Source of the DNA: Nevskia soli
GTDB lineage: Bacteria > Pseudomonadota > Gammaproteobacteria > Nevskiales > Nevskiaceae
Assembly: GCA_026224805.1 (NCBI GenBank)
Contig: JAMFRN010000067.1
Span: 1-47,943, forward strand
DNA length: 47,943 nt
Direction of reading: 5' to 3'
Shown piece by piece: positions 1 through 47,943 of the stretch. Position 1 is the first letter of the stretch, and each line of letters opens with the position of its first letter. Under the pieces are notes generated by a model that was given only the letters and a program-made list of their open reading frames with translations, was not told where the DNA came from and ran no database searches. Made by a program: the position numbers and the translations under genes.

Positions 1-339
1 ACCGTAATTGACGCCGCCGTAAAAGCCGACGTGCGGGCCCCAGTAGCCGCCATGCCAGAGGTAGACGCCATCGCCCCAGCCCCAGTAGCCGGGAGTCCAC
101 AGGAAGCCGGGCTGCGGCGCCAGCACCCAGGTGCCGGGCACCCAGAAATAGCCCTCGTCGCCGTAGGCCCAATAGCCGGGGGTCCAGATATAGCCATCGC
201 CGGGGCACAGGGGCTGCTCGTAGACCGGCAGCACCGGCGGCGCGATATTGATGGAAACGAAGATGCCGGCAAACACCGACAGCGGCGCAGCCAGCAGCGC
301 GACCGCGAGGCACAGGGAACGAATCATTTTTTTCGACAT
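1..339 (-). CDS. YXWGXW-repeat exported protein (3' end outside window)
   Basis: The frame opens with MSKKMIRSLCL, a positively charged hydrophobic signal peptide, followed by a proline-rich stretch. Then come repeated aromatic modules of the kind Y-x-W-x-P-G-Y-W (YIWTPGYW, YFWVPGTW, FLWTPGYWGW, YLWHGGYW), the YXWGXW/WXXGXW repeat family of exported bacterial proteins. An AAGGTG Shine-Dalgarno lies 5-10 bases before the ATG at 339. The coding frame runs off the window's left edge after 113 codons, so the C-terminus is unseen. It resembles the protein at 3724-4032 in plan (signal peptide, IDLDIAPP/INIAPP motif, aromatic repeats), so the two are probably paralogues. The family has no established biochemical role; an envelope location is inferred. 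Confidence 0.85.
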   Translation of the reverse strand, partial: MSKKMIRSLCLAVALLAAPLSVFAGIFVSINIAPPVLPVYEQPLCPGDGYIWTPGYWAYGDEGYFWVPGTWVLAPQPGFLWTPGYWGWGDGVYLWHGGYWGPHVGFYGGVNYG

Positions 340-879
340 GTCACGGCACCTTGCCCATCCGGGCGGCCTGCAAATATTTTCGCTGCAACGGTAATTCCAT
401 CATGCTGAACCAGGCATGAACAGCGCCTCGTCGCACTGCGGCAGCTGATAGAGCCCGCATGCGGCAACGCCGGGGCGCAAAATGCCTCGGGTAACTACGA
501 ACTGATTGATGCCCCCTGACGACCGCAAAGACGCTCGGCAAACCTGCCACAGCGGACGCGGAATGCGCAAGCACGGACACCGCGACACCGCCGTGAACAG
601 GAGCGAAGCCGCCGCTGAACATCCGGCGGAACCCCGTTGCCGTTGACCGTGTCACAACTACAGGCTGCCGCGGAAACGCCGGGGATGGCCCTCTTGAGCC
701 CGTCGCTGACGGAGTCCCCGAAGCGATCCACGTCCGCGGCAGCCCTGTTTGCGCCGGACTGGTAGTCCGGCGGCTGAACTGCTGGGCAGCTTGCGCCGCG
801 CTACTGCCACTCCGACAATGATTGCTTGCCCCAAAGGGTTGCCCCTCCACCCGGCGCAGCCCCTACCCAGAGGAAGACC
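340..879. other. 540-bp intergenic stretch
   Basis: This lies between two divergently transcribed exported-protein genes, so both promoters should be here. Open frames crossing it on both strands have no Shine-Dalgarno and no recognisable protein content, and I reject them. I see no convincing -35/-10 pair, repeat or structured RNA. Confidence 0.5.
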
Positions 880-1797
880 ATGCAGGCACACGGCTTTGTG
901 CGAAATCTGAGAATCTTGCTGATCGGGGCGTGCCCGATCGTGCTCGCCGCTTGCGGCGGCAACGACACCATCAGCGTTGGCGGCGGCGGCAGTAGCGGCA
1001 GCGGCGGCAGCTCCGCGTTTCACGGCACCTTCTTCGGCTATAGCGGCAACAGCGAGCTGATCTTCCCCACCACTCCGGCCCGGACCGACCTCGTGTTCGG
1101 CGTCCTGGCCAGCGACGGCAGGGGCTTTTTTGCCGACACCCAGACCCCGGACAGCCAGGCCATCTTCAACCTGAGTACCACTTCCAGCACCGGCAGCTCG
1201 GTGGTCAGCGGCTCTTTCGATGCCTACACGGCTGCTCAAAGCGCCTTGGGCGATGGCACCACCATTGCCCTGGGTGGCGGCCTGAGCGGCACCCTGTCAT
1301 CGACGACATCCGGCATCACCGAGGCGGCGCTGACTCTCAGCTACCCCAGCGGCTACAGCAACAGCGCGAGCATCATTCTCGACAATCCCGCACTGACGCC
1401 GACCGCCATCCAGACGGGCAGCTATGTCGCAACTGCCGGAGCGGCGGCAATCGCCAGTGCGGCGCTCTCAAGCAACGTTACCGACACGTATACGGTCAGC
1501 TTCACATCCGCGACGAGCTTCAACTTGTCGAGCGCCAGCGGCTGCAGCTTCGCCGGGTCGACGACAATCGCCGACGGCACCTACAACATCTATCTCCTCA
1601 GCGGCGTCACCGGCACCTGCCCGGGCACCAGCACCATCATACTGAGCGGACTGGCGAGCTTCCTGCCGGCAAGTGGGGGGCATTCACCGCTGGGGGGCGC
1701 CCTGGCACAAAACACCCTGGTGCTGGAGCTCGATGACAGTCAGAGCAGCAATGGCACGTCCAAATATGCGCTCGCCCTGGTAGCGACCCAGCAGTAG
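880..1797 (+). CDS. Gly/Ser/Thr-rich lipoprotein of unknown function
   Basis: The 305-residue product starts at the ATG preceded by AGAGGAAG; longer in-frame starts have no ribosome site. Residues 1-24 are a lipoprotein signal ending in the lipobox LAAC, so an N-acylated cysteine is expected. A flexible Gly/Ser linker (about residues 30-46) follows. The remainder is rich in Ser, Thr, Gly and Ala with few charges and alternating hydrophobic residues, suggesting a beta-rich surface domain. I recognise no family. Two cysteines near residues 225 and 248 could form a disulfide. It stands alone between divergent and convergent genes. Confidence 0.8.
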   Translation: MQAHGFVRNLRILLIGACPIVLAACGGNDTISVGGGGSSGSGGSSAFHGTFFGYSGNSELIFPTTPARTDLVFGVLASDGRGFFADTQTPDSQAIFNLSTTSSTGSSVVSGSFDAYTAAQSALGDGTTIALGGGLSGTLSSTTSGITEAALTLSYPSGYSNSASIILDNPALTPTAIQTGSYVATAGAAAIASAALSSNVTDTYTVSFTSATSFNLSSASGCSFAGSTTIADGTYNIYLLSGVTGTCPGTSTIILSGLASFLPASGGHSPLGGALAQNTLVLELDDSQSSNGTSKYALALVATQQ

Positions 1798-1851
1798 TTG
1801 CGGATAGCGCACAGCGGCGTGCCGGAGGCGGCTACGCCGCTGCAACAGACT

Positions 1852-2256
1852 TCAGTCGAAGCGCACGCGGCGGTCGACGATATGCCAGCGCGGCACCTGG
1901 CCCGGGGCCGCGGGCGCCGGCGGCGGGGCGAACTCGACGCGCTGCCGGACCGAACGCAGGATCCGCTCCTGCTCCAGGCGCAGCTGCGGGTCGACACCGA
2001 TACCGTCCATCCAGGCCTTGCCGCTCGCGGTCAGGGCGACCGAAGGGTTCCTGGGATCCGCGTTCAAATCCAGACTGCCGTCTTCCAGCATTTCGTTGAG
2101 CCCGGTGGAGAGATCGTCTCCGCGCAGTCCCAGCTGGGTCCAGGCCACCATTAGCACGGTCAGCAGAACCGGCGCCCCGACCTGGTCCGCATGGCATTGC
2201 CGGATCAAATGGAGTATCGCCGTCTTGCGGGTCAACGCGGTGATCGCCTGTGTCAT
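1852..2256 (-). CDS. Hypothetical 134-residue cytoplasmic protein
   Basis: The frame was called from MTQAITALTRK because the extension upstream of it (to 2352) has a composition unlike a real N-terminus. The first half is predicted helical (AILHLIRQCHADQ, VLLTVLMVAWTQLG) and has the look of a small winged-helix or helix-turn-helix protein. The C-terminus is proline-rich (APPPAPAAPG) and ends in a basic strand. There is no signal peptide. I do not recognise the family. No strong Shine-Dalgarno is seen, and it faces the lipoprotein gene at 880-1797 tail to tail. An alternative is a longer product starting at 2352. Confidence 0.6.
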   Translation of the reverse strand: MTQAITALTRKTAILHLIRQCHADQVGAPVLLTVLMVAWTQLGLRGDDLSTGLNEMLEDGSLDLNADPRNPSVALTASGKAWMDGIGVDPQLRLEQERILRSVRQRVEFAPPPAPAAPGQVPRWHIVDRRVRFD

Positions 2257-2485
2257 ACGCGAATCTGCTGTGGCCGGGCCAGTGCCTACTATAAACGCCC
2301 GGCCGCCAGCCGGGCACCATTGCAGCATCCACGGCACGGCGGGCACCGGCACACGGGAGTAGACTCGAAACTGACACGGAAGGGCCTGGCTCAGGCAGGC
2401 TGGACATTCCGGGGAAATGTGAACTGGTTCGCTGACGGATCATGACCGCACCCGCATATTGTGCAGCTTGTGCCAGGGGGCTCGC

Positions 2486-2800
2486 ATGGAAAGACAGGAA
2501 CGAGCTCAGTTATTGCTCGAACAAGAAGAAACCGAAACGCAGATCCGCGAGTTGCGCTCCGCCCTGCAGCATGCGGGCAGGATACTTGCCGCCATGGGCG
2601 ACGCCCTGGCGCGATCTCCGGAAAGCACCACGTTTGCCAATGCGCCGCCGCCACTGGGACATATGCCGCTGCAGCTGATGCATTCCAAGCCGTTCGACTG
2701 GAATTCGATTCCGGACAAGATCGCGGTGGCGCAGAAAATCCAGGCGCTGCGCGAACTGCATGAAAAGCTGGCGGGCATCCAGCGGCGGCTGAAGCGTTAA
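2486..2800 (+). CDS. Small coiled-coil protein, hypothetical
   Basis: The 104-residue product begins at ATG 2486, five bases after a GGGGG ribosome-binding stretch. Residues 1-40 (MERQERAQLLLEQEETETQI onward) are a charged amphipathic helix typical of a coiled coil. A Pro/Ala segment and a second helical stretch (ALRELHEKLAGIQRRLKR) follow. There are no cysteines or metal motifs and no signal peptide. The family is not recognised. It ends 66 bases before the glycosylase gene on the same strand, so the two may be co-transcribed. Confidence 0.7.
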   Translation: MERQERAQLLLEQEETETQIRELRSALQHAGRILAAMGDALARSPESTTFANAPPPLGHMPLQLMHSKPFDWNSIPDKIAVAQKIQALRELHEKLAGIQRRLKR

Positions 2801-2866
2801 CCCGGTTCGGCCCGCGGCCAAGCCGCTAAACTGTGACCGTTCAGGCACCGGGAAATCATCCAGCGC

Positions 2867-3412
2867 ATGCTGCCGCGCAGCTTCTATGACCGCGACCCCA
2901 TCGAGGTGGCGCGCGAACTGTTGGGCAAGCATCTGGTCCTGCGCATCGACGGGGTGGAGCGGGTGGGCCGCATCGTCGAAACGGAAGCCTACCTGGGCCC
3001 GCATGACCTGGCGGCGCACTCGGCACGGGGCCGCACGCCGCGTACCGAAGTGATGTTCGGACCGCCGGGCCATGCCTATGTGTATCTGATCTACGGCGTG
3101 CACAATTGCATGAACGTGGTCACCCAGGCGGAAGGCCAGGCCTCGGCGGTGCTGCTGCGTGCGCTGCAGCCGGTGCGCAATCTCGACGCACATACACGCG
3201 GCCCGGGCCTGCTATGCAAGGCCATGGGCATCGACCGCCGGCTGAGCGGCCACGACCTGCTCAGTGCGGAATTTCACCTCGCCGAACCCGAAGCGGCGGA
3301 ACGCATCGTCATCGTGCGGCGGCCCCGCATCGGCGTGGATTACGCCGGCCACTGGGCGAAGCGGCTGCTGCGCTTCTATATCCGCGGCAACACCTGGATT
3401 TCACGCCCTTAA
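2867..3412 (+). CDS. mpg: 3-methyladenine DNA glycosylase (AAG/Mpg family)
   Basis: This 181-residue protein is a monofunctional base-excision glycosylase that removes alkylated purines such as 3-methyladenine and hypoxanthine. By comparison with human AAG, residues 38-42 (ETEAY) hold the catalytic glutamate (E40) and Y42. H51 matches the stacking histidine, Y73 and Y76 in YVYLIYG match the DNA-intercalating and stacking tyrosines, and N83 closes the pocket. Length is normal for bacterial members (about 180-210). The run RGPGLLCKAMGI is the conserved later motif. It lies just downstream of the coiled-coil gene; no alkylation-response operator is seen. Confidence 0.95.
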   Translation: MLPRSFYDRDPIEVARELLGKHLVLRIDGVERVGRIVETEAYLGPHDLAAHSARGRTPRTEVMFGPPGHAYVYLIYGVHNCMNVVTQAEGQASAVLLRALQPVRNLDAHTRGPGLLCKAMGIDRRLSGHDLLSAEFHLAEPEAAERIVIVRRPRIGVDYAGHWAKRLLRFYIRGNTWISRP

Positions 3413-3533
3413 ATGGTGCGGACTGCGCCGAATTTCTGTTTACATTTGTTAACCCGCAGCAATTGCGGGGTTCAGAGGGCATTCAGGCGCGCGGCGTAAG
3501 GTGGATGGCGTATCACCAAGCAGGAGAAACGTC

Positions 3534-3644
3534 ATGCGCAACCTGATACGAATGCTGATTCTGAGTACCGCGATCCTCGCCTCCGGCTGTGTCGTCGTGC
3601 CGGTTGGCCCCGGCTATCACTGCGGCTACTACCACTGCCGTTGA
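3534..3644 (+). CDS. 36-residue lipoprotein
   Basis: A very short gene starting at an ATG seven bases after AGGAG. The product reads as a complete lipoprotein signal (MRNLIRMLILSTAILASGC, lipobox ASGC). The mature part is only 18 residues, rich in Gly, Tyr, His and Cys (GYHCGYYHCR). It precedes the YXWGXW-repeat gene at 3724 by 79 bases on the same strand and may be co-expressed with it. The two His-x-x-x-Cys-like clusters could bind metal, but this is only a guess. The ribosome site and perfect lipobox make a chance ORF unlikely. Confidence 0.7.
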   Translation: MRNLIRMLILSTAILASGCVVVPVGPGYHCGYYHCR

Positions 3645-3723
3645 TTGACCGCCGTCAGGCGGATGCCGACCAGGCGCGTTCAAGCCCGGTCCCCTTGATC
3701 TCCATGGAAGAAGGAACTACCAC

Positions 3724-4032
3724 ATGAAACACACCAAACTGATTGTCGCCTCGCTGCTGCTCGCCGGCGGCCTCACCCTGCCGGCGCTGAGCCAGGCCGG
3801 CGTGGCCATCGACCTCGACATCGCCCCGCCCGCCGCGGTGGTGGAAACCCCGCCCCCGGCCCCGCAACCCGGCTATGTCTGGGCCGCGGGTTACTGGAAC
3901 TGGGAAGGCGGCCGCCATGTCTGGGTGCCCGGCCATTACATGGCGCCGCACCCGGGCCATCACTGGGTGGCCGACCACTGGGAACAGCGCGGCCCCCATT
4001 ACCACTATCAGCCGGGGCATTGGGAACGCTGA
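3724..4032 (+). CDS. YXWGXW-repeat exported protein
   Basis: The 102-residue protein has a signal peptide (residues 1-26, cleavage near SQAG). A short acidic/proline segment (IDLDIAPPAAVVETPPPAP) follows, then aromatic repeats (YVWAAGYWNW, HVWVPGHY, HHWVADHW, YHYQPGHW) typical of the YXWGXW family. The late repeats are rich in histidine. An AAGAAGGA Shine-Dalgarno precedes the ATG. A strong terminator follows 22 bases after the stop. It is a probable paralogue of the partial gene at 1-339. Function is not established for the family; an envelope location is likely. Confidence 0.88.
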   Translation: MKHTKLIVASLLLAGGLTLPALSQAGVAIDLDIAPPAAVVETPPPAPQPGYVWAAGYWNWEGGRHVWVPGHYMAPHPGHHWVADHWEQRGPHYHYQPGHWER

Positions 4033-4054
4033 AGTCCTGGCGCAGCAGTAACGA

Positions 4055-4083
4055 CGAAGGGCCGCCACGGCGGCCCTTCGTTT
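4055..4083 (+). terminator. Rho-independent terminator after the YXWGXW gene
   Basis: An inverted repeat with 12-base arms, cgaagggccgcc (4055-4066) and its complement (4069-4080), is followed by TTT. It sits just downstream of the stop at 4032. It also lies between convergent genes, and the minus-strand reading could halt the lipoprotein gene at 4126. Confidence 0.85.
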
Positions 4084-4125
4084 ACCTGGACTCCGGCACT
4101 TGCAGCGACGGCCGCCGCGCCGCAC

Positions 4126-4563
4126 TCAGATTCTCTGGCAGAACCCATAAATGCTGGCGGCGTGCTCGGCCTGCTGCTTTTGCGGCAGCGACAGCTCGCA
4201 ACTGAGGCTGAGATACGCCGGTGGATAATCCAGTTTGGCCATGCTGTAGCCGACATAGGTATGCCCCTGGTAGGCAATACACAGGGTCCAGCTGGCGTAG
4301 CGCGGGTCCGGATAGACCCATTCTGGCTGCTGCGTCTCCGGCAAGGTGAACACACCCCGGTTCGCCATCTGGGCATCCGCCGGCGTGTCGCCGCAGCGGC
4401 CAGTGTCTTCGCCCCGGGCGATGAAGATCTGCGCATCGGATACCGGCCGGCCATGGTCGAGCAGATGCCCCTGGATCTGCGGGCTGAGCCGCGCCATGGT
4501 GGCGTAGCAGCCCGACAGGCCCGCGATCGCGGCCAACAGGGAACAGCGGGCGATTCGATTCAT
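4126..4563 (-). CDS. Lipoprotein, hypothetical (145 residues)
   Basis: The N-terminus MNRIARCSLLAAIAGLSGC is a lipoprotein signal with lipobox LSGC, so the protein should be anchored to a membrane through Cys19. The mature part has a strand-rich centre (QIQGHLLDHGRPVSDAQIFI) resembling Ig-like or carboxypeptidase-regulatory folds, in which a short beta domain carries a variable loop. Four further cysteines (positions 57, 94, 122, 142) could form two disulfides in the periplasm. No precise family is assigned. It is convergent with the YXWGXW gene across a shared terminator. Confidence 0.8.
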   Translation of the reverse strand: MNRIARCSLLAAIAGLSGCYATMARLSPQIQGHLLDHGRPVSDAQIFIARGEDTGRCGDTPADAQMANRGVFTLPETQQPEWVYPDPRYASWTLCIAYQGHTYVGYSMAKLDYPPAYLSLSCELSLPQKQQAEHAASIYGFCQRI

Positions 4564-4766
4564 GGTGCCTGCGCGCGGTTTGACGGATCGCCCCTATCCC
4601 AACCCGGCGCCTCCGCCTGGGAGGGATTTTGGGCCGTCATCCCGCCGCTTTCCCGGCTCGTCACAGGGCCATGGCGGTTCGTCCCATAGCGCTCGCCGGC
4701 CGGATTCGATGCCTTTAACGTGGACAGCGTCCACGACGGACGCACCGGCCAGTCCAAGGCAAAGCC

Positions 4767-5246
4767 ATGAAGCAGCGCATTTCAGCCCTGTCGATTCTCG
4801 TTCTTTGCGGCACCTTCGGCGTGGTCTTCGACGGCCAGGCCCAGATGCCGCAGGACTGCGGCAAATCAGCGGCTTTCACCATCATCGGCGCCCGCGTATT
4901 CGATGGCGAGCGCTGGCTGCCGCAGGGCACCCAGGTGCGCGTGCAGCATGGCCTGGTGCTGGCGGTCGGTCCCGACGTCGGCCTGGCGCGCGGCGGCACG
5001 GTCATCGACGGCACCGGCAAGAGCCTGCTGCCGGAACAGCCCGAAGCGGCAGCCGACAATGCGGCGGGCGCTTCGCTGGCGGACAAGGTGCAGAGCGGGC
5101 ACGGCGCCATCGTCACCGGCGCCCATGCCGACCTGCGCCTGGTCGATGGCGACAGCAGCCAGGACTGGAGCGGCCTCGGCGCGATCAGCGCACGCTGGAA
5201 GAACGGCATGCTGGTGGCGCACCGCAGTTCGGCGAAGAAAATCTAG
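4767..5246 (+). CDS. Exported amidohydrolase relic lacking the catalytic barrel
   Basis: The 159-residue product has a signal peptide (cleavage near GQA, residue 25). Residues 36-89 (AFTIIGARVFDGERWLP through IDGTGKSLLP) match the N-terminal beta-sandwich lobe of metal-dependent amidohydrolases, up to the point where the HxH metal motif should start. Residues 108-152 (GAIVTGAHADLRLVDGD, then ISARWKNGMLV) match the C-terminal lobe of the same composite sandwich. The roughly 300-residue TIM barrel with all metal ligands is absent and an 18-residue linker replaces it. The reading frame is intact with ordinary codon use, so it may be a stable binding module or a recent in-frame deletion. No hydrolase activity is expected. 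Confidence 0.75.
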   Translation: MKQRISALSILVLCGTFGVVFDGQAQMPQDCGKSAAFTIIGARVFDGERWLPQGTQVRVQHGLVLAVGPDVGLARGGTVIDGTGKSLLPEQPEAAADNAAGASLADKVQSGHGAIVTGAHADLRLVDGDSSQDWSGLGAISARWKNGMLVAHRSSAKKI

Positions 5247-5297
5247 GCTGGCGTCGCCCAGGCCCCTGCGACCAGCCAGGATAATCGGCCGCGGATT

Positions 5298-5915
5298 CTA
5301 GCTCGCCGGACAGCCCGATCCGTTGCCCTGCTGCGCCGCGCCGAGTCCTGCCGCGATCTGCGCGGCGAGTTGCGCCACCGCCCGCTGATGCCCTTCGACC
5401 AGGGCCGGGTATCCCGCCTGCACGGTTTCGGAGATGCTGCTGCCGCAGGTCAGGGCGATGGCCTGATCGCCGGCGCGCCGCAGCGTCCACACCGTGTCGA
5501 TGCGGGCATAGGCGCCGAGAGCAGATTCGAAGCGCTGCACCTTGACGTTGATGCGCCAGACCGGCAAGCCCGGCGCGGTGCCGCCGCCAGGCAGGCCGTA
5601 GACATCGCGGGCGCCGAGCTGACGGCTCAGATCGGCGGACAGGGCATCGCGGATTTCGTCGCCCAGCGGCGCGATCCAGCGCCGCGTGTCCACCGGCACC
5701 ATCTCGCTGCCGCCGGTGCGCACCACCAGCTGCGGTGTGGAAACCTGCGGCGGCAGATCGACCGACTGCACCTCGATCTGGAACGGGGCGGACGTCGCTT
5801 GCGCGGCGGCCGGCGGCTGCAGGGTATAGAACTGCGTCGGCGTCGAGCTGCAGGCGGCCAGCGCCAGCAGGGAACAAGCAAGGGCGGCAACGGCGGCTTT
5901 GTTGGTCATGGTCAT
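5298..5915 (-). CDS. pqiC: PqiC-type lipoprotein of the Pqi lipid-transport complex
   Basis: This 205-residue lipoprotein (signal with lipobox LAAC) starts TPTQFYTLQPP after the anchor, the hallmark of the PqiC/YmbA ABC-transport auxiliary family. Known PqiC sits in the outer membrane and docks with the PqiB tunnel. Its ATG is separated from the pqiB stop by one base, so the two are translationally coupled. It is the last gene of pqiA-pqiB-pqiC. A second in-frame ATG two codons on is an equally good start. The glycine-rich C-terminus ends NGSGCPAS. Confidence 0.9.
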   Translation of the reverse strand: MTMTNKAAVAALACSLLALAACSSTPTQFYTLQPPAAAQATSAPFQIEVQSVDLPPQVSTPQLVVRTGGSEMVPVDTRRWIAPLGDEIRDALSADLSRQLGARDVYGLPGGGTAPGLPVWRINVKVQRFESALGAYARIDTVWTLRRAGDQAIALTCGSSISETVQAGYPALVEGHQRAVAQLAAQIAAGLGAAQQGNGSGCPAS

Positions 5916-5916
5916 G

Positions 5917-7554
5917 TCATTTCCTGCCCGAATCGCCGGCCGGTTCCTGCTCGTTGGACTTGCCGCGGATCAGCGACTCCGGATGCTGCTCCAGGTAGTC
6001 CGCCAGGGACCGCAGCGACGCGGCGGCGCGGTTCACTTCCTCCAGTGTGCGTCGGGCATCCAGCTGCAGCGGCGCATCCGGCGAAGCCACGCTCTGATCC
6101 AGCGACTGCATCGCCTGCTGGGCGGCGTGCAGCGTGGCCTTGGCTTCCGGCGCAACCTCCTTGTCGAGCTGGGCCAGCAGGCTGTTGGCGCTCTTCAGCG
6201 TGGCGTTCAGGTTCTGGCCGATCTGATCGAACGGAATCTCGTCGAGCTTGTGCACGATGCTTTGCAGCTGCTCCTGCAACTGCTCCATGCTGCCTGGCGC
6301 GGTGGGAATGACCAGGGGCTTGGCCTCGGGGTCGAAGCTCACCGGCTTGGTGTTCTTGACGAATTCGAAGGCGATGAACAGTTGCCCGGTGATGATGTTG
6401 CCGGAGCGCAGCTGCGCCCGCAGGCCGCGCTCGACCATGCGACCCCACATCTGGTTAGCGCTGGTCTGGGTGCTCTTCTCCAGGGCGCGCATCGACTTCA
6501 TCGCCGCGCCGAGGCGGTCCGGATAGACGTCGGCGGTGACGTCCGTGAAGAAATCCTTCTTCACCGGATCGAATTGCAGCTCGATCGACTTCACCGTGCC
6601 GAAATTGATGCCGTGAAAATCCACCGGCGCGCCGGTGGAAAGTCCGCGCACCGATTGATCGAAGTGCATCAGCACTTCGACCGACAGGCCGTCCGGCGGC
6701 GCCAGCGCCAGACCCTGATCGGAATACAGGTGAAAATCCGCCTTGTCCGCAGCGGGCTGGCCTGGGTTCTTGTCGTCGAAGACCTGGAAGGCGACGCCGC
6801 CGGCGATGACCGTGGCGAGGGATTGCGTATTGAGTTTGAGCCCCGTGGCATTGAGCGAAAGATCGACGCCGCTGGCGTTCCAGAAGCGCGTATTGTCGGT
6901 GACCAGCTGATCGTGCGGTGCATCGACGAAGACCTGCACGGTCACGTGCTTGCCGTCGGCATCGAGGTCGGATTCCACCACCTTGCCTACCGCAACACGG
7001 TGATAGTAGAGGGGTGAGCCGATGGCCAGGGAGCCGGCATCCTCGGTGTGCAACATGAACAGCTTGCCTTTCATGTCGTGCGTCACCGGCGGCGGCTGTT
7101 CCAGGCCGATATAGCTGTCCTTTTCGTGGTCCGAGGTGCCGATGTCGACACCGATATAAGCGCCGGAAAGCAGGGTATCGATGCCCGACACGCCATTGAT
7201 GCCGATGCGCGGCCGCTCCACCCAGAAGCGCGAGTCCTCCACCGCCAGGCTGGAGGCGTCCTTCTTGATATCGACGATGGCGATGATGTGGGTATGGTCG
7301 CGGGTCAGGGTGATGCGCTTGACCTTGCCCACCACCACGTTCTTGTAGCGTACTTCAGTCTTGCCCGCTTCCAGCCCTTCCGCGGTCTCGAAGCTGATGG
7401 TGATGGTCGGCCCCGCTTCGAGATAGGTGCGCACCACCAGCACCAGCCCGGCCAGGACCGCCACGATCGGCACCAGCCAGATCAGCGAAAAGCTCCAGCG
7501 GTGCTGGCGCCGCAGTTGCGGCTCGGGCAGGTCGTCTAGTTCGCGTTCGGTCAT
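5917..7554 (-). CDS. pqiB: PqiB, MCE-domain lipid-transport protein
   Basis: The 545-residue protein is close in length to E. coli PqiB (546). Residues 20-42 (SLIWLVPIVAVLAGLVLVV) are the single inner-membrane anchor. Three MCE domains follow: the first from about residue 48 (TISFETAEGLEAGKTEVRYK), the second from about 165, the third from about 290. The C-terminal 120 residues are long amphipathic helices (LQEQLQSIVHKLDEIPFDQI). In E. coli PqiB forms a hexameric syringe across the periplasm that carries phospholipid between membranes. It lies 40 bases after pqiA and is coupled to pqiC. Confidence 0.96.
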   Translation of the reverse strand: MTERELDDLPEPQLRRQHRWSFSLIWLVPIVAVLAGLVLVVRTYLEAGPTITISFETAEGLEAGKTEVRYKNVVVGKVKRITLTRDHTHIIAIVDIKKDASSLAVEDSRFWVERPRIGINGVSGIDTLLSGAYIGVDIGTSDHEKDSYIGLEQPPPVTHDMKGKLFMLHTEDAGSLAIGSPLYYHRVAVGKVVESDLDADGKHVTVQVFVDAPHDQLVTDNTRFWNASGVDLSLNATGLKLNTQSLATVIAGGVAFQVFDDKNPGQPAADKADFHLYSDQGLALAPPDGLSVEVLMHFDQSVRGLSTGAPVDFHGINFGTVKSIELQFDPVKKDFFTDVTADVYPDRLGAAMKSMRALEKSTQTSANQMWGRMVERGLRAQLRSGNIITGQLFIAFEFVKNTKPVSFDPEAKPLVIPTAPGSMEQLQEQLQSIVHKLDEIPFDQIGQNLNATLKSANSLLAQLDKEVAPEAKATLHAAQQAMQSLDQSVASPDAPLQLDARRTLEEVNRAAASLRSLADYLEQHPESLIRGKSNEQEPAGDSGRK

Positions 7555-7594
7555 ATTCTTGGCATCGCGCCGGATTTCGGTTTGGACGGCACTT

Positions 7595-8971
7595 TCAGGC
7601 GCCGGTTCCGCTGGCAGCGGACTGCCGCTGCCCCGCCGATGATCGCACGTCCCAGATCAGGCGCGGGTCGAAGCTCATCGAAGCCAGCATGGTCAGAATG
7701 ACCACGGCACAGAAAGCGACGATGCCGGGGCCCGCCCGCACTTCGGCGACAATGCCGAAGCGTACCAGCGACAGCAGCAGCGCCACCACGAATACATCGA
7801 GCATCGACCAGCGGCCGATCAGCTCCACCATGCGGTAGATACGCGTACGCTCGCGCCGCCAGCGCGCCGAGCCGCGCCTGCTGCTGAGCAGCAGAAGCAA
7901 CAGGCAGGCCATCTTGATCAGCGGCACGGCAATGCTGGCGGTAAATACGATCACGGCCAGATCCCAGGCGCCGCCGTTCCACAATTCCACCACGCCGGAC
8001 AGGATGGTGTTGTCATCGGCCCCGAACAGGGTGGCGGTGTGCATGACCGTGAGGACGTTGGCCGGGATATACAGGATTGCCGCGGCGATCAGGAAGGCCC
8101 AAGTGCGGGCATGGCTGTCGGGCTTGCGCCGGTGCAGCGACTGGTCGCAGCGCGGGCAGAAACATGGCGAGGACTTCCGCGCGCCATGCAACACCAGTCC
8201 GCAGGCGTGACAGGCCAGCAGATTCAGATCGCCAGCCCGCACCTGCGCCGGGCGCTCCTGCCGGAAAGCGCTGTGCTGCCCCACTCCACCCGCTGCGGCA
8301 TTGGCCGGGGCTTCACCCGCGTCCACCGCAAGCGGCCGCCGCCGCAGCGCATCTCCGCCAGCCGCGCTCACGATCCGTTCCGCGCATTCCCACAATTCCC
8401 CGAGATCGCGCGAATTCAACCGGGTCAACAGGAAGGTCAGCACGGCGAAGGCCCACATGCCGGTTTCCGGCGTGGCAGTGGCCATGCCGCCCAGCTTCAC
8501 CACTGCCACCAGCATGCCCAGCACGAACACTTCCACCATGGTCCACGGCTGCATCTGCCTGAGCGCATGCATCACGCCGATGAACGCCACCGGGACCCGG
8601 CCGCGGCGCAACGGCACCAGCACATAGGCGTAGAGGCAGATCTGCAGCAAGGGGAAGAAGAACACGGTTATGGCCGCTACCGGCGCGATCGGGGAAACGT
8701 TGGAATCGTAGGTATCGACGATCATCTGCCACAGCGTCGCCTCGCTGCTCTTGCCGCTGACGCCGAGCAGCATCAGCGGATAGGCATTGGCGATGAGGAA
8801 CACCGCCAGCGCCGCCAGGGTCAGTGCCAGCATGACATCGAGATCGGAGCGGGAATTGCGGTACAGCCGGGCGCCGCAGCGGCTGCAGCAGGCCACGACC
8901 CTGCCTTGCAGGGGCGCACGCCGGTACACCGAATCGCAGAATTCGCAGATGATCAGATTGGCTGTCGACAT
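7595..8971 (-). CDS. pqiA: PqiA, integral membrane subunit of the Pqi system
   Basis: The 458-residue protein carries two tandem PqiA units. Each begins with a cysteine zinc-ribbon: C9-x2-C12 with C28/C29-x2-C32, and later CHACG with CPRCD. Each is followed by about four membrane segments (LALTLAALAVFLIANAYPL; WAFLIAAAILYIPANVL). The paired ribbons and the NAYPL/IPAN motifs are diagnostic. It is longer than E. coli PqiA (417) because of a Pro/Ala-rich linker around residues 215-245. It is first in the pqiABC operon; the upstream minus-strand terminator at 9093-9131 isolates it from the stress operon, so its own promoter should lie at 8972-9092. Confidence 0.95.
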   Translation of the reverse strand: MSTANLIICEFCDSVYRRAPLQGRVVACCSRCGARLYRNSRSDLDVMLALTLAALAVFLIANAYPLMLLGVSGKSSEATLWQMIVDTYDSNVSPIAPVAAITVFFFPLLQICLYAYVLVPLRRGRVPVAFIGVMHALRQMQPWTMVEVFVLGMLVAVVKLGGMATATPETGMWAFAVLTFLLTRLNSRDLGELWECAERIVSAAGGDALRRRPLAVDAGEAPANAAAGGVGQHSAFRQERPAQVRAGDLNLLACHACGLVLHGARKSSPCFCPRCDQSLHRRKPDSHARTWAFLIAAAILYIPANVLTVMHTATLFGADDNTILSGVVELWNGGAWDLAVIVFTASIAVPLIKMACLLLLLLSSRRGSARWRRERTRIYRMVELIGRWSMLDVFVVALLLSLVRFGIVAEVRAGPGIVAFCAVVILTMLASMSFDPRLIWDVRSSAGQRQSAASGTGA

Positions 8972-9092
8972 GGGCCGGCGGATGGTCCTGATCTGGAACG
9001 GCGCAGCCGGTGGGGCTGCGACTGGCGCAGTCTATCAAGGTTGTGGTGTGCTCATGGCAAGGTCCGGCAACGCTCCCGGCCGCGCGTGCGTG

Positions 9093-9131
9093 AAAAAAAA
9101 AGCCCGTTGATGCATCCTTGCATCAACGGGC
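9093..9131 (-). terminator. Rho-independent terminator of the GGA-hairpin RNA
   Basis: A perfect 13-bp stem (9102-9114 with 9119-9131) carries loop AGGA on the minus strand and is followed by nine U residues (plus-strand A run 9093-9101). This is the strongest terminator in the window. It ends the stress operon and separates it from pqiA. Confidence 0.95.
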
Positions 9132-9402
9132 CTACAACAAGCCTACAGCGCCCGGAAACCAGGGCGCGCCTTCCTTGGCACGATTGCGCGGCAATGCGGC
9201 AGGCTCTGCGGGCCTTGCGCTTTGCCACGTCCCTGGCCGGACTTCCACCGGAACCTCCTGTTCCGGCAGTTGCCTCACCCACCCCGAATCTGCTTCGATA
9301 AGACTTGGTGGCAACGAATCGGCGCCATCCTTGGCGGGGCTTCGCGGCGCGGACGCCACGAAGCCCCAACCGGATCATCCTTGATCCGGCATGAACGCAG
9401 CC
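9093..9402 (-). ncRNA. CsrA/RsmA-sequestering RNA candidate (CsrB/RsmZ-like)
   Basis: Read on the minus strand, this segment starts after the BON-gene stop and folds into consecutive hairpins with GGA exposed in the loop. Positions (plus coordinates) are 9370-9389, 9323-9336, 9248-9266, 9224-9237, 9168-9179 and the terminator hairpin 9102-9131. The arms are perfect and differ between hairpins, while the loop stays AGGA or similar. Three have the identical core CAAGGATG, which matches the published CsrA-binding consensus (RUACARGGAUGU). Two further hairpins without GGA (9336-9367, 9148-9167) add structure. This is the design of CsrB, RsmY and RsmZ. No separate promoter is obvious, so it may be a 3'UTR product of the BON operon. 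Confidence 0.75.
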
Positions 9403-10023
9403 TCAGCCGCCGACGGCCTTGAGGCCGGAACTGTCGACGCTCTTCACGCCTTTCACCTTCTTGGCGAGATCCTCGGCATGATCGACCGCATCCTGGCTTG
9501 CCACGGTGCCGGACAGGGCGACCACGCCATTGCTGGTGTTGACGCCGATGTCCAGGCCCTTGGTGACGCTGTCGGCCAGCAGGCCCGATTTCACCTTGGT
9601 GGTGATCCAGCTGTCCGAGGCGTACTTGCCGGTCTTCTTGGCCGCCTTGTCGGTCTTGGCGGCGACGCTGTCGGCCAGCGACGGCGTGGCGATCTGGTCA
9701 TCGACCGATTGCACGCCGTCCACCGTTGAGGCCAGCTGCTTGGCCGCCGAGGCGGCATCGGACGTCGGGGCCGAGCCGGTCAGGGTCACCGCGCCATTGG
9801 TGGTGGTGACGCTGATCTTGGCGTTCTTCAGGCGCGAGTCGTCGAGGAACTTCGCTTTCACCTTGGCGGTGACCGCGGTGTCGCTGATGGCCGCGCCGAC
9901 GCTATCGCTGTGCGGTTGCGGATCGTCCGCATAGGCGGCGCCGCTGAGCACCGCACCGCCGGCCAGGCAGGCGCCGATACCGGCGGCGATCAGGGTCGTT
10001 CGGAAAAATTTCCTGTTGTTCAT
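9403..10023 (-). CDS. OsmY-like periplasmic protein with two BON domains
   Basis: The 206-residue protein has a signal peptide (residues 1-32, cleavage near AYA-DD). Two BON domains follow: about 47-112 (DTAVTAKVKAKFLDDSRLKN, then ISVTTTNGAVTLTGSAPT) and about 138-200 (DSWITTKVKSGLLADSVTKG, then IGVNTSNGVVALSGTVAS). BON domains are thought to bind phospholipid. E. coli OsmY, with the same plan, is a periplasmic stress protein. The central Lys/Ala linker is typical. AAGGAGAG precedes the ATG. It is the last protein gene before the GGA-hairpin RNA on the same strand, so its mRNA 3' end and that RNA coincide. Confidence 0.92.
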   Translation of the reverse strand: MNNRKFFRTTLIAAGIGACLAGGAVLSGAAYADDPQPHSDSVGAAISDTAVTAKVKAKFLDDSRLKNAKISVTTTNGAVTLTGSAPTSDAASAAKQLASTVDGVQSVDDQIATPSLADSVAAKTDKAAKKTGKYASDSWITTKVKSGLLADSVTKGLDIGVNTSNGVVALSGTVASQDAVDHAEDLAKKVKGVKSVDSSGLKAVGG

Positions 10024-10089
10024 TGTTTTGCTCTCCTTGCAGGTATTTCGAATAGGTCCAGGGCAAACGTGGCTGCCGAGCGGATCGCC

Positions 10090-10254
10090 TCAAATCGAGG
10101 GCCGGCGGCCCGCGATCAGCGAAACCACGAACAGCACCAGGAAGATCAGGAACAGGATCTTGGCGATGCCTGCGGCGGTGCCGGCGATGCCGAAAAAGCC
10201 CAGGGCGCCCGCAATCAGGGCGATGATGAAAAACACAACGGCGTAGTGGAGCAT
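10090..10254 (-). CDS. DUF1328 (YtjA-type) small membrane protein
   Basis: The 54-residue product [20 protein letters not shown] onward has two membrane helices joined by a [11 protein letters not shown] turn and ends in the basic RRPSI. This matches the DUF1328/YtjA family, often found beside BON- and CsbD-type stress genes; its function is not known. AGGAG lies seven bases before the ATG. Longer in-frame extensions lack a ribosome site. It sits in the minus-strand stress operon, 66 bases before the BON gene. Confidence 0.88.
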
Positions 10255-10294
10255 TTCGTTCTCCTGCTTCTGGTCCGGCAGGCAGGCCGGTCTG

Positions 10295-10498
10295 TCAGGC
10301 GGCGGCGAGCGCCGGCAAGTTGTCCAGCAGACGTTCCAGCGCATTGAGCAGGCGCTCCTGCGCTTGCAGCACATCGCGGAACTGCGGGTTGACCGGATGC
10401 ACGATGCCGTCCCAATGCATCTGCTCGCCGTGCAGTCTCAGCTGCGACAGACGCTCGGCAATGATCTGGTTCCTGCGGGTGAATTTTTCGACCGTCAT
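10295..10498 (-). CDS. Small cytoplasmic protein, hypothetical (67 residues)
   Basis: The product starts [20 protein letters not shown] and is almost wholly helical, ending in [19 protein letters not shown] lies eight bases before the chosen ATG; an ATG six codons upstream has no such site. No domain is recognised. Its place between two small membrane-protein genes, all on the minus strand with 40-45-base gaps, suggests membership in the same stress operon. Confidence 0.7.
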
Positions 10499-10542
10499 AT
10501 CAATAACTCCATCCATGGCAAGCGAAAGACTTGGAAGTAGCC

Positions 10543-10758
10543 TCAAGCGTCCTTGAGATTGCGCCGGGATTCGCCACCGACGCGATGCAGCGGCGCCGGA
10601 TCCTGCTTGCGGTTCAGCAGCAAGGACAGAATGGCGAGCACCACCGCGGTCAGACACAAGCCCCAGGCCAACTCCCCGGATACCCCGGCCAGGCCGTTGA
10701 GGCCGATGAAGCCGGAGATGCAGGCAATCAGCACGAAGGCCGCAGACCAGTAAAACAT
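10543..10758 (-). CDS. Small two-helix membrane protein (71 residues)
   Basis: The product MFYWSAAFVLIACISGFIGL onward has two hydrophobic segments (residues 4-24 and 30-49) separated by GLAGVSGEL, then a basic tail. The glycine-rich hairpin resembles DUF1328 proteins such as the one at 10090-10254, so the two are perhaps distant paralogues. AAGGAG lies seven bases before the ATG. It is separated from the upstream exported-protein gene by only 16 bases. Confidence 0.75.
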   Translation of the reverse strand: MFYWSAAFVLIACISGFIGLNGLAGVSGELAWGLCLTAVVLAILSLLLNRKQDPAPLHRVGGESRRNLKDA

Positions 10759-10774
10759 CACAAGCTCCTTCGGG

Positions 10775-11032
10775 TTAAATGGCCCAGACGCCGATGCGCC
10801 GATCGTCCTGGTCGGGAATGAACACCGGCAGGGTGGCGATAGTGCCCGTGCGGGGTGCATCCAGCGCGCCGGCGTCATCCAGGGCGCGCAGCTGCTTCGG
10901 CATGTTGGCCTGCCGCGCTGGCGCCGGTGCCGGCGCGTCCGCGTCCTGACCGCGAACCCGCTGTGCCGCGCCGTGACCCAGCGCGCCGAGCAGGATGAAT
11001 CCGAACAAGAGAGGGAGAACGTTTTTATGCAT
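10775..11032 (-). CDS. Small exported protein, first gene of the stress operon
   Basis: The 85-residue product has a signal peptide (MHKNVLPLLFGFILLGALGHGAA), an Asp/Ala/Pro segment, and a C-terminus TLPVFIPDQDDRRIGVWAI. AAGGAG lies eight bases before the ATG. The mature domain is not recognised. It is the first gene after the candidate sigma-54 promoter (11122-11137), with a leader of roughly 80 bases, and heads the run of five minus-strand genes ending in the GGA-hairpin RNA. Confidence 0.75.
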   Translation of the reverse strand: MHKNVLPLLFGFILLGALGHGAAQRVRGQDADAPAPAPARQANMPKQLRALDDAGALDAPRTGTIATLPVFIPDQDDRRIGVWAI

Positions 11033-11354
11033 GACCCTGCTCCTTCATTGGTTGGCCTGATCCTGAGATTCGCCTGGCTGTGCCCGGTAAGCGGGGCCTC
11101 GCCAAGTCCTGTAACTATCATTGCGAGCCTCGTGCCAGATTGATCGGCACCCGGTCGCATTTGATTTATTCTTTATTTTTCATGTAATTACATATTTTTC
11201 TGGGCTGGCATTCGGAATCCCGGGCACGCGTTTGAGGCAAGGCCGTGTAATATTTACCGGCAACCAGGTGCATGGATCGTGTAAAGCCTGCCGACACAGG
11301 CCGGACAGGGGCTTTCCGGCGCCGGCAACGATCATCACAACCAAGGACGCGGGG
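11033..11354. other. Divergent control region of stress operon and sigma-54 activator
   Basis: This 322-bp region is much more AT-rich than its surroundings between 11155 and 11200. It holds the -24/-12 promoter (11122-11137). It also holds a perfect 12-bp palindrome ATGTAATTACAT at 11182-11193, about 45 bp upstream of that promoter. The palindrome is at a plausible distance for an enhancer or activator site, and the AT-rich tract could assist bending. No clear sigma-70 promoter for the rightward gene is visible. Confidence 0.55.
11122..11137 (-). promoter_or_regulatory. Sigma-54 (-24/-12) promoter candidate
   Basis: The minus strand reads TGGCACGAGGCTCGCA. Against the consensus TGGCAC-N5-TTGCA it has one mismatch and keeps the invariant GG-N10-GC. 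It points at the operon starting at 11032, and the divergent gene at 11355 encodes a sigma-54 activator. Confidence 0.65.
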
Positions 11355-12815
11355 ATGATGCGGGAGTCGCACCTCGAGGCATTGCGGGTTCTGTGGGTCG
11401 ATGACGACGCCGAACTCACCAGCGGCCTCGTCGACTATCTGGCGGGCGAAGGTTATGCCGTGGATTGCGCGCACGACCTGGCCAGTGCCGCGAGGGCCCT
11501 CGAGCAGTCCGCCTACGACCTGGTACTGGTCGACCTCGATTTGCCGGACGGCAGCGGCTTTTCCCTGATCCGCGATACGCCGCGGCAGCGCGCGCGGGAA
11601 TTCGTGGTGATCACCGGCCACGGCAGCGTCCGCACTGCGGTGGAAGCGTTGCGGCACCAAGTGTTCGACTACCTGATGAAGCCGGTGGAACTGGCCGAGC
11701 TGTGCAACCTGCTGGCCCGTGTCGGTCATGCGCGCGGCATGCCGCTTGCCGCAGCGGAGACCGGTGCGCCGTCCCGTCCCGAACCGGGGCAGGACGCCGG
11801 CATCGCCCTGCCCGGTTCGGCCGCCGGGGATAGCGCTGCGGAGCTGCTGCCCGGCAATTCCGCCGGCATGCGGCAAGTGCAGCAGCTGATCGCGCGCGCC
11901 GCCGGCAGCGACATCACGGTACTGCTGCAGGGCGAAAGCGGCAGCGGCAAGGAAGTCGCCGCCAACTGCCTACATCAGCTGTCCAATCGCCGCAATGGCC
12001 CCTTCGTGGCCTTCAACTGCGGCGCGGTATCGCCCGCGCTCATTGCCAGCGAGCTGTTCGGCCATGAAAAGGGCAGCTTCACCGGTGCCCTGCGCACACA
12101 CAAGGGCATCTTCGAGCGCGCCGCGGGCGGCACGCTGTTTCTCGACGAAATCACCGAGATGCCGCTGGACCTGCAAACCTCCCTGCTGCGGGTGCTCGAA
12201 ACCGGCGCGGTGACGCGGGTAGGCGGCGACCGCGAGCTGCCGGTCAACGTGCGCATCGTCGCGGCCACCAATCGCGAACCCTTGCGCTATGTCGAGGAAG
12301 GACGCTTCCGCCTCGATCTTTACTATCGCCTGCAGGTGTTCCCCATCGTACTGCCGCCCCTGCGCGACCGGCTTGAGGACATCGAGTTGCTGGCGACCTA
12401 CTTCCTGTCGCATTTCAGCCAGCGCCCCGGCGCTCGCAGCTTCTCCCCCGCTGCGCTGGCGCGCCTGCTGCAACACGACTGGCCCGGCAACGTGCGCGAA
12501 TTGCGCAATGTAGTGGAACGCGCCTGTCTGCTCGGTAGTGCGGTGATCGAACCGGAACATCTGCTGCTGCCCGAAAACGCGGCTGCCGGCGCACCTCCTG
12601 CCGCTGCGCCGACGGCGCCGCGCGCCGGCGGCACCCTGTTGCGCGACGCGGAACAGGACCTGATCCTGCATACCCTGGCCGCCTGCCGCGGCAATAAGAC
12701 CCGCGCCGCCGCTGAGCTTGGAATCAGCCTCAAAACGCTGTACAACAAATTGAAGCGTTTCGAAGGCCGGGAAGGCATGGACAGACCGTCTCCCGCTGCG
12801 GAAAAGCGGTCATGA
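11355..12815 (+). CDS. NtrC-type sigma-54 response regulator
   Basis: The 486-residue protein starts at ATG 11355, seven bases after AAGGA; the open frame upstream is non-coding in style. Residues 10-122 are a receiver domain (acidic pair D16/D17, phospho-acceptor D60, K109). Residues 165-400 are the AAA+ domain with Walker A GESGSGKE (193-200), the sigma-54-contact loop in the form GSFTGA (240-245, Ala to Ser but Phe-Thr retained) and Walker B TLFLDE (260-265). The C-terminus is a Fis-type helix-turn-helix (NKTRAAAELGISLKTLYNKL). It overlaps the next gene by four bases (ATGA). It is likely to act on the divergent promoter at 11122-11137. Confidence 0.94.
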   Translation: MMRESHLEALRVLWVDDDAELTSGLVDYLAGEGYAVDCAHDLASAARALEQSAYDLVLVDLDLPDGSGFSLIRDTPRQRAREFVVITGHGSVRTAVEALRHQVFDYLMKPVELAELCNLLARVGHARGMPLAAAETGAPSRPEPGQDAGIALPGSAAGDSAAELLPGNSAGMRQVQQLIARAAGSDITVLLQGESGSGKEVAANCLHQLSNRRNGPFVAFNCGAVSPALIASELFGHEKGSFTGALRTHKGIFERAAGGTLFLDEITEMPLDLQTSLLRVLETGAVTRVGGDRELPVNVRIVAATNREPLRYVEEGRFRLDLYYRLQVFPIVLPPLRDRLEDIELLATYFLSHFSQRPGARSFSPAALARLLQHDWPGNVRELRNVVERACLLGSAVIEPEHLLLPENAAAGAPPAAAPTAPRAGGTLLRDAEQDLILHTLAACRGNKTRAAAELGISLKTLYNKLKRFEGREGMDRPSPAAEKRS

Positions 12816-13180
12816 ACATCGTATTGCTGGAAGACGATACCGATACGCGCGAAGCGATGGCGGCACTGCTCAGCCTGGACGCGCATCAGGTCGAGCAGGC
12901 CTACGACTCCGCCAGCTTCAGGCTGGTCACCAGCGACCTGCGCAGCGAGGCCGTCATCTTCGATCTGCACCTGGCCAGCGACAGCAATGGCCTGAGCCTG
13001 GCCATGGACTACCAGGCACGCCGGCAGGCCGCGGGACTACAACCGGCCAAGCTGATCGCGCTGAGCGGCAGCGACCATCCCGACCATTGCATCGCCCGCG
13101 CCAGACCGCCGTTTCCGGTGCATCATCGCCTGATCAAGCCGGCCGATCACGCGCAGATTCTTGCCGCGCTCGACAGCTGA
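12812..13180 (+). CDS. Stand-alone receiver-domain protein
   Basis: The 122-residue protein is one response-regulator receiver domain with no output domain. It has the acidic pair D8/D9 (LLEDDTDTRE), phospho-acceptor D51 (VIFDLHL), the Ser of ALSGSD and the conserved Lys of LIKPADH near the end. Its start overlaps the stop of the sigma-54 activator gene (ATGA), so translation is coupled. Such single receivers usually act as phosphate shuttles or as competitors for a kinase; the partner here could be the degenerate kinase at 13245 or the hybrid kinase at 15614. Confidence 0.88.
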   Translation: MNIVLLEDDTDTREAMAALLSLDAHQVEQAYDSASFRLVTSDLRSEAVIFDLHLASDSNGLSLAMDYQARRQAAGLQPAKLIALSGSDHPDHCIARARPPFPVHHRLIKPADHAQILAALDS

Positions 13181-13244
13181 AAGCTGAGAGCTCATCCGCG
13201 GCCAAGCCCTGGTCGCCGGGCCCACCGCACCGCCAGGAGACGTC

Positions 13245-14210
13245 ATGCTCGACCTGCCCTCCGCCGACGCTGCCGCCACACCCGCGCATTGGCGCGAGGC
13301 GCCGCTGCCCGGTGCGACGCTGCTGCTGGCGCGGCGCGACCGGCTGATCCGTGCCGATCGGCACGAGCCCGTGGCGGCGGCGCCCGCCCTGCTCGCCCGG
13401 CTGGCCGCGGCGGCCGGCGACGGCGACGTGGTGGTCGCCTACGACTCTTCCGGCGCGGCCTGGCGCCTGCGGCATGCCGGCGCCGCCGGGGAGCTGCAGC
13501 TGTGGCAGGCACAGTCGCTGGACGACAGCCGCGCCCGCCTGTTTTCCCGCCTGCGCGGCATGCTGGGGCAGCAGCTGAGCGAAAGTGTGCTGCACGAGCT
13601 GCGTAATCCGCTCAATGCGCTGTCGCTGCATGCCGACCTGATGGCACGCCTGCTGTCGGGAAGCGCGCAACTGGAGCGCGCCCAGCCCAGCCTCGACGTG
13701 ATCAAGCAGCGCGTGGGCGATTTGCGCCGGCGCCAGGACGCGGCGGTCGGCTTCTGGCTCGGCGACGCAGCACTGGCGGAGGCAGCCTGCGCCGACCTGC
13801 GCCATGTGGTCGAGGACAGCCTGCGCCTGCTGCGCGGCCATCTGGCCTTGCAGGACGTGCGTTTGCGCAGCGAGGCCCTGCATCTGATCGGATCGACCCG
13901 CTTGCAGCGCGGGGCGGCGCAGGCGCGGCTGGCGCTGATGACGCTGCTGCTGATGGCCTGCGCGGGCGCCAGACAGTTCCGCGACGCCGACGGCAGCAGC
14001 GAGGTGATGCTGCAAACCTTCATCGACGGCCACACCCTGATTCTGGAACTGCAGGCACCGGTCGACGGGCAGGCGTTGGGGCGTGAAGCGGCGGACACCG
14101 ACGGCAGCGGCCTGATGGCGGGGCTTGCGCTGCTGCTGGAAAGCGCAGGCATCGCGCTCGAGGCGGACCCGGGACAGGCGCTGACGCGGCTGTCGTTGCC
14201 GGCCGCATAA
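13245..14210 (+). CDS. Histidine-kinase-like protein with degenerate ATPase domain
   Basis: The 321-residue soluble protein has a clear H-box, SESVLHELRNPLNALSLHAD, with phosphorylatable H117, and dimerisation helices to about 165. Residues 175-320 have the length and spacing of a HATPase domain. However, the N-box position reads ARLALMTLLLMACAGARQF with no Asn, and the G1 and G2 glycine motifs are not recognisable (only DGSGLMAGLALLLESAGI near the end). ATP binding is therefore doubtful. It may serve as a phosphotransfer scaffold. AGGAG precedes the ATG. It follows the activator and receiver genes on the same strand. Confidence 0.8.
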   Translation: MLDLPSADAAATPAHWREAPLPGATLLLARRDRLIRADRHEPVAAAPALLARLAAAAGDGDVVVAYDSSGAAWRLRHAGAAGELQLWQAQSLDDSRARLFSRLRGMLGQQLSESVLHELRNPLNALSLHADLMARLLSGSAQLERAQPSLDVIKQRVGDLRRRQDAAVGFWLGDAALAEAACADLRHVVEDSLRLLRGHLALQDVRLRSEALHLIGSTRLQRGAAQARLALMTLLLMACAGARQFRDADGSSEVMLQTFIDGHTLILELQAPVDGQALGREAADTDGSGLMAGLALLLESAGIALEADPGQALTRLSLPAA

Positions 14211-14267
14211 GCGCGGGCAGGACTACACTGGAACGGACACAACGACGCCGAAGGCAGGGTGAATGCA

Positions 14268-15134
14268 ATGGATGGAGCGATTGCCTCCGGCGGCGGGCCA
14301 CGCCGGCTTACCAATACCGTGGCGCTGAACGCCCCGGCCGACCTGAGCGTGGACCTGTACCTGATGCCTGCCGGCACGACGCAGGCGGACCCATCGTCGA
14401 GCCATGTGATCAGTATGCATGCCGGCGCTCCGGTACGGGCCTGGTGCCGCTGCGAAGGTTTGAGCCAGCAGCGGCTGCAGACGGCAGGCGACATCGACAT
14501 CGTACCGGCCGGCGCCAGCGGCATCTGGCGGGACGAGCAAAGCGCCACCATCCTGCTGCTGCGCCTCGCGCCCGCCTTGCTGCTCTCCGCCGCACGCGAT
14601 CTCGAACTGAATCCGGATCGCGCGGTGCTGACGCCGCGGATGCAAGTGCGCGATCCGCGCCTTGAGCATCTGGCCTGGGCGCTCAAGGCCGAGCGCGAAG
14701 CCGGCTATGCCGGCGGCCGCCTCTACGCCGAGAGCCTGGGCACGGCGCTGGCGGCCCACTTGTTGCGCGCCTATGCCCAACCCGCGAGCAGGCCGGGAGC
14801 CGATCGCGGCCTGCCGCCGCGGCAGTTGCAGCGGGTGCTCGACTATATCGAGGCCGAACTCGAACACAATCCGGGCCTGGCCGAATTGGCGGCCCTTACC
14901 AGCTTCGGCCTGTCGCATTTCAAGGTCCTGTTCCGCCGCTCCACCGGCATGCCGCCGCACCAGTATCTGTTGCGGCGCCGCGTCCGGCGGGCGCAGGAGC
15001 TGCTGCTGCAGGGCCGGCTCAGCGCCAGCCAGATCGCCCTGGACACCGGCTTCGCCCATCAGAGCCACATGGCACGCTGCATGCGCCGCGTACTCGGCTT
15101 CAGCCCTTCCGCGCTGATACGCGCCAGCCGCTGA
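14268..15134 (+). CDS. AraC-family transcriptional regulator
   Basis: The 288-residue protein has an N-terminal cupin-like sensing half and a C-terminal AraC/XylS pair of helix-turn-helix motifs. The first is LAELAALTSFGLSHFKVLFR and the second is ASQIALDTGFAHQSHMARCM, with the signature tail RRVLGFSPSALIRA. I chose ATG 14268 (AGGG eight bases upstream); a GTG at 14259 would add three residues. The central MHAGAPVRAW and the WRDEQSA segment resemble regulators of the AraC_binding group. The target is unknown; the adjacent NTF2-like gene is a candidate. Confidence 0.92.
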   Translation: MDGAIASGGGPRRLTNTVALNAPADLSVDLYLMPAGTTQADPSSSHVISMHAGAPVRAWCRCEGLSQQRLQTAGDIDIVPAGASGIWRDEQSATILLLRLAPALLLSAARDLELNPDRAVLTPRMQVRDPRLEHLAWALKAEREAGYAGGRLYAESLGTALAAHLLRAYAQPASRPGADRGLPPRQLQRVLDYIEAELEHNPGLAELAALTSFGLSHFKVLFRRSTGMPPHQYLLRRRVRRAQELLLQGRLSASQIALDTGFAHQSHMARCMRRVLGFSPSALIRASR

Positions 15135-15231
15135 GCCGGCCGCCGGCTGAATATGCCGGGGCGCAGCCGGGCGTGCGCGACGCAGCGCCGCACGATGGGC
15201 ATGCTGCGACTCCCTATCGGAGACAGCAGCC

Positions 15232-15600
15232 ATGCCTAGCCGGCAACGTGTGCAGCAATTGATCCAGATGGTCGAACGCGGTGAGTTCGTGGAGGCGTTG
15301 CAGGAGTTCTATGCCGAGGATGCCAGCACCCGGGAGAACGGCGACGAGCCCAGCAAGGGCCTCGCCACCCTGATCGAAAAGGAGCGCATGGCGCTGGCCG
15401 CTTTCAGGATCCGCACCCTGCCCACCGCGGCCTTCCTGGTCGATGGCGATCGCGCGGTGATTCACTGGACTTTCGAATTCACCGATGCGCGCGGCCGCAG
15501 GATGCGCTTCGAGGAACTGGCCAGCCAGCTGTGGCGCGGAGAGCGCATCGTGGAGGAGCGCTTCCACTACGATCCCGCGCAGCGTGCTCGCTGGACCTAG
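15232..15600 (+). CDS. SnoaL/NTF2-like fold protein
   Basis: The 122-residue product begins with helices (RVQQLIQMVERGEFVEALQEFYAEDASTREN) and continues with the strand pattern of the NTF2-like/SnoaL fold (FLVDGDRAVIHWTFEFTD, RFEELASQLWRGERIVEERFHYDP). Members bind small molecules or act as isomerases and cyclases; the specific activity cannot be read here. GGAGA lies about 13 bases before the ATG. It is the last gene before the convergent hybrid kinase, separated by 13 bases. Confidence 0.85.
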   Translation: MPSRQRVQQLIQMVERGEFVEALQEFYAEDASTRENGDEPSKGLATLIEKERMALAAFRIRTLPTAAFLVDGDRAVIHWTFEFTDARGRRMRFEELASQLWRGERIVEERFHYDPAQRARWT

Positions 15601-15613
15601 GGCCGGCGGCGGA

Positions 15614-17608
15614 CTATTTGCGCGGCTCGCGCGCCGCCACTTCGATCGGCAGGTGCGACGAGGGCGTCGCGCTGTTGCCGAGCACGGCGATCAGCTTCTC
15701 CAGATCCACCGGCTTGCCGACGTGCGTGTCGAAACCGCTGTCGAGGGCGCGCAGTTCGTCTTCCTTGCGCGAGAACGCGGTGAAGGCGATCAGCGGCACC
15801 GCCGGCGAAGTGGCGCTCTCGCGTTCGCGCAGGGCGCGGATCCGGCGTGCCAGGGCATAGCCGTCGGCATCGGGCATGCCGATATCGGACACCACGATGT
15901 CCATGCGCTGGAAGCGCAGCCGCTCCATCGCCTCGGCCACCGACGCCGCCGTCACCACGCGCGCGCCTTCGGCGGTGAGCAGGGACTCCAGCACCGAGCG
16001 CACGTCGGCCTCGTCATCCACCACCAGCAGGCGCAGGCCCTGCAGTCGCTGTGCGCCGACGCCGGCGCCGCTGGACACCGCCGGTTCCGACTGCGCGTTC
16101 GCCGCCTGCTGGATCGCCTCCGTTGCCGATGGCTCTACCGCGTGAATGGGCAGGCTCACGGTGAATTCCGCGCCGCGCCCGGCACCGGCGCTGCTCACGC
16201 CAACCTGGCCGCCATGCAGTTCCACCAGATGCTTGACGATGGCCAGGCCCAGGCCAAGTCCGCCATATTGGCGGGCGCTGGAGACGCTGCCTTGCACATA
16301 GCGCTCGAAGATGCGCGGCAGCAGTTCCGGCGCGATGCCGATGCCAGTATCCAGCACCCGCAGTTCCAGCCGGTCGTCGACGCGCTGCGCCCGCACCTGA
16401 ACCCTGCCCCCGGCGGGAGTGAACTTGACCGCGTTGCTGACGACGTTGATCGCCACCTGGCGCAGCCGGTCGCCATCGCCCACCATCCACAACGGCGACT
16501 CCTGCAATTCCAGGTTGAGCTGTACGCCCTTCGCCGCGGCCGCCGGCCGCGAGACGTCGACGGCGGCCTGCAGGATGTCGGCCAGATCGACGCGGCGCGT
16601 GCTCAACGACAGCTTGCCGCTGATGGCGCGCGATACGTCGAGCAGATCGTCGATCATGCGCGCTAGCGAACGCGCATTGCGCTCGATGGTATGGAGCTGG
16701 GTGCCGATCTGCGCGGTGGGGGCCGTATCCTTGCCGCGAATCAGGCGGCTCAGGAACTGCGTCCATCCCAGAATGCCCTGCAGCGGCGTGCGCAGCTCGT
16801 GCGACACGGTGGAAACGAATTCATCCTTGGCCTGGTTCGCCGCCTCCGCTTCGGCGCGCGCCTGACGCTCGTGCTGCAGCAGTTCCTCGCGCTGCCCTTC
16901 CAGCATCTGCCGCTGGCGCAGATCGCGGATCACCAGATAGCACAGGAACGCCGCCAGCAGCACCGAGATGAAGCTCGGCACCAGGATCGAGACGCGCGCG
17001 CTCTGCCGGGCATGGGCGAAGGTGGCATCGAGCGAGTCATTGGCATGCGCCTGGCTCAGGCCAAGGGCGGCGGCGCTGTCGCGCAGGGCGTCCATGCGCT
17101 CCTTCTGCCGTTGCGCCAGCGGCGCCAGGTTTTCCAGGCTGGCGTTATCGTGCATCTGCTCGCGCATCAGCACATAGGTCTGCGACTGGTCGAGAAAATT
17201 CGCCACGTCGCGCTCGAAATTGGCCAGCAGCTGCACCGCCGAGGCATCGCCCTCCACTTCGCGGTGCAGTTGCTCCAGCTGCTCCGGCAATTCCCGCCGC
17301 CCTCGCTCATAGGGTTCGAGGAAACTGGGATCGCCGGCGATGAAGTAGCCGCGCACGCCGCCCTCGACATCCTTGACGTAGGACACGATCAGGTCGAGTC
17401 GGCGCTGCGCGGTCAGTCCGGAATGCAGGCGCTCCTGCTCGTCGAAGACCTTCTGCGACGACTGCAGGGCGATCAGGGCGTTGAACGCCAGCACCACCAC
17501 CAGGGCGATGCCGGCGGCGGCGATCCGGTAGGACAGCGGCACCGTCTGCAGTACCCGCCCCTGCATCAGGTTGGCGCGAACCCGTCGGTACAAGGCTGGC
17601 TGGGTCAT
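15614..17608 (-). CDS. CHASE3 hybrid sensor histidine kinase
   Basis: The 664-residue protein (start MTQPALYRR; a 35-codon extension is possible) has membrane helices at 28-48 and 206-227 flanking a CHASE3 sensor domain. It contains the CHASE3-typical VEGGVRGYFIAGDPSFLEPY. A coiled-coil linker leads to the H-box STVSHELRTPLQ with H270. The ATPase domain shows N-box NVVSNAVKF, G1 DTGIGI and G2 GLGLGLAIV. The C-terminal receiver runs from about 525, with phospho-acceptor D575 and K632. All catalytic motifs are intact, unlike the neighbouring kinase at 13245. It may feed the lone receiver or the sigma-54 activator nearby. Confidence 0.95.
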   Translation of the reverse strand: MTQPALYRRVRANLMQGRVLQTVPLSYRIAAAGIALVVVLAFNALIALQSSQKVFDEQERLHSGLTAQRRLDLIVSYVKDVEGGVRGYFIAGDPSFLEPYERGRRELPEQLEQLHREVEGDASAVQLLANFERDVANFLDQSQTYVLMREQMHDNASLENLAPLAQRQKERMDALRDSAAALGLSQAHANDSLDATFAHARQSARVSILVPSFISVLLAAFLCYLVIRDLRQRQMLEGQREELLQHERQARAEAEAANQAKDEFVSTVSHELRTPLQGILGWTQFLSRLIRGKDTAPTAQIGTQLHTIERNARSLARMIDDLLDVSRAISGKLSLSTRRVDLADILQAAVDVSRPAAAAKGVQLNLELQESPLWMVGDGDRLRQVAINVVSNAVKFTPAGGRVQVRAQRVDDRLELRVLDTGIGIAPELLPRIFERYVQGSVSSARQYGGLGLGLAIVKHLVELHGGQVGVSSAGAGRGAEFTVSLPIHAVEPSATEAIQQAANAQSEPAVSSGAGVGAQRLQGLRLLVVDDEADVRSVLESLLTAEGARVVTAASVAEAMERLRFQRMDIVVSDIGMPDADGYALARRIRALRERESATSPAVPLIAFTAFSRKEDELRALDSGFDTHVGKPVDLEKLIAVLGNSATPSSHLPIEVAAREPRK

Positions 17609-17890
17609 GGCTTTGGCGGCCGGTAGCGTGTAGCGGTGGGCGGGCGCTGCATTACTTCGGAGTGCGGCTTGACCGCAAGAGTTCCCTCTGCTGCATTGCG
17701 GCAGACCTTGCATCCCCGATCCGGCCTGCTCCAGCTTAGAGCTTATCCATGAATAAATCGCGCCTGCGGCGGCGGGGAACAGACAGGTGACGATAGTGGA
17801 TTTTCACCATTGCCGAACCCGGATGCCGCGGTGGAATATGCTTGCCACAAGGTCAGACCTTAGGAAAGCGAACGAGTTTTTGGGGTTGAA
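17609..17890 (+). ncRNA. Possible small RNA ending at an orphan terminator
   Basis: No plus-strand protein gene lies upstream of the strong plus-strand terminator at 17891-17923, so something short must be transcribed into it. The segment holds small hairpins (aaggt/acctt at 17849-17861) and no credible ORF with a ribosome site. A degenerate copy of the palindrome seen at 39490-39513 occurs at about 17735. Boundaries are not defined; the RNA probably starts after 17735. Confidence 0.35.
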
Positions 17891-17923
17891 GGCATCGGCT
17901 GTTTCTCAGCCGATGCCTTTTTT
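17891..17923 (+). terminator. Rho-independent terminator without a protein gene upstream
   Basis: A perfect 10-bp stem (ggcatcggct, 17891-17900, with 17908-17917), a 7-base loop and six T residues. The T run is only on the plus-strand side, so it does not belong to the minus-strand gene at 17943. Confidence 0.9.
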
Positions 17924-17942
17924 ATGTTTGCGCCAGTACCGT

Positions 17943-18596
17943 TCAGGGCTGCGCCAGCCGCTGCTCCAGCTCGTTGACACGGGCCTCCAGCGTCCGCAGG
18001 CGCTGCTCGAACTGCGCCAGCGCATCGTCCGCCACGGCGGGAGAGGCGCGCAGGTCCGGCGCCACCAGGGCTACACCGGGAGTTGGCGTGCCGCACAGCA
18101 GATGCGCCTGGCGCGCTTCCTTCTGGCCGGCGCCGCGCGGCAGCTCGGTGACCAGGGGCTGGGCGCGGTCATGCAGCGAGGCCAGCACCGCCTGCAGGCC
18201 TTCGGCATCGGCCGGGCCGCCCAGGGCCTGCGCGTTGGCGCGCAGCTCCGAGCCGGTTTGCGTACCGCGCAGCATCAAGGTGACCAGCACCGCCAGTTCC
18301 GGCGGCTTCAGCAGCATCTGATGCTGCATCTGGTGACGCCACTTCACCACCCGGCCGCTCATGCCGTCGCGCACCGCCAGCCGATCCTGCTCCAGCCGGT
18401 TGAGGGCGGCTCCGGTATCGCCCTCGCTCAGATTCATCACTGGACTGCGCACCGTTTTCTGGTTGGCGGCCAGCATCAGGGCGTTGACGGTCATCGGGTA
18501 GTACTGCGGCGTGAGGATCGATTTCTCGACCAGGGCGGCCAGCACGCGCGCTTCGGCGGGAGTGAGCAGGAGTTCGGACACGGGATCGGCACGCAT
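17943..18596 (-). CDS. yceH: YceH family (DUF480) protein
   Basis: The 217-residue protein shows the conserved YceH N-terminus: LTPAEARVLAALVEKSILTP, then YYPMTVNALMLAANQK and the SPVMNLSEGD block. The fold is two winged helices. The C-terminal 30 residues (FEQRLRTLEARVNELEQRLA) form a coiled coil, also typical. The family is widespread in gammaproteobacteria and its function is not established. It starts 87 bases after the end of the DUF5131 fusion gene on the same strand. Confidence 0.92.
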   Translation of the reverse strand: MRADPVSELLLTPAEARVLAALVEKSILTPQYYPMTVNALMLAANQKTVRSPVMNLSEGDTGAALNRLEQDRLAVRDGMSGRVVKWRHQMQHQMLLKPPELAVLVTLMLRGTQTGSELRANAQALGGPADAEGLQAVLASLHDRAQPLVTELPRGAGQKEARQAHLLCGTPTPGVALVAPDLRASPAVADDALAQFEQRLRTLEARVNELEQRLAQP

Positions 18597-18682
18597 GACG
18601 GACAGGCGCCCATGCTAGCGCGTTCCGCGCGGCAACCATACGAAAGGAATGGATCCAGCCGGATCAATCGCAGGCAAGCACT

Positions 18683-20071
18683 TCAGCGGCGGCCGCGGCC
18701 GGGTTTCTCGGGCAGGCCGTCGAACAATTCCGCCGCGCGTTCCAGCAGTTGCGCCCGCCACTGGGTGATCTGGTTGCGGTGCACGTCGAAACGCTGCGAC
18801 AGGTCCGCCACGCTGGCTTCTCCCTGCAAGGCGGCAACCGCGATCTGCGCCTTGAACGAGGGCGTATGGCTGCGCCGCGGCCGGCGCTTGTCGGCGGCGG
18901 CACTCTTCCGGCCAGCCACGCCACGTGCCTCGATGTATTCCTGGGTGGTGGGGCCGCTCGGCCCCGGCCCCTGTTCGATGCGCTCCATCAGCTGGCGCGC
19001 CAGCGGCGATACGTCCACCAGGCGCAGCTTGGCATGCCGGAGGCTGACATCTGGCACCTCGCGATGGCGCTGGCCATCGAGATAGAACTGGATCGGCTCG
19101 TCGCCATGCAGCAGGCGGGTGAAGTAGACGTCGTTGTCCACCACGCTGAGTTGATTGATGGCCGAGCCCGCGCCGCGGCCGCGCCGCGAACCGTCCGCCG
19201 AAACGATGACCAGCCGGGTGTCGTCCGGGTCAGGATTGCGGGTGATGACGCTATCGCCCCAGCCGCGGAAGAAAAACGGCACCTCGGCGTCGCGGCAGGC
19301 ATCGCGCACCCGCCGCACCCACTCCGGATGCGGCGGGCGCGGCTGGGCGCCGCGCTCGCCGCCCAGCAGCACCCAGTCGAGCGGCTCATAACGCCGCAAG
19401 GGATCGCCCTTGGACAGCCACTGCGGGCGACTGTCGGCGTCGACGCCGAGGTACTGCTGCACGATGCCCTCCAGCGGCCACAGGATGTCGCGCGTGGGCA
19501 GGTCGATGCGTTCCACATCGACCGCCCCGAGCAGGGGCTCCAACACCACGTGGCGCCATGCGGCCGGCATATCGAACAGATAGGGCACGCGCTCGGCGTA
19601 GCTAGCGCCGTCCTCCGCCGCGACACCCAGGCTGAGATTGCCGGGCAGCTGGCCGCTGCCCAGCAGGGTGCGCATGCGCTGCGGGTAGCGCGTGGTGATA
19701 TGGAAGAAATGCTGCGGGTGGGCGGCGATGGTCTGGATGACGCGGCCGACGAAGTCCGCCGGCACTTCCGGCTGGAACAGGTCCGACAGCGGCGCCACCG
19801 TCACCTGCTGCGGTGTGGTCCAGCAGGCTGGCTCCGCCAGCGCGGCCGGCACGATGACCGGGCGATGCCGCGCCGAAGCATGCGGCGCGCGGCCGGCATT
19901 GATATGGAAACGCGACAGGCCGTCCTGCGCGAAACAGGACTTGCAGGCTTCGGATACGGGTTGGCAACCGTAAATCAGGTTCCAGGGACGCTCGTTGAGG
20001 GACAGGGCCTCATAGCGCTGCCGCAGCAACTCCTGATCCGTCACCCTGATCGCTGGATAACGCGTGTTCAT
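18683..20071 (-). CDS. DUF5131 (phage Gp37/Gp68) protein fused to transposase OrfA-like domain
   Basis: The 462-residue protein begins MNTRYPAIRV; a 39-codon extension is possible. Residues 25-340 match the Gp37/Gp68 (DUF5131) family: ERPWNLIYGCQPVSEACKSC with C36, C43 and C46, then PLSDLFQP, FHITTRYPQRM, WVLLGGERG and FFFRGWG. The cysteine cluster recalls radical-SAM-like metal sites. Residues 399-452 (SFKAQIAVAALQGEASVADL through the following VHRNQITQWRAQLLERAAELF) match the helix-turn-helix of IS3-type OrfA transposase subunits. No OrfB, terminal repeat or target duplication is visible nearby. The frame is continuous, so this is either a true DNA-binding fusion or a captured insertion-sequence fragment. 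Confidence 0.82.
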   Translation of the reverse strand: MNTRYPAIRVTDQELLRQRYEALSLNERPWNLIYGCQPVSEACKSCFAQDGLSRFHINAGRAPHASARHRPVIVPAALAEPACWTTPQQVTVAPLSDLFQPEVPADFVGRVIQTIAAHPQHFFHITTRYPQRMRTLLGSGQLPGNLSLGVAAEDGASYAERVPYLFDMPAAWRHVVLEPLLGAVDVERIDLPTRDILWPLEGIVQQYLGVDADSRPQWLSKGDPLRRYEPLDWVLLGGERGAQPRPPHPEWVRRVRDACRDAEVPFFFRGWGDSVITRNPDPDDTRLVIVSADGSRRGRGAGSAINQLSVVDNDVYFTRLLHGDEPIQFYLDGQRHREVPDVSLRHAKLRLVDVSPLARQLMERIEQGPGPSGPTTQEYIEARGVAGRKSAAADKRRPRRSHTPSFKAQIAVAALQGEASVADLSQRFDVHRNQITQWRAQLLERAAELFDGLPEKPGRGRR

Positions 20072-20344
20072 GGGTCCCGCTTCCCCCTGGAGCCCCCAAA
20101 TCCGCTCAGCCTGTTGTGCGCGGCTGATCCGGCTCGATTTCCCTGCAACTTTTATGCTTGGGTATATCCTACCGGAGCGGTGCGTCATCTGTCATGCCTT
20201 CGCAGCAACAATATAAATGACAATACGATCAAATAATTACGTTCCTCACCCGGCGGCAGCGGGGCAATATCACAGCGCGGGATGAACCCGCGCCGGGCAT
20301 CCGCGGTCTGATGCCGGGAAGCGCGGCGCCACGCCGCGTATGCA

Positions 20345-20569
20345 ATGGAATGCGCCATGGCAAAAATGACGGGTTCGGTATTCGTCACGCGGGTGGATGA
20401 AGTGGAGCCTCTGATCCTGTCCGAGGCCGGCAGCATTGTCCCCGGCGATGCGGTGCGTCACCACGCCGAGGGGCCCTGCCTGGTGCTGGCCCGGCTCGGC
20501 GATCACCTGATGGTGGAAGCGGAAGTCGCCCCGCCGGAGTACCCCGAAGCCGGCCATCGCTCCGCCTGA
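20345..20569 (+). CDS. Small hypothetical protein (up to 74 residues)
   Basis: The frame starts MECAMAKMTGSVFVTRVDEV and has an acidic, strand-rich composition (VEPLILSEAGSIVPGD, LVLARLGDHLMVEAEVAPPE) that looks like a real small beta protein. There are three possible ATG starts within eight codons and no strong Shine-Dalgarno. No family is recognised. It ends 32 bases before the convergent flavodoxin-like gene. Confidence 0.5.
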   Translation: MECAMAKMTGSVFVTRVDEVEPLILSEAGSIVPGDAVRHHAEGPCLVLARLGDHLMVEAEVAPPEYPEAGHRSA

Positions 20570-20601
20570 ACGGCGCGCGCGATGCGGCGGATGGTGGACT
20601 G

Positions 20602-21060
20602 CTAGAAAACCCCGCAGGCGAGGCCGGCGGCCAGGGTCTGGCCCAGTTCGCAGCAGCGCGCCAGCGCCGTTTCCTCCGGCTTCCCCTTGACCAGCACCGG
20701 CTCGGCCACCCGGTTCCAGCCGCAGCCGCTGGCAATACGCTCGATCGCACGGATGGCGCCGCTGCCGTCATTGCCGGCGCTGACGAAGACGGCATAGGCC
20801 ATGCCCAGCTTGCGGCCTTCGGAGGGGTAATAGACGCGGTCGAGGAAGTCCTTCACCGCCCCCGACATGTAGCCGAAATTCTCCGGCGTGCCGATCAGCA
20901 GCCCATCCGCCCACAGCAGGTCGTCCAGACCCGCCTGCAAGGCCGGCAGCACCCGCAATTCCACTTCTTCGGCAAACTCGCCGACCCCACCGCACACCGC
21001 CTCCAGCAGCGCCCTGGTGCGCCCGGTCTGGCTGCTGTAAATGGCAAGCAGATGCTTCAT
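20602..21060 (-). CDS. Flavodoxin-like FMN-dependent reductase
   Basis: The 152-residue protein opens with the flavodoxin phosphate-binding loop YSSQTGRTRALLEAVCGG. It continues with the GTPENFGYMSGAVKDFLDRV block that contacts the FMN isoalloxazine ring in NADPH-dependent FMN reductases and flavodoxins of the WrbA/ArsH side. It would bind FMN and reduce quinones or other small acceptors in the cytoplasm. A GTG two codons upstream of the ATG is another possible start. It is divergent from the gene at 21210. Confidence 0.9.
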   Translation of the reverse strand: MKHLLAIYSSQTGRTRALLEAVCGGVGEFAEEVELRVLPALQAGLDDLLWADGLLIGTPENFGYMSGAVKDFLDRVYYPSEGRKLGMAYAVFVSAGNDGSGAIRAIERIASGCGWNRVAEPVLVKGKPEETALARCCELGQTLAAGLACGVF

Positions 21061-21209
21061 GCGCACATTATGGAGTCAAGACAGTTGTGGCGATCGGCCG
21101 TGGCGTGACGCAGTGCGCGGTTGGCGGCTCCGGCATCACCTATGATCGCGTAGGGGCAGCCCCGAAGCGGCGCCATGCACGCCACCCGCTGCCAAAGGCG
21201 AAACGGTAT

Positions 21210-21977
21210 ATGACTGGCTTGGAGTCGATCAACGCGTTCCTGGCGTTCTGCATGAAGCGCAATCCGCGTTTTGTCCACCCGATCCCGCAGCGTACCCCCT
21301 ACGAGCAGATGCTGGTCGACCTCGATGACGGCGACCCGGCGGTGCAAACCGCGTTCAACTGGGCCCGGCAGGCGCAGAACACCTCGGCCGAGACGATTCT
21401 GGCCGAATGGCGGCGCTACGCCGAAAGCGAGCGCGCCAGCATCCGCCGCAGGGTGGCGGTGTCGCATGCGCTGGCGCCACCCCCGGCCCGGGCCGCACTG
21501 GACGGCTTGCGCGCCCAGCTCGACGGCGCCAGTCCCGGTCTGCTCGAATTCTATAGCCTGCACGACGGCGCCGGCCTGTTCGTCGACAGCGACGACGGCG
21601 GCAGCGGGCTGTTCTTCTTTCCCATCGCGGAGATGGCGGCGGAGCGCGATGGGGTGACCGAGCGGCTGGAACAGCCGGCCCTGGAAACGGTGGAAGACGG
21701 CAGGCTGCAGATTTACGGCAAGCCGCCCTGGCTCGACAGCGCCGTGGTGTTCGGCGGCTTCGGCTATGCCCCGGAGAGGCTGCTGCTGCCCACCGAGGGC
21801 GAATATCGCGGCGGCGTATTCCTGTTCAACCACGATCCCCTGCAGCTGATGCGGATCAGCGACTCTTTCGACGAATTCCTGGGCCAGCTGTGCGGACAGC
21901 CGATCGCCTTGCTGGGTGGATACGGCGGCGCCAGCTATCAGGGCGCTTCGGCCTACGAGTTCGATACGGCGGGATGA
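21210..21977 (+). CDS. SMI1/KNR4 (SUKH)-like protein
   Basis: The 255-residue product is called from MTGLESINAF; the upstream open frame has no ribosome site. The region LLEFYSLHDGAGLF, followed by GLFFFPIAEM and LLPTEGEYRGGVFLFNHDPL, has the character of the SUKH (SMI1/KNR4) superfamily. Many SUKH proteins are immunity proteins against polymorphic toxins, but others are housekeeping. No toxin gene is adjacent, so an immunity role is not supported. The first 100 residues are helical. The family call rests on motif resemblance only. Confidence 0.6.
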   Translation: MTGLESINAFLAFCMKRNPRFVHPIPQRTPYEQMLVDLDDGDPAVQTAFNWARQAQNTSAETILAEWRRYAESERASIRRRVAVSHALAPPPARAALDGLRAQLDGASPGLLEFYSLHDGAGLFVDSDDGGSGLFFFPIAEMAAERDGVTERLEQPALETVEDGRLQIYGKPPWLDSAVVFGGFGYAPERLLLPTEGEYRGGVFLFNHDPLQLMRISDSFDEFLGQLCGQPIALLGGYGGASYQGASAYEFDTAG

Positions 21978-22002
21978 CTGGCGCCGCCCCGTCGATGCCG
22001 CA

Positions 22003-22617
22003 TCAGTCGAGCGGCGTCGACAGGAATTCCGGCAGGCTCTCCGCCCGCGCCGACCAGGCCGACAGCACCGGATAGGCATCCGCCGAGATCAGATCGGCAA
22101 CGGTGAACTGGATGAAGCGCCAGGCCACGGCGACGCTGACATCGGCCTGGCTCAGCCGCTCGCCGAGCAGCCATGGATGCGCCTGCGCAGCCGCGGCATC
22201 GAGCGCATCGCAGGCCGACCGCAGTTGCTGCCCGATGCGGTCCAGCCAGGGCTGATGCTGCTTCTCCGGAGGCCGCAGCTGCCGCTCGTAGACGATCTGC
22301 ACCGCTTTTTCGCAGGCGGTCACGGCAATGCCCAGCAGTTGCAGCGCCTGCCGCCGCGGCGCGCCGCCGGGCGGCATCAGGCGTCTGTCGGCGGCGGCCA
22401 GCGACTCCAGGTAGTCGAGGATCAGGCTCGAATCGGTCAGCACCACGCCGTCGTCGCAGACCAGGCTCGGCGCCTTGACCAGCGGATTGATCCGCCGGAA
22501 TTCCTCGAAGTGACGGAATACCGAAACCGGGCGATGTTCGAACGGCAGCCCGAACAGCTTCAGGGAAATCGCCACGCGGCGGACATAGGGTGAATCGAGC
22601 ATGCCGATCAATTGCAT
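22003..22617 (-). CDS. Glutathione S-transferase
   Basis: The 204-residue cytosolic GST has the thioredoxin-like N-terminal domain. MQLIGMLDSPYVRRVAISLK carries the catalytic Ser of the SPYVRR motif, and NPLVKAPSLVCDDGVVLTDS holds the cis-Pro and the Asp-Ser pair that binds the glutathione gamma-glutamyl group. It also has the all-helical C-terminal domain. Start MQLIG is preferred over an ATG four codons upstream. It is downstream of a second GST gene on the same strand (gap 63 bases), probably one operon. Confidence 0.93.
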   Translation of the reverse strand: MQLIGMLDSPYVRRVAISLKLFGLPFEHRPVSVFRHFEEFRRINPLVKAPSLVCDDGVVLTDSSLILDYLESLAAADRRLMPPGGAPRRQALQLLGIAVTACEKAVQIVYERQLRPPEKQHQPWLDRIGQQLRSACDALDAAAAQAHPWLLGERLSQADVSVAVAWRFIQFTVADLISADAYPVLSAWSARAESLPEFLSTPLD

Positions 22618-22680
22618 GAAGCACTCCATCGAAAAACTTCGCGGGTTGGGACTACAAGGCCCCACTGTCGGGCCGCGCGC

Positions 22681-23709
22681 TCAGACGCTGGCGCCGTAAT
22701 AGGCCTCGCCGTATTGAATTCTGCCATCCGCATCCAGCACCCAGCGCTCGGCGGCGCGTGAACGCTGGCCGGCGAGGTTGGCCTCGTAGATCACCACCAG
22801 GGTGGACGTGGCCGCATCCCAGTCCGCCGTATCGAGCTTGAACTCGATCTGTCCGATCTTCTCCAGCGCCCGCGTCCAATAATGGCGCAGCGCCGCCTTG
22901 CCTTCGACGCGGGCCTGACCGATCAGGTTCTGTGCCTTCGGGCTGACGAAAACCGCGTCTTCGCCGAACATCGACAGCACCGCCTCCAGCCGGCGCGCGT
23001 TCCAGTGACCGACCCACTGCCGCGCCAGGCGCAGCGCATCGTCGGCGCAGACCACGGTGCGATGATAGGGACGGCCGCCGGGGGACAGGGCCGGCCAGTC
23101 GCGCTCCTGCGCCGCCTCGGCGATCCATTGCCGCACCGCCGGCAGGGCCGCGACGCGCTCGATATAAGCATGGGCGCCCGGCGACACACTCAGGCCGTAC
23201 TGCAACACGCGCAGGGCCAGCGGGGTGTAGAAGGCATCGGCAGCGCAGAAACGACCGCAGAGAAATCCTTCGCGCGCGTCGGCGGAGGACAGGATGGCGT
23301 CGATCCGCCCCAGCTGCGCATTGCCGCGCGCACTCAGCGGCCGCGGCGCGCCGTCGCGGAAAACGTCGAACGAGCATTCCTCACGGATCGCCGCGAACGA
23401 AGAGTGCATCTCGGCGCAGAGCGAACGGGCGCGAGCACGCAGCAGGCGGTCGGCGGGCCACACCCCAGCATCGGGAAACAGCTCCGCCAGGGTTTCGACG
23501 ATGGCCAGGCTGTCGCCCACGGCAAAACCGTCCGCCAGCAGCACCGGCACCGTGCCGGCCGCATGTAAGGCCTTGATCGTCGCCGCCCAGTCGTCCCGGA
23601 CATACGCAAGAACTTCCGCCTCGAACTCGATGCCAAGTTGCCGCAGCAACAGCCAGGCCCGCATCGACCAGCTCGAAAAGCGCCGGTTGCCGATCATCAG
23701 CTTGAGCAT
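22681..23709 (-). CDS. Glutathione S-transferase fused to SnoaL/NTF2-like domain
   Basis: The 342-residue protein begins MLKLMIGNRRFSSWSMRAWL, the SSWSMR catalytic-serine motif of the GST family. The GTVPVLLADGFAVGDSLAI glutathione-binding segment follows, then a helical C-terminal domain to about residue 205 (AYIERVAALPAVRQWI). From about 220 (ADDALRLARQWVGHWNARRL) to the end is an NTF2-like/SnoaL domain (MFGEDAVFVSPKA, GRIQYGEAYYGAS). Ordinary GSTs end near residue 215, so this is a two-domain fusion in one frame. It is transcribed away from the LysR regulator at 23928. Confidence 0.88.
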   Translation of the reverse strand: MLKLMIGNRRFSSWSMRAWLLLRQLGIEFEAEVLAYVRDDWAATIKALHAAGTVPVLLADGFAVGDSLAIVETLAELFPDAGVWPADRLLRARARSLCAEMHSSFAAIREECSFDVFRDGAPRPLSARGNAQLGRIDAILSSADAREGFLCGRFCAADAFYTPLALRVLQYGLSVSPGAHAYIERVAALPAVRQWIAEAAQERDWPALSPGGRPYHRTVVCADDALRLARQWVGHWNARRLEAVLSMFGEDAVFVSPKAQNLIGQARVEGKAALRHYWTRALEKIGQIEFKLDTADWDAATSTLVVIYEANLAGQRSRAAERWVLDADGRIQYGEAYYGASV

Positions 23710-23885
23710 TCCCCATCCTCCCCGCGTTATCGCCACCCATGTTTGGGCCCTGCCCTGAAGCGGTTCACGCCCGCATCGCGGCAGGCCTTCGCCTCGCCGG
23801 ATCCGGCAAGAAAAATTCAGCCCGGAATCGCCGCATGGCGCATGAATACGGTCATTTTCCCTGTGGACAGCAGCGCCATCAAACG

Positions 23886-23918
23886 ATATGTTTTGGCGAC
23901 ATATTAAGTTTTTCTTAA
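23886..23918. promoter_or_regulatory. Paired dyads in the LysR/GST divergent region
   Basis: ATATGT-N7-ACATAT (23886-23904) is a perfect dyad of the T-N11-A type bound by LysR regulators. A second dyad, TTAAG-N5-CTTAA, follows at 23904-23918. Both lie within 42 bases of the LysR start and upstream of the GST fusion gene, so autoregulation plus GST control is plausible. Confidence 0.55.
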
Positions 23919-23927
23919 GATCGGACA

Positions 23928-24854
23928 TTGAATCGCCTGCCGCTCACCGCCTTGCGCGCCTTCGAGGCGACAGCCTCGCACATGAGTTTCGCCGCCGCCG
24001 CGACGGCGCTTTACGTCAGTCCGGCGGCCATCAGCCAGCAGATTCGCGCGCTCGAAACCACGCTGGGCTATCCCCTGTTCGAGCGCCTGGGCGCATCGAT
24101 CCGCCTGACCGCCGAAGGCGCGCGGCTATTGCCGCGGGTGAAGCGCGGCTTCGAGGAGCTGCGCCGGGCGATGGACGAGGCGCTGCGCTCGCAGGATACC
24201 CGGCGGATCAATGTCAGCCTGCTGGCCTCCTTCCTGCAGCGTTGGCTGTTGCCGCGCCTGCCCGAATTCCAGGGCGCGCATCCCGACATCGACCTGCGGC
24301 TCAGCGCCAGCACCCAGATGGTGGATCTCGGCGATAGCGATTTTCATGCGGCGATCCGTTTTGGTGCGGGCCGCTGGCCCGGCGTGCAGGCGCGGCGCCT
24401 GCTCGACGATTGGCTGGTGCCGGTCTGCAATGCCGAGCTGCTGCGCCGGCTCGGGCCGATCACCGCCTTCGCCGATCTGGGCCGCTATACCCTGCTGCAT
24501 GCCAATGCCGAACCGTGGAACGACTGGGTCAAGCCGCTGTTCGGCAGGCGTCATGAGGTGCCGGTTCGCTCCGAGCTGGACGATTCGGCCTCGGCGGTGA
24601 TCGCCGCCGAACGCGGCTACGGCGTGGCGATGGCGCGCTGGTCGCTGGTGGCGGGAGACGTGCAGGCCAGCCGCCTGGCCTGCGCGGCGGAGTGGGCGGT
24701 GCACCATCATCGCGCGTATTACTTCGTGACCACGGCCGCCAAAGGGCAACTGCCGGCCGTACAGCTGCTGGCCGATTGGCTGTTCGATACGGCCGCCGCG
24801 TTCGGCCCGCCGCCGGTCAGGCTCAAGCGCAAGGCCCCAGCGCGCCGCAGCTAG
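23928..24854 (+). CDS. LysR-family regulator (GcvA-like)
   Basis: The 308-residue protein uses a TTG start. The N-terminal winged helix reads LPLTALRAFEATASHMSFAA and ALYVSPAAISQQIRALETTL, the GcvA/AmpR-like LysR pattern. The effector domain covers about 93-290. It is divergent from the GST fusion gene with dyads between them, so the GST pair is the likely target. The inducer is not predictable. The C-terminus is basic (RLKRKAPARRS). Confidence 0.94.
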   Translation: MNRLPLTALRAFEATASHMSFAAAATALYVSPAAISQQIRALETTLGYPLFERLGASIRLTAEGARLLPRVKRGFEELRRAMDEALRSQDTRRINVSLLASFLQRWLLPRLPEFQGAHPDIDLRLSASTQMVDLGDSDFHAAIRFGAGRWPGVQARRLLDDWLVPVCNAELLRRLGPITAFADLGRYTLLHANAEPWNDWVKPLFGRRHEVPVRSELDDSASAVIAAERGYGVAMARWSLVAGDVQASRLACAAEWAVHHHRAYYFVTTAAKGQLPAVQLLADWLFDTAAAFGPPPVRLKRKAPARRS

Positions 24855-24941
24855 CCGGCTCGCCCAACCTGGCGGGGTTCTTGCTTTAACAACGTCCGGG
24901 GAACACGTGTCAACGGGGACGCGTGTAGACGGAAAAAACTT

Positions 24942-25181
24942 ATGAAAATCACCCTGATTTTGTCAGGCTGCCTCACAGCGGCGCTCTTGCTGGCATTGTC
25001 CGCCTATCACCAGACGGTCGATACCAGCCCCTACCGGACCAGCGAGGCTCTGGCAGACGCCATGAGCAGTCACGGCATCGAGCTCGGTGCGCCTGACGCA
25101 GATGTCGACACGACCAGCACAGCAAGGACCGATTCCGCCAATTTCAAGGTCGTCGCCTACCGGCAAAGCGGCAGGCCGTAA
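24942..25181 (+). CDS. Small exported protein, hypothetical (79 residues)
   Basis: The product begins with a hydrophobic signal or anchor (MKITLILSGCLTAALLLALS). An acidic, Ser/Thr-rich mature part (about 55 residues) with no cysteine follows. The SGC within the hydrophobic stretch is too early for a standard lipobox. A GGAAAAAA tract precedes the ATG. No family is recognised. It is convergent with the quinone oxidoreductase gene. Confidence 0.6.
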   Translation: MKITLILSGCLTAALLLALSAYHQTVDTSPYRTSEALADAMSSHGIELGAPDADVDTTSTARTDSANFKVVAYRQSGRP

Positions 25182-25205
25182 AGACTTTGGGAGCGGCGGC
25201 GGGCA

Positions 25206-26204
25206 TCAGCGCCGCAGGTCGAGCACGATCTTGCCCCGGTGGGCACCGCTCTCCATGTAAGCATGGGCGGCGGCGACCTCGTCAAAGGCAAAGACCCGAT
25301 CCACCACCGGGCGGATGACGCCGCTGTCGAACAGCGGCCAAACCTCGCGCAATAGCGCCGCCTTGATGGCCGCCTTGAAGGCCAGCGGCCGCGAGCGCAA
25401 GGTGGTGCCGGTCAACATGGCGCGCTTCTGCATCAGCTTCATCAGGTCCAGCTTGGCACTGCTGCCGCCCTGGGTGGCGATGATCACCATCCGCCCTTCC
25501 GGCGCCAGCGCGTCCAAGTTTCGCGGCAGATAGTCGCCGCCCACCATGTCCAGCACCACGTCCACGCCGCCGCCGGCGGCGCGAATCACCGCGACGAAAT
25601 CCTCGCTGCGGTAATTGATGGCCCGCTGCGCGCCGAGCGATTCGCAGAAGCGGCACTTGTCGTCCGTACCGGCGGTGACGAACACGACCGCGCCGCGCGC
25701 CCGCGCCAGCTGGATCGCGGCCACGCCGATGCCGCTGGCGCCGCCATGCACCAGCAGGCGTTCTCCGGCCCGCAGCCGCGCCAGGTCGAAGACATTGCTC
25801 CACACGGTGAAATAAGCCTCGGGCAAGGAGGCAGCCTGCAGCAGATCCAGGCCGGCGGGCAGCGGCAGCACCTGACCGATGGGCGCGACGCAGTACTCGG
25901 CGTAACCGCCGCCGGCCACCAGGGCGCACACCGCATCACCTGGCCCGAATTCACCGACATCGGAGGCGACGGCGAGAATCGTTCCCGCTACCTCCATCCC
26001 GGGCCACTCCGGTGACCCCGCGGGTGGGGGGTAGAAGCCGCGGCGCTGCAGGATATCGGCGCGGTTGAGGCCGGCGGCGGCGACCTGGATCAGTACTTCG
26101 CCGGGGCCAGGGCGCGGCGTGGGGCGCTCGCGGATCAGCAGGGCCTCGGGACCGCCGGGCTTCTCCACATCGGCCACACGCATCGTCGCTGGAATCGGGT
26201 TCAT
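25206..26204 (-). CDS. NAD(P)H quinone oxidoreductase (zinc-free MDR, PIG3/QOR type)
   Basis: The 332-residue protein is a medium-chain reductase. Its N-terminal GroES-like domain contains VAAAGLNRADILQRRGFYPP and PGMEVAGTI. The Rossmann domain has the dinucleotide motif LLVHGGASGIGVAAIQLA. The GLNRADIXQRXGXYPPP signature is typical of the PIG3/TP53I3-like quinone reductase group, and catalytic zinc ligands are missing, as expected. It would reduce quinones with NADPH in the cytoplasm. It stands alone, with the AT-rich region of the peptide cassette upstream on the other side. Confidence 0.94.
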   Translation of the reverse strand: MNPIPATMRVADVEKPGGPEALLIRERPTPRPGPGEVLIQVAAAGLNRADILQRRGFYPPPAGSPEWPGMEVAGTILAVASDVGEFGPGDAVCALVAGGGYAEYCVAPIGQVLPLPAGLDLLQAASLPEAYFTVWSNVFDLARLRAGERLLVHGGASGIGVAAIQLARARGAVVFVTAGTDDKCRFCESLGAQRAINYRSEDFVAVIRAAGGGVDVVLDMVGGDYLPRNLDALAPEGRMVIIATQGGSSAKLDLMKLMQKRAMLTGTTLRSRPLAFKAAIKAALLREVWPLFDSGVIRPVVDRVFAFDEVAAAHAYMESGAHRGKIVLDLRR

Positions 26205-26555
26205 GCGCCATCCTAACCCGACGGCGATTCGCGCCCGGGATACCGTGGATATCGCCGGACCCGCGCGCTATCGCCGTGCCGCAAAAACTCGAAGCTCCGG
26301 ATCGGGAATCCGGCGGAATTCAAGCGGACCTTCAGGCAGAAATCCGCATCCAGGCATCGGGCGTGCCTGAAACAGGCCCGGATCCGATATGTAGTGTATA
26401 AATACGACCCGTAAATATTTACTTATTTTGATTTTCAGTACCTTAATAAAGTTATAATAAGAGGTTTTGTCTATTGATTTGAAAGACGAACGCCCGTATC
26501 GTGGTGCCAGCCCCCGGTTTTTCCGAGGACCTCTCCACTGACCAGGAATTCACTC
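26205..26555. other. AT-rich control region of the peptide cassette
   Basis: The part from 26390 to 26480 drops sharply in GC compared with its surroundings. It carries a perfect 12-bp palindrome GTAAATATTTAC (26411-26422), a sigma-70 type promoter (26428-26458) and a leader of about 90 bases. The base composition suggests acquisition or a strong, regulated promoter. The minus-strand promoter of the quinone oxidoreductase should lie near 26205-26260. Confidence 0.6.
26428..26458 (+). promoter_or_regulatory. Promoter of the 48-residue peptide gene
   Basis: A perfect -10 TATAAT (26453-26458) is preceded by TTGATT (26428-26433) at a 19-base spacing. The spacing is longer than ideal, but the -10 is exact and unusual in this GC-rich DNA. 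The palindrome at 26411-26422 directly upstream could be an operator. Confidence 0.6.
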
Positions 26556-26702
26556 ATGTCATTTGATCTGCAGGATATGGACACCATTGAAATTTGCGGC
26601 CTCGAATACGACGTCGGCAGCGCGGCAACAGCGGCATCGTCCGTCGCCGAAGGCAGTCAGCCGGGACTGGACTACGTGTTCTTTTTTGTAAACTGCAACT
26701 GA
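26556..26702 (+). CDS. 48-residue peptide, candidate RiPP precursor
   Basis: The gene starts at an ATG eight bases after AGGA, downstream of the TATAAT promoter. The product has an acidic, Ser/Ala/Gly-rich N-terminal part (MSFDLQDMDTIEICGLEYDV and on). It has a short hydrophobic aromatic C-terminus, LDYVFFFVNCN. It has no signal peptide, and the acidic leader plus compact aromatic tail is the usual plan of RiPP precursors. The Gly after SQP (residue 37) is a natural leader/core boundary. A hairpin follows the stop, then two genes for related HEAT-repeat proteins. No exporter or protease is nearby. The peptide is unlike any precursor class I know by sequence, so the function is inferred from context alone. 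Confidence 0.6.
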   Translation: MSFDLQDMDTIEICGLEYDVGSAATAASSVAEGSQPGLDYVFFFVNCN

Positions 26703-26709
26703 TAAGCGC

Positions 26710-26751
26710 AGGCATCGGGCAGAGATCGCTTGCGCGGCTCTGCCCGCGCCT
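26710..26751 (+). terminator. Hairpin between peptide gene and downstream genes (attenuator?)
   Basis: An 8-bp perfect stem (gggcagag, 26717-26724, with 26738-26745) is extended by aggc/gcct. Only three T residues follow, so it is a weak terminator or a processing hairpin. That would let the peptide mRNA exceed that of the downstream genes. Confidence 0.45.
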
Positions 26752-26800
26752 TTCAAGCCGCGCATCTCACCACGCAGAAACTGCAAGGCCCAGGTAATAC

Positions 26801-27715
26801 ATGGAAAGAGTCACCGGGACCGTGGTATCAGGCGAAGCCGATCCCCGAGCCGGCGACTCAATAACAGAGGTGGCGCAGACGCAACATCCCGACTCGTCGC
26901 TGTCTCAATTTGTGGAACAGGTGAATCGCCGCTTCCGCCTGGAGCAAGTCGAATCGTTCTGGGGCCTGGAAGAGGAGTTTCGCCAGCTCGCGCACAGCGG
27001 TTTCGTCCCGCGCCTGATCAATGACGAAATCGCGCGGATCGCGCACAACCCGAGCTACATGGGGGACTGGCGCTCCAAGCAGTTCATGCTCCATCGCGGC
27101 AAGAACTTCGCGCTCTCCGTCTGGCTGGTCGATGACGAACGCCGCTACATCCATTCAAGCCCGTCCCTGTGCATGTACGCGCCGATCGGCCTGGAAAGTC
27201 TCCGTTACGATGTCTACAAGCTGCCGGGCAACTATCGCAATTCAGTATTTGATCCCGGCGTCAAACTCGAGCCTGCGGGATCAGGCATCACCGGCCCGGG
27301 CGGGATCCTGCTGTTGCAATCCGACCGATTCGTCTACGACTTTAAAGCGAAGCAGCCGCTGGCGGTCCTCAAATTCGCATCTTCACCGCTGCAGGCCATG
27401 GAATGGTTGTTCAACAAGGACAACCTCCATGCCTGGCAGGCCAATGACGGCGATCCGGCCTGGACCCAGCTGCGCATTGCGGCCCATATCCTGGGCCGGC
27501 TGGCGAACCAATCCTCGCTCGAACCGCTGGAGCAACTGTCGTCCCACCCTCATCACGCGGTGCGCTGGGCAGCGATCCAGAACATCGGCCGCCTCAGCCG
27601 ACGCGCCGCGATGCCCAAGCTGGAGCAGGCCGTCAACGACCCGCATCCGCACGTGCGCCGCGCGGCGGCCAACATGTTGCAGCAGGAGAATCTCAAGAAA
27701 TCACGTCCGGAATGA
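26801..27715 (+). CDS. Cupin-like/HEAT-repeat protein A of the peptide cassette
   Basis: The 304-residue soluble protein has a helical N-terminus (DSSLSQFVEQVNRRFRLEQV) and a central beta-rich domain (about 100-195). The C-terminal third is HEAT-like repeats (LRIAAHILGRLANQSSLEPL; HHAVRWAAIQNIGRL; PHPHVRRAAANML). The central domain can be aligned by eye with protein B: YIHSSPSLCMYAPIG with IAHDNNYNFMTVSYYGPG, and QSDRFVYDFKAKQPLAVLKF with RASVDVHTQYPPDDLGITLN. H118 is shared, but the second histidine of B is Y179 here. HEAT repeats could hold the peptide leader. It is 98 bases after the peptide gene. Confidence 0.7.
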   Translation: MERVTGTVVSGEADPRAGDSITEVAQTQHPDSSLSQFVEQVNRRFRLEQVESFWGLEEEFRQLAHSGFVPRLINDEIARIAHNPSYMGDWRSKQFMLHRGKNFALSVWLVDDERRYIHSSPSLCMYAPIGLESLRYDVYKLPGNYRNSVFDPGVKLEPAGSGITGPGGILLLQSDRFVYDFKAKQPLAVLKFASSPLQAMEWLFNKDNLHAWQANDGDPAWTQLRIAAHILGRLANQSSLEPLEQLSSHPHHAVRWAAIQNIGRLSRRAAMPKLEQAVNDPHPHVRRAAANMLQQENLKKSRPE

Positions 27716-27722
27716 TCCATCC

Positions 27723-28613
27723 GTGGCCCTGACCGTCGCTTGCGATCACTCCAGGCTTGTCACACTCGACGAGTTCATCGACTACGTTCATGCCAATGTG
27801 GATCTCAAGGACATGGACAGCGTTGCCGCGGCCGCTCCCATGCTCCGCGGGCTGGCGAACGAGCGGGAACTGGTGGTGCGCCGGCTCAACCAGCAGGTCA
27901 AGGAAAATTTTCGCAGCCAGGTCGTTCCCAACACGCAGACGCTGTTCCTGGGCGACGGCCGCGGCTTCTACGTGCGGGCCAATATCTGGCCATCGAATGC
28001 CGATCTCGCCAGCGGCCGCGTTTACCAGGATCAGTTCACTTACAACATCGCCCACGATAACAACTACAACTTCATGACGGTCAGCTACTACGGGCCGGGC
28101 TATATCACCGAGATTTATCAATACGATTTTGATCGCATCGAAGGCTATGCCGGGGAGAAAGTCGATCTGCGCTTTGCGGAGCGCGTCCACTTCACCCAGG
28201 GGATGGTGATGCTTTATCGGGCCAGCGTGGACGTACATACCCAGTACCCGCCGGACGATCTGGGCATCACGCTCAACTTCATGGTCGCGACGCCGGACGT
28301 GCAGTTGCGAGATCAGTATTTCTTCGATCTCGAACAAGGCACCATCCTTGATCTGCCCGGCGAGTCGGATGCTTCGCGCCGCATTTCGTTCCTCAAACTG
28401 GCCGGCCACGTCGGCGATGGCAACACCCAGCAATTGCTCGACGACCTGTCCCAACAGCATCCCTGCCGCCGCACGCGGCTGGCCGCATGCGACTCGCTAT
28501 CGCGGCTCAGCCCGGCCGACGCCATCCGCGTCTGGGAGCGCGCATGCCGCGACAAGGAGCCCCTGGTGGTGCATGCCGCCCGGCGGCGACTTCAGGCGGC
28601 AACCGGGCAGTGA
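27723..28613 (+). CDS. Cupin-like/HEAT-repeat protein B of the peptide cassette
   Basis: The 296-residue product starts at GTG, seven bases after the stop of protein A. The first part is helical. The centre (about 100-190) is a beta-rich domain with H111 (FTYNIAHDNNYNF), a GPGYITEIYQYDF strand, and H172 in RASVDVHTQYPPDDLGITLN. The latter resembles the second half of cupin or 2-oxoglutarate-type barrels. The end (from about 220) is HEAT-like (DASRRISFLKLAGHVGDGNT; RTRLAACDSLSRLSPADAIR; PLVVHAARRRL). It keeps both histidines where protein A has one, so B may be the catalytic member of a pair. The enzyme type is not proven by sequence. Confidence 0.7.
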   Translation: MALTVACDHSRLVTLDEFIDYVHANVDLKDMDSVAAAAPMLRGLANERELVVRRLNQQVKENFRSQVVPNTQTLFLGDGRGFYVRANIWPSNADLASGRVYQDQFTYNIAHDNNYNFMTVSYYGPGYITEIYQYDFDRIEGYAGEKVDLRFAERVHFTQGMVMLYRASVDVHTQYPPDDLGITLNFMVATPDVQLRDQYFFDLEQGTILDLPGESDASRRISFLKLAGHVGDGNTQQLLDDLSQQHPCRRTRLAACDSLSRLSPADAIRVWERACRDKEPLVVHAARRRLQAATGQ

Positions 28614-28619
28614 ACGGCT

Positions 28620-30734
28620 TCAGCGGCTGCTGAAAGGCCCGGCCTCATCGCCAAAGACATGGGGTTGCCGACCCGCCGTGTATGCGGCGACCCAGCGTTC
28701 AAACTCCTCCGCCGGCAATGCGGGAGAAAACAGGAAGCCCTGCTGCAGGGTGCAGCCCTGATTCAGAAGCAGATTCATCTGCTGCGGGGTCTCCACACCC
28801 TCGGCGACAACTTCCAGGTCGAGGCGGCCGGCCAGGGCGATCATGGCCGAGATGATGGCCGCACTCTGGCGGGAGCCGGCCATGTCCTCGACGAACTGAC
28901 GATCGATCTTGATTTTGTCGAGCGGCAGCCAGCGCAGGAAACTGAAGGACGAGTAGCCCGTGCCGAAGTCATCCATGCCAATCCTGTAGCCAAGCCGCTT
29001 GATCTCGTCGAGCGTGTGACGCGTTGAATCGGAGGGCTCGAACAACACGCTTTCGGTCAATTCCAGGTCCATCATTGCTGCAGCCGCCGCGTCCTCCCGC
29101 CACAGCTGCGCCAATGGTTGCAGGACCTTGGCATCCTGCATTTGCCTGCCCGACAAGTTGACGGCAACCCGCAAGTCCAGTCCCTGCGTCCGCCAGCGCC
29201 TCAACTGGGTGTGGGCGGCCCACAGGCAGCGCTCTCCTATTGCGACGATCAACCCCGCCTCCTCTGCAGCCGGGACAAAGGCATCGGGGAATAACAGACC
29301 GCGCTCGGGATGGCGCCATCTCACCAGCGCCTCGGCGCCGGCAACGCAGCGCAGCCGGACATCCACGATGGGCTGATAGAACAGTTCGAATTCCTTTTGC
29401 TCCAGCGCCCGCCGGATGTCGCCAGCCAGCACCATCTGCCGGCGCAACTGCCCGCTGAGCATGCCGCCGGCGAATCGCGCATTGTTGCGGCCGCTGGTCT
29501 TGGCCGCGTACCCGGCTGCTTCGGCACTGCCGATCAGGGACTCCGCGGTCTCCCCGTCCTCGGGAGGGACCGCGATTCCGATGGACACCGACATGTTCAG
29601 CAGCCTGCTGCCGAGAAGATAGGGCTCGGACAGGCCTCGCAGGATAGTATCGGCGCTCCTGCGCAGCCGGCCTTCATCGGAGGGCTCGTCGCCGTCCGGC
29701 AAAATCAGCGCGATGAATTTGTCGCCACCATAGCGGAACAGTTCGGAGTCGGGCGGAATGAAGCGGCGCAGCCGGTTGGCGGCCTCACACAGATACTGGT
29801 CCCCAGCCTTATAGCCGAAGCGGTCGTTGACCAGGCGAAACTGGTCCAGATCGAAATAGAGCAGCACCACCGGCAGCTCCCGGGAACGGCGCAGTTCCAG
29901 CGACGACTCCAGGCTCCTTTCCAGGGATGCGCGATTGCCCAGGCCGGTCAGCGGATCCTGATAAGCCAGCCGCCGCAGCTTCTCCGCACCATCGCGGAAT
30001 TGGCGCAAAGCCAGCGCCACCTCGCCGAACTCGTCAGCACTGACCGGTGGCAGATCGATCTCCAGCTGGCCGGCATTGACCTGGCGGATCGCCTCAGTGG
30101 TGATGCGCAGCGGCCGGACGATGGAACGCACTACCATCAATACCAGAAATACGCCGGCAAGGACCGCGGCAACGATGATCGCAGCGGCCAGCCGGATCGC
30201 CAACGCGGCACGTGCGCGCGCTTCCTGGAACACGCTTTCCGTCAGCGCGTGTTCGCGCGTACTGACTTCGGCCAATGTGGTCTCGACCAGGCTGAAGCGG
30301 CGCTGCACCTCGTTGACAAACGGCACAGCCTCCGCCTGTTTGCCGGCGACCAGCATCTGCAAACCCTGCTGGGAGTCGTTTTCCACGGTGTCCAAGGCCG
30401 CTACAATGACTTCCCGGCTTTTCGAGTCGAACGATCCGAGCCGCAGCAATTGCGCATCGACCCCCTTGCGGGCCATTTGCCGCGCCTGCAGGAACTCGCT
30501 CTCCTTAGCCGTATCATTCACCAGAATGGCTTCACTCAGCTGCCCCCCAAAATGACGATACTGGGCAACTGCTTCCTGCAAGGCCTGGATGATTTCGAAG
30601 CGCCGGTACTGCTCCCTGAGGAGCGTTTGCTCGGTCTGATTGCGCTCGATCAAATAGCCCAGCACCACGCCGGAACTGGCGAAAATCGCCAGCAGCCCGC
30701 AGATCAACGCCACTAGCCTGAAACGGACGCTCAT
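28620..30734 (-). CDS. Membrane HAMP-GGDEF-EAL cyclic-di-GMP protein
   Basis: The 704-residue protein (start MSVRFRLVAL; an ATG 14 codons upstream lacks a ribosome site) has a transmembrane helix at about 8-30, a periplasmic helical sensor and a second helix at about 180-205. A HAMP domain follows, then GGDEF and EAL domains. The GGDEF signature reads RYGGDKF, with the catalytic Glu replaced by Lys, so diguanylate cyclase activity is unlikely. The EAL domain keeps EALVRW, DDFGTGYSS and AEGVET, so it should hydrolyse c-di-GMP. It is convergent with protein B of the peptide cassette, six bases apart. Confidence 0.94.
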   Translation of the reverse strand: MSVRFRLVALICGLLAIFASSGVVLGYLIERNQTEQTLLREQYRRFEIIQALQEAVAQYRHFGGQLSEAILVNDTAKESEFLQARQMARKGVDAQLLRLGSFDSKSREVIVAALDTVENDSQQGLQMLVAGKQAEAVPFVNEVQRRFSLVETTLAEVSTREHALTESVFQEARARAALAIRLAAAIIVAAVLAGVFLVLMVVRSIVRPLRITTEAIRQVNAGQLEIDLPPVSADEFGEVALALRQFRDGAEKLRRLAYQDPLTGLGNRASLERSLESSLELRRSRELPVVLLYFDLDQFRLVNDRFGYKAGDQYLCEAANRLRRFIPPDSELFRYGGDKFIALILPDGDEPSDEGRLRRSADTILRGLSEPYLLGSRLLNMSVSIGIAVPPEDGETAESLIGSAEAAGYAAKTSGRNNARFAGGMLSGQLRRQMVLAGDIRRALEQKEFELFYQPIVDVRLRCVAGAEALVRWRHPERGLLFPDAFVPAAEEAGLIVAIGERCLWAAHTQLRRWRTQGLDLRVAVNLSGRQMQDAKVLQPLAQLWREDAAAAAMMDLELTESVLFEPSDSTRHTLDEIKRLGYRIGMDDFGTGYSSFSFLRWLPLDKIKIDRQFVEDMAGSRQSAAIISAMIALAGRLDLEVVAEGVETPQQMNLLLNQGCTLQQGFLFSPALPAEEFERWVAAYTAGRQPHVFGDEAGPFSSR

Positions 30735-31149
30735 TGGTGTCTGCTCATCCCGGTCCTTCACCGGCCCCCAAAACATTGCATGACGCGGCGCAATGGCCTA
30801 TGTATATGAGCCATCTCGACAGTAATATCACGCCGCAGCCCTAGCATAACGTGCCGCGCTGCCACTCCCGAAACCCGGCGCCTCGTCCGGGGGGGCGACC
30901 GATCGACAACCCAGGGTTCCATGCTCGCATACCCTCGCGTATCCCGGGGTCCGGACAGAGCACTTCAAGACGGATGTTGGCGATGTTTCGGCTGGCGGTG
31001 GCCTGGAGACCGGAATCCAGCCTGTGTGGCAGCCAGACAGCGCAGGCCTTGCAGCCGAGGACTTGCATCGGTCAAGGACCGCTCCAGGGACGGCCGGTCA
31101 TGATCAACAGCGCAGAGAATTTGGCGGAATTACATGAGGAGGGCCGGCG
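30735..31149. other. 415-bp divergent intergenic region
   Basis: It separates the EAL gene from the cNMP-binding gene. The minus strand has a TATACA -10-like hexamer near 30800, but no well-spaced -35. A short ORF at 31101-31172 overlaps the next gene's start and is not accepted. No repeat or structured RNA was recognised. Confidence 0.4.
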
Positions 31150-31983
31150 ATGGAGCAGACAGAGTTGCTGAGCAAGCTGGTGCTGTTCCGGGATCTCCCG
31201 GCCGAGTTGCTGCATCCGCTACAGCAGGCCGCGGCGCGGCGCAGCTTCGCCGCCGGGGAGCCGATTTTCCACCACGGCGAGGCACCGGATTTCTTCTATG
31301 TCATCGAAAACGGCATGGTGGACGTGGCGGTGCCGGCGCGCGCCGGGGACATCGTGGTGGCCAGCTTCGAGCGCGGCTCGTTCTTCGGCGAGCTGGCGGT
31401 GTTCGACCGCCAGCCGCGCAGCGCCGGGGCGCGCGCGGTCGCCGACACCAGCCTGATCTGCATTCCGCTGGAGGCGGTAGCGGAACTGGTGGAGAACCAT
31501 GCGCCGGCGGCACGCCAGTTCATCGGCATCCTGGCCCTGCGCCTGCGCAGCGCCGACGAGCTGCTGTCGCGCCTGCAGGTGCAGAACGTCAACGAAATCG
31601 CCGATGAGCGCATGAGCCTCGGCGACCGCATCGCCGACAAGGTGGCGCGCTTTGGCGGCTCCTGGACTTTCATCACCAGCTTCATGGGCTTCCTGCTGCT
31701 GTGGATGCTCGGCAACACCGCCTATCTGCTGAGCTCGCCGCCGGACCCTTTCCCCTACATCTTTCTCAACCTGATCCTGTCCTGCATCGCGGCCTTGCAG
31801 GCACCGGTGATCATGATGAGCCAGAACCGGCAGAGCCTGAAAGACCGGTTGCGGGCCGACCAGGAATTCCAGATCAACGTACAGGCCGAGATCGCCGTGC
31901 AGCAACTGCACCGCAAGGTCGACGAGCTGCGCGGCACCATGCTGCAACACCTGCATTCCGCGGAGACGCGCAGGCCGTCCTGA
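31150..31983 (+). CDS. Cyclic-nucleotide-binding domain fused to DUF1003 membrane domain
   Basis: The 277-residue protein has an N-terminal Crp-type cNMP-binding domain (residues 1-130: FAAGEPIFHHGEAPDFFYVI, then FERGSFFGELAVFDRQPRSA, the phosphate-binding cassette with FGELA and R). The DUF1003 region (about 155-245) has two membrane helices (WTFITSFMGFLLLWMLGNTA; FPYIFLNLILSCIAALQAPV) and the NRQSLKDRLRADQEF loop. The C-terminus is a coiled coil. It has no DNA-binding domain, so it is a membrane protein gated or tuned by a nucleotide. AGGAGG precedes the ATG by seven bases. Confidence 0.9.
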   Translation: MEQTELLSKLVLFRDLPAELLHPLQQAAARRSFAAGEPIFHHGEAPDFFYVIENGMVDVAVPARAGDIVVASFERGSFFGELAVFDRQPRSAGARAVADTSLICIPLEAVAELVENHAPAARQFIGILALRLRSADELLSRLQVQNVNEIADERMSLGDRIADKVARFGGSWTFITSFMGFLLLWMLGNTAYLLSSPPDPFPYIFLNLILSCIAALQAPVIMMSQNRQSLKDRLRADQEFQINVQAEIAVQQLHRKVDELRGTMLQHLHSAETRRPS

Positions 31984-32005
31984 AGCCGCAGCGGTCCCGG
32001 CGGGA

Positions 32006-32626
32006 CTATGGCGCGGCGTTGCTGTCCGTGGGCTTGGGCGGAGTGACGTCGCTATCGGTCCAGGACACGAACAGGATGATGACTTTCTTCTTCTGCGATT
32101 GGCCGTATTCCGCTCCAGTCGATTCCAGCAGGGCCCCTTCCTTCTGGCTGAAGCCGGTAAGCGCCAGCTTGGATATGCCGGTCTGCCGGTCGATCTTGAA
32201 GAACGCGATCTCAGGAAAAGTCAGGGTTCCGGTAAACGGGATCGGCAGGGGGAAGCTTGGAATGCCGATCAGGAAGGTGCTGTAGTCGATCGATTGGGCA
32301 CCGGAGCGCATCTCCATCACGACATCGGCGGCCTTGCGATCGTCCACCAGGTGCGCGCCCAGGCGCAGCAGTTGATCGCGCACCGCGGCGACAGTGTATT
32401 TGGGCCGCACCACGCCATCAATATCGAAATACTGCGTGTCGACAAAGACTTTGCTGTCGGACGGCAACTGGAATTTGATGTGCTCCACCGAACGGTCCAC
32501 CGCGGTGCTCACCAGCAGCTCCTCGGTCGCGGTGCGCGGCGGATCGGTCTGCCGATCGGTGGCGCAGCCGGCAATGGTCAGTGACAGCAAGGCGCCCAGC
32601 GGCGCCAGAAGTATTGGCTTGAGCAT
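32006..32626 (-). CDS. Lipoprotein, DUF6655-like
   Basis: The 206-residue protein is called from MLKPILLAPL. The lipobox reads IAGC, followed by the segment PRTATEELLVSTAVDRSVEH typical of a family of proteobacterial lipoproteins that I believe is DUF6655. The mature part is mixed alpha/beta with a strand block GTLTFPEIAFFKIDRQTGIS. Function is unknown. It is convergent with the cNMP gene (22-base gap) and not obviously in an operon with the phosphatase gene upstream, 122 bases away. Confidence 0.75.
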   Translation of the reverse strand: MLKPILLAPLGALLSLTIAGCATDRQTDPPRTATEELLVSTAVDRSVEHIKFQLPSDSKVFVDTQYFDIDGVVRPKYTVAAVRDQLLRLGAHLVDDRKAADVVMEMRSGAQSIDYSTFLIGIPSFPLPIPFTGTLTFPEIAFFKIDRQTGISKLALTGFSQKEGALLESTGAEYGQSQKKKVIILFVSWTDSDVTPPKPTDSNAAP

Positions 32627-32748
32627 GTCCCTCGCAATCTGCAAGCGGGGCCGCAATAGCGCGGCAGCAGCCGTTCATCCTTGAACGTGTGCCGTCTTTG
32701 ACCCACCGGGCAGCGCCGGAGTTCAAACTGCGGCGCCGGCAAATGCGC

Positions 32749-33696
32749 TCAGCTGGCCGACGCCGCCGTTGCAGGCTCCAGAAAGCGCTGGCGCAATTGC
32801 TCGCGGAACGCATCATCGACACCCAGTGCCTGGCGCAGATAGCCGTCGATCGAGCCATAGTCCTGCTGCATGGCGCCGAACGCCGCATCCAGGTAGCGCG
32901 GCTCGACGATCAAAAGGGGACGCACGATACCGGGATCGGTGCGGAACAGGGAGAAGATGCGGATCATGCGCATCGAGCGTGCGTTGCCGGCTTCCAGATA
33001 GGCATTGCTGGCGAGGTAATCCTGCATCACCGCATCTTTGGGCACACCCAAGGATAGCAGCAGCACCGCGGCGGCAAAGCCGGTGCGATCCTTGCCTGCG
33101 GTGCAGTGGAATACCTGCGGCGAGCCGCCGTCTGCCGCCAGGCCATGCAGCCAATCGCGGAACACCGGGCTGAACTGCCGCACCATGGCCTGGTTGGCAT
33201 CCACCAGCAAGGTATCGAAGCGCAGGCCGGCGGTATCGCCGTGCAGGATGCGCTTGCTGAACTGGCGCACGTTGAGTCCCTTGAACTCGATCGGCAGACG
33301 CTGCACCGCTGCTGTCAGCTGCGGCGTCAGTTGGTCCGGCGCATCCTGCACCTCATCGGGCGCGCGGAAATCGACGATGCGTTTCACGCCCAGGCGTTCG
33401 AGATAGGCCTGATCGCCGGCATCGAGCTTGTTGAGCGCGTTGGAGCGATAGACCAGCCCCCATTTGATACTGCGGCCATCGGCCGTGAGATAACCGCCGA
33501 GATCGCGGAAGTTGTCGGCGCCCTGCATCGGCAGGTGACGCCACTGCGCGCGCTCCGCCGCGGGCATTTGCGCGGGCAGCGGCCGCTGTGCGGCCGGCAG
33601 GGAGGCGGCGCCGTGCTGGCACGCGGCCAGACCCAGCGCAGCGGCAAGCAGCAGCATCGAACGGCGCAAGTCACTGCCTCCCGGTCGGGGACTCAT
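32749..33696 (-). CDS. Tyrosine-protein phosphatase (Y_phosphatase3 family), lipoprotein
   Basis: The 315-residue protein has a lipoprotein-type signal (lipobox LAAC, Cys26). The family's entry motif NFRDLGGYL (62-70) and the P-loop HCTAGKDRTG with catalytic Cys198 and Arg204 are present. Relatives include secreted bacterial phosphatases that act on phosphotyrosine and phosphoinositides. The anchored, exported form suggests a periplasmic or surface role. The ATG directly abuts the stop of the thioesterase gene upstream (no gap), so the two are translationally coupled in the cluster that begins at 36200. Confidence 0.93.
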   Translation of the reverse strand: MSPRPGGSDLRRSMLLLAAALGLAACQHGAASLPAAQRPLPAQMPAAERAQWRHLPMQGADNFRDLGGYLTADGRSIKWGLVYRSNALNKLDAGDQAYLERLGVKRIVDFRAPDEVQDAPDQLTPQLTAAVQRLPIEFKGLNVRQFSKRILHGDTAGLRFDTLLVDANQAMVRQFSPVFRDWLHGLAADGGSPQVFHCTAGKDRTGFAAAVLLLSLGVPKDAVMQDYLASNAYLEAGNARSMRMIRIFSLFRTDPGIVRPLLIVEPRYLDAAFGAMQQDYGSIDGYLRQALGVDDAFREQLRQRFLEPATAASAS

Positions 33697-34140
33697 TTAT
33701 TTGAGATAGCCAGCATGATCGATGGTCACGCCAGGCGCGCCCCGCTCCAGCGCGGCGCGAAATGCCGCCGGCAAAGCCTGCTTGCCCAGGGTCGATGCGT
33801 CGACATGCACATAGACGGTCTCCGCGGTGGCGAAGATCCGTTCCTCGCCGGCGATGCGGAATTCGGTGAACAGCGTGAAAGAGGTGCTGCCCAGGTGCTT
33901 GACTAGCGGCGACAGCTCGATCACCTGATCGTAACGCGCGGACGCCTTCCACTCGAAGGTCTGCCGCACCAGCTGAAAGTCGATGCCGCCATCGGCCAGG
34001 GCCTCGCCATAGCCGAGGGCGCGCAGGAACTCGGTGAAGCCCAGATCGACGAAATAGCCGTAGCGGGCGTTGAACACCACTTTCTGCGCATCGCATTCAG
34101 CATAGCGCACGCGGAAGTAGTAGCGAAACGATGCGCTCAT
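33697..34140 (-). CDS. Acyl-CoA thioesterase (4HBT, hot-dog fold)
   Basis: The 147-residue protein has the hot-dog signature RVRYAECDAQKVVFNARYGYF. Asp in AECDAQ is the catalytic-site residue in the 4-hydroxybenzoyl-CoA thioesterase/YbgC/FadM group. The single domain has normal length. The substrate chain length cannot be read. It overlaps the GT-C gene by four bases (ATGA) and abuts the phosphatase gene, forming a tight minus-strand operon. Confidence 0.9.
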   Translation of the reverse strand: MSASFRYYFRVRYAECDAQKVVFNARYGYFVDLGFTEFLRALGYGEALADGGIDFQLVRQTFEWKASARYDQVIELSPLVKHLGSTSFTLFTEFRIAGEERIFATAETVYVHVDASTLGKQALPAAFRAALERGAPGVTIDHAGYLK

Positions 34141-35492
34141 GCGGAAACCGTCGGTGGCGTCTCGGCGACGGATTCAGGCGCGGCCGGCGACCTGGTGCGC
34201 CGCGTCAAACGGTACGTCATCACCACCGCCGCGGCGACCAGGATCGGATCAAGGGGCTTGCGATAACGTCCCTCCATCACACCCTGCTGTTGCACCATGA
34301 GGTACAGGAACATGCCAAGGCCGCATAGCGGCAGCAGCCACTCGCGCCCCTGGAATTTGCCGCGTGCGGCACCGACCGCCAGCACCAGGACCAGCGGCAG
34401 CCAGATCCATCGGGTCCATACCGTCAACCAGCCGGTCAAGTAACTGCGATCGTTGTCCGGCCAGGATTGGCCAAACGAAAGGTAGAGGAAATTTTCCCAG
34501 TAGCCGCGCCACGCAGGGAAGGTCCGCTCCAGCTCCACGCGCTTCTTCTCGGCGATCCAGCCGGCGCGACCCTGGTTCAGGTCGACCGCGATGGAGACGG
34601 TGCCGCTGCGATCGGTGAGCCAGTCGGAGAATGGATAGAGGGTCGGGTTGTAGAAACTCGGCGAACCGAACTCGTAGCGCCCCCTGGGACCAAGGTCGAT
34701 ATTGATCACCTTGTTGCCGCTGGTCTGATAGATCGGATTGAGATAGCCATTGCCGAAGGGCGCGAAATAACCGAGGTTGACGCGCCCATGCATGCCGGCC
34801 GGGATCAGCAGGACCAGCAGCATCGCCACGCCCAGCGCCGCTTTCGGCAGCCGCCGCGGCTGCGGCAACCAGATGCAGAGCAGGCACAGCAGCGCCATCG
34901 GCAGCGCCACCGTTCGGGTGAACCCGGCGGCGAGCCAGAAGGCGCAAGCCAGGGCGAATGCGCCCACCGTACGCTTGCGCTGGGCCCGGAACGTAGCCCA
35001 GAAAGCGAAGCCGGTCAGGCTCAGCAGCAGGGTTTCATTCATGAAATAGGCATAGGCGCCGATGAACCCGGGGACCAGTGCCATCAGCAGCGCGCCGCCC
35101 AGCGCCCAGCTCTTCGGCAGCAATTCCTTGAAGGCGCGATACCAGCCGTACGGCATGGCCGCGCAGAGGAAGCCGGTGCCGGTGGCGACCACTGCCGCGA
35201 CATTGCCCTTGATCTTGATCAGCAGATACAGCCAGAGCTGATACAGGATCGGGTCGCCGCTGCCCATGAAAGTGGGAGCGAGGAAGCGCATCCCGTTTTC
35301 CCAATGCCGCGCCGGATCGGAGAACAGATGGCCAAGCGGCGAGTTGTAGAACGGAAACAGCAGGCGCATCAGCAGAACGGCGCCGAAAATCCAGCGCAGC
35401 GCATGTTCACGACGCAACCGCCGGGCCGAACGATCGGGCGCCGTGTCGGCCGGCCGATCCTGGATGGCGGGAATGGAAGGCGGGGTTAGCAT
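34137..35492 (-). CDS. Polytopic membrane glycosyltransferase-like protein (GT-C)
   Basis: The 451-residue protein has about ten membrane helices and a large first loop with HLFSDPARHWENGMRFL, the acidic Asp-x-x-Arg-His type motif of GT-C lipid-linked sugar transferases (GT39/ArnT/GtrC side). A periplasmic loop (about 240-320) and basic C-terminal helices follow. With GtrA upstream it fits a sugar-decorating system that uses undecaprenyl-phosphate sugars at the periplasmic face. It overlaps the thioesterase gene by four bases. Other readings (a generic dolichyl-phosphate-mannose mannosyltransferase family protein) are equally possible. Confidence 0.75.
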   Translation of the reverse strand: MLTPPSIPAIQDRPADTAPDRSARRLRREHALRWIFGAVLLMRLLFPFYNSPLGHLFSDPARHWENGMRFLAPTFMGSGDPILYQLWLYLLIKIKGNVAAVVATGTGFLCAAMPYGWYRAFKELLPKSWALGGALLMALVPGFIGAYAYFMNETLLLSLTGFAFWATFRAQRKRTVGAFALACAFWLAAGFTRTVALPMALLCLLCIWLPQPRRLPKAALGVAMLLVLLIPAGMHGRVNLGYFAPFGNGYLNPIYQTSGNKVINIDLGPRGRYEFGSPSFYNPTLYPFSDWLTDRSGTVSIAVDLNQGRAGWIAEKKRVELERTFPAWRGYWENFLYLSFGQSWPDNDRSYLTGWLTVWTRWIWLPLVLVLAVGAARGKFQGREWLLPLCGLGMFLYLMVQQQGVMEGRYRKPLDPILVAAAVVMTYRLTRRTRSPAAPESVAETPPTVSA

Positions 35493-35586
35493 GGAGATGC
35501 ATAGGATTGCCGATTAGCGCCGGTTGCGCCAGCGCTGGCAAGGCCGCCGCGCAGCCGTAGACCCTGCGAATCGGAGGAAGCGGGTA

Positions 35587-36027
35587 TCAGGAAATTCCCG
35601 CCGCCGGCTCCGTATCGCGCGACGCGCCCCGCGGAAATACGAAGTAGCGGCAGCCGAAATAGAAAGCGACCGAATACAGCGGCATGCCGACGATGTGGGC
35701 CAGGTAGCCGTTGCAGCCCAGATGGATCGAACCCAGCACGACGGCGATGTTGAGCAGATATGAGCCCAAAAACACCAACAGGAAGCGCAGCAGCGCCGGC
35801 AGCGGCCGGTCGGTATGCGCGAAGGTCCAGCGCCGGTTGAGCACGAAGCTGCAGGCCAGGCCGAGCAGGTAGCCGGCGATATTGGCCGGCAGGTCGCCGA
35901 CGCCGGCCAGCGACTTCAGGCCGAAGATCACGCTCAGGCAGAGCAGCGTATTGATCATGCCGACGCCGGCGAACTTCAGGGCGGTGTGCCGCAACAGTTG
36001 CCGCCAGCCGTCAGCTCGCGGCTTCAC
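35587..36027 (-). CDS. gtrA: GtrA-family flippase-like membrane protein
   Basis: The 146-residue protein uses a GTG start and has four membrane helices. It has the GtrA signature: FAGVGMINTLLCLSVIFGL, then AGYLLGLACSFVLNRRWTF, with the conserved NRxWTF, and a C-terminal YFGCRYFVFP. GtrA proteins are proposed to flip bactoprenol-linked glucose in O-antigen modification. Its start overlaps the stop of the glycosyltransferase remnant upstream (GTGA), the arrangement expected for a gtrB-gtrA pair. Confidence 0.9.
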   Translation of the reverse strand: MKPRADGWRQLLRHTALKFAGVGMINTLLCLSVIFGLKSLAGVGDLPANIAGYLLGLACSFVLNRRWTFAHTDRPLPALLRFLLVFLGSYLLNIAVVLGSIHLGCNGYLAHIVGMPLYSVAFYFGCRYFVFPRGASRDTEPAAGIS

Positions 36028-36200
36028 GATTCCGGATCCCGGCGAAGCACGGCAGCTGCGCCGCCATGGGCAAGTTCGGGCCGGATGCCGCGCTGATACA
36101 GGTTCACTTCGCGATACCGGCGCCGGGCCTCGAATTGCCGAGCCGCCTCCGGCAGCACCATCTCCTCGTTGTAGCAGGGGACGACGATCTGGAGTTTCAT
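36024..36200 (-). pseudogene. Remnant of a family-2 glycosyltransferase (gtrB-like)
   Basis: The frame starts MKLQIVVPCYNEEMVLPEAA, the nucleotide-sugar binding strand and first helix of DPM1/GtrB-type family-2 glycosyltransferases. It then jumps to an unrelated-looking basic stretch and ends after 58 residues. The intact enzyme would have about 300 residues with a D-x-D motif and two C-terminal helices, all missing. The last part (REVNLYQRGIRPELA) could be a trace of the enzyme's C-terminus, so an internal deletion is possible. Its stop overlaps the gtrA start by three bases, as an intact gtrB would. Confidence 0.7.
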
Positions 36201-36506
36201 GTCACTGCATTCGACGGGTTGAGGCGCATCGCATGGTGGAAGTCCGTCGCCGGCGTACGGCGCGGAGCAAGGGCGTGTTGATAACGGGAAACCCTAACAC
36301 AGTCGCCGCCGCGCGCCACCTGTGTCGGCGGCCGGCATGGCCGCAGCGGCGCGATTGCGGCCGTTCCCTCGGGCTTCCGTGGCGGTGCCCGGCGCCCCGC
36401 GGAGAGGCCTGCCCTTCCCCATCGGGATGGCTTATGCTTGAGGCGTACCCGTGGGCAACCACAAGCGGCCGCCTGGATGTTCCGCACGACTCGCAGAGCG
36501 GCAACC
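36201..36506 (+). other. Intergenic region leading into an orphan terminator
   Basis: No protein gene is supported here on either strand. A TATGCT hexamer (36433-36438) could be a -10 for a plus-strand transcript of about 100 bases ending at the terminator 36507-36543, but no good -35 is seen. This may be a small RNA gene. Confidence 0.35.
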
Positions 36507-36543
36507 CGCGCCCCGTGCACCAATGCACGGGGCGCGTTTTTTT
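36507..36543 (+). terminator. Strong rho-independent terminator, no upstream plus-strand gene
   Basis: A perfect 13-bp GC stem (36507-36519 with 36524-36536), loop ccaa, then seven T residues. It has no T run on the minus strand, so it does not serve the flavin reductase gene at 36557. Confidence 0.92.
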
Positions 36544-36556
36544 GCGTCACCCGACT

Positions 36557-37249
36557 TCAATACTCCGCCTTGAAGGTGCGCCCGAGACGCGCTCCGGTGC
36601 CGAAATAGTGCCGGAACACATAGAGCAGGGGCTGCCAGCGCAGGGGATCGACATGCTGGCTGCCGTCGATGACGATGTCGCGGTGGGCATGGGTCTGCAC
36701 CACCCGGGTTTCGAGTATGCAGAAATCCGGCGGCGGCTCCCGCGCGTCCGCGGCCTGCGCCGGATGCGCGACCAGCAGCCGCGCCTCCAGTTGCAGGGGG
36801 CACTCGGCGATGCGCGGCGGCCCGACGCACAGCGAGGGCAGCGGCCTCAACCCGGCACAGCCGAACTTGTCGGGCACGTAGCGGTAACCCAGTGCATTCT
36901 TGTATTGCGGCATCGGCCGGCTGCCGGTGGTCGGCGCGAGTTTTTCCACCGCGCGCCACAACGCCGGTGACGGCAGGTTGATGACGCACTCGCCGGTACG
37001 GCGCAGGTTGTCGAGCCCCTGCCCGCCCTCCGCCATGCCGAGCACCACGCGATCGCCCAGGGCGAAGGACGAGGACATCGGCGAAATATTGGGCGAGCCA
37101 TCGGCATTGAGCGTGGTGATCAGGGCCACCGGCGTGCCGTAATAGAGAATGCTCGGCTGGATCTGGATCGACTGCAGCTGCTGTGACTGGAACACGGTGG
37201 ATTGCTCGGCGATATGGAGCGCCATGTTGAGGGCCGCAGCGGCCTGCAT
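36557..37249 (-). CDS. Flavin reductase-like FMN-binding protein
   Basis: The 230-residue protein has the split-barrel FMN-binding domain of the flavin reductase/NADH:FMN oxidoreductase family: YYGTPVALITTLNADGSPNI, then PMSSSFALGDRVVLGM and the ECVINLPSPAL block. It would bind FMN and pass reducing power to a partner or act on small substrates. An internal ATG (37225) is an alternative start. It is divergent from the ClC gene, with 80 bases between the starts. Confidence 0.9.
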   Translation of the reverse strand: MQAAAALNMALHIAEQSTVFQSQQLQSIQIQPSILYYGTPVALITTLNADGSPNISPMSSSFALGDRVVLGMAEGGQGLDNLRRTGECVINLPSPALWRAVEKLAPTTGSRPMPQYKNALGYRYVPDKFGCAGLRPLPSLCVGPPRIAECPLQLEARLLVAHPAQAADAREPPPDFCILETRVVQTHAHRDIVIDGSQHVDPLRWQPLLYVFRHYFGTGARLGRTFKAEY

Positions 37250-37329
37250 GCTTCGCCCGCGGACGAAGCATCCGGCGCTTGAACGACCCGGGGCGCGCTA
37301 TCAGGACGGCGGCGGCCCCAGACGCTAAC

Positions 37330-38643
37330 ATGCGCGGGATGGACTCTCCGCAATTGAACTGGGCCAGGCGCCTGAACCGTTTGGGCCTGCTGCGCCACTG
37401 GCGCACCCGCGCCGTGTTCTGGTGCGGCGCCATCGCCGTCGGCCTGGTGGCGGTGGGCTTCGCCGAGGCCTGCGACTGGGCCATCCACGTCCACGCCCGC
37501 TTCATCGCGCGCTGGCCGCTGGCGGCGCCGCTGATCACCCCGCTGAGCTTTGTCCTGGCGGTGTGGGCGACGCAGCGCTTCGCTCCCGGCGCCCGCGGCA
37601 GCGGCATTCCACAGGCCATTGCCGCGCTCGACCTGCCGGAAACGGCGGACCGCTCGCGCCTGCTGTCGCTGCGCATCGCCGTGAGCAAGATCGCCCTGAC
37701 CCTGCTGGTCCTGCTCGGCGGCGCCTCGGTCGGCCGCGAAGGGCCGACCGTGCATGTCGGCGCCTCGATCATGGACGCGCTCGGGCGCTTTGCGAAATTC
37801 CCCTACGATTACCTGCGCCGCGCCCTGGTGCTGGCGGGCGGCGCGGCCGGTCTCGCCGCCGCCTTCAACACGCCCATCGCCGGCATCGTCTTCGCAGTGG
37901 AGGAGATGGCGCGCTCGATGGAAGAGCGCACCACCGGCACCCTGCTCACCGCGGTGATCCTGGCCGGCATGGTCAGCACCGCCCTGCTCGGCAACTACAC
38001 TTATTTCGGCGTCGCCAATGCCCATCTGCCAACCGCCGGCGCCTGGCTGGGCGTGGTGCTGTGCGGGCTCGGCGGCGGACTCGGCGGCGGCCTCTTCGCC
38101 ACCGCGCTGATCGGCGGCAGCCGGCGGCTCGCCGCCCTGGCGGCGCAGCGGCCGATCGCGCTGGCCTTCGCCCTGGGCCTGGTGGTGGCGCTGATCGGCC
38201 TGCTCTCGCACGGGAGCACCTACGGCACGGGCTACGACCAGGCGCGCGGCCTGCTCACCGGCCGCGCCGACCCGGGCCTGCTGTTCCCGGCCTACAAATG
38301 GCTGGCCACGCTGGCCTCTTATCTCACCGGCAGCCCCGGCGGCATTTTCTCCCCCTCCCTGGCTACCGGCGCAGGGCTCGGCGCCGACCTGGCCCCGCTG
38401 GTGCCGCAGGCGCCGCTGGAAACCATGGTGGTGCTGGGCATGGCCGGCTATTTCACCGGGGTGACGCAGTCGCCGCTGACCGGGGCGGTGATCGTGATGG
38501 AAATGGTCGACGACCACGCCCTGATCCTGCCGATGCTGGCCACCTCCTTCCTGGCCCTGGCCGTGTCGCGCCTGGTATGCAAGCAGCAGATCTACCGCGC
38601 CCTGGCCCTGCCCTTCCTCACGCCGCCGCAAGCACGGGCCTGA
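37330..38643 (+). CDS. ClC-family chloride channel/antiporter
   Basis: The 437-residue membrane protein carries all three ClC selectivity motifs: GSGIPQ, GREGPTVHVG (gating Glu present) and GGIFSPSLATG. The FAVEEMARS segment keeps an acidic residue at the internal proton site, so a chloride/proton antiporter is more likely than a passive channel. It lacks the cytoplasmic CBS domains of larger members. I chose ATG 37330; ATG 37339 is also possible. The nuclease gene follows 14 bases later on the same strand. Confidence 0.95.
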   Translation: MRGMDSPQLNWARRLNRLGLLRHWRTRAVFWCGAIAVGLVAVGFAEACDWAIHVHARFIARWPLAAPLITPLSFVLAVWATQRFAPGARGSGIPQAIAALDLPETADRSRLLSLRIAVSKIALTLLVLLGGASVGREGPTVHVGASIMDALGRFAKFPYDYLRRALVLAGGAAGLAAAFNTPIAGIVFAVEEMARSMEERTTGTLLTAVILAGMVSTALLGNYTYFGVANAHLPTAGAWLGVVLCGLGGGLGGGLFATALIGGSRRLAALAAQRPIALAFALGLVVALIGLLSHGSTYGTGYDQARGLLTGRADPGLLFPAYKWLATLASYLTGSPGGIFSPSLATGAGLGADLAPLVPQAPLETMVVLGMAGYFTGVTQSPLTGAVIVMEMVDDHALILPMLATSFLALAVSRLVCKQQIYRALALPFLTPPQARA

Positions 38644-38657
38644 AGCGCGCCGACTCC

Positions 38658-39491
38658 GTGTCCATCCGTTCCCGCATCGTCGCGCAGCAGAAGGCATGGG
38701 CGCTGGGCGCCGGCCTGCGGCCGATCGCGTCGGGCTATCTGGACAGCGTCGACGCCAATCTGCGCCTGCCGATGTCGCCGCGCACGCTGGCCGCCTTCCT
38801 GGCCGAAGAAGCGGCCGAGCTGAAGGAATACCCACGCTACCCCGCCAAGCTGCGCGCGCTGTTTTCCTCGGCGGCGCTGGCGGTCAACGTCTTCGAGCAC
38901 TGGGTGGAACGCAATCCGACGCCGCTCCTGGCCGCCCTGGGCATCGAAGGCAGCGCGCAGCGCATCGATTTCGAAGCACGCTTTCCGATCAGCCCGGAGG
39001 GCACGCCGCCCAGTGTGGATGTCGCCATCGCCCTCGCCGGCGGGCGCACCATCGGCATCGAAAGCAAGTTCACCGAATGGCACCTGCCGCGCCGTCCGGC
39101 CAAGATCCGCTTCAAGGACAAATATTTTCCGCCAGAGGCGAAGCTATGGAGCAGCCGCGGCCTGCCCGGCTGCCAGAGCCTGGCCGAGGAGCTTCAGGAC
39201 GGCCGCACCCGCTACCGCTACTTCTACGCCACGCAACTGCTCAAACACGCGCTGGGCATGGCAACGCAGTGCGACGGCGGCATCGGCCTGTACTACCTCT
39301 ATTACGACTGGAGCGGGCCGGCGGCGCGGGAGCATCGCAAGGAAATCGAGCGCTTCGCCGGGCGCGTCGGTGCGGAGCTGGGCTTCCAGTCGCTCAGCTA
39401 TCAGGAGCTGTTTCAGCGCCTGCGCCAGTCCATCGTGTCGGTGGACGCGGACTATCTGGCCTACCTGCAAGCGCGCTACTTCAACGATTAG
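38658..39491 (+). CDS. PD-(D/E)XK nuclease superfamily protein (PGN_0703-like)
   Basis: The 277-residue protein starts at GTG, 14 bases after the ClC stop. The block PPSVDVAIALAGGRTIGIES followed by KFTEW has the Asp and Glu-x-Lys spacing of the PD-(D/E)XK nuclease core (SVD, then ESK). The context KYFPPEAKLWSS and YRYFYATQLLKHALGM matches proteins annotated as PGN_0703 family putative restriction endonuclease. No methyltransferase is nearby, so a classical restriction system is not supported. Its stop lies in a palindrome shared with the convergent thioesterase gene. Confidence 0.78.
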   Translation: MSIRSRIVAQQKAWALGAGLRPIASGYLDSVDANLRLPMSPRTLAAFLAEEAAELKEYPRYPAKLRALFSSAALAVNVFEHWVERNPTPLLAALGIEGSAQRIDFEARFPISPEGTPPSVDVAIALAGGRTIGIESKFTEWHLPRRPAKIRFKDKYFPPEAKLWSSRGLPGCQSLAEELQDGRTRYRYFYATQLLKHALGMATQCDGGIGLYYLYYDWSGPAAREHRKEIERFAGRVGAELGFQSLSYQELFQRLRQSIVSVDADYLAYLQARYFND

Positions 39492-39955
39492 AGCTTATCC
39501 GCGGATAAGCTCTTAGCCGCATCGCTACGGCCCATCAGGCACATCAGGGTGGCCATGCCGTGCAGGCATTGCGTCTCCTTATCCCCCTTCAGCACATAGG
39601 CCTTCAACTCGCAGATGGTGAGCGTGCGCCCGCTGCGAATCACCTGCCCCACCGCGCGCACGCGCTCGCCGTCGGCCGGCGCGATCAGGTTAACCTTGAA
39701 CTCCACGGTGAGCACCGAGCTGTCGGCGGGGAACAGGGTGTACGCCGCGTAGCCGCCGGCCGAATCGGCCACGGTGCTGACCATGCCGGCGTGAAAAAAG
39801 CCATGCTGCTGGCTCAACTCCGGCCGAAACGGCAGATCGATCTCCACCCGTCCCGGCTCCACGCTGTGCAGCACCGCGCCGAGATGGGACATGGCGCCCT
39901 GGCGGGCGAAACTGTCGCGCACACGCCTTGCGTAATCCGGATCGACAGCTTGCAT
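39488..39955 (-). CDS. PaaI-type hot-dog thioesterase
   Basis: The 155-residue protein is called from MQAVDPDYARRV. The block ELSQQHGFFHAGMVSTVADSAGG holds the PaaI-type active site (HGFFHAG and the Asp of ADSAGG). It is followed by LTVEFKVNLIAPADGERVRA, the conserved CoA-binding strand. It should hydrolyse acyl- or aryl-CoA thioesters in the cytoplasm. Its last codons (SADKL) and stop are encoded inside the palindrome 39490-39513, and it overlaps the nuclease stop by four bases. Confidence 0.92.
   Translation of the reverse strand: MQAVDPDYARRVRDSFARQGAMSHLGAVLHSVEPGRVEIDLPFRPELSQQHGFFHAGMVSTVADSAGGYAAYTLFPADSSVLTVEFKVNLIAPADGERVRAVGQVIRSGRTLTICELKAYVLKGDKETQCLHGMATLMCLMGRSDAAKSLSADKL
39490..39513. 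repeat. 24-bp perfect palindrome between convergent genes
   Basis: agagcttatccgcggataagctct reads the same on both strands and includes the final bases of both flanking genes. Related, degenerate sequences occur near 17735 (agagcttatccatgaataa), 13190 (gagctcatccgcgg) and 45073 (tcatccgcggataaac), so it may belong to a dispersed short-repeat family. It may also act as a two-way transcription stop. Confidence 0.6.
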
Positions 39956-40134
39956 GGGTGATTCCGCCTTTGGCCTGCGGGGAATTATGCGGTGGCCGCG
40001 GTGCGGCACCCAAATGGGGCCTTGCTGACGGGCTTGTCGGGTCCACGCCGCCGTCCATCGCGGCCGGCTGAATCAAGCGCTGTTTTTGCCGCCATATAGC
40101 ACATGGGCCGCCCGCGGCCATTTCCGATCAAGCC

Positions 40135-40467
40135 ATGCTGAAGATGCTGCGACTATGGTTGAACCCTGCCTCCGCTCATGCGGACGGGCCGTACAAGAGC
40201 CGCTCGCTGCCGCTGCCGGCTGGCACCATCGTGGCGGAGCAGGGCCTGCGGCACCTGCACGATACACCCGGCGGCCACGCCGTCACGGCGCAACTGGACG
40301 AAGCCTACGTCGTGATGCAGCTCCTCGGCCGCGGCCTTTGGTATGCCGCCTGGCAGCCCTATCTCGGCCGCTGGGATCTGCTGCACCTCGATGAAGAAGA
40401 TGCAGCAGCTGCAACGGTCGCGCCAGCGGCGATCCCGCCGCGCCGCGCCAAAGCGCTAGCTCAGTAG
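40135..40467 (+). CDS. Hypothetical protein (110 residues)
   Basis: The product MLKMLRLWLNPASAHADGPY onward has a weak N-terminal helix, a central segment LDEAYVVMQLLGRGLWYAAW and an Ala/Pro-rich basic end. No signal peptide, metal motif or known domain is seen. No strong ribosome site is seen. The 3' end overlaps the convergent GST gene by 12 bases. Confidence 0.5.
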   Translation: MLKMLRLWLNPASAHADGPYKSRSLPLPAGTIVAEQGLRHLHDTPGGHAVTAQLDEAYVVMQLLGRGLWYAAWQPYLGRWDLLHLDEEDAAAATVAPAAIPPRRAKALAQ

Positions 40468-41127
40468 CTCGTAGACCCCGCCCTTTTCCAGCGCGGCCTT
40501 GTAGGCAGGCCGTGCGTGGATGCGCTGCAGGAACGCAGTCAGCTTCGGCGCACCGGCATCCGGCCCGCCGCGCGCGGCGGCAGCTTCCAGGGGGAAACTC
40601 ATCTGGATGTCGGCGGCGGTGAATTCCTCGCCGGCGAACCAGGTGCTCTTGCCCAGCTCGCTCTCCATATAGCCCAGGTGCAGCTTGAGCTGCGGATCGA
40701 TGAAGGCGCCGCGCACATTCTTAACGATGCCGCGGGCGATGGGCTTGACGAAAAACGGCATCGGCGCGGTGGCGACGCGGCCGAAAATCAGCTTGAGCAG
40801 CAGCGGCAGCATGGCCGAGCCTTCGGCGTAATGCAGCCAGTAGGTGTAGCGCAGCCGCTCGGGGGTGCCGGCCGCCGGGATCAGCCGGCCGTTGCCATAA
40901 CGCCCAAGCAGGTACTCGATGATCGCACCCGACTCGGCCACGGTGTTGCCGTCATCCGTAATCACCGGTGACTTGCCCAGCGGATGCACCGCGCGCAACT
41001 CGGGCGGCGCCAGCATGGTCTGGGCGTCGCGCTGGTAGTGTTTGATCTGGTAAGGCAGACCCAGCTCTTCCAGCAGCCACAGCACGCGCTGCGAGCGGGA
41101 GTTGTTGAGATGATGGACCGTGATCAT
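40456..41127 (-). CDS. Glutathione S-transferase
   Basis: The 223-residue GST starts MITVHHLNNSRSQRVLWLLE, where the NSRSQR motif carries the catalytic Ser. HPLGKSPVITDDGNTVAESG follows, with the cis-Pro and the Glu-Ser pair binding glutathione, then a helical C-terminal domain (STWFAGEEFTAADIQMSFPL). It is related to the gammaproteobacterial GST group of the YfcG/GstB style rather than the pair at 22003-23709. An ATG 22 codons upstream is less likely. Confidence 0.93.
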   Translation of the reverse strand: MITVHHLNNSRSQRVLWLLEELGLPYQIKHYQRDAQTMLAPPELRAVHPLGKSPVITDDGNTVAESGAIIEYLLGRYGNGRLIPAAGTPERLRYTYWLHYAEGSAMLPLLLKLIFGRVATAPMPFFVKPIARGIVKNVRGAFIDPQLKLHLGYMESELGKSTWFAGEEFTAADIQMSFPLEAAAARGGPDAGAPKLTAFLQRIHARPAYKAALEKGGVYELLS

Positions 41128-41203
41128 GATGGCGGAGCATTCCTGTGGAGCCTGAGCGGAGCCCACCATTCCGTAAAAGCACCACCGGGTCAACTGCCGC
41201 GAT

Positions 41204-41231
41204 CAAAACAGCCCCCGTGATCACCGGGGGC
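41204..41231 (-). terminator. Terminator of the 54-residue membrane protein gene
   Basis: On the minus strand a 7-bp GC stem (41211-41217 with 41225-41231) with loop gtgatca is followed by TGTTTTG. It starts nine bases after the stop at 41240. The T run is imperfect. Confidence 0.65.
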
Positions 41232-41239
41232 CGCTGCGC

Positions 41240-41404
41240 TTACAGGCGCTCCAGGTTCTCCGCCGGCGCCAGCGAGGCCAGATGCGAACCGCCGGCAATG
41301 TGCAGCAGCAGCAGGCGATCGAGCTTTAACACCGCCAGCAGCCGCAGGCTGAGAAACAGCAGCACTGCGCTGACGGCGATGATGCTGCGTATGCCTGCAT
41401 TCAT
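41240..41404 (-). CDS. Small single-span membrane protein (54 residues)
   Basis: The product MNAGIRSIIAVSAVLLFLSL, then RLLAVLKLDRLLLLHIAGGS, ends LAPAENLERL. The first 25 residues form a membrane helix and the next 12 a second hydrophobic, Leu-rich segment. A GGGAGAG ribosome site lies 4-11 bases before the ATG and a terminator follows the stop, so this is a compact transcription unit. No family is recognised; small proteins of this type are often stress-induced. Confidence 0.6.
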   Translation of the reverse strand: MNAGIRSIIAVSAVLLFLSLRLLAVLKLDRLLLLHIAGGSHLASLAPAENLERL

Positions 41405-41614
41405 GACACTCTCCCTCACTCATTCGGCTACGGTGACTCCGTTATAAGACTCCTCCGATTTACCGGGGCTGAACAGACTGCGCGGCCAGGCGGCAGCGGC
41501 TTCGTGACGAGCGGTTCATGTACACTTTTTCCCGGGAAAGGCAGACCCGAACGGCCCTGATCGCTTAGAGTCGCCTCTCTCCAATCCGCAACCGAAGCCA
41601 GACCCCGCGAATCT

Positions 41615-42622
41615 ATGATCGACCTGCGCAGCGACACCGTGACCCGCCCCTCGCCCGGCATGCTCAAGGCGATGAGCGACGCCGAAGTCGGCGACGACGT
41701 CTGGGGCGACGATCCCACCGTGGCCAAACTGCAGGCCGCCACGGCGGAACGCGCCGGCAAGGAAGCCGGCCTGTTCTTTCCCAGCGGCACGCAGAGCAAC
41801 CTCGCCGCGCTGATGGCGCATTGCGAGCGCGGCGACGAATACCTGGTCGGCCAGCTGGCCCATACCTATCGCCACGAAGGCGGCGGCGCCGCCGTGCTGG
41901 GCAGCATCCAGCCGCAGCCGATCGAGAATGCACCCGACGGCACGCTGCCGCTGGAAAAGATCGCCGCCGCCATCAAGCCGCTCGACGCCCACTTCGCGCG
42001 CACCCGCCTGCTGGCGCTGGAGAACACCCTGCACGGCATGGTGCTGCCGGCCGGCTATGTAGCAGCGGCGACGCAGCTCGCCAGGAGCAAGGGCCTGGCC
42101 ACACACCTGGACGGTGCGCGGGCGTTTAATGCCGCGGTCGCCTCAGGCGTCTCCCTGCAGCAAATCTGCGCGCCCTTCGACTCCGTTTCGATCTGCTTTT
42201 CCAAGGGCCTCGGCGCCCCGGTCGGCTCGGTGCTGGTGGGAGGCAAGGAGCTGCTCGCCCGTGCGCATCGCTGGCGCAAGGTGCTGGGCGGCGGCATGCG
42301 CCAGTCCGGCGTGCTGGCCGCCGCCTGCCTCTACGCGCTGCATCACAACGTCGAACGCCTGGCCGCGGATCACGCCAATGCCGCGGCGCTGGCGCGGGGA
42401 CTGCGGCAGATCGGTGAAATCAAGGTGACCGGACAGGCGACCAATATGGTCTTCCTGCAACTCCCGCAAGAGCACTGCGCACCGCTTGAACTGCATCTGA
42501 AACAGCACGGCATCCTGATACAGGGAGTCTATGGCGCGCGACTGGTGACGCACTTGGATGTGGCGGAGGCGGACGTCGGCAGTGTGGTGAAAGCGGCGAA
42601 GAGCTACTTCGCGGGGATCTGA
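41615..42622 (+). CDS. ltaE: Low-specificity L-threonine aldolase
   Basis: The 335-residue PLP enzyme cleaves L-threonine and L-allo-threonine to glycine and acetaldehyde. It starts with the family signature MIDLRSDTVTRPSPGM, then DDVWGDDPTV and FFPSGTQSNLAAL. HLDGAR near 164-169 supplies the Asp and Arg that hold the PLP ring, and K197 (CFSKGLGAP) forms the Schiff base. Length is normal for LtaE (about 333). The gene is alone, upstream of a repeat-rich spacer and a two-way terminator. Confidence 0.96.
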   Translation: MIDLRSDTVTRPSPGMLKAMSDAEVGDDVWGDDPTVAKLQAATAERAGKEAGLFFPSGTQSNLAALMAHCERGDEYLVGQLAHTYRHEGGGAAVLGSIQPQPIENAPDGTLPLEKIAAAIKPLDAHFARTRLLALENTLHGMVLPAGYVAAATQLARSKGLATHLDGARAFNAAVASGVSLQQICAPFDSVSICFSKGLGAPVGSVLVGGKELLARAHRWRKVLGGGMRQSGVLAAACLYALHHNVERLAADHANAAALARGLRQIGEIKVTGQATNMVFLQLPQEHCAPLELHLKQHGILIQGVYGARLVTHLDVAEADVGSVVKAAKSYFAGI

Positions 42623-42850
42623 AGTTCCATCTGAACCACCCTCTCTCCCCACGTCAGAACTACCCCCTCTCCCCACGAATGTGGGGAGGGGTTGGGGTAA
42701 GGGGCGCGCGGTCGAAAAAAGCGGCGCGGTTCTTTTACTAAGGAGCGAAAAGCTCAAAGCGGCCTCCCTAGCAACCTCATCCCGGCCATCCCTGGCGAGA
42801 CATCACCCGACTAATGCCCCCCCTGCCCGGCCATCCATGGCCGGGCGTTC
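42623..42850. repeat. C-rich repeat and hairpin spacer
   Basis: Two related ccctctccccac tracts (42640-42652 and 42664-42676) lie here. The second forms a hairpin with gtggggaggg (ccccac 42671-42676 with 42681-42686), a motif widely seen in intergenic spacers of proteobacteria. A further perfect hairpin, gcccggcca/tggccgggc, occurs at 42825-42846. No ORF is supported. Confidence 0.5.
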
Positions 42851-42889
42851 GCTGAAAAAACGATGACATTGAGTCATCGTTTTTTCAGC
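42851..42889. terminator. Bidirectional rho-independent terminator
   Basis: A 17-bp perfect stem (42851-42867 with 42873-42889, loop attga) contains A6 and T6 runs, so it works in both directions. It lies between the threonine aldolase and crotonase genes. The crotonase stop codon (42885-42887) is inside the stem. Confidence 0.93.
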
Positions 42890-43763
42890 TCACCCACCAA
42901 GGATAAAACGGCGGCATCTCCGAGGCCTTGCCCTTGAACTCCGGCGGGCGCTTCTCCAGGAACGACTTCACGCCTTCCTTGCCGTCCTGCAGGCTGGTGT
43001 AGTACACCGCCAGCGAGTCGACCTTATGCGCTTCCAGCGGGTGCGGCTGCGCGGTGTTGCGGTACATCATCTGGCGGGTCAGGGCGATGGCCACGGGTGA
43101 GCGGTTGTCGATGATTTTGTGCGCCAGCTTGTAGGCCTCGGCCAGCAACTGGTCTGGCGCATAGACCGCTTTGACCAGGCCGCCGCGCTTGGCTTCCTCG
43201 CCATCGATGATGTCGGCGCTGTAAGTCCACTCCAGCGCCTGCGCGATGCCGACGATGCGTGGCAGAAACCAAGAGGAGCAGGCTTCCGGCACGATGCCGA
43301 TCTTGCCGAAGACGAAGCCGATGCGCGCCTTCTCCGAAGCCAGGCGCACGTCCATCGCCAGCGTCATGGTGGCGCCGATGCCGACCGCGGGGCCATTGAT
43401 TGCGGCGATCACCGGCTTCTTGCAGTCGAAGATGGACAGGGTGACGCGGCCGCCGGTGTCGCGCAGGCCCTTGAAGATCGCCGGATCGTCGAGGCGCTCG
43501 TTCATGTCGTCCAGGCTGGGGCTCAGCGATTCGTCTAGGCCGAACACGTTGCCGGCCCTGGTCAGGTCCATGCCGGCGCAGAAGGCGCGGCCGGCGCCGG
43601 TGACGACGACGGCGCCCACCGCATCGTCTTCGTTGGCACGACCGAAAGCGTGCACCAGCTCGTTGGCCATCTCCACGGTGAAGGAGTTGAGCTGTTCCGG
43701 GCGGTTCAGGGTAAGGGTGAGGACGCGGTCGGTGACCGACCAGTCGAGGGTATTGTATTTCAT
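42885..43763 (-). CDS. Enoyl-CoA hydratase/isomerase (crotonase family)
   Basis: The 292-residue protein starts MKYNTLDWSVTDRVLTLTLN; the longer open frame upstream is not coding. Crotonase motifs are VVVTGAGRAFCAGMDLTRAG (first oxyanion-hole half), KPVIAAINGPAVGIGATMTL (second half) and FGKIGIVPEACSSWFLPRIV (Glu of the active-site helix). It should act on a fatty acyl-CoA in beta-oxidation or a related route. It stands alone; no neighbouring dehydrogenase or thiolase gene is present. Confidence 0.94.
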   Translation of the reverse strand: MKYNTLDWSVTDRVLTLTLNRPEQLNSFTVEMANELVHAFGRANEDDAVGAVVVTGAGRAFCAGMDLTRAGNVFGLDESLSPSLDDMNERLDDPAIFKGLRDTGGRVTLSIFDCKKPVIAAINGPAVGIGATMTLAMDVRLASEKARIGFVFGKIGIVPEACSSWFLPRIVGIAQALEWTYSADIIDGEEAKRGGLVKAVYAPDQLLAEAYKLAHKIIDNRSPVAIALTRQMMYRNTAQPHPLEAHKVDSLAVYYTSLQDGKEGVKSFLEKRPPEFKGKASEMPPFYPWWVS

Positions 43764-43929
43764 GTCTTCTCCGAAAGTTCGCCGGACAAGTGTAAGGCGC
43801 ACGGGGGTGGCTTTGCGGCCATCGCCACGCGCCGCAGGGCTAACCGCGGCGGGAAGACATGCAAATTCGGAAAATAAACGATGACGCCGGGCCATGCACC
43901 AGTCACGTGGCCCCATCCAAAGCCACACG

Positions 43930-43956
43930 AAAAAGCGGATCGCCGCAGCGATCCGC
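43930..43956 (-). terminator. Rho-independent terminator of the small lipoprotein gene
   Basis: On the minus strand a 9-bp perfect stem (gcggatcgc, 43935-43943, with 43948-43956) with a 4-base loop is followed by five T residues. Confidence 0.88.
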
Positions 43957-43987
43957 CTTGACCCGGATTGATTTGCCGCGAGCCGCC

Positions 43988-44194
43988 TTAGTTGTTGCCG
44001 GCACCCGACGAGGAACCACCCGTCGCGGCGCCACCCGAGGAACTGCTGGATGAGGACGACATGCTATCCGCCGGGGTGGCCGAAGTAGTCGAGGGAGACG
44101 CTGCAGCCGGCGCCTCGTTCTTGTTGCATGCACCGAGAGAGGCGCCCACAGCGACGATGCCCAGGGCGAATGCGATATTCTTCAGCGTGTCCAT
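43988..44194 (-). CDS. Small Ser/Gly-rich lipoprotein (68 residues)
   Basis: The signal MDTLKNIAFALGIVAVGASL with lipobox LGAC gives an acylated Cys at residue 23. The mature part is 45 residues, almost only Ala, Ser, Thr, Gly and Pro, including a run of eight serines, so it is unstructured. GAGGAAG precedes the ATG and a clear terminator follows. Such short flexible lipoproteins are abundant but uncharacterised. Confidence 0.78.
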   Translation of the reverse strand: MDTLKNIAFALGIVAVGASLGACNKNEAPAAASPSTTSATPADSMSSSSSSSSGGAATGGSSSGAGNN

Positions 44195-44393
44195 TGACTT
44201 CCTCCATGAAATGAGACATTTGCAAATGCTGGAAATCCAGCCGGACGGACAGATGACACACCGTCACCCGCTTGCGGAAGCTTCCCCGCTCGTCCCTCAA
44301 TGGACCGCTTCATGGCCTGACAGTTCATTCAAGCCGCCAAATGTGCGCTACCGATCATTGACCCCTGGCCGTGAATTGGGCCCTGCCCGGACC

Positions 44394-44987
44394 CTAACTG
44401 GAGTTTTTCGGGCTCGAAGTCGATGGAGCAGGCGGCGAGTCCTTCCAATCGGCATCGCAGTCCCTGGCCTCGTCCGCACCGATAACCGCATAAGGCTTGA
44501 ACTCGGGCACGGCTTGCGCCGCCACATCCTGCGCCTTGCGCCATTCGTCCAGGCGCTGGCACAACAGCCTGGCTTTCGCGTCGATCACCTGAGCCCCCCG
44601 ATCGGCTTCGCTGCCAGCCACGTCGGCGGTGCCGTGCAACAGGCCCTTGAATACCTCGCCGATGGTATGCAGCGCGAAATCCGCGCTTTCCACACCCAGG
44701 TCCTTCGCCTGATCGGTAAAGGCCACGCCGTCGGCGTTGTATTGAGCCAGCGCGGCCTGCGCCTGGGGTGTCACCGCCACGTCGGCGCCGCCGATGTTGA
44801 GCTTGCCCTCGCCGCTGACCTGCGCGCGGTCGTGACCCTTGATCTTGATCACCACGTTGCCGTTCTTCAGCGACACTGCACCGCTGTCGAACAGCAAGAA
44901 GCCGTGACGGCTGGACGCGGCGTGCACACACGCCGAAAACGATATGGCCAGCAACAGGAATAGAAACCTGGCATTGATGTGATTCAT
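44394..44987 (-). CDS. Exported protein resembling DUF2884 (YggN)
   Basis: The 197-residue product has a signal peptide (residues 1-23, cleavage at VHA-AS). The mature part starts with strands (HGFLLFDSGAVSLKNGNVVI) and contains the ARLLCQRLDEWRKAQDV helix plus an acidic, cysteine-bearing end (DEARDCDADWKD). This resembles the YggN/DUF2884 family of periplasmic proteins. GAGG lies six bases before the ATG. It is divergent from the alpha/beta hydrolase gene. Confidence 0.65.
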   Translation of the reverse strand: MNHINARFLFLLLAISFSACVHAASSRHGFLLFDSGAVSLKNGNVVIKIKGHDRAQVSGEGKLNIGGADVAVTPQAQAALAQYNADGVAFTDQAKDLGVESADFALHTIGEVFKGLLHGTADVAGSEADRGAQVIDAKARLLCQRLDEWRKAQDVAAQAVPEFKPYAVIGADEARDCDADWKDSPPAPSTSSPKNSS

Positions 44988-45129
44988 GGCGACCTCGACG
45001 CTCCGGTGGCGGCGGCGCCTGGAAGGCGCCGCTCCAATGTCGGCAGTTGGATGCAGCGACTTGGCGTTACGGATTCATCCGCGGATAAACTGGCCCCACC
45101 AGCCGCTTCCAGCCCTGCCGCGCCAGCCC

Positions 45130-45966
45130 GTGCCCACAGTCTCCACCCTCCGGACCATCCGCAGCAACGGCTACGACCTGAGTTACGTCGAGGCAGGCAG
45201 CGGCCCTCCCCTGTTGCTGGTGCATGGCAGCCTTTGCGACTACCGCTTCTGGCGGCCGCAGATGGAGCCGCTGGGCGCGCAGCGCCGCGTCATCGCCGTG
45301 AGCCTGCGCCACTACTGGCCGGAAAGCTGGGACGGCGGCGACCAGGGCTTCTCGCTGCAGCAACATAGCGACGATCTCGCCGCCTTCATCACCGCGCTGG
45401 ATGCAGGGCCGGTGGACCTGGTCGGCCATTCGCGCGGCGGCAGCGTGGCCTACCGGCTGGCGCGGCAGCATCCCGCGCTGCTGCGCTCCCTGGTGCTGGC
45501 GGAGCCGGGACTGGACATCGGTCCGGTCGGCGGTCCGGCCGACAGCGCGCCGCCGACCGACCTGAACCGCAGCGATTTCCGCCAGCGCGCGCTGGCCCTG
45601 ATCCGGGCCGGGGATGCCGACGCCGGCCTGTCGCTGTTCATCGACACGGTCAGCGGCGCGGGCACCTGGGCGCGCATGGTGCCCTGGCTCAAGCGCATGA
45701 TGCACGACAATGCCAACACCCTGCTCGGCCAAGCCGCGGAGTCTTACGACACCGTCACCGCCGCAACCCTGCCGCAGCTGCGCCGGCCGCCACTGCTGAT
45801 CGGTGGCGCACAAAGCCCGGCGCCCTATCCGTCGCTGCTCGACGCACTCGCTGCGCTGTGGCCCGAGGCCCGGCGCGCCACCATCGCCAGCGCCTCGCAT
45901 GCGATGAACCTGTGGAATGTGAACACTTTCAACCAGGCGTTGGAATCGTTCCTGTCCGCACCGTAA
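45130..45966 (+). CDS. Alpha/beta hydrolase
   Basis: The 278-residue protein has the alpha/beta hydrolase fold. The oxyanion HGS follows PPLLLVHGSLCDYRFW, the nucleophile Ser is in DLVGHSRGGSVA, and the catalytic His is near the end in SASHAMN. GTG 45130 is the likely start; the open frame extends upstream but there the composition is not protein-like. The substrate is not predictable. There is no signal peptide, so it is cytoplasmic. Confidence 0.9.
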   Translation: MPTVSTLRTIRSNGYDLSYVEAGSGPPLLLVHGSLCDYRFWRPQMEPLGAQRRVIAVSLRHYWPESWDGGDQGFSLQQHSDDLAAFITALDAGPVDLVGHSRGGSVAYRLARQHPALLRSLVLAEPGLDIGPVGGPADSAPPTDLNRSDFRQRALALIRAGDADAGLSLFIDTVSGAGTWARMVPWLKRMMHDNANTLLGQAAESYDTVTAATLPQLRRPPLLIGGAQSPAPYPSLLDALAALWPEARRATIASASHAMNLWNVNTFNQALESFLSAP

Positions 45967-46073
45967 GCAGCGACCGATTCCACATTTTTTGCACAAATCC
46001 CGCATCGGCCCGGCACACGCGATCCCTAGCATCGGCGCTGGGGCAATTCCGCCCGATCGCATCGAGTCGCGCC

Positions 46074-46814
46074 ATGTCATCCCCGCAGATCCTGCAAGCC
46101 ATCGCGGCGGCGTCCATTCCGCCGGCGGCAACGATGGACAGCGTTGTTGCAGATACCGTCCCGCGCACCAGCGAATGCCTGCGCTTCGTCACCGGCGAAT
46201 GGCTGATCAACGAATGCTGGCGCGAAGCAACGGCGGCCGGGCGCAGTCGCCCGACGCATCGCCGCCGGCTGTATTTCCAGCGCAGCGCCGCGGCGCCCTG
46301 CGAAGCCATGGGCGAGATCGCCGCATGCGAGGCAGGCGCCCCGGTCATGGGCGCGATGCGTCCGCTCCTGTTCCGCAGCGGCGAGCGCTGCGCCATCGTG
46401 CTGGGCCCAGTCGTATTCCAGCGCTGGCAGCGGCAGCAGGGCCCATACTGGTACCGGGTGATGACGCAGCCATTCGGCGCCGCCGCGTTCTTCCTGCGCA
46501 GTTATCTGAAAGAACGGGATACCGACGCCCTGGCGCACAGCCTGAGCCTCCCGGATGTCGCCTACGACTTCGGCCATATCGATCTGGAACGAAATGTGCT
46601 CGTCACCTGCCGGCAGCAGGCGGACCCGCGCTTTCCACAATTCCTGGTCTACAGCGCAGCCGAATACGGCCTGGCCTGGCAGTTCGACGCGGAGCGCACA
46701 CGGCGCGTTAACGGCATCCGCCGCCAGGCAGACGCTTATCCTTCAGCAGTGTGCAGGGCTACACTGCGGCAGGCCAATGACCCGGCGCGACCATGCCCGA
46801 ATTGCCGGACCTGA
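46074..46814 (+). CDS. Hypothetical protein (246 residues)
   Basis: The product is called from MSSPQILQAI; the frame upstream has no ribosome site. It is mixed alpha/beta with segments ECLRFVTGEWLINECWREAT, QGPYWYRVMTQPFGAAAFFL and FPQFLVYSAAEYGLAWQFDA. The C-terminus has a Cys pair (CPNC) but no full zinc site. I recognise no family. Its end overlaps the glycosylase start by 22 bases, so an earlier true stop through a sequence error is possible, but the overlap may also be real coupling. Confidence 0.55.
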   Translation: MSSPQILQAIAAASIPPAATMDSVVADTVPRTSECLRFVTGEWLINECWREATAAGRSRPTHRRRLYFQRSAAAPCEAMGEIAACEAGAPVMGAMRPLLFRSGERCAIVLGPVVFQRWQRQQGPYWYRVMTQPFGAAAFFLRSYLKERDTDALAHSLSLPDVAYDFGHIDLERNVLVTCRQQADPRFPQFLVYSAAEYGLAWQFDAERTRRVNGIRRQADAYPSAVCRATLRQANDPARPCPNCRT

Positions 46815-47680
46815 CGGTTTACCTGGAGCGCATCGAAGCCTGCGCGCTGGAGGCACCGCTGCTGCGCCTGCGCATCGGCAATCCATTCGTGCTGCGCACG
46901 GTGGAGCCGGCAACGGCGGCATTCGCGCAGCGCCGGCTGAAAGGCACATCGCGCATCGGCAAGCGCCTGGTCTTCGAGTTCGAAGGCGAACACTTCGCCG
47001 TCATCCACCTGATGATCCTCGGCCGGCTGCACTGGAAGAAGCCCGCGGCCGCCATACCGAAAGGCTCTGGCCTGGCCGCTTTCGATTTTGAACGCGGCAC
47101 CTTGCTGCTGGTGGAGCACGGCAGCAAACGCCGCGCCGCGCTGCATCTGGTCGCGGGCCGGGAAAATCTCAAGGCCTTCGACCGTGGCGGACTGGAAGTG
47201 CCGCAGGCCAGTCTTGCCGCATTCACCGCGGCGCTGGGGCGCGAGAACCACACGCTGAAACGCGCACTGACCGATCCTGGCGTGCTCAGCGCCATCGGCA
47301 ATGCCTACTCCGACGAGATCCTGCATCGCGCGCAACTCTCGCCCTTCAAGCAGACGCGCGCGCTCGACGCCGGGGAAATGCAGCGCCTGTTCGACGCCAC
47401 GCGCGCCGTGCTGGCCGAGTGGACCGAGCGGTTGCGCGCCGAAGCCGGCAGCGGCTGGCCGGAGAAGGTCACGGCATTCCGCCCCGAGATGGCCGTGCAT
47501 GGCCGCTACAAGCAGGCCTGTCCGGTTTGCGGCGCGCCGGTGCAGCGCATTGTCTACGCCGACAACGAGGCCAACTACTGCGCGCGTTGCCAGACTGAAG
47601 GCCGCCTGCTGGCGGATCGCGCCCTGTCACGCCTGCTGAAAAGCAATTGGCCGAAAACCCTGGATGAACTGGAACGCTAG
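46793..47680 (+). CDS. Fpg/Nei-family DNA glycosylase
   Basis: The 295-residue protein starts MPELPDLTVYLERIEA. Pro2 would be the N-terminal nucleophile and Glu3 the catalytic acid of the Fpg/Nei family. It has the helix-two-turn-helix segment LSAIGNAYSDEILHRAQLSP and the C-terminal zinc finger C-P-V-C ... Y-C-A-R-C. The Arg-containing finger loop of classical Fpg (which contacts DNA) reads ADNEANYC here. About 30 residues follow the last Cys pair. It is therefore a divergent member; base excision of oxidised bases is expected but the substrate may differ. Confidence 0.9.
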   Translation: MPELPDLTVYLERIEACALEAPLLRLRIGNPFVLRTVEPATAAFAQRRLKGTSRIGKRLVFEFEGEHFAVIHLMILGRLHWKKPAAAIPKGSGLAAFDFERGTLLLVEHGSKRRAALHLVAGRENLKAFDRGGLEVPQASLAAFTAALGRENHTLKRALTDPGVLSAIGNAYSDEILHRAQLSPFKQTRALDAGEMQRLFDATRAVLAEWTERLRAEAGSGWPEKVTAFRPEMAVHGRYKQACPVCGAPVQRIVYADNEANYCARCQTEGRLLADRALSRLLKSNWPKTLDELER

Positions 47681-47681
47681 G

Positions 47682-47943
47682 GCCTGTGAACGCTAATTTG
47701 ATCGCTGCGTTGCAGTCCAAAATCGGGCCAGGCAAGGCGGAGCCCGCTGGCCATGGTGAATCCATGGCCGAGGGCGACAACGCCGCATGGCGCAATTTTG
47801 GGCGCAACCCTCCGGGACGGCCTCTGGAGACGCCCATCGCGGCGTCGTTCGTCGCTTATGTACTTTGAGTACATCGCGCTCCTCTCTCCGTGCGCTGGAC
47901 GCCTCCAGAGGTCGTCGCAGCGATCAAATTAGCGTTCACAGGC
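47682..47943. mobile_element. MITE-like element with 28-bp perfect terminal inverted repeats
   Basis: The first 28 bases (47682-47709, gcctgtgaacgctaatttga...) are exactly reverse-complementary to the last 28 of the window (47916-47943). Inside are nested hairpins: ggccatgg/ccatggcc, ccaaaat/attttgg, atgtact-ttg-agtacat, and cctctggag/ctccagagg. There is no protein gene longer than about 65 codons, and none has support. The left end lies one base after the glycosylase stop. The element may continue beyond the window. Confidence 0.8.

Follow-up and report, generated by a model that had tools for sequence, protein, structure and literature searches.

Does the 3′ end of a small operon in Nevskia soli give rise to an RNA that sequesters CsrA? 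A preliminary description of this locus proposed as much, and we examined the claim in the whole 47,943-nt stretch of DNA analysed here (the window), in its source genome (G000; 3.95 Mb, 84% complete) and in related genomes. The candidate is a 310-nt chain of hairpins on the minus strand (9402-9093) that follows the stop codon of a BON-domain gene, with hairpin 1 beginning 13 nt past that stop. Our best reading, to which we give a probability of about 60% on sequence and modelled folds, is that this operon tail acts as a CsrA-sequestering 3′UTR under sigma-54 control, like RsmW and RsmU.

The region 9080-9410 has a predicted folding energy of -177.4 kcal/mol, compared with -144.6 ± 5.1 kcal/mol for 100 shuffles (z -6.4). 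Within the chain, the exact core CAAGGATG occurs on the minus strand at 9376-9383, 9326-9333 and 9113-9120, confirming the three exact-core loops originally reported; four more copies lie on the minus strand of the window outside the chain. The proposed fit to the CsrA SELEX consensus also stands, as the chain loops agree with both that consensus and the ANGGAN hexaloop set out in the consulted part of PMC7652899. Five ANGGA hairpins with a stem of at least 4 pairs were counted (9380, 9330, 9232, 9174 and 9117, a set in which the weak 9232 is counted but hairpin 4, with its CAGGAG loop, is not), compared with a mean of 0.16 and a maximum of 2 in 1,000 dinucleotide shuffles, none of which reached five. 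This was the densest such cluster in the window and a 313-kb genome sample (5 per 310 nt versus at most 3 elsewhere), and six control motifs peaked at 3 or 4 in the same scan.

The chain holds nine GGA motifs. According to the fold ensemble, four lie in fully open loops (9380, 9258, 9174 and 9117), one is partly open (9330, where both G are mainly paired and 0.36-0.37 unpaired in a 321-nt fold), two are weak, mostly paired alternatives (9246 and 9232) and two lie in stems. These predictions point to about five credible GGA-loop hairpins, the last being the terminator, with two further ones weak. Thus, the original count of at least six was too high, while a multi-hairpin chain far above shuffles was borne out. 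A protein-coding reading of the minus-strand open reading frames present here (108 and 75 aa) was rejected, because a codon-model gene caller picks no open reading frame in the region and alignment indels are not divisible by three.

Upstream, the chain is preceded by a stress-type operon for small proteins and the BON protein (Table 1). A sigma-54-type motif scored against the -24/-12 consensus precedes the first operon gene; matches as good occur 3 times in 722 kb of strand, own site included. The motif is found in all four genomes with a syntenic chain (one mismatch in the window, G001 and G008; two in G006), and in three of them an NtrC-type regulator lies divergent to it; at G001:C457 a different gene is the neighbour, and homologues of the activator are found on other contigs. 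A palindromic block about 105 bases upstream of the motif, conserved in an alignment of the window, G006 and G001, is a probable enhancer site. The divergent regulator has a receiver-AAA-Fis arrangement; beyond it, receiver and HisKA domains were matched weakly, each under cut-off.

Table 1 Positions of the chain elements, operon genes and regulatory features in the window.
Feature	Coordinates	Strand	Basis or remark
Whole chain, candidate CsrA-sequestering 3′UTR RNA	9093..9402	-	fold z; hairpin excess; structure conserved in 3 aligned genomes; covariance model match in a fourth
Hairpin 1, CCGGATCA-AGGA-TGATCCGG	9370..9389	-	GGA unpaired 1.0
GGA-free long stem separating hairpins 1 and 3	9336..9367	-	14 pairs
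Hairpin 3, CGCCA-AGGA-TGGCG	9323..9336	-	short; other folds compete
Hairpin 4, CCGGAAC-AGGAG-GTTCCGG	9248..9266	-	GGA unpaired 1.0
Branched domain, closing helix CCAGGG/CCCTGG, hairpin 7 inside	9159..9237	-	3-genome alignment
Hairpin 7, CGTGCC-AAGGAA-GGCGCG	9165..9182	-	GGA unpaired 1.0
Intrinsic terminator (hairpin 8), loop CAAGGATG, 9-T tail	9100..9133	-	terminator scan
BON-domain (OsmY-like) gene directly upstream of chain	9403..10023	-	Pfam BON E 7e-36
DUF1328 small membrane protein gene, same operon	10090..10254	-	Pfam 7.5e-16
67-aa operon protein	10295..10498	-	no Pfam match; look-alikes by eye at loci L258 and L309
71-aa DUF1328-like operon protein	10543..10758	-	Pfam 9e-5, under cut-off
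First operon gene, 85-aa protein	10775..11032	-	no Pfam match
Sigma-54 -24/-12 promoter motif TGGCACGAGGCTCGCA	11122..11137	-	1 mismatch to consensus
Palindromic block TGCCGGTAAATATTACACGG, probable enhancer site	11243..11262	.	alignment of 3 upstream regions; putative function
Divergent NtrC-type sigma-54 activator with receiver domain	11355..12815	+	Pfam Sigma54_activat 3.9e-66, Response_reg 1.7e-19

A BLASTN search of 61 genomes, 18 of them Nevskia, recovered the element in 3 of the 18 genus genomes, including its own, with a 35-base fragment in a fourth (G011). The match in G006 was 80% over query positions 12-254 and 89% over the terminator; that in G001 was 73%. When the three sequences were aligned, 99.0% of the 207 cells of the named structure could pair. 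Changes on both sides affected 7 of 74 pairs, compared with 0-1 in each of six slid controls, and 2 of 500 shuffles reached 7. These changes are located in the long stem (3 of 14 pairs), hairpin 4 (one pair), the inner helix of the branched domain (two pairs) and the terminator. No variation was seen among G000, G006 and G001 in the closing helix or in hairpins 1 and 7, so arm variation at these two hairpins rests on the more distant G008.

This fourth copy was found with a covariance model built on the 3′ core, which gave matches in six of the 58 family genomes searched, including its three training genomes. The G008 match (52.9 bits) is syntenic, lying between a 71-aa gene and pqiA with an NtrC-type regulator upstream; pqiA is also downstream in the window, and the 71-aa gene, which has no Pfam match, resembles its counterpart there by eye. 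The remaining matches, in G011 and G363, and second copies in G006 and G001, resemble a different, longer dispersed repeat. The chain therefore has syntenic counterparts in three congeneric genomes (G006, G001 and G008), in the sense orientation in all four. Gene contexts at these and the dispersed loci come from our own codon-model caller rather than annotation.

In the manually read G008 fold, the open GGA loops ATGGAG, CACGGATG, CAGGACG and, at the terminator, CACGGATG recur in the order of window hairpins 1, 3, 4 and 8; GGA loops are thus kept at 4 of 5 hairpins on largely different arms. The hairpin 1 loop is AGGA in G006 and TGGA in G001 on the same arms, and hairpin 3 carries AGGA in G006 (closing pair broken), GGGA in G001 (two G paired) and CGGA in G008. 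Hairpin 7 is identical in the three closer genomes, and its G008 counterpart is doubtful. G001 has 3 ANGGA hairpins only, a number reached by 5 of 1,000 shuffles. The limited spread by BLASTN and covariance model counts against a sponge, as do chain stems of 8-15 pairs, longer than those of most SELEX ligands; very stable structure may be disadvantageous for CsrA ligands (PMC7652899, consulted in part). The chain is not a general feature of BON genes, given that 24 of 36 relatives scanned in other genera (from 80 loci) lacked a GGA hairpin with a stem of at least 5 pairs within 600 nt; the other 12 had one.

The terminator, described at first as a 13-bp stem with a U9 tail, was recovered as a stem of 15 pairs, 13 of which are GCCCGTTGATGCA, followed by a tail of 9 T. 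Ten related operons were scanned at their 3′ ends with a single terminator rule; two (L308 and L314) of eight further regulator loci were excluded because they have no such operon. The rule found a terminator at seven loci, with GGA in the loop at four (window, G006, G008 and G017); none was found by it at G001:C457, G001:C145 or G367. The loops of G012 and G027 lack GGA, as does the upstream hairpin picked in G005, where a later terminator hairpin with a bulged stem and GGA in its loop was missed by the rule. In G008 and G017 the GGA loop is retained on different arms. Among 45 terminator-like sites in the window and genome sample, the only one with a GGA loop is the chain terminator itself. 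Because of kinship among the loci, close in the case of the window and G006, we give no p value; the comparison suggests that the operon terminator tends to carry a GGA loop.

The main rival explanation is a role in cis, in which CsrA bound to the chain and terminator loop would protect or terminate the operon mRNA with little titration elsewhere. Distant loci keep few open GGA loops, the terminator loop being the clearest (L310 in G017, L312 in G005), too few for a good sponge, and in Xanthomonas the parent mRNA of RsmU is less stable without rsmA, according to the consulted part of PMC7694677. Set against this, G000, G006 and G008 have four or five GGA loops each, which seems beyond what a cis role would need. 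We regard a mainly cis-acting element as the less likely reading, while noting that sequestration and a cis role on the operon mRNA can hold together.

Alternatively, dispersed palindromic repeats may have clustered here, in which case the GGA loops would come from the repeat and have no CsrA-related function at this site. The 14-mer CGCCANGGATGGCG had 155 matches across 18 of 18 Nevskia genomes, compared with 4 for its reversed control, and CCGGNNCANGGATGNNCCGG had 26 matches in 8 of 18 (control 0). From these searches, 56 loci with 69 hairpin rows were kept; 62 rows were intergenic and 7 lay in genes. Between tandem genes, GGA was sense in 17 rows and antisense in 24, or 11 versus 24 when the six rows of the chain element are excluded (p 0.04). 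Most of thirteen further loci in the source genome carry a common repeat that contains one strong CANGGATG hairpin, often with a second GGA hairpin, and lies near stop codons in either orientation. Because similar CANGGATG hairpins are dispersed in Nevskia without sense-strand preference, the chain may be built from pieces of dispersed repeats. Tandem arrays of double hairpins in relatives (see below) also favour repeats. As a full explanation, this account is nevertheless improbable: the chain is syntenic and sense in four genomes, shows compensatory changes and has relatives with GGA-loop terminators on differing arms, and RAYT-type transposase loci rarely carry such a hairpin (1 of 30 PF01797 loci in the genus). 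A REP/RAYT origin at the chain was rejected on the last count, and PF01797 had no match in G000.

Several related units were observed elsewhere. In the window, a double hairpin on the minus strand at about 42780-42860 (CGGCCA-TGGA-TGGCCG plus GCCAGGGATGGC) resembles the units dispersed in Nevskia. Double CANGGATG hairpins form tandem arrays, with GGA sense, at L251 (about 1280-1620) and L004 (1347-1745), in G007 and G011, respectively; G007 has four copies of hairpin 1 with a 99-nt period and G011 three, and the flanking genes look like thiS and thiG from translations read by eye. In G015 and G010, the unit lies, apparently in frame, within a long predicted gene (L255, about 1165-1265; L256, about 1045-1130) that resembles glyS. 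In four other csrA-bearing gammaproteobacteria (30 loci kept, L208-L237), the hairpin mostly belonged to repeats in which a variable outer stem encloses two GGA hairpins, and 19 of 28 intergenic rows had the upstream gene in sense. In one of these genomes, G248, five of the scanned loci are matched on their opposite strand by Rfam Ysr224. At least 9 matches to CGCCANGGATGGCG were present in 11 of 299 genomes, all 11 with csrA (157 of 299 overall); with kinship uncorrected and a 14-mer that also fits coding DNA, this link between csrA and CGCCANGGATGGCG density is suggestive only. It is doubtful, though conceivable, that in Nevskia and several other csrA-bearing Gammaproteobacteria many dispersed, repeat-borne double hairpins form a distributed sponge, of which the chain would be a set fixed under sigma-54, tying CsrA release to an envelope-stress-type regulator.

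We return to the sequestering 3′UTR and its relation to known RNAs. CsrB, CsrC, RsmX, RsmY and RsmZ end in a terminator, and several GGA hairpin loops followed by an intrinsic terminator were likewise found in the chain. They also share with it many GGA motifs in hairpin loops (PMC7652899, consulted in part), whereas the chain has no Rfam match, no own promoter found and a 3′UTR location. In the Infernal search suggested at the outset, no CsrB/C or RsmX/Y/Z match reached cut-off in the window, and at E ≤ 10 the only clan relative listed was RsmV, with 8 bits against a cut-off of 100. No Rfam family fits the chain. The claim that it starts right after the OsmY-like gene with no visible promoter of its own was upheld, with a consensus scan finding 0 sigma-70-like sites in 8950-11400 and no own promoter with a GacA/UvrY site. 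GacA-box-like matches in the window were at chance level (3 versus 3.5 expected), none near the chain. The architecture and terminator would also suit a CsrB/RsmY-type sRNA transcribed from its own promoter, but this reading is rendered highly improbable by these scans and by the 13 nt between the BON stop and hairpin 1. No terminator-like site was found between the BON gene and the chain; the operon itself contains a single weak candidate of 6 pairs, at 10680-10662, in a stretch where chance alone would give 2.2.

TwoAYGGAY (RF01731) resembles the chain in having two hairpins with a CsrA-binding motif and predicted CsrA binding (PMC4333381, consulted in part), and it had no match in 9050-9450 at E ≤ 10. 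It matched in 10 of 18 Nevskia genomes, none of them G000, G006, G001 or G008. Nine genomes were over cut-off, with up to 13 matches in G016, and the 30 loci kept (L273-L302) were all intergenic by the codon-model caller. By the tests made, the chain is a member of neither CsrB/RsmXYZ nor TwoAYGGAY.

The preliminary description knew of no such arrangement; 3′UTR-derived RsmA sponges are in print, and it is therefore no novelty. The following comparisons draw on the consulted parts of each paper. RsmW of Pseudomonas aeruginosa, an RsmA-binding RNA from the PA4570 3′UTR, also follows a small gene with no terminator predicted between gene and RNA, and carries 3 of 7 GGA motifs in outer loops (PMC4950607); its host gene differs, and those parts do not mention sigma-54. 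RsmU of Xanthomonas campestris sequesters RsmA, starts 25 bp past the stop of the comEA-like XC1332, is co-transcribed and processed and has no Rfam 13.0 relative; unlike the chain, it has three or four GGA motifs and belongs to another operon (PMC7694677). Together, they show experimentally that 3′UTRs can sequester RsmA. CsrR1 of Alcanivorax dieselolei is a predicted CsrA-related sRNA that likewise depends on its parent mRNA but derives from a 5′UTR (hfq) and is known from prediction only (PMC9788540). The chain lies in sense after a gene with neither promoter nor terminator found between, in a genome with a cognate CsrA (one PF02599 match). By position and anatomy it thus appears to be of the RsmW/RsmU kind, its sigma-54 control and GGA-capped terminator being putatively new.

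The presence of a cognate gene, on which the original proposal depended, was confirmed: the 84% complete genome has one csrA (PF02599, 85.4 bits, 63 residues). Since csrA is present, syntenic counterparts have changed arms and mostly kept GGA loops, and no own promoter was found, a CsrA/RsmA sponge of 3′UTR origin appears to be the best-supported explanation. What the analysis shows is the sequence with its promoter motif, a predicted fold with compensatory changes, the synteny and a csrA gene in the genome; transcription, promoter use, processing, CsrA binding and titration are inferred along the following lines. The divergent NtrC-type regulator would activate the sigma-54-controlled operon of small proteins and BON protein, and transcription would read through the BON gene into the chain and end at the GGA-capped terminator. 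The GGA loops, on the intact mRNA or on a 3′ fragment processed from it, would then capture CsrA dimers, lowering free CsrA and relieving its targets.

In the open-access literature, we found no paper with both Nevskia and CsrA. Among the matches listed for sigma-54 and CsrA, seen as titles and abstract openings, no title concerned a sigma-54-driven sponge, and at the same level no title on repeat or palindromic elements and CsrA concerned repeat-borne CsrA sites. If the sequestering reading is true, an operon tail would place the release of CsrA under a sigma-54/NtrC-type regulator, in contrast to control by GacA via a stand-alone sRNA. On the same reading, a CsrA loop at the tip of a terminator would be a simple starting point for the origin of sponges.
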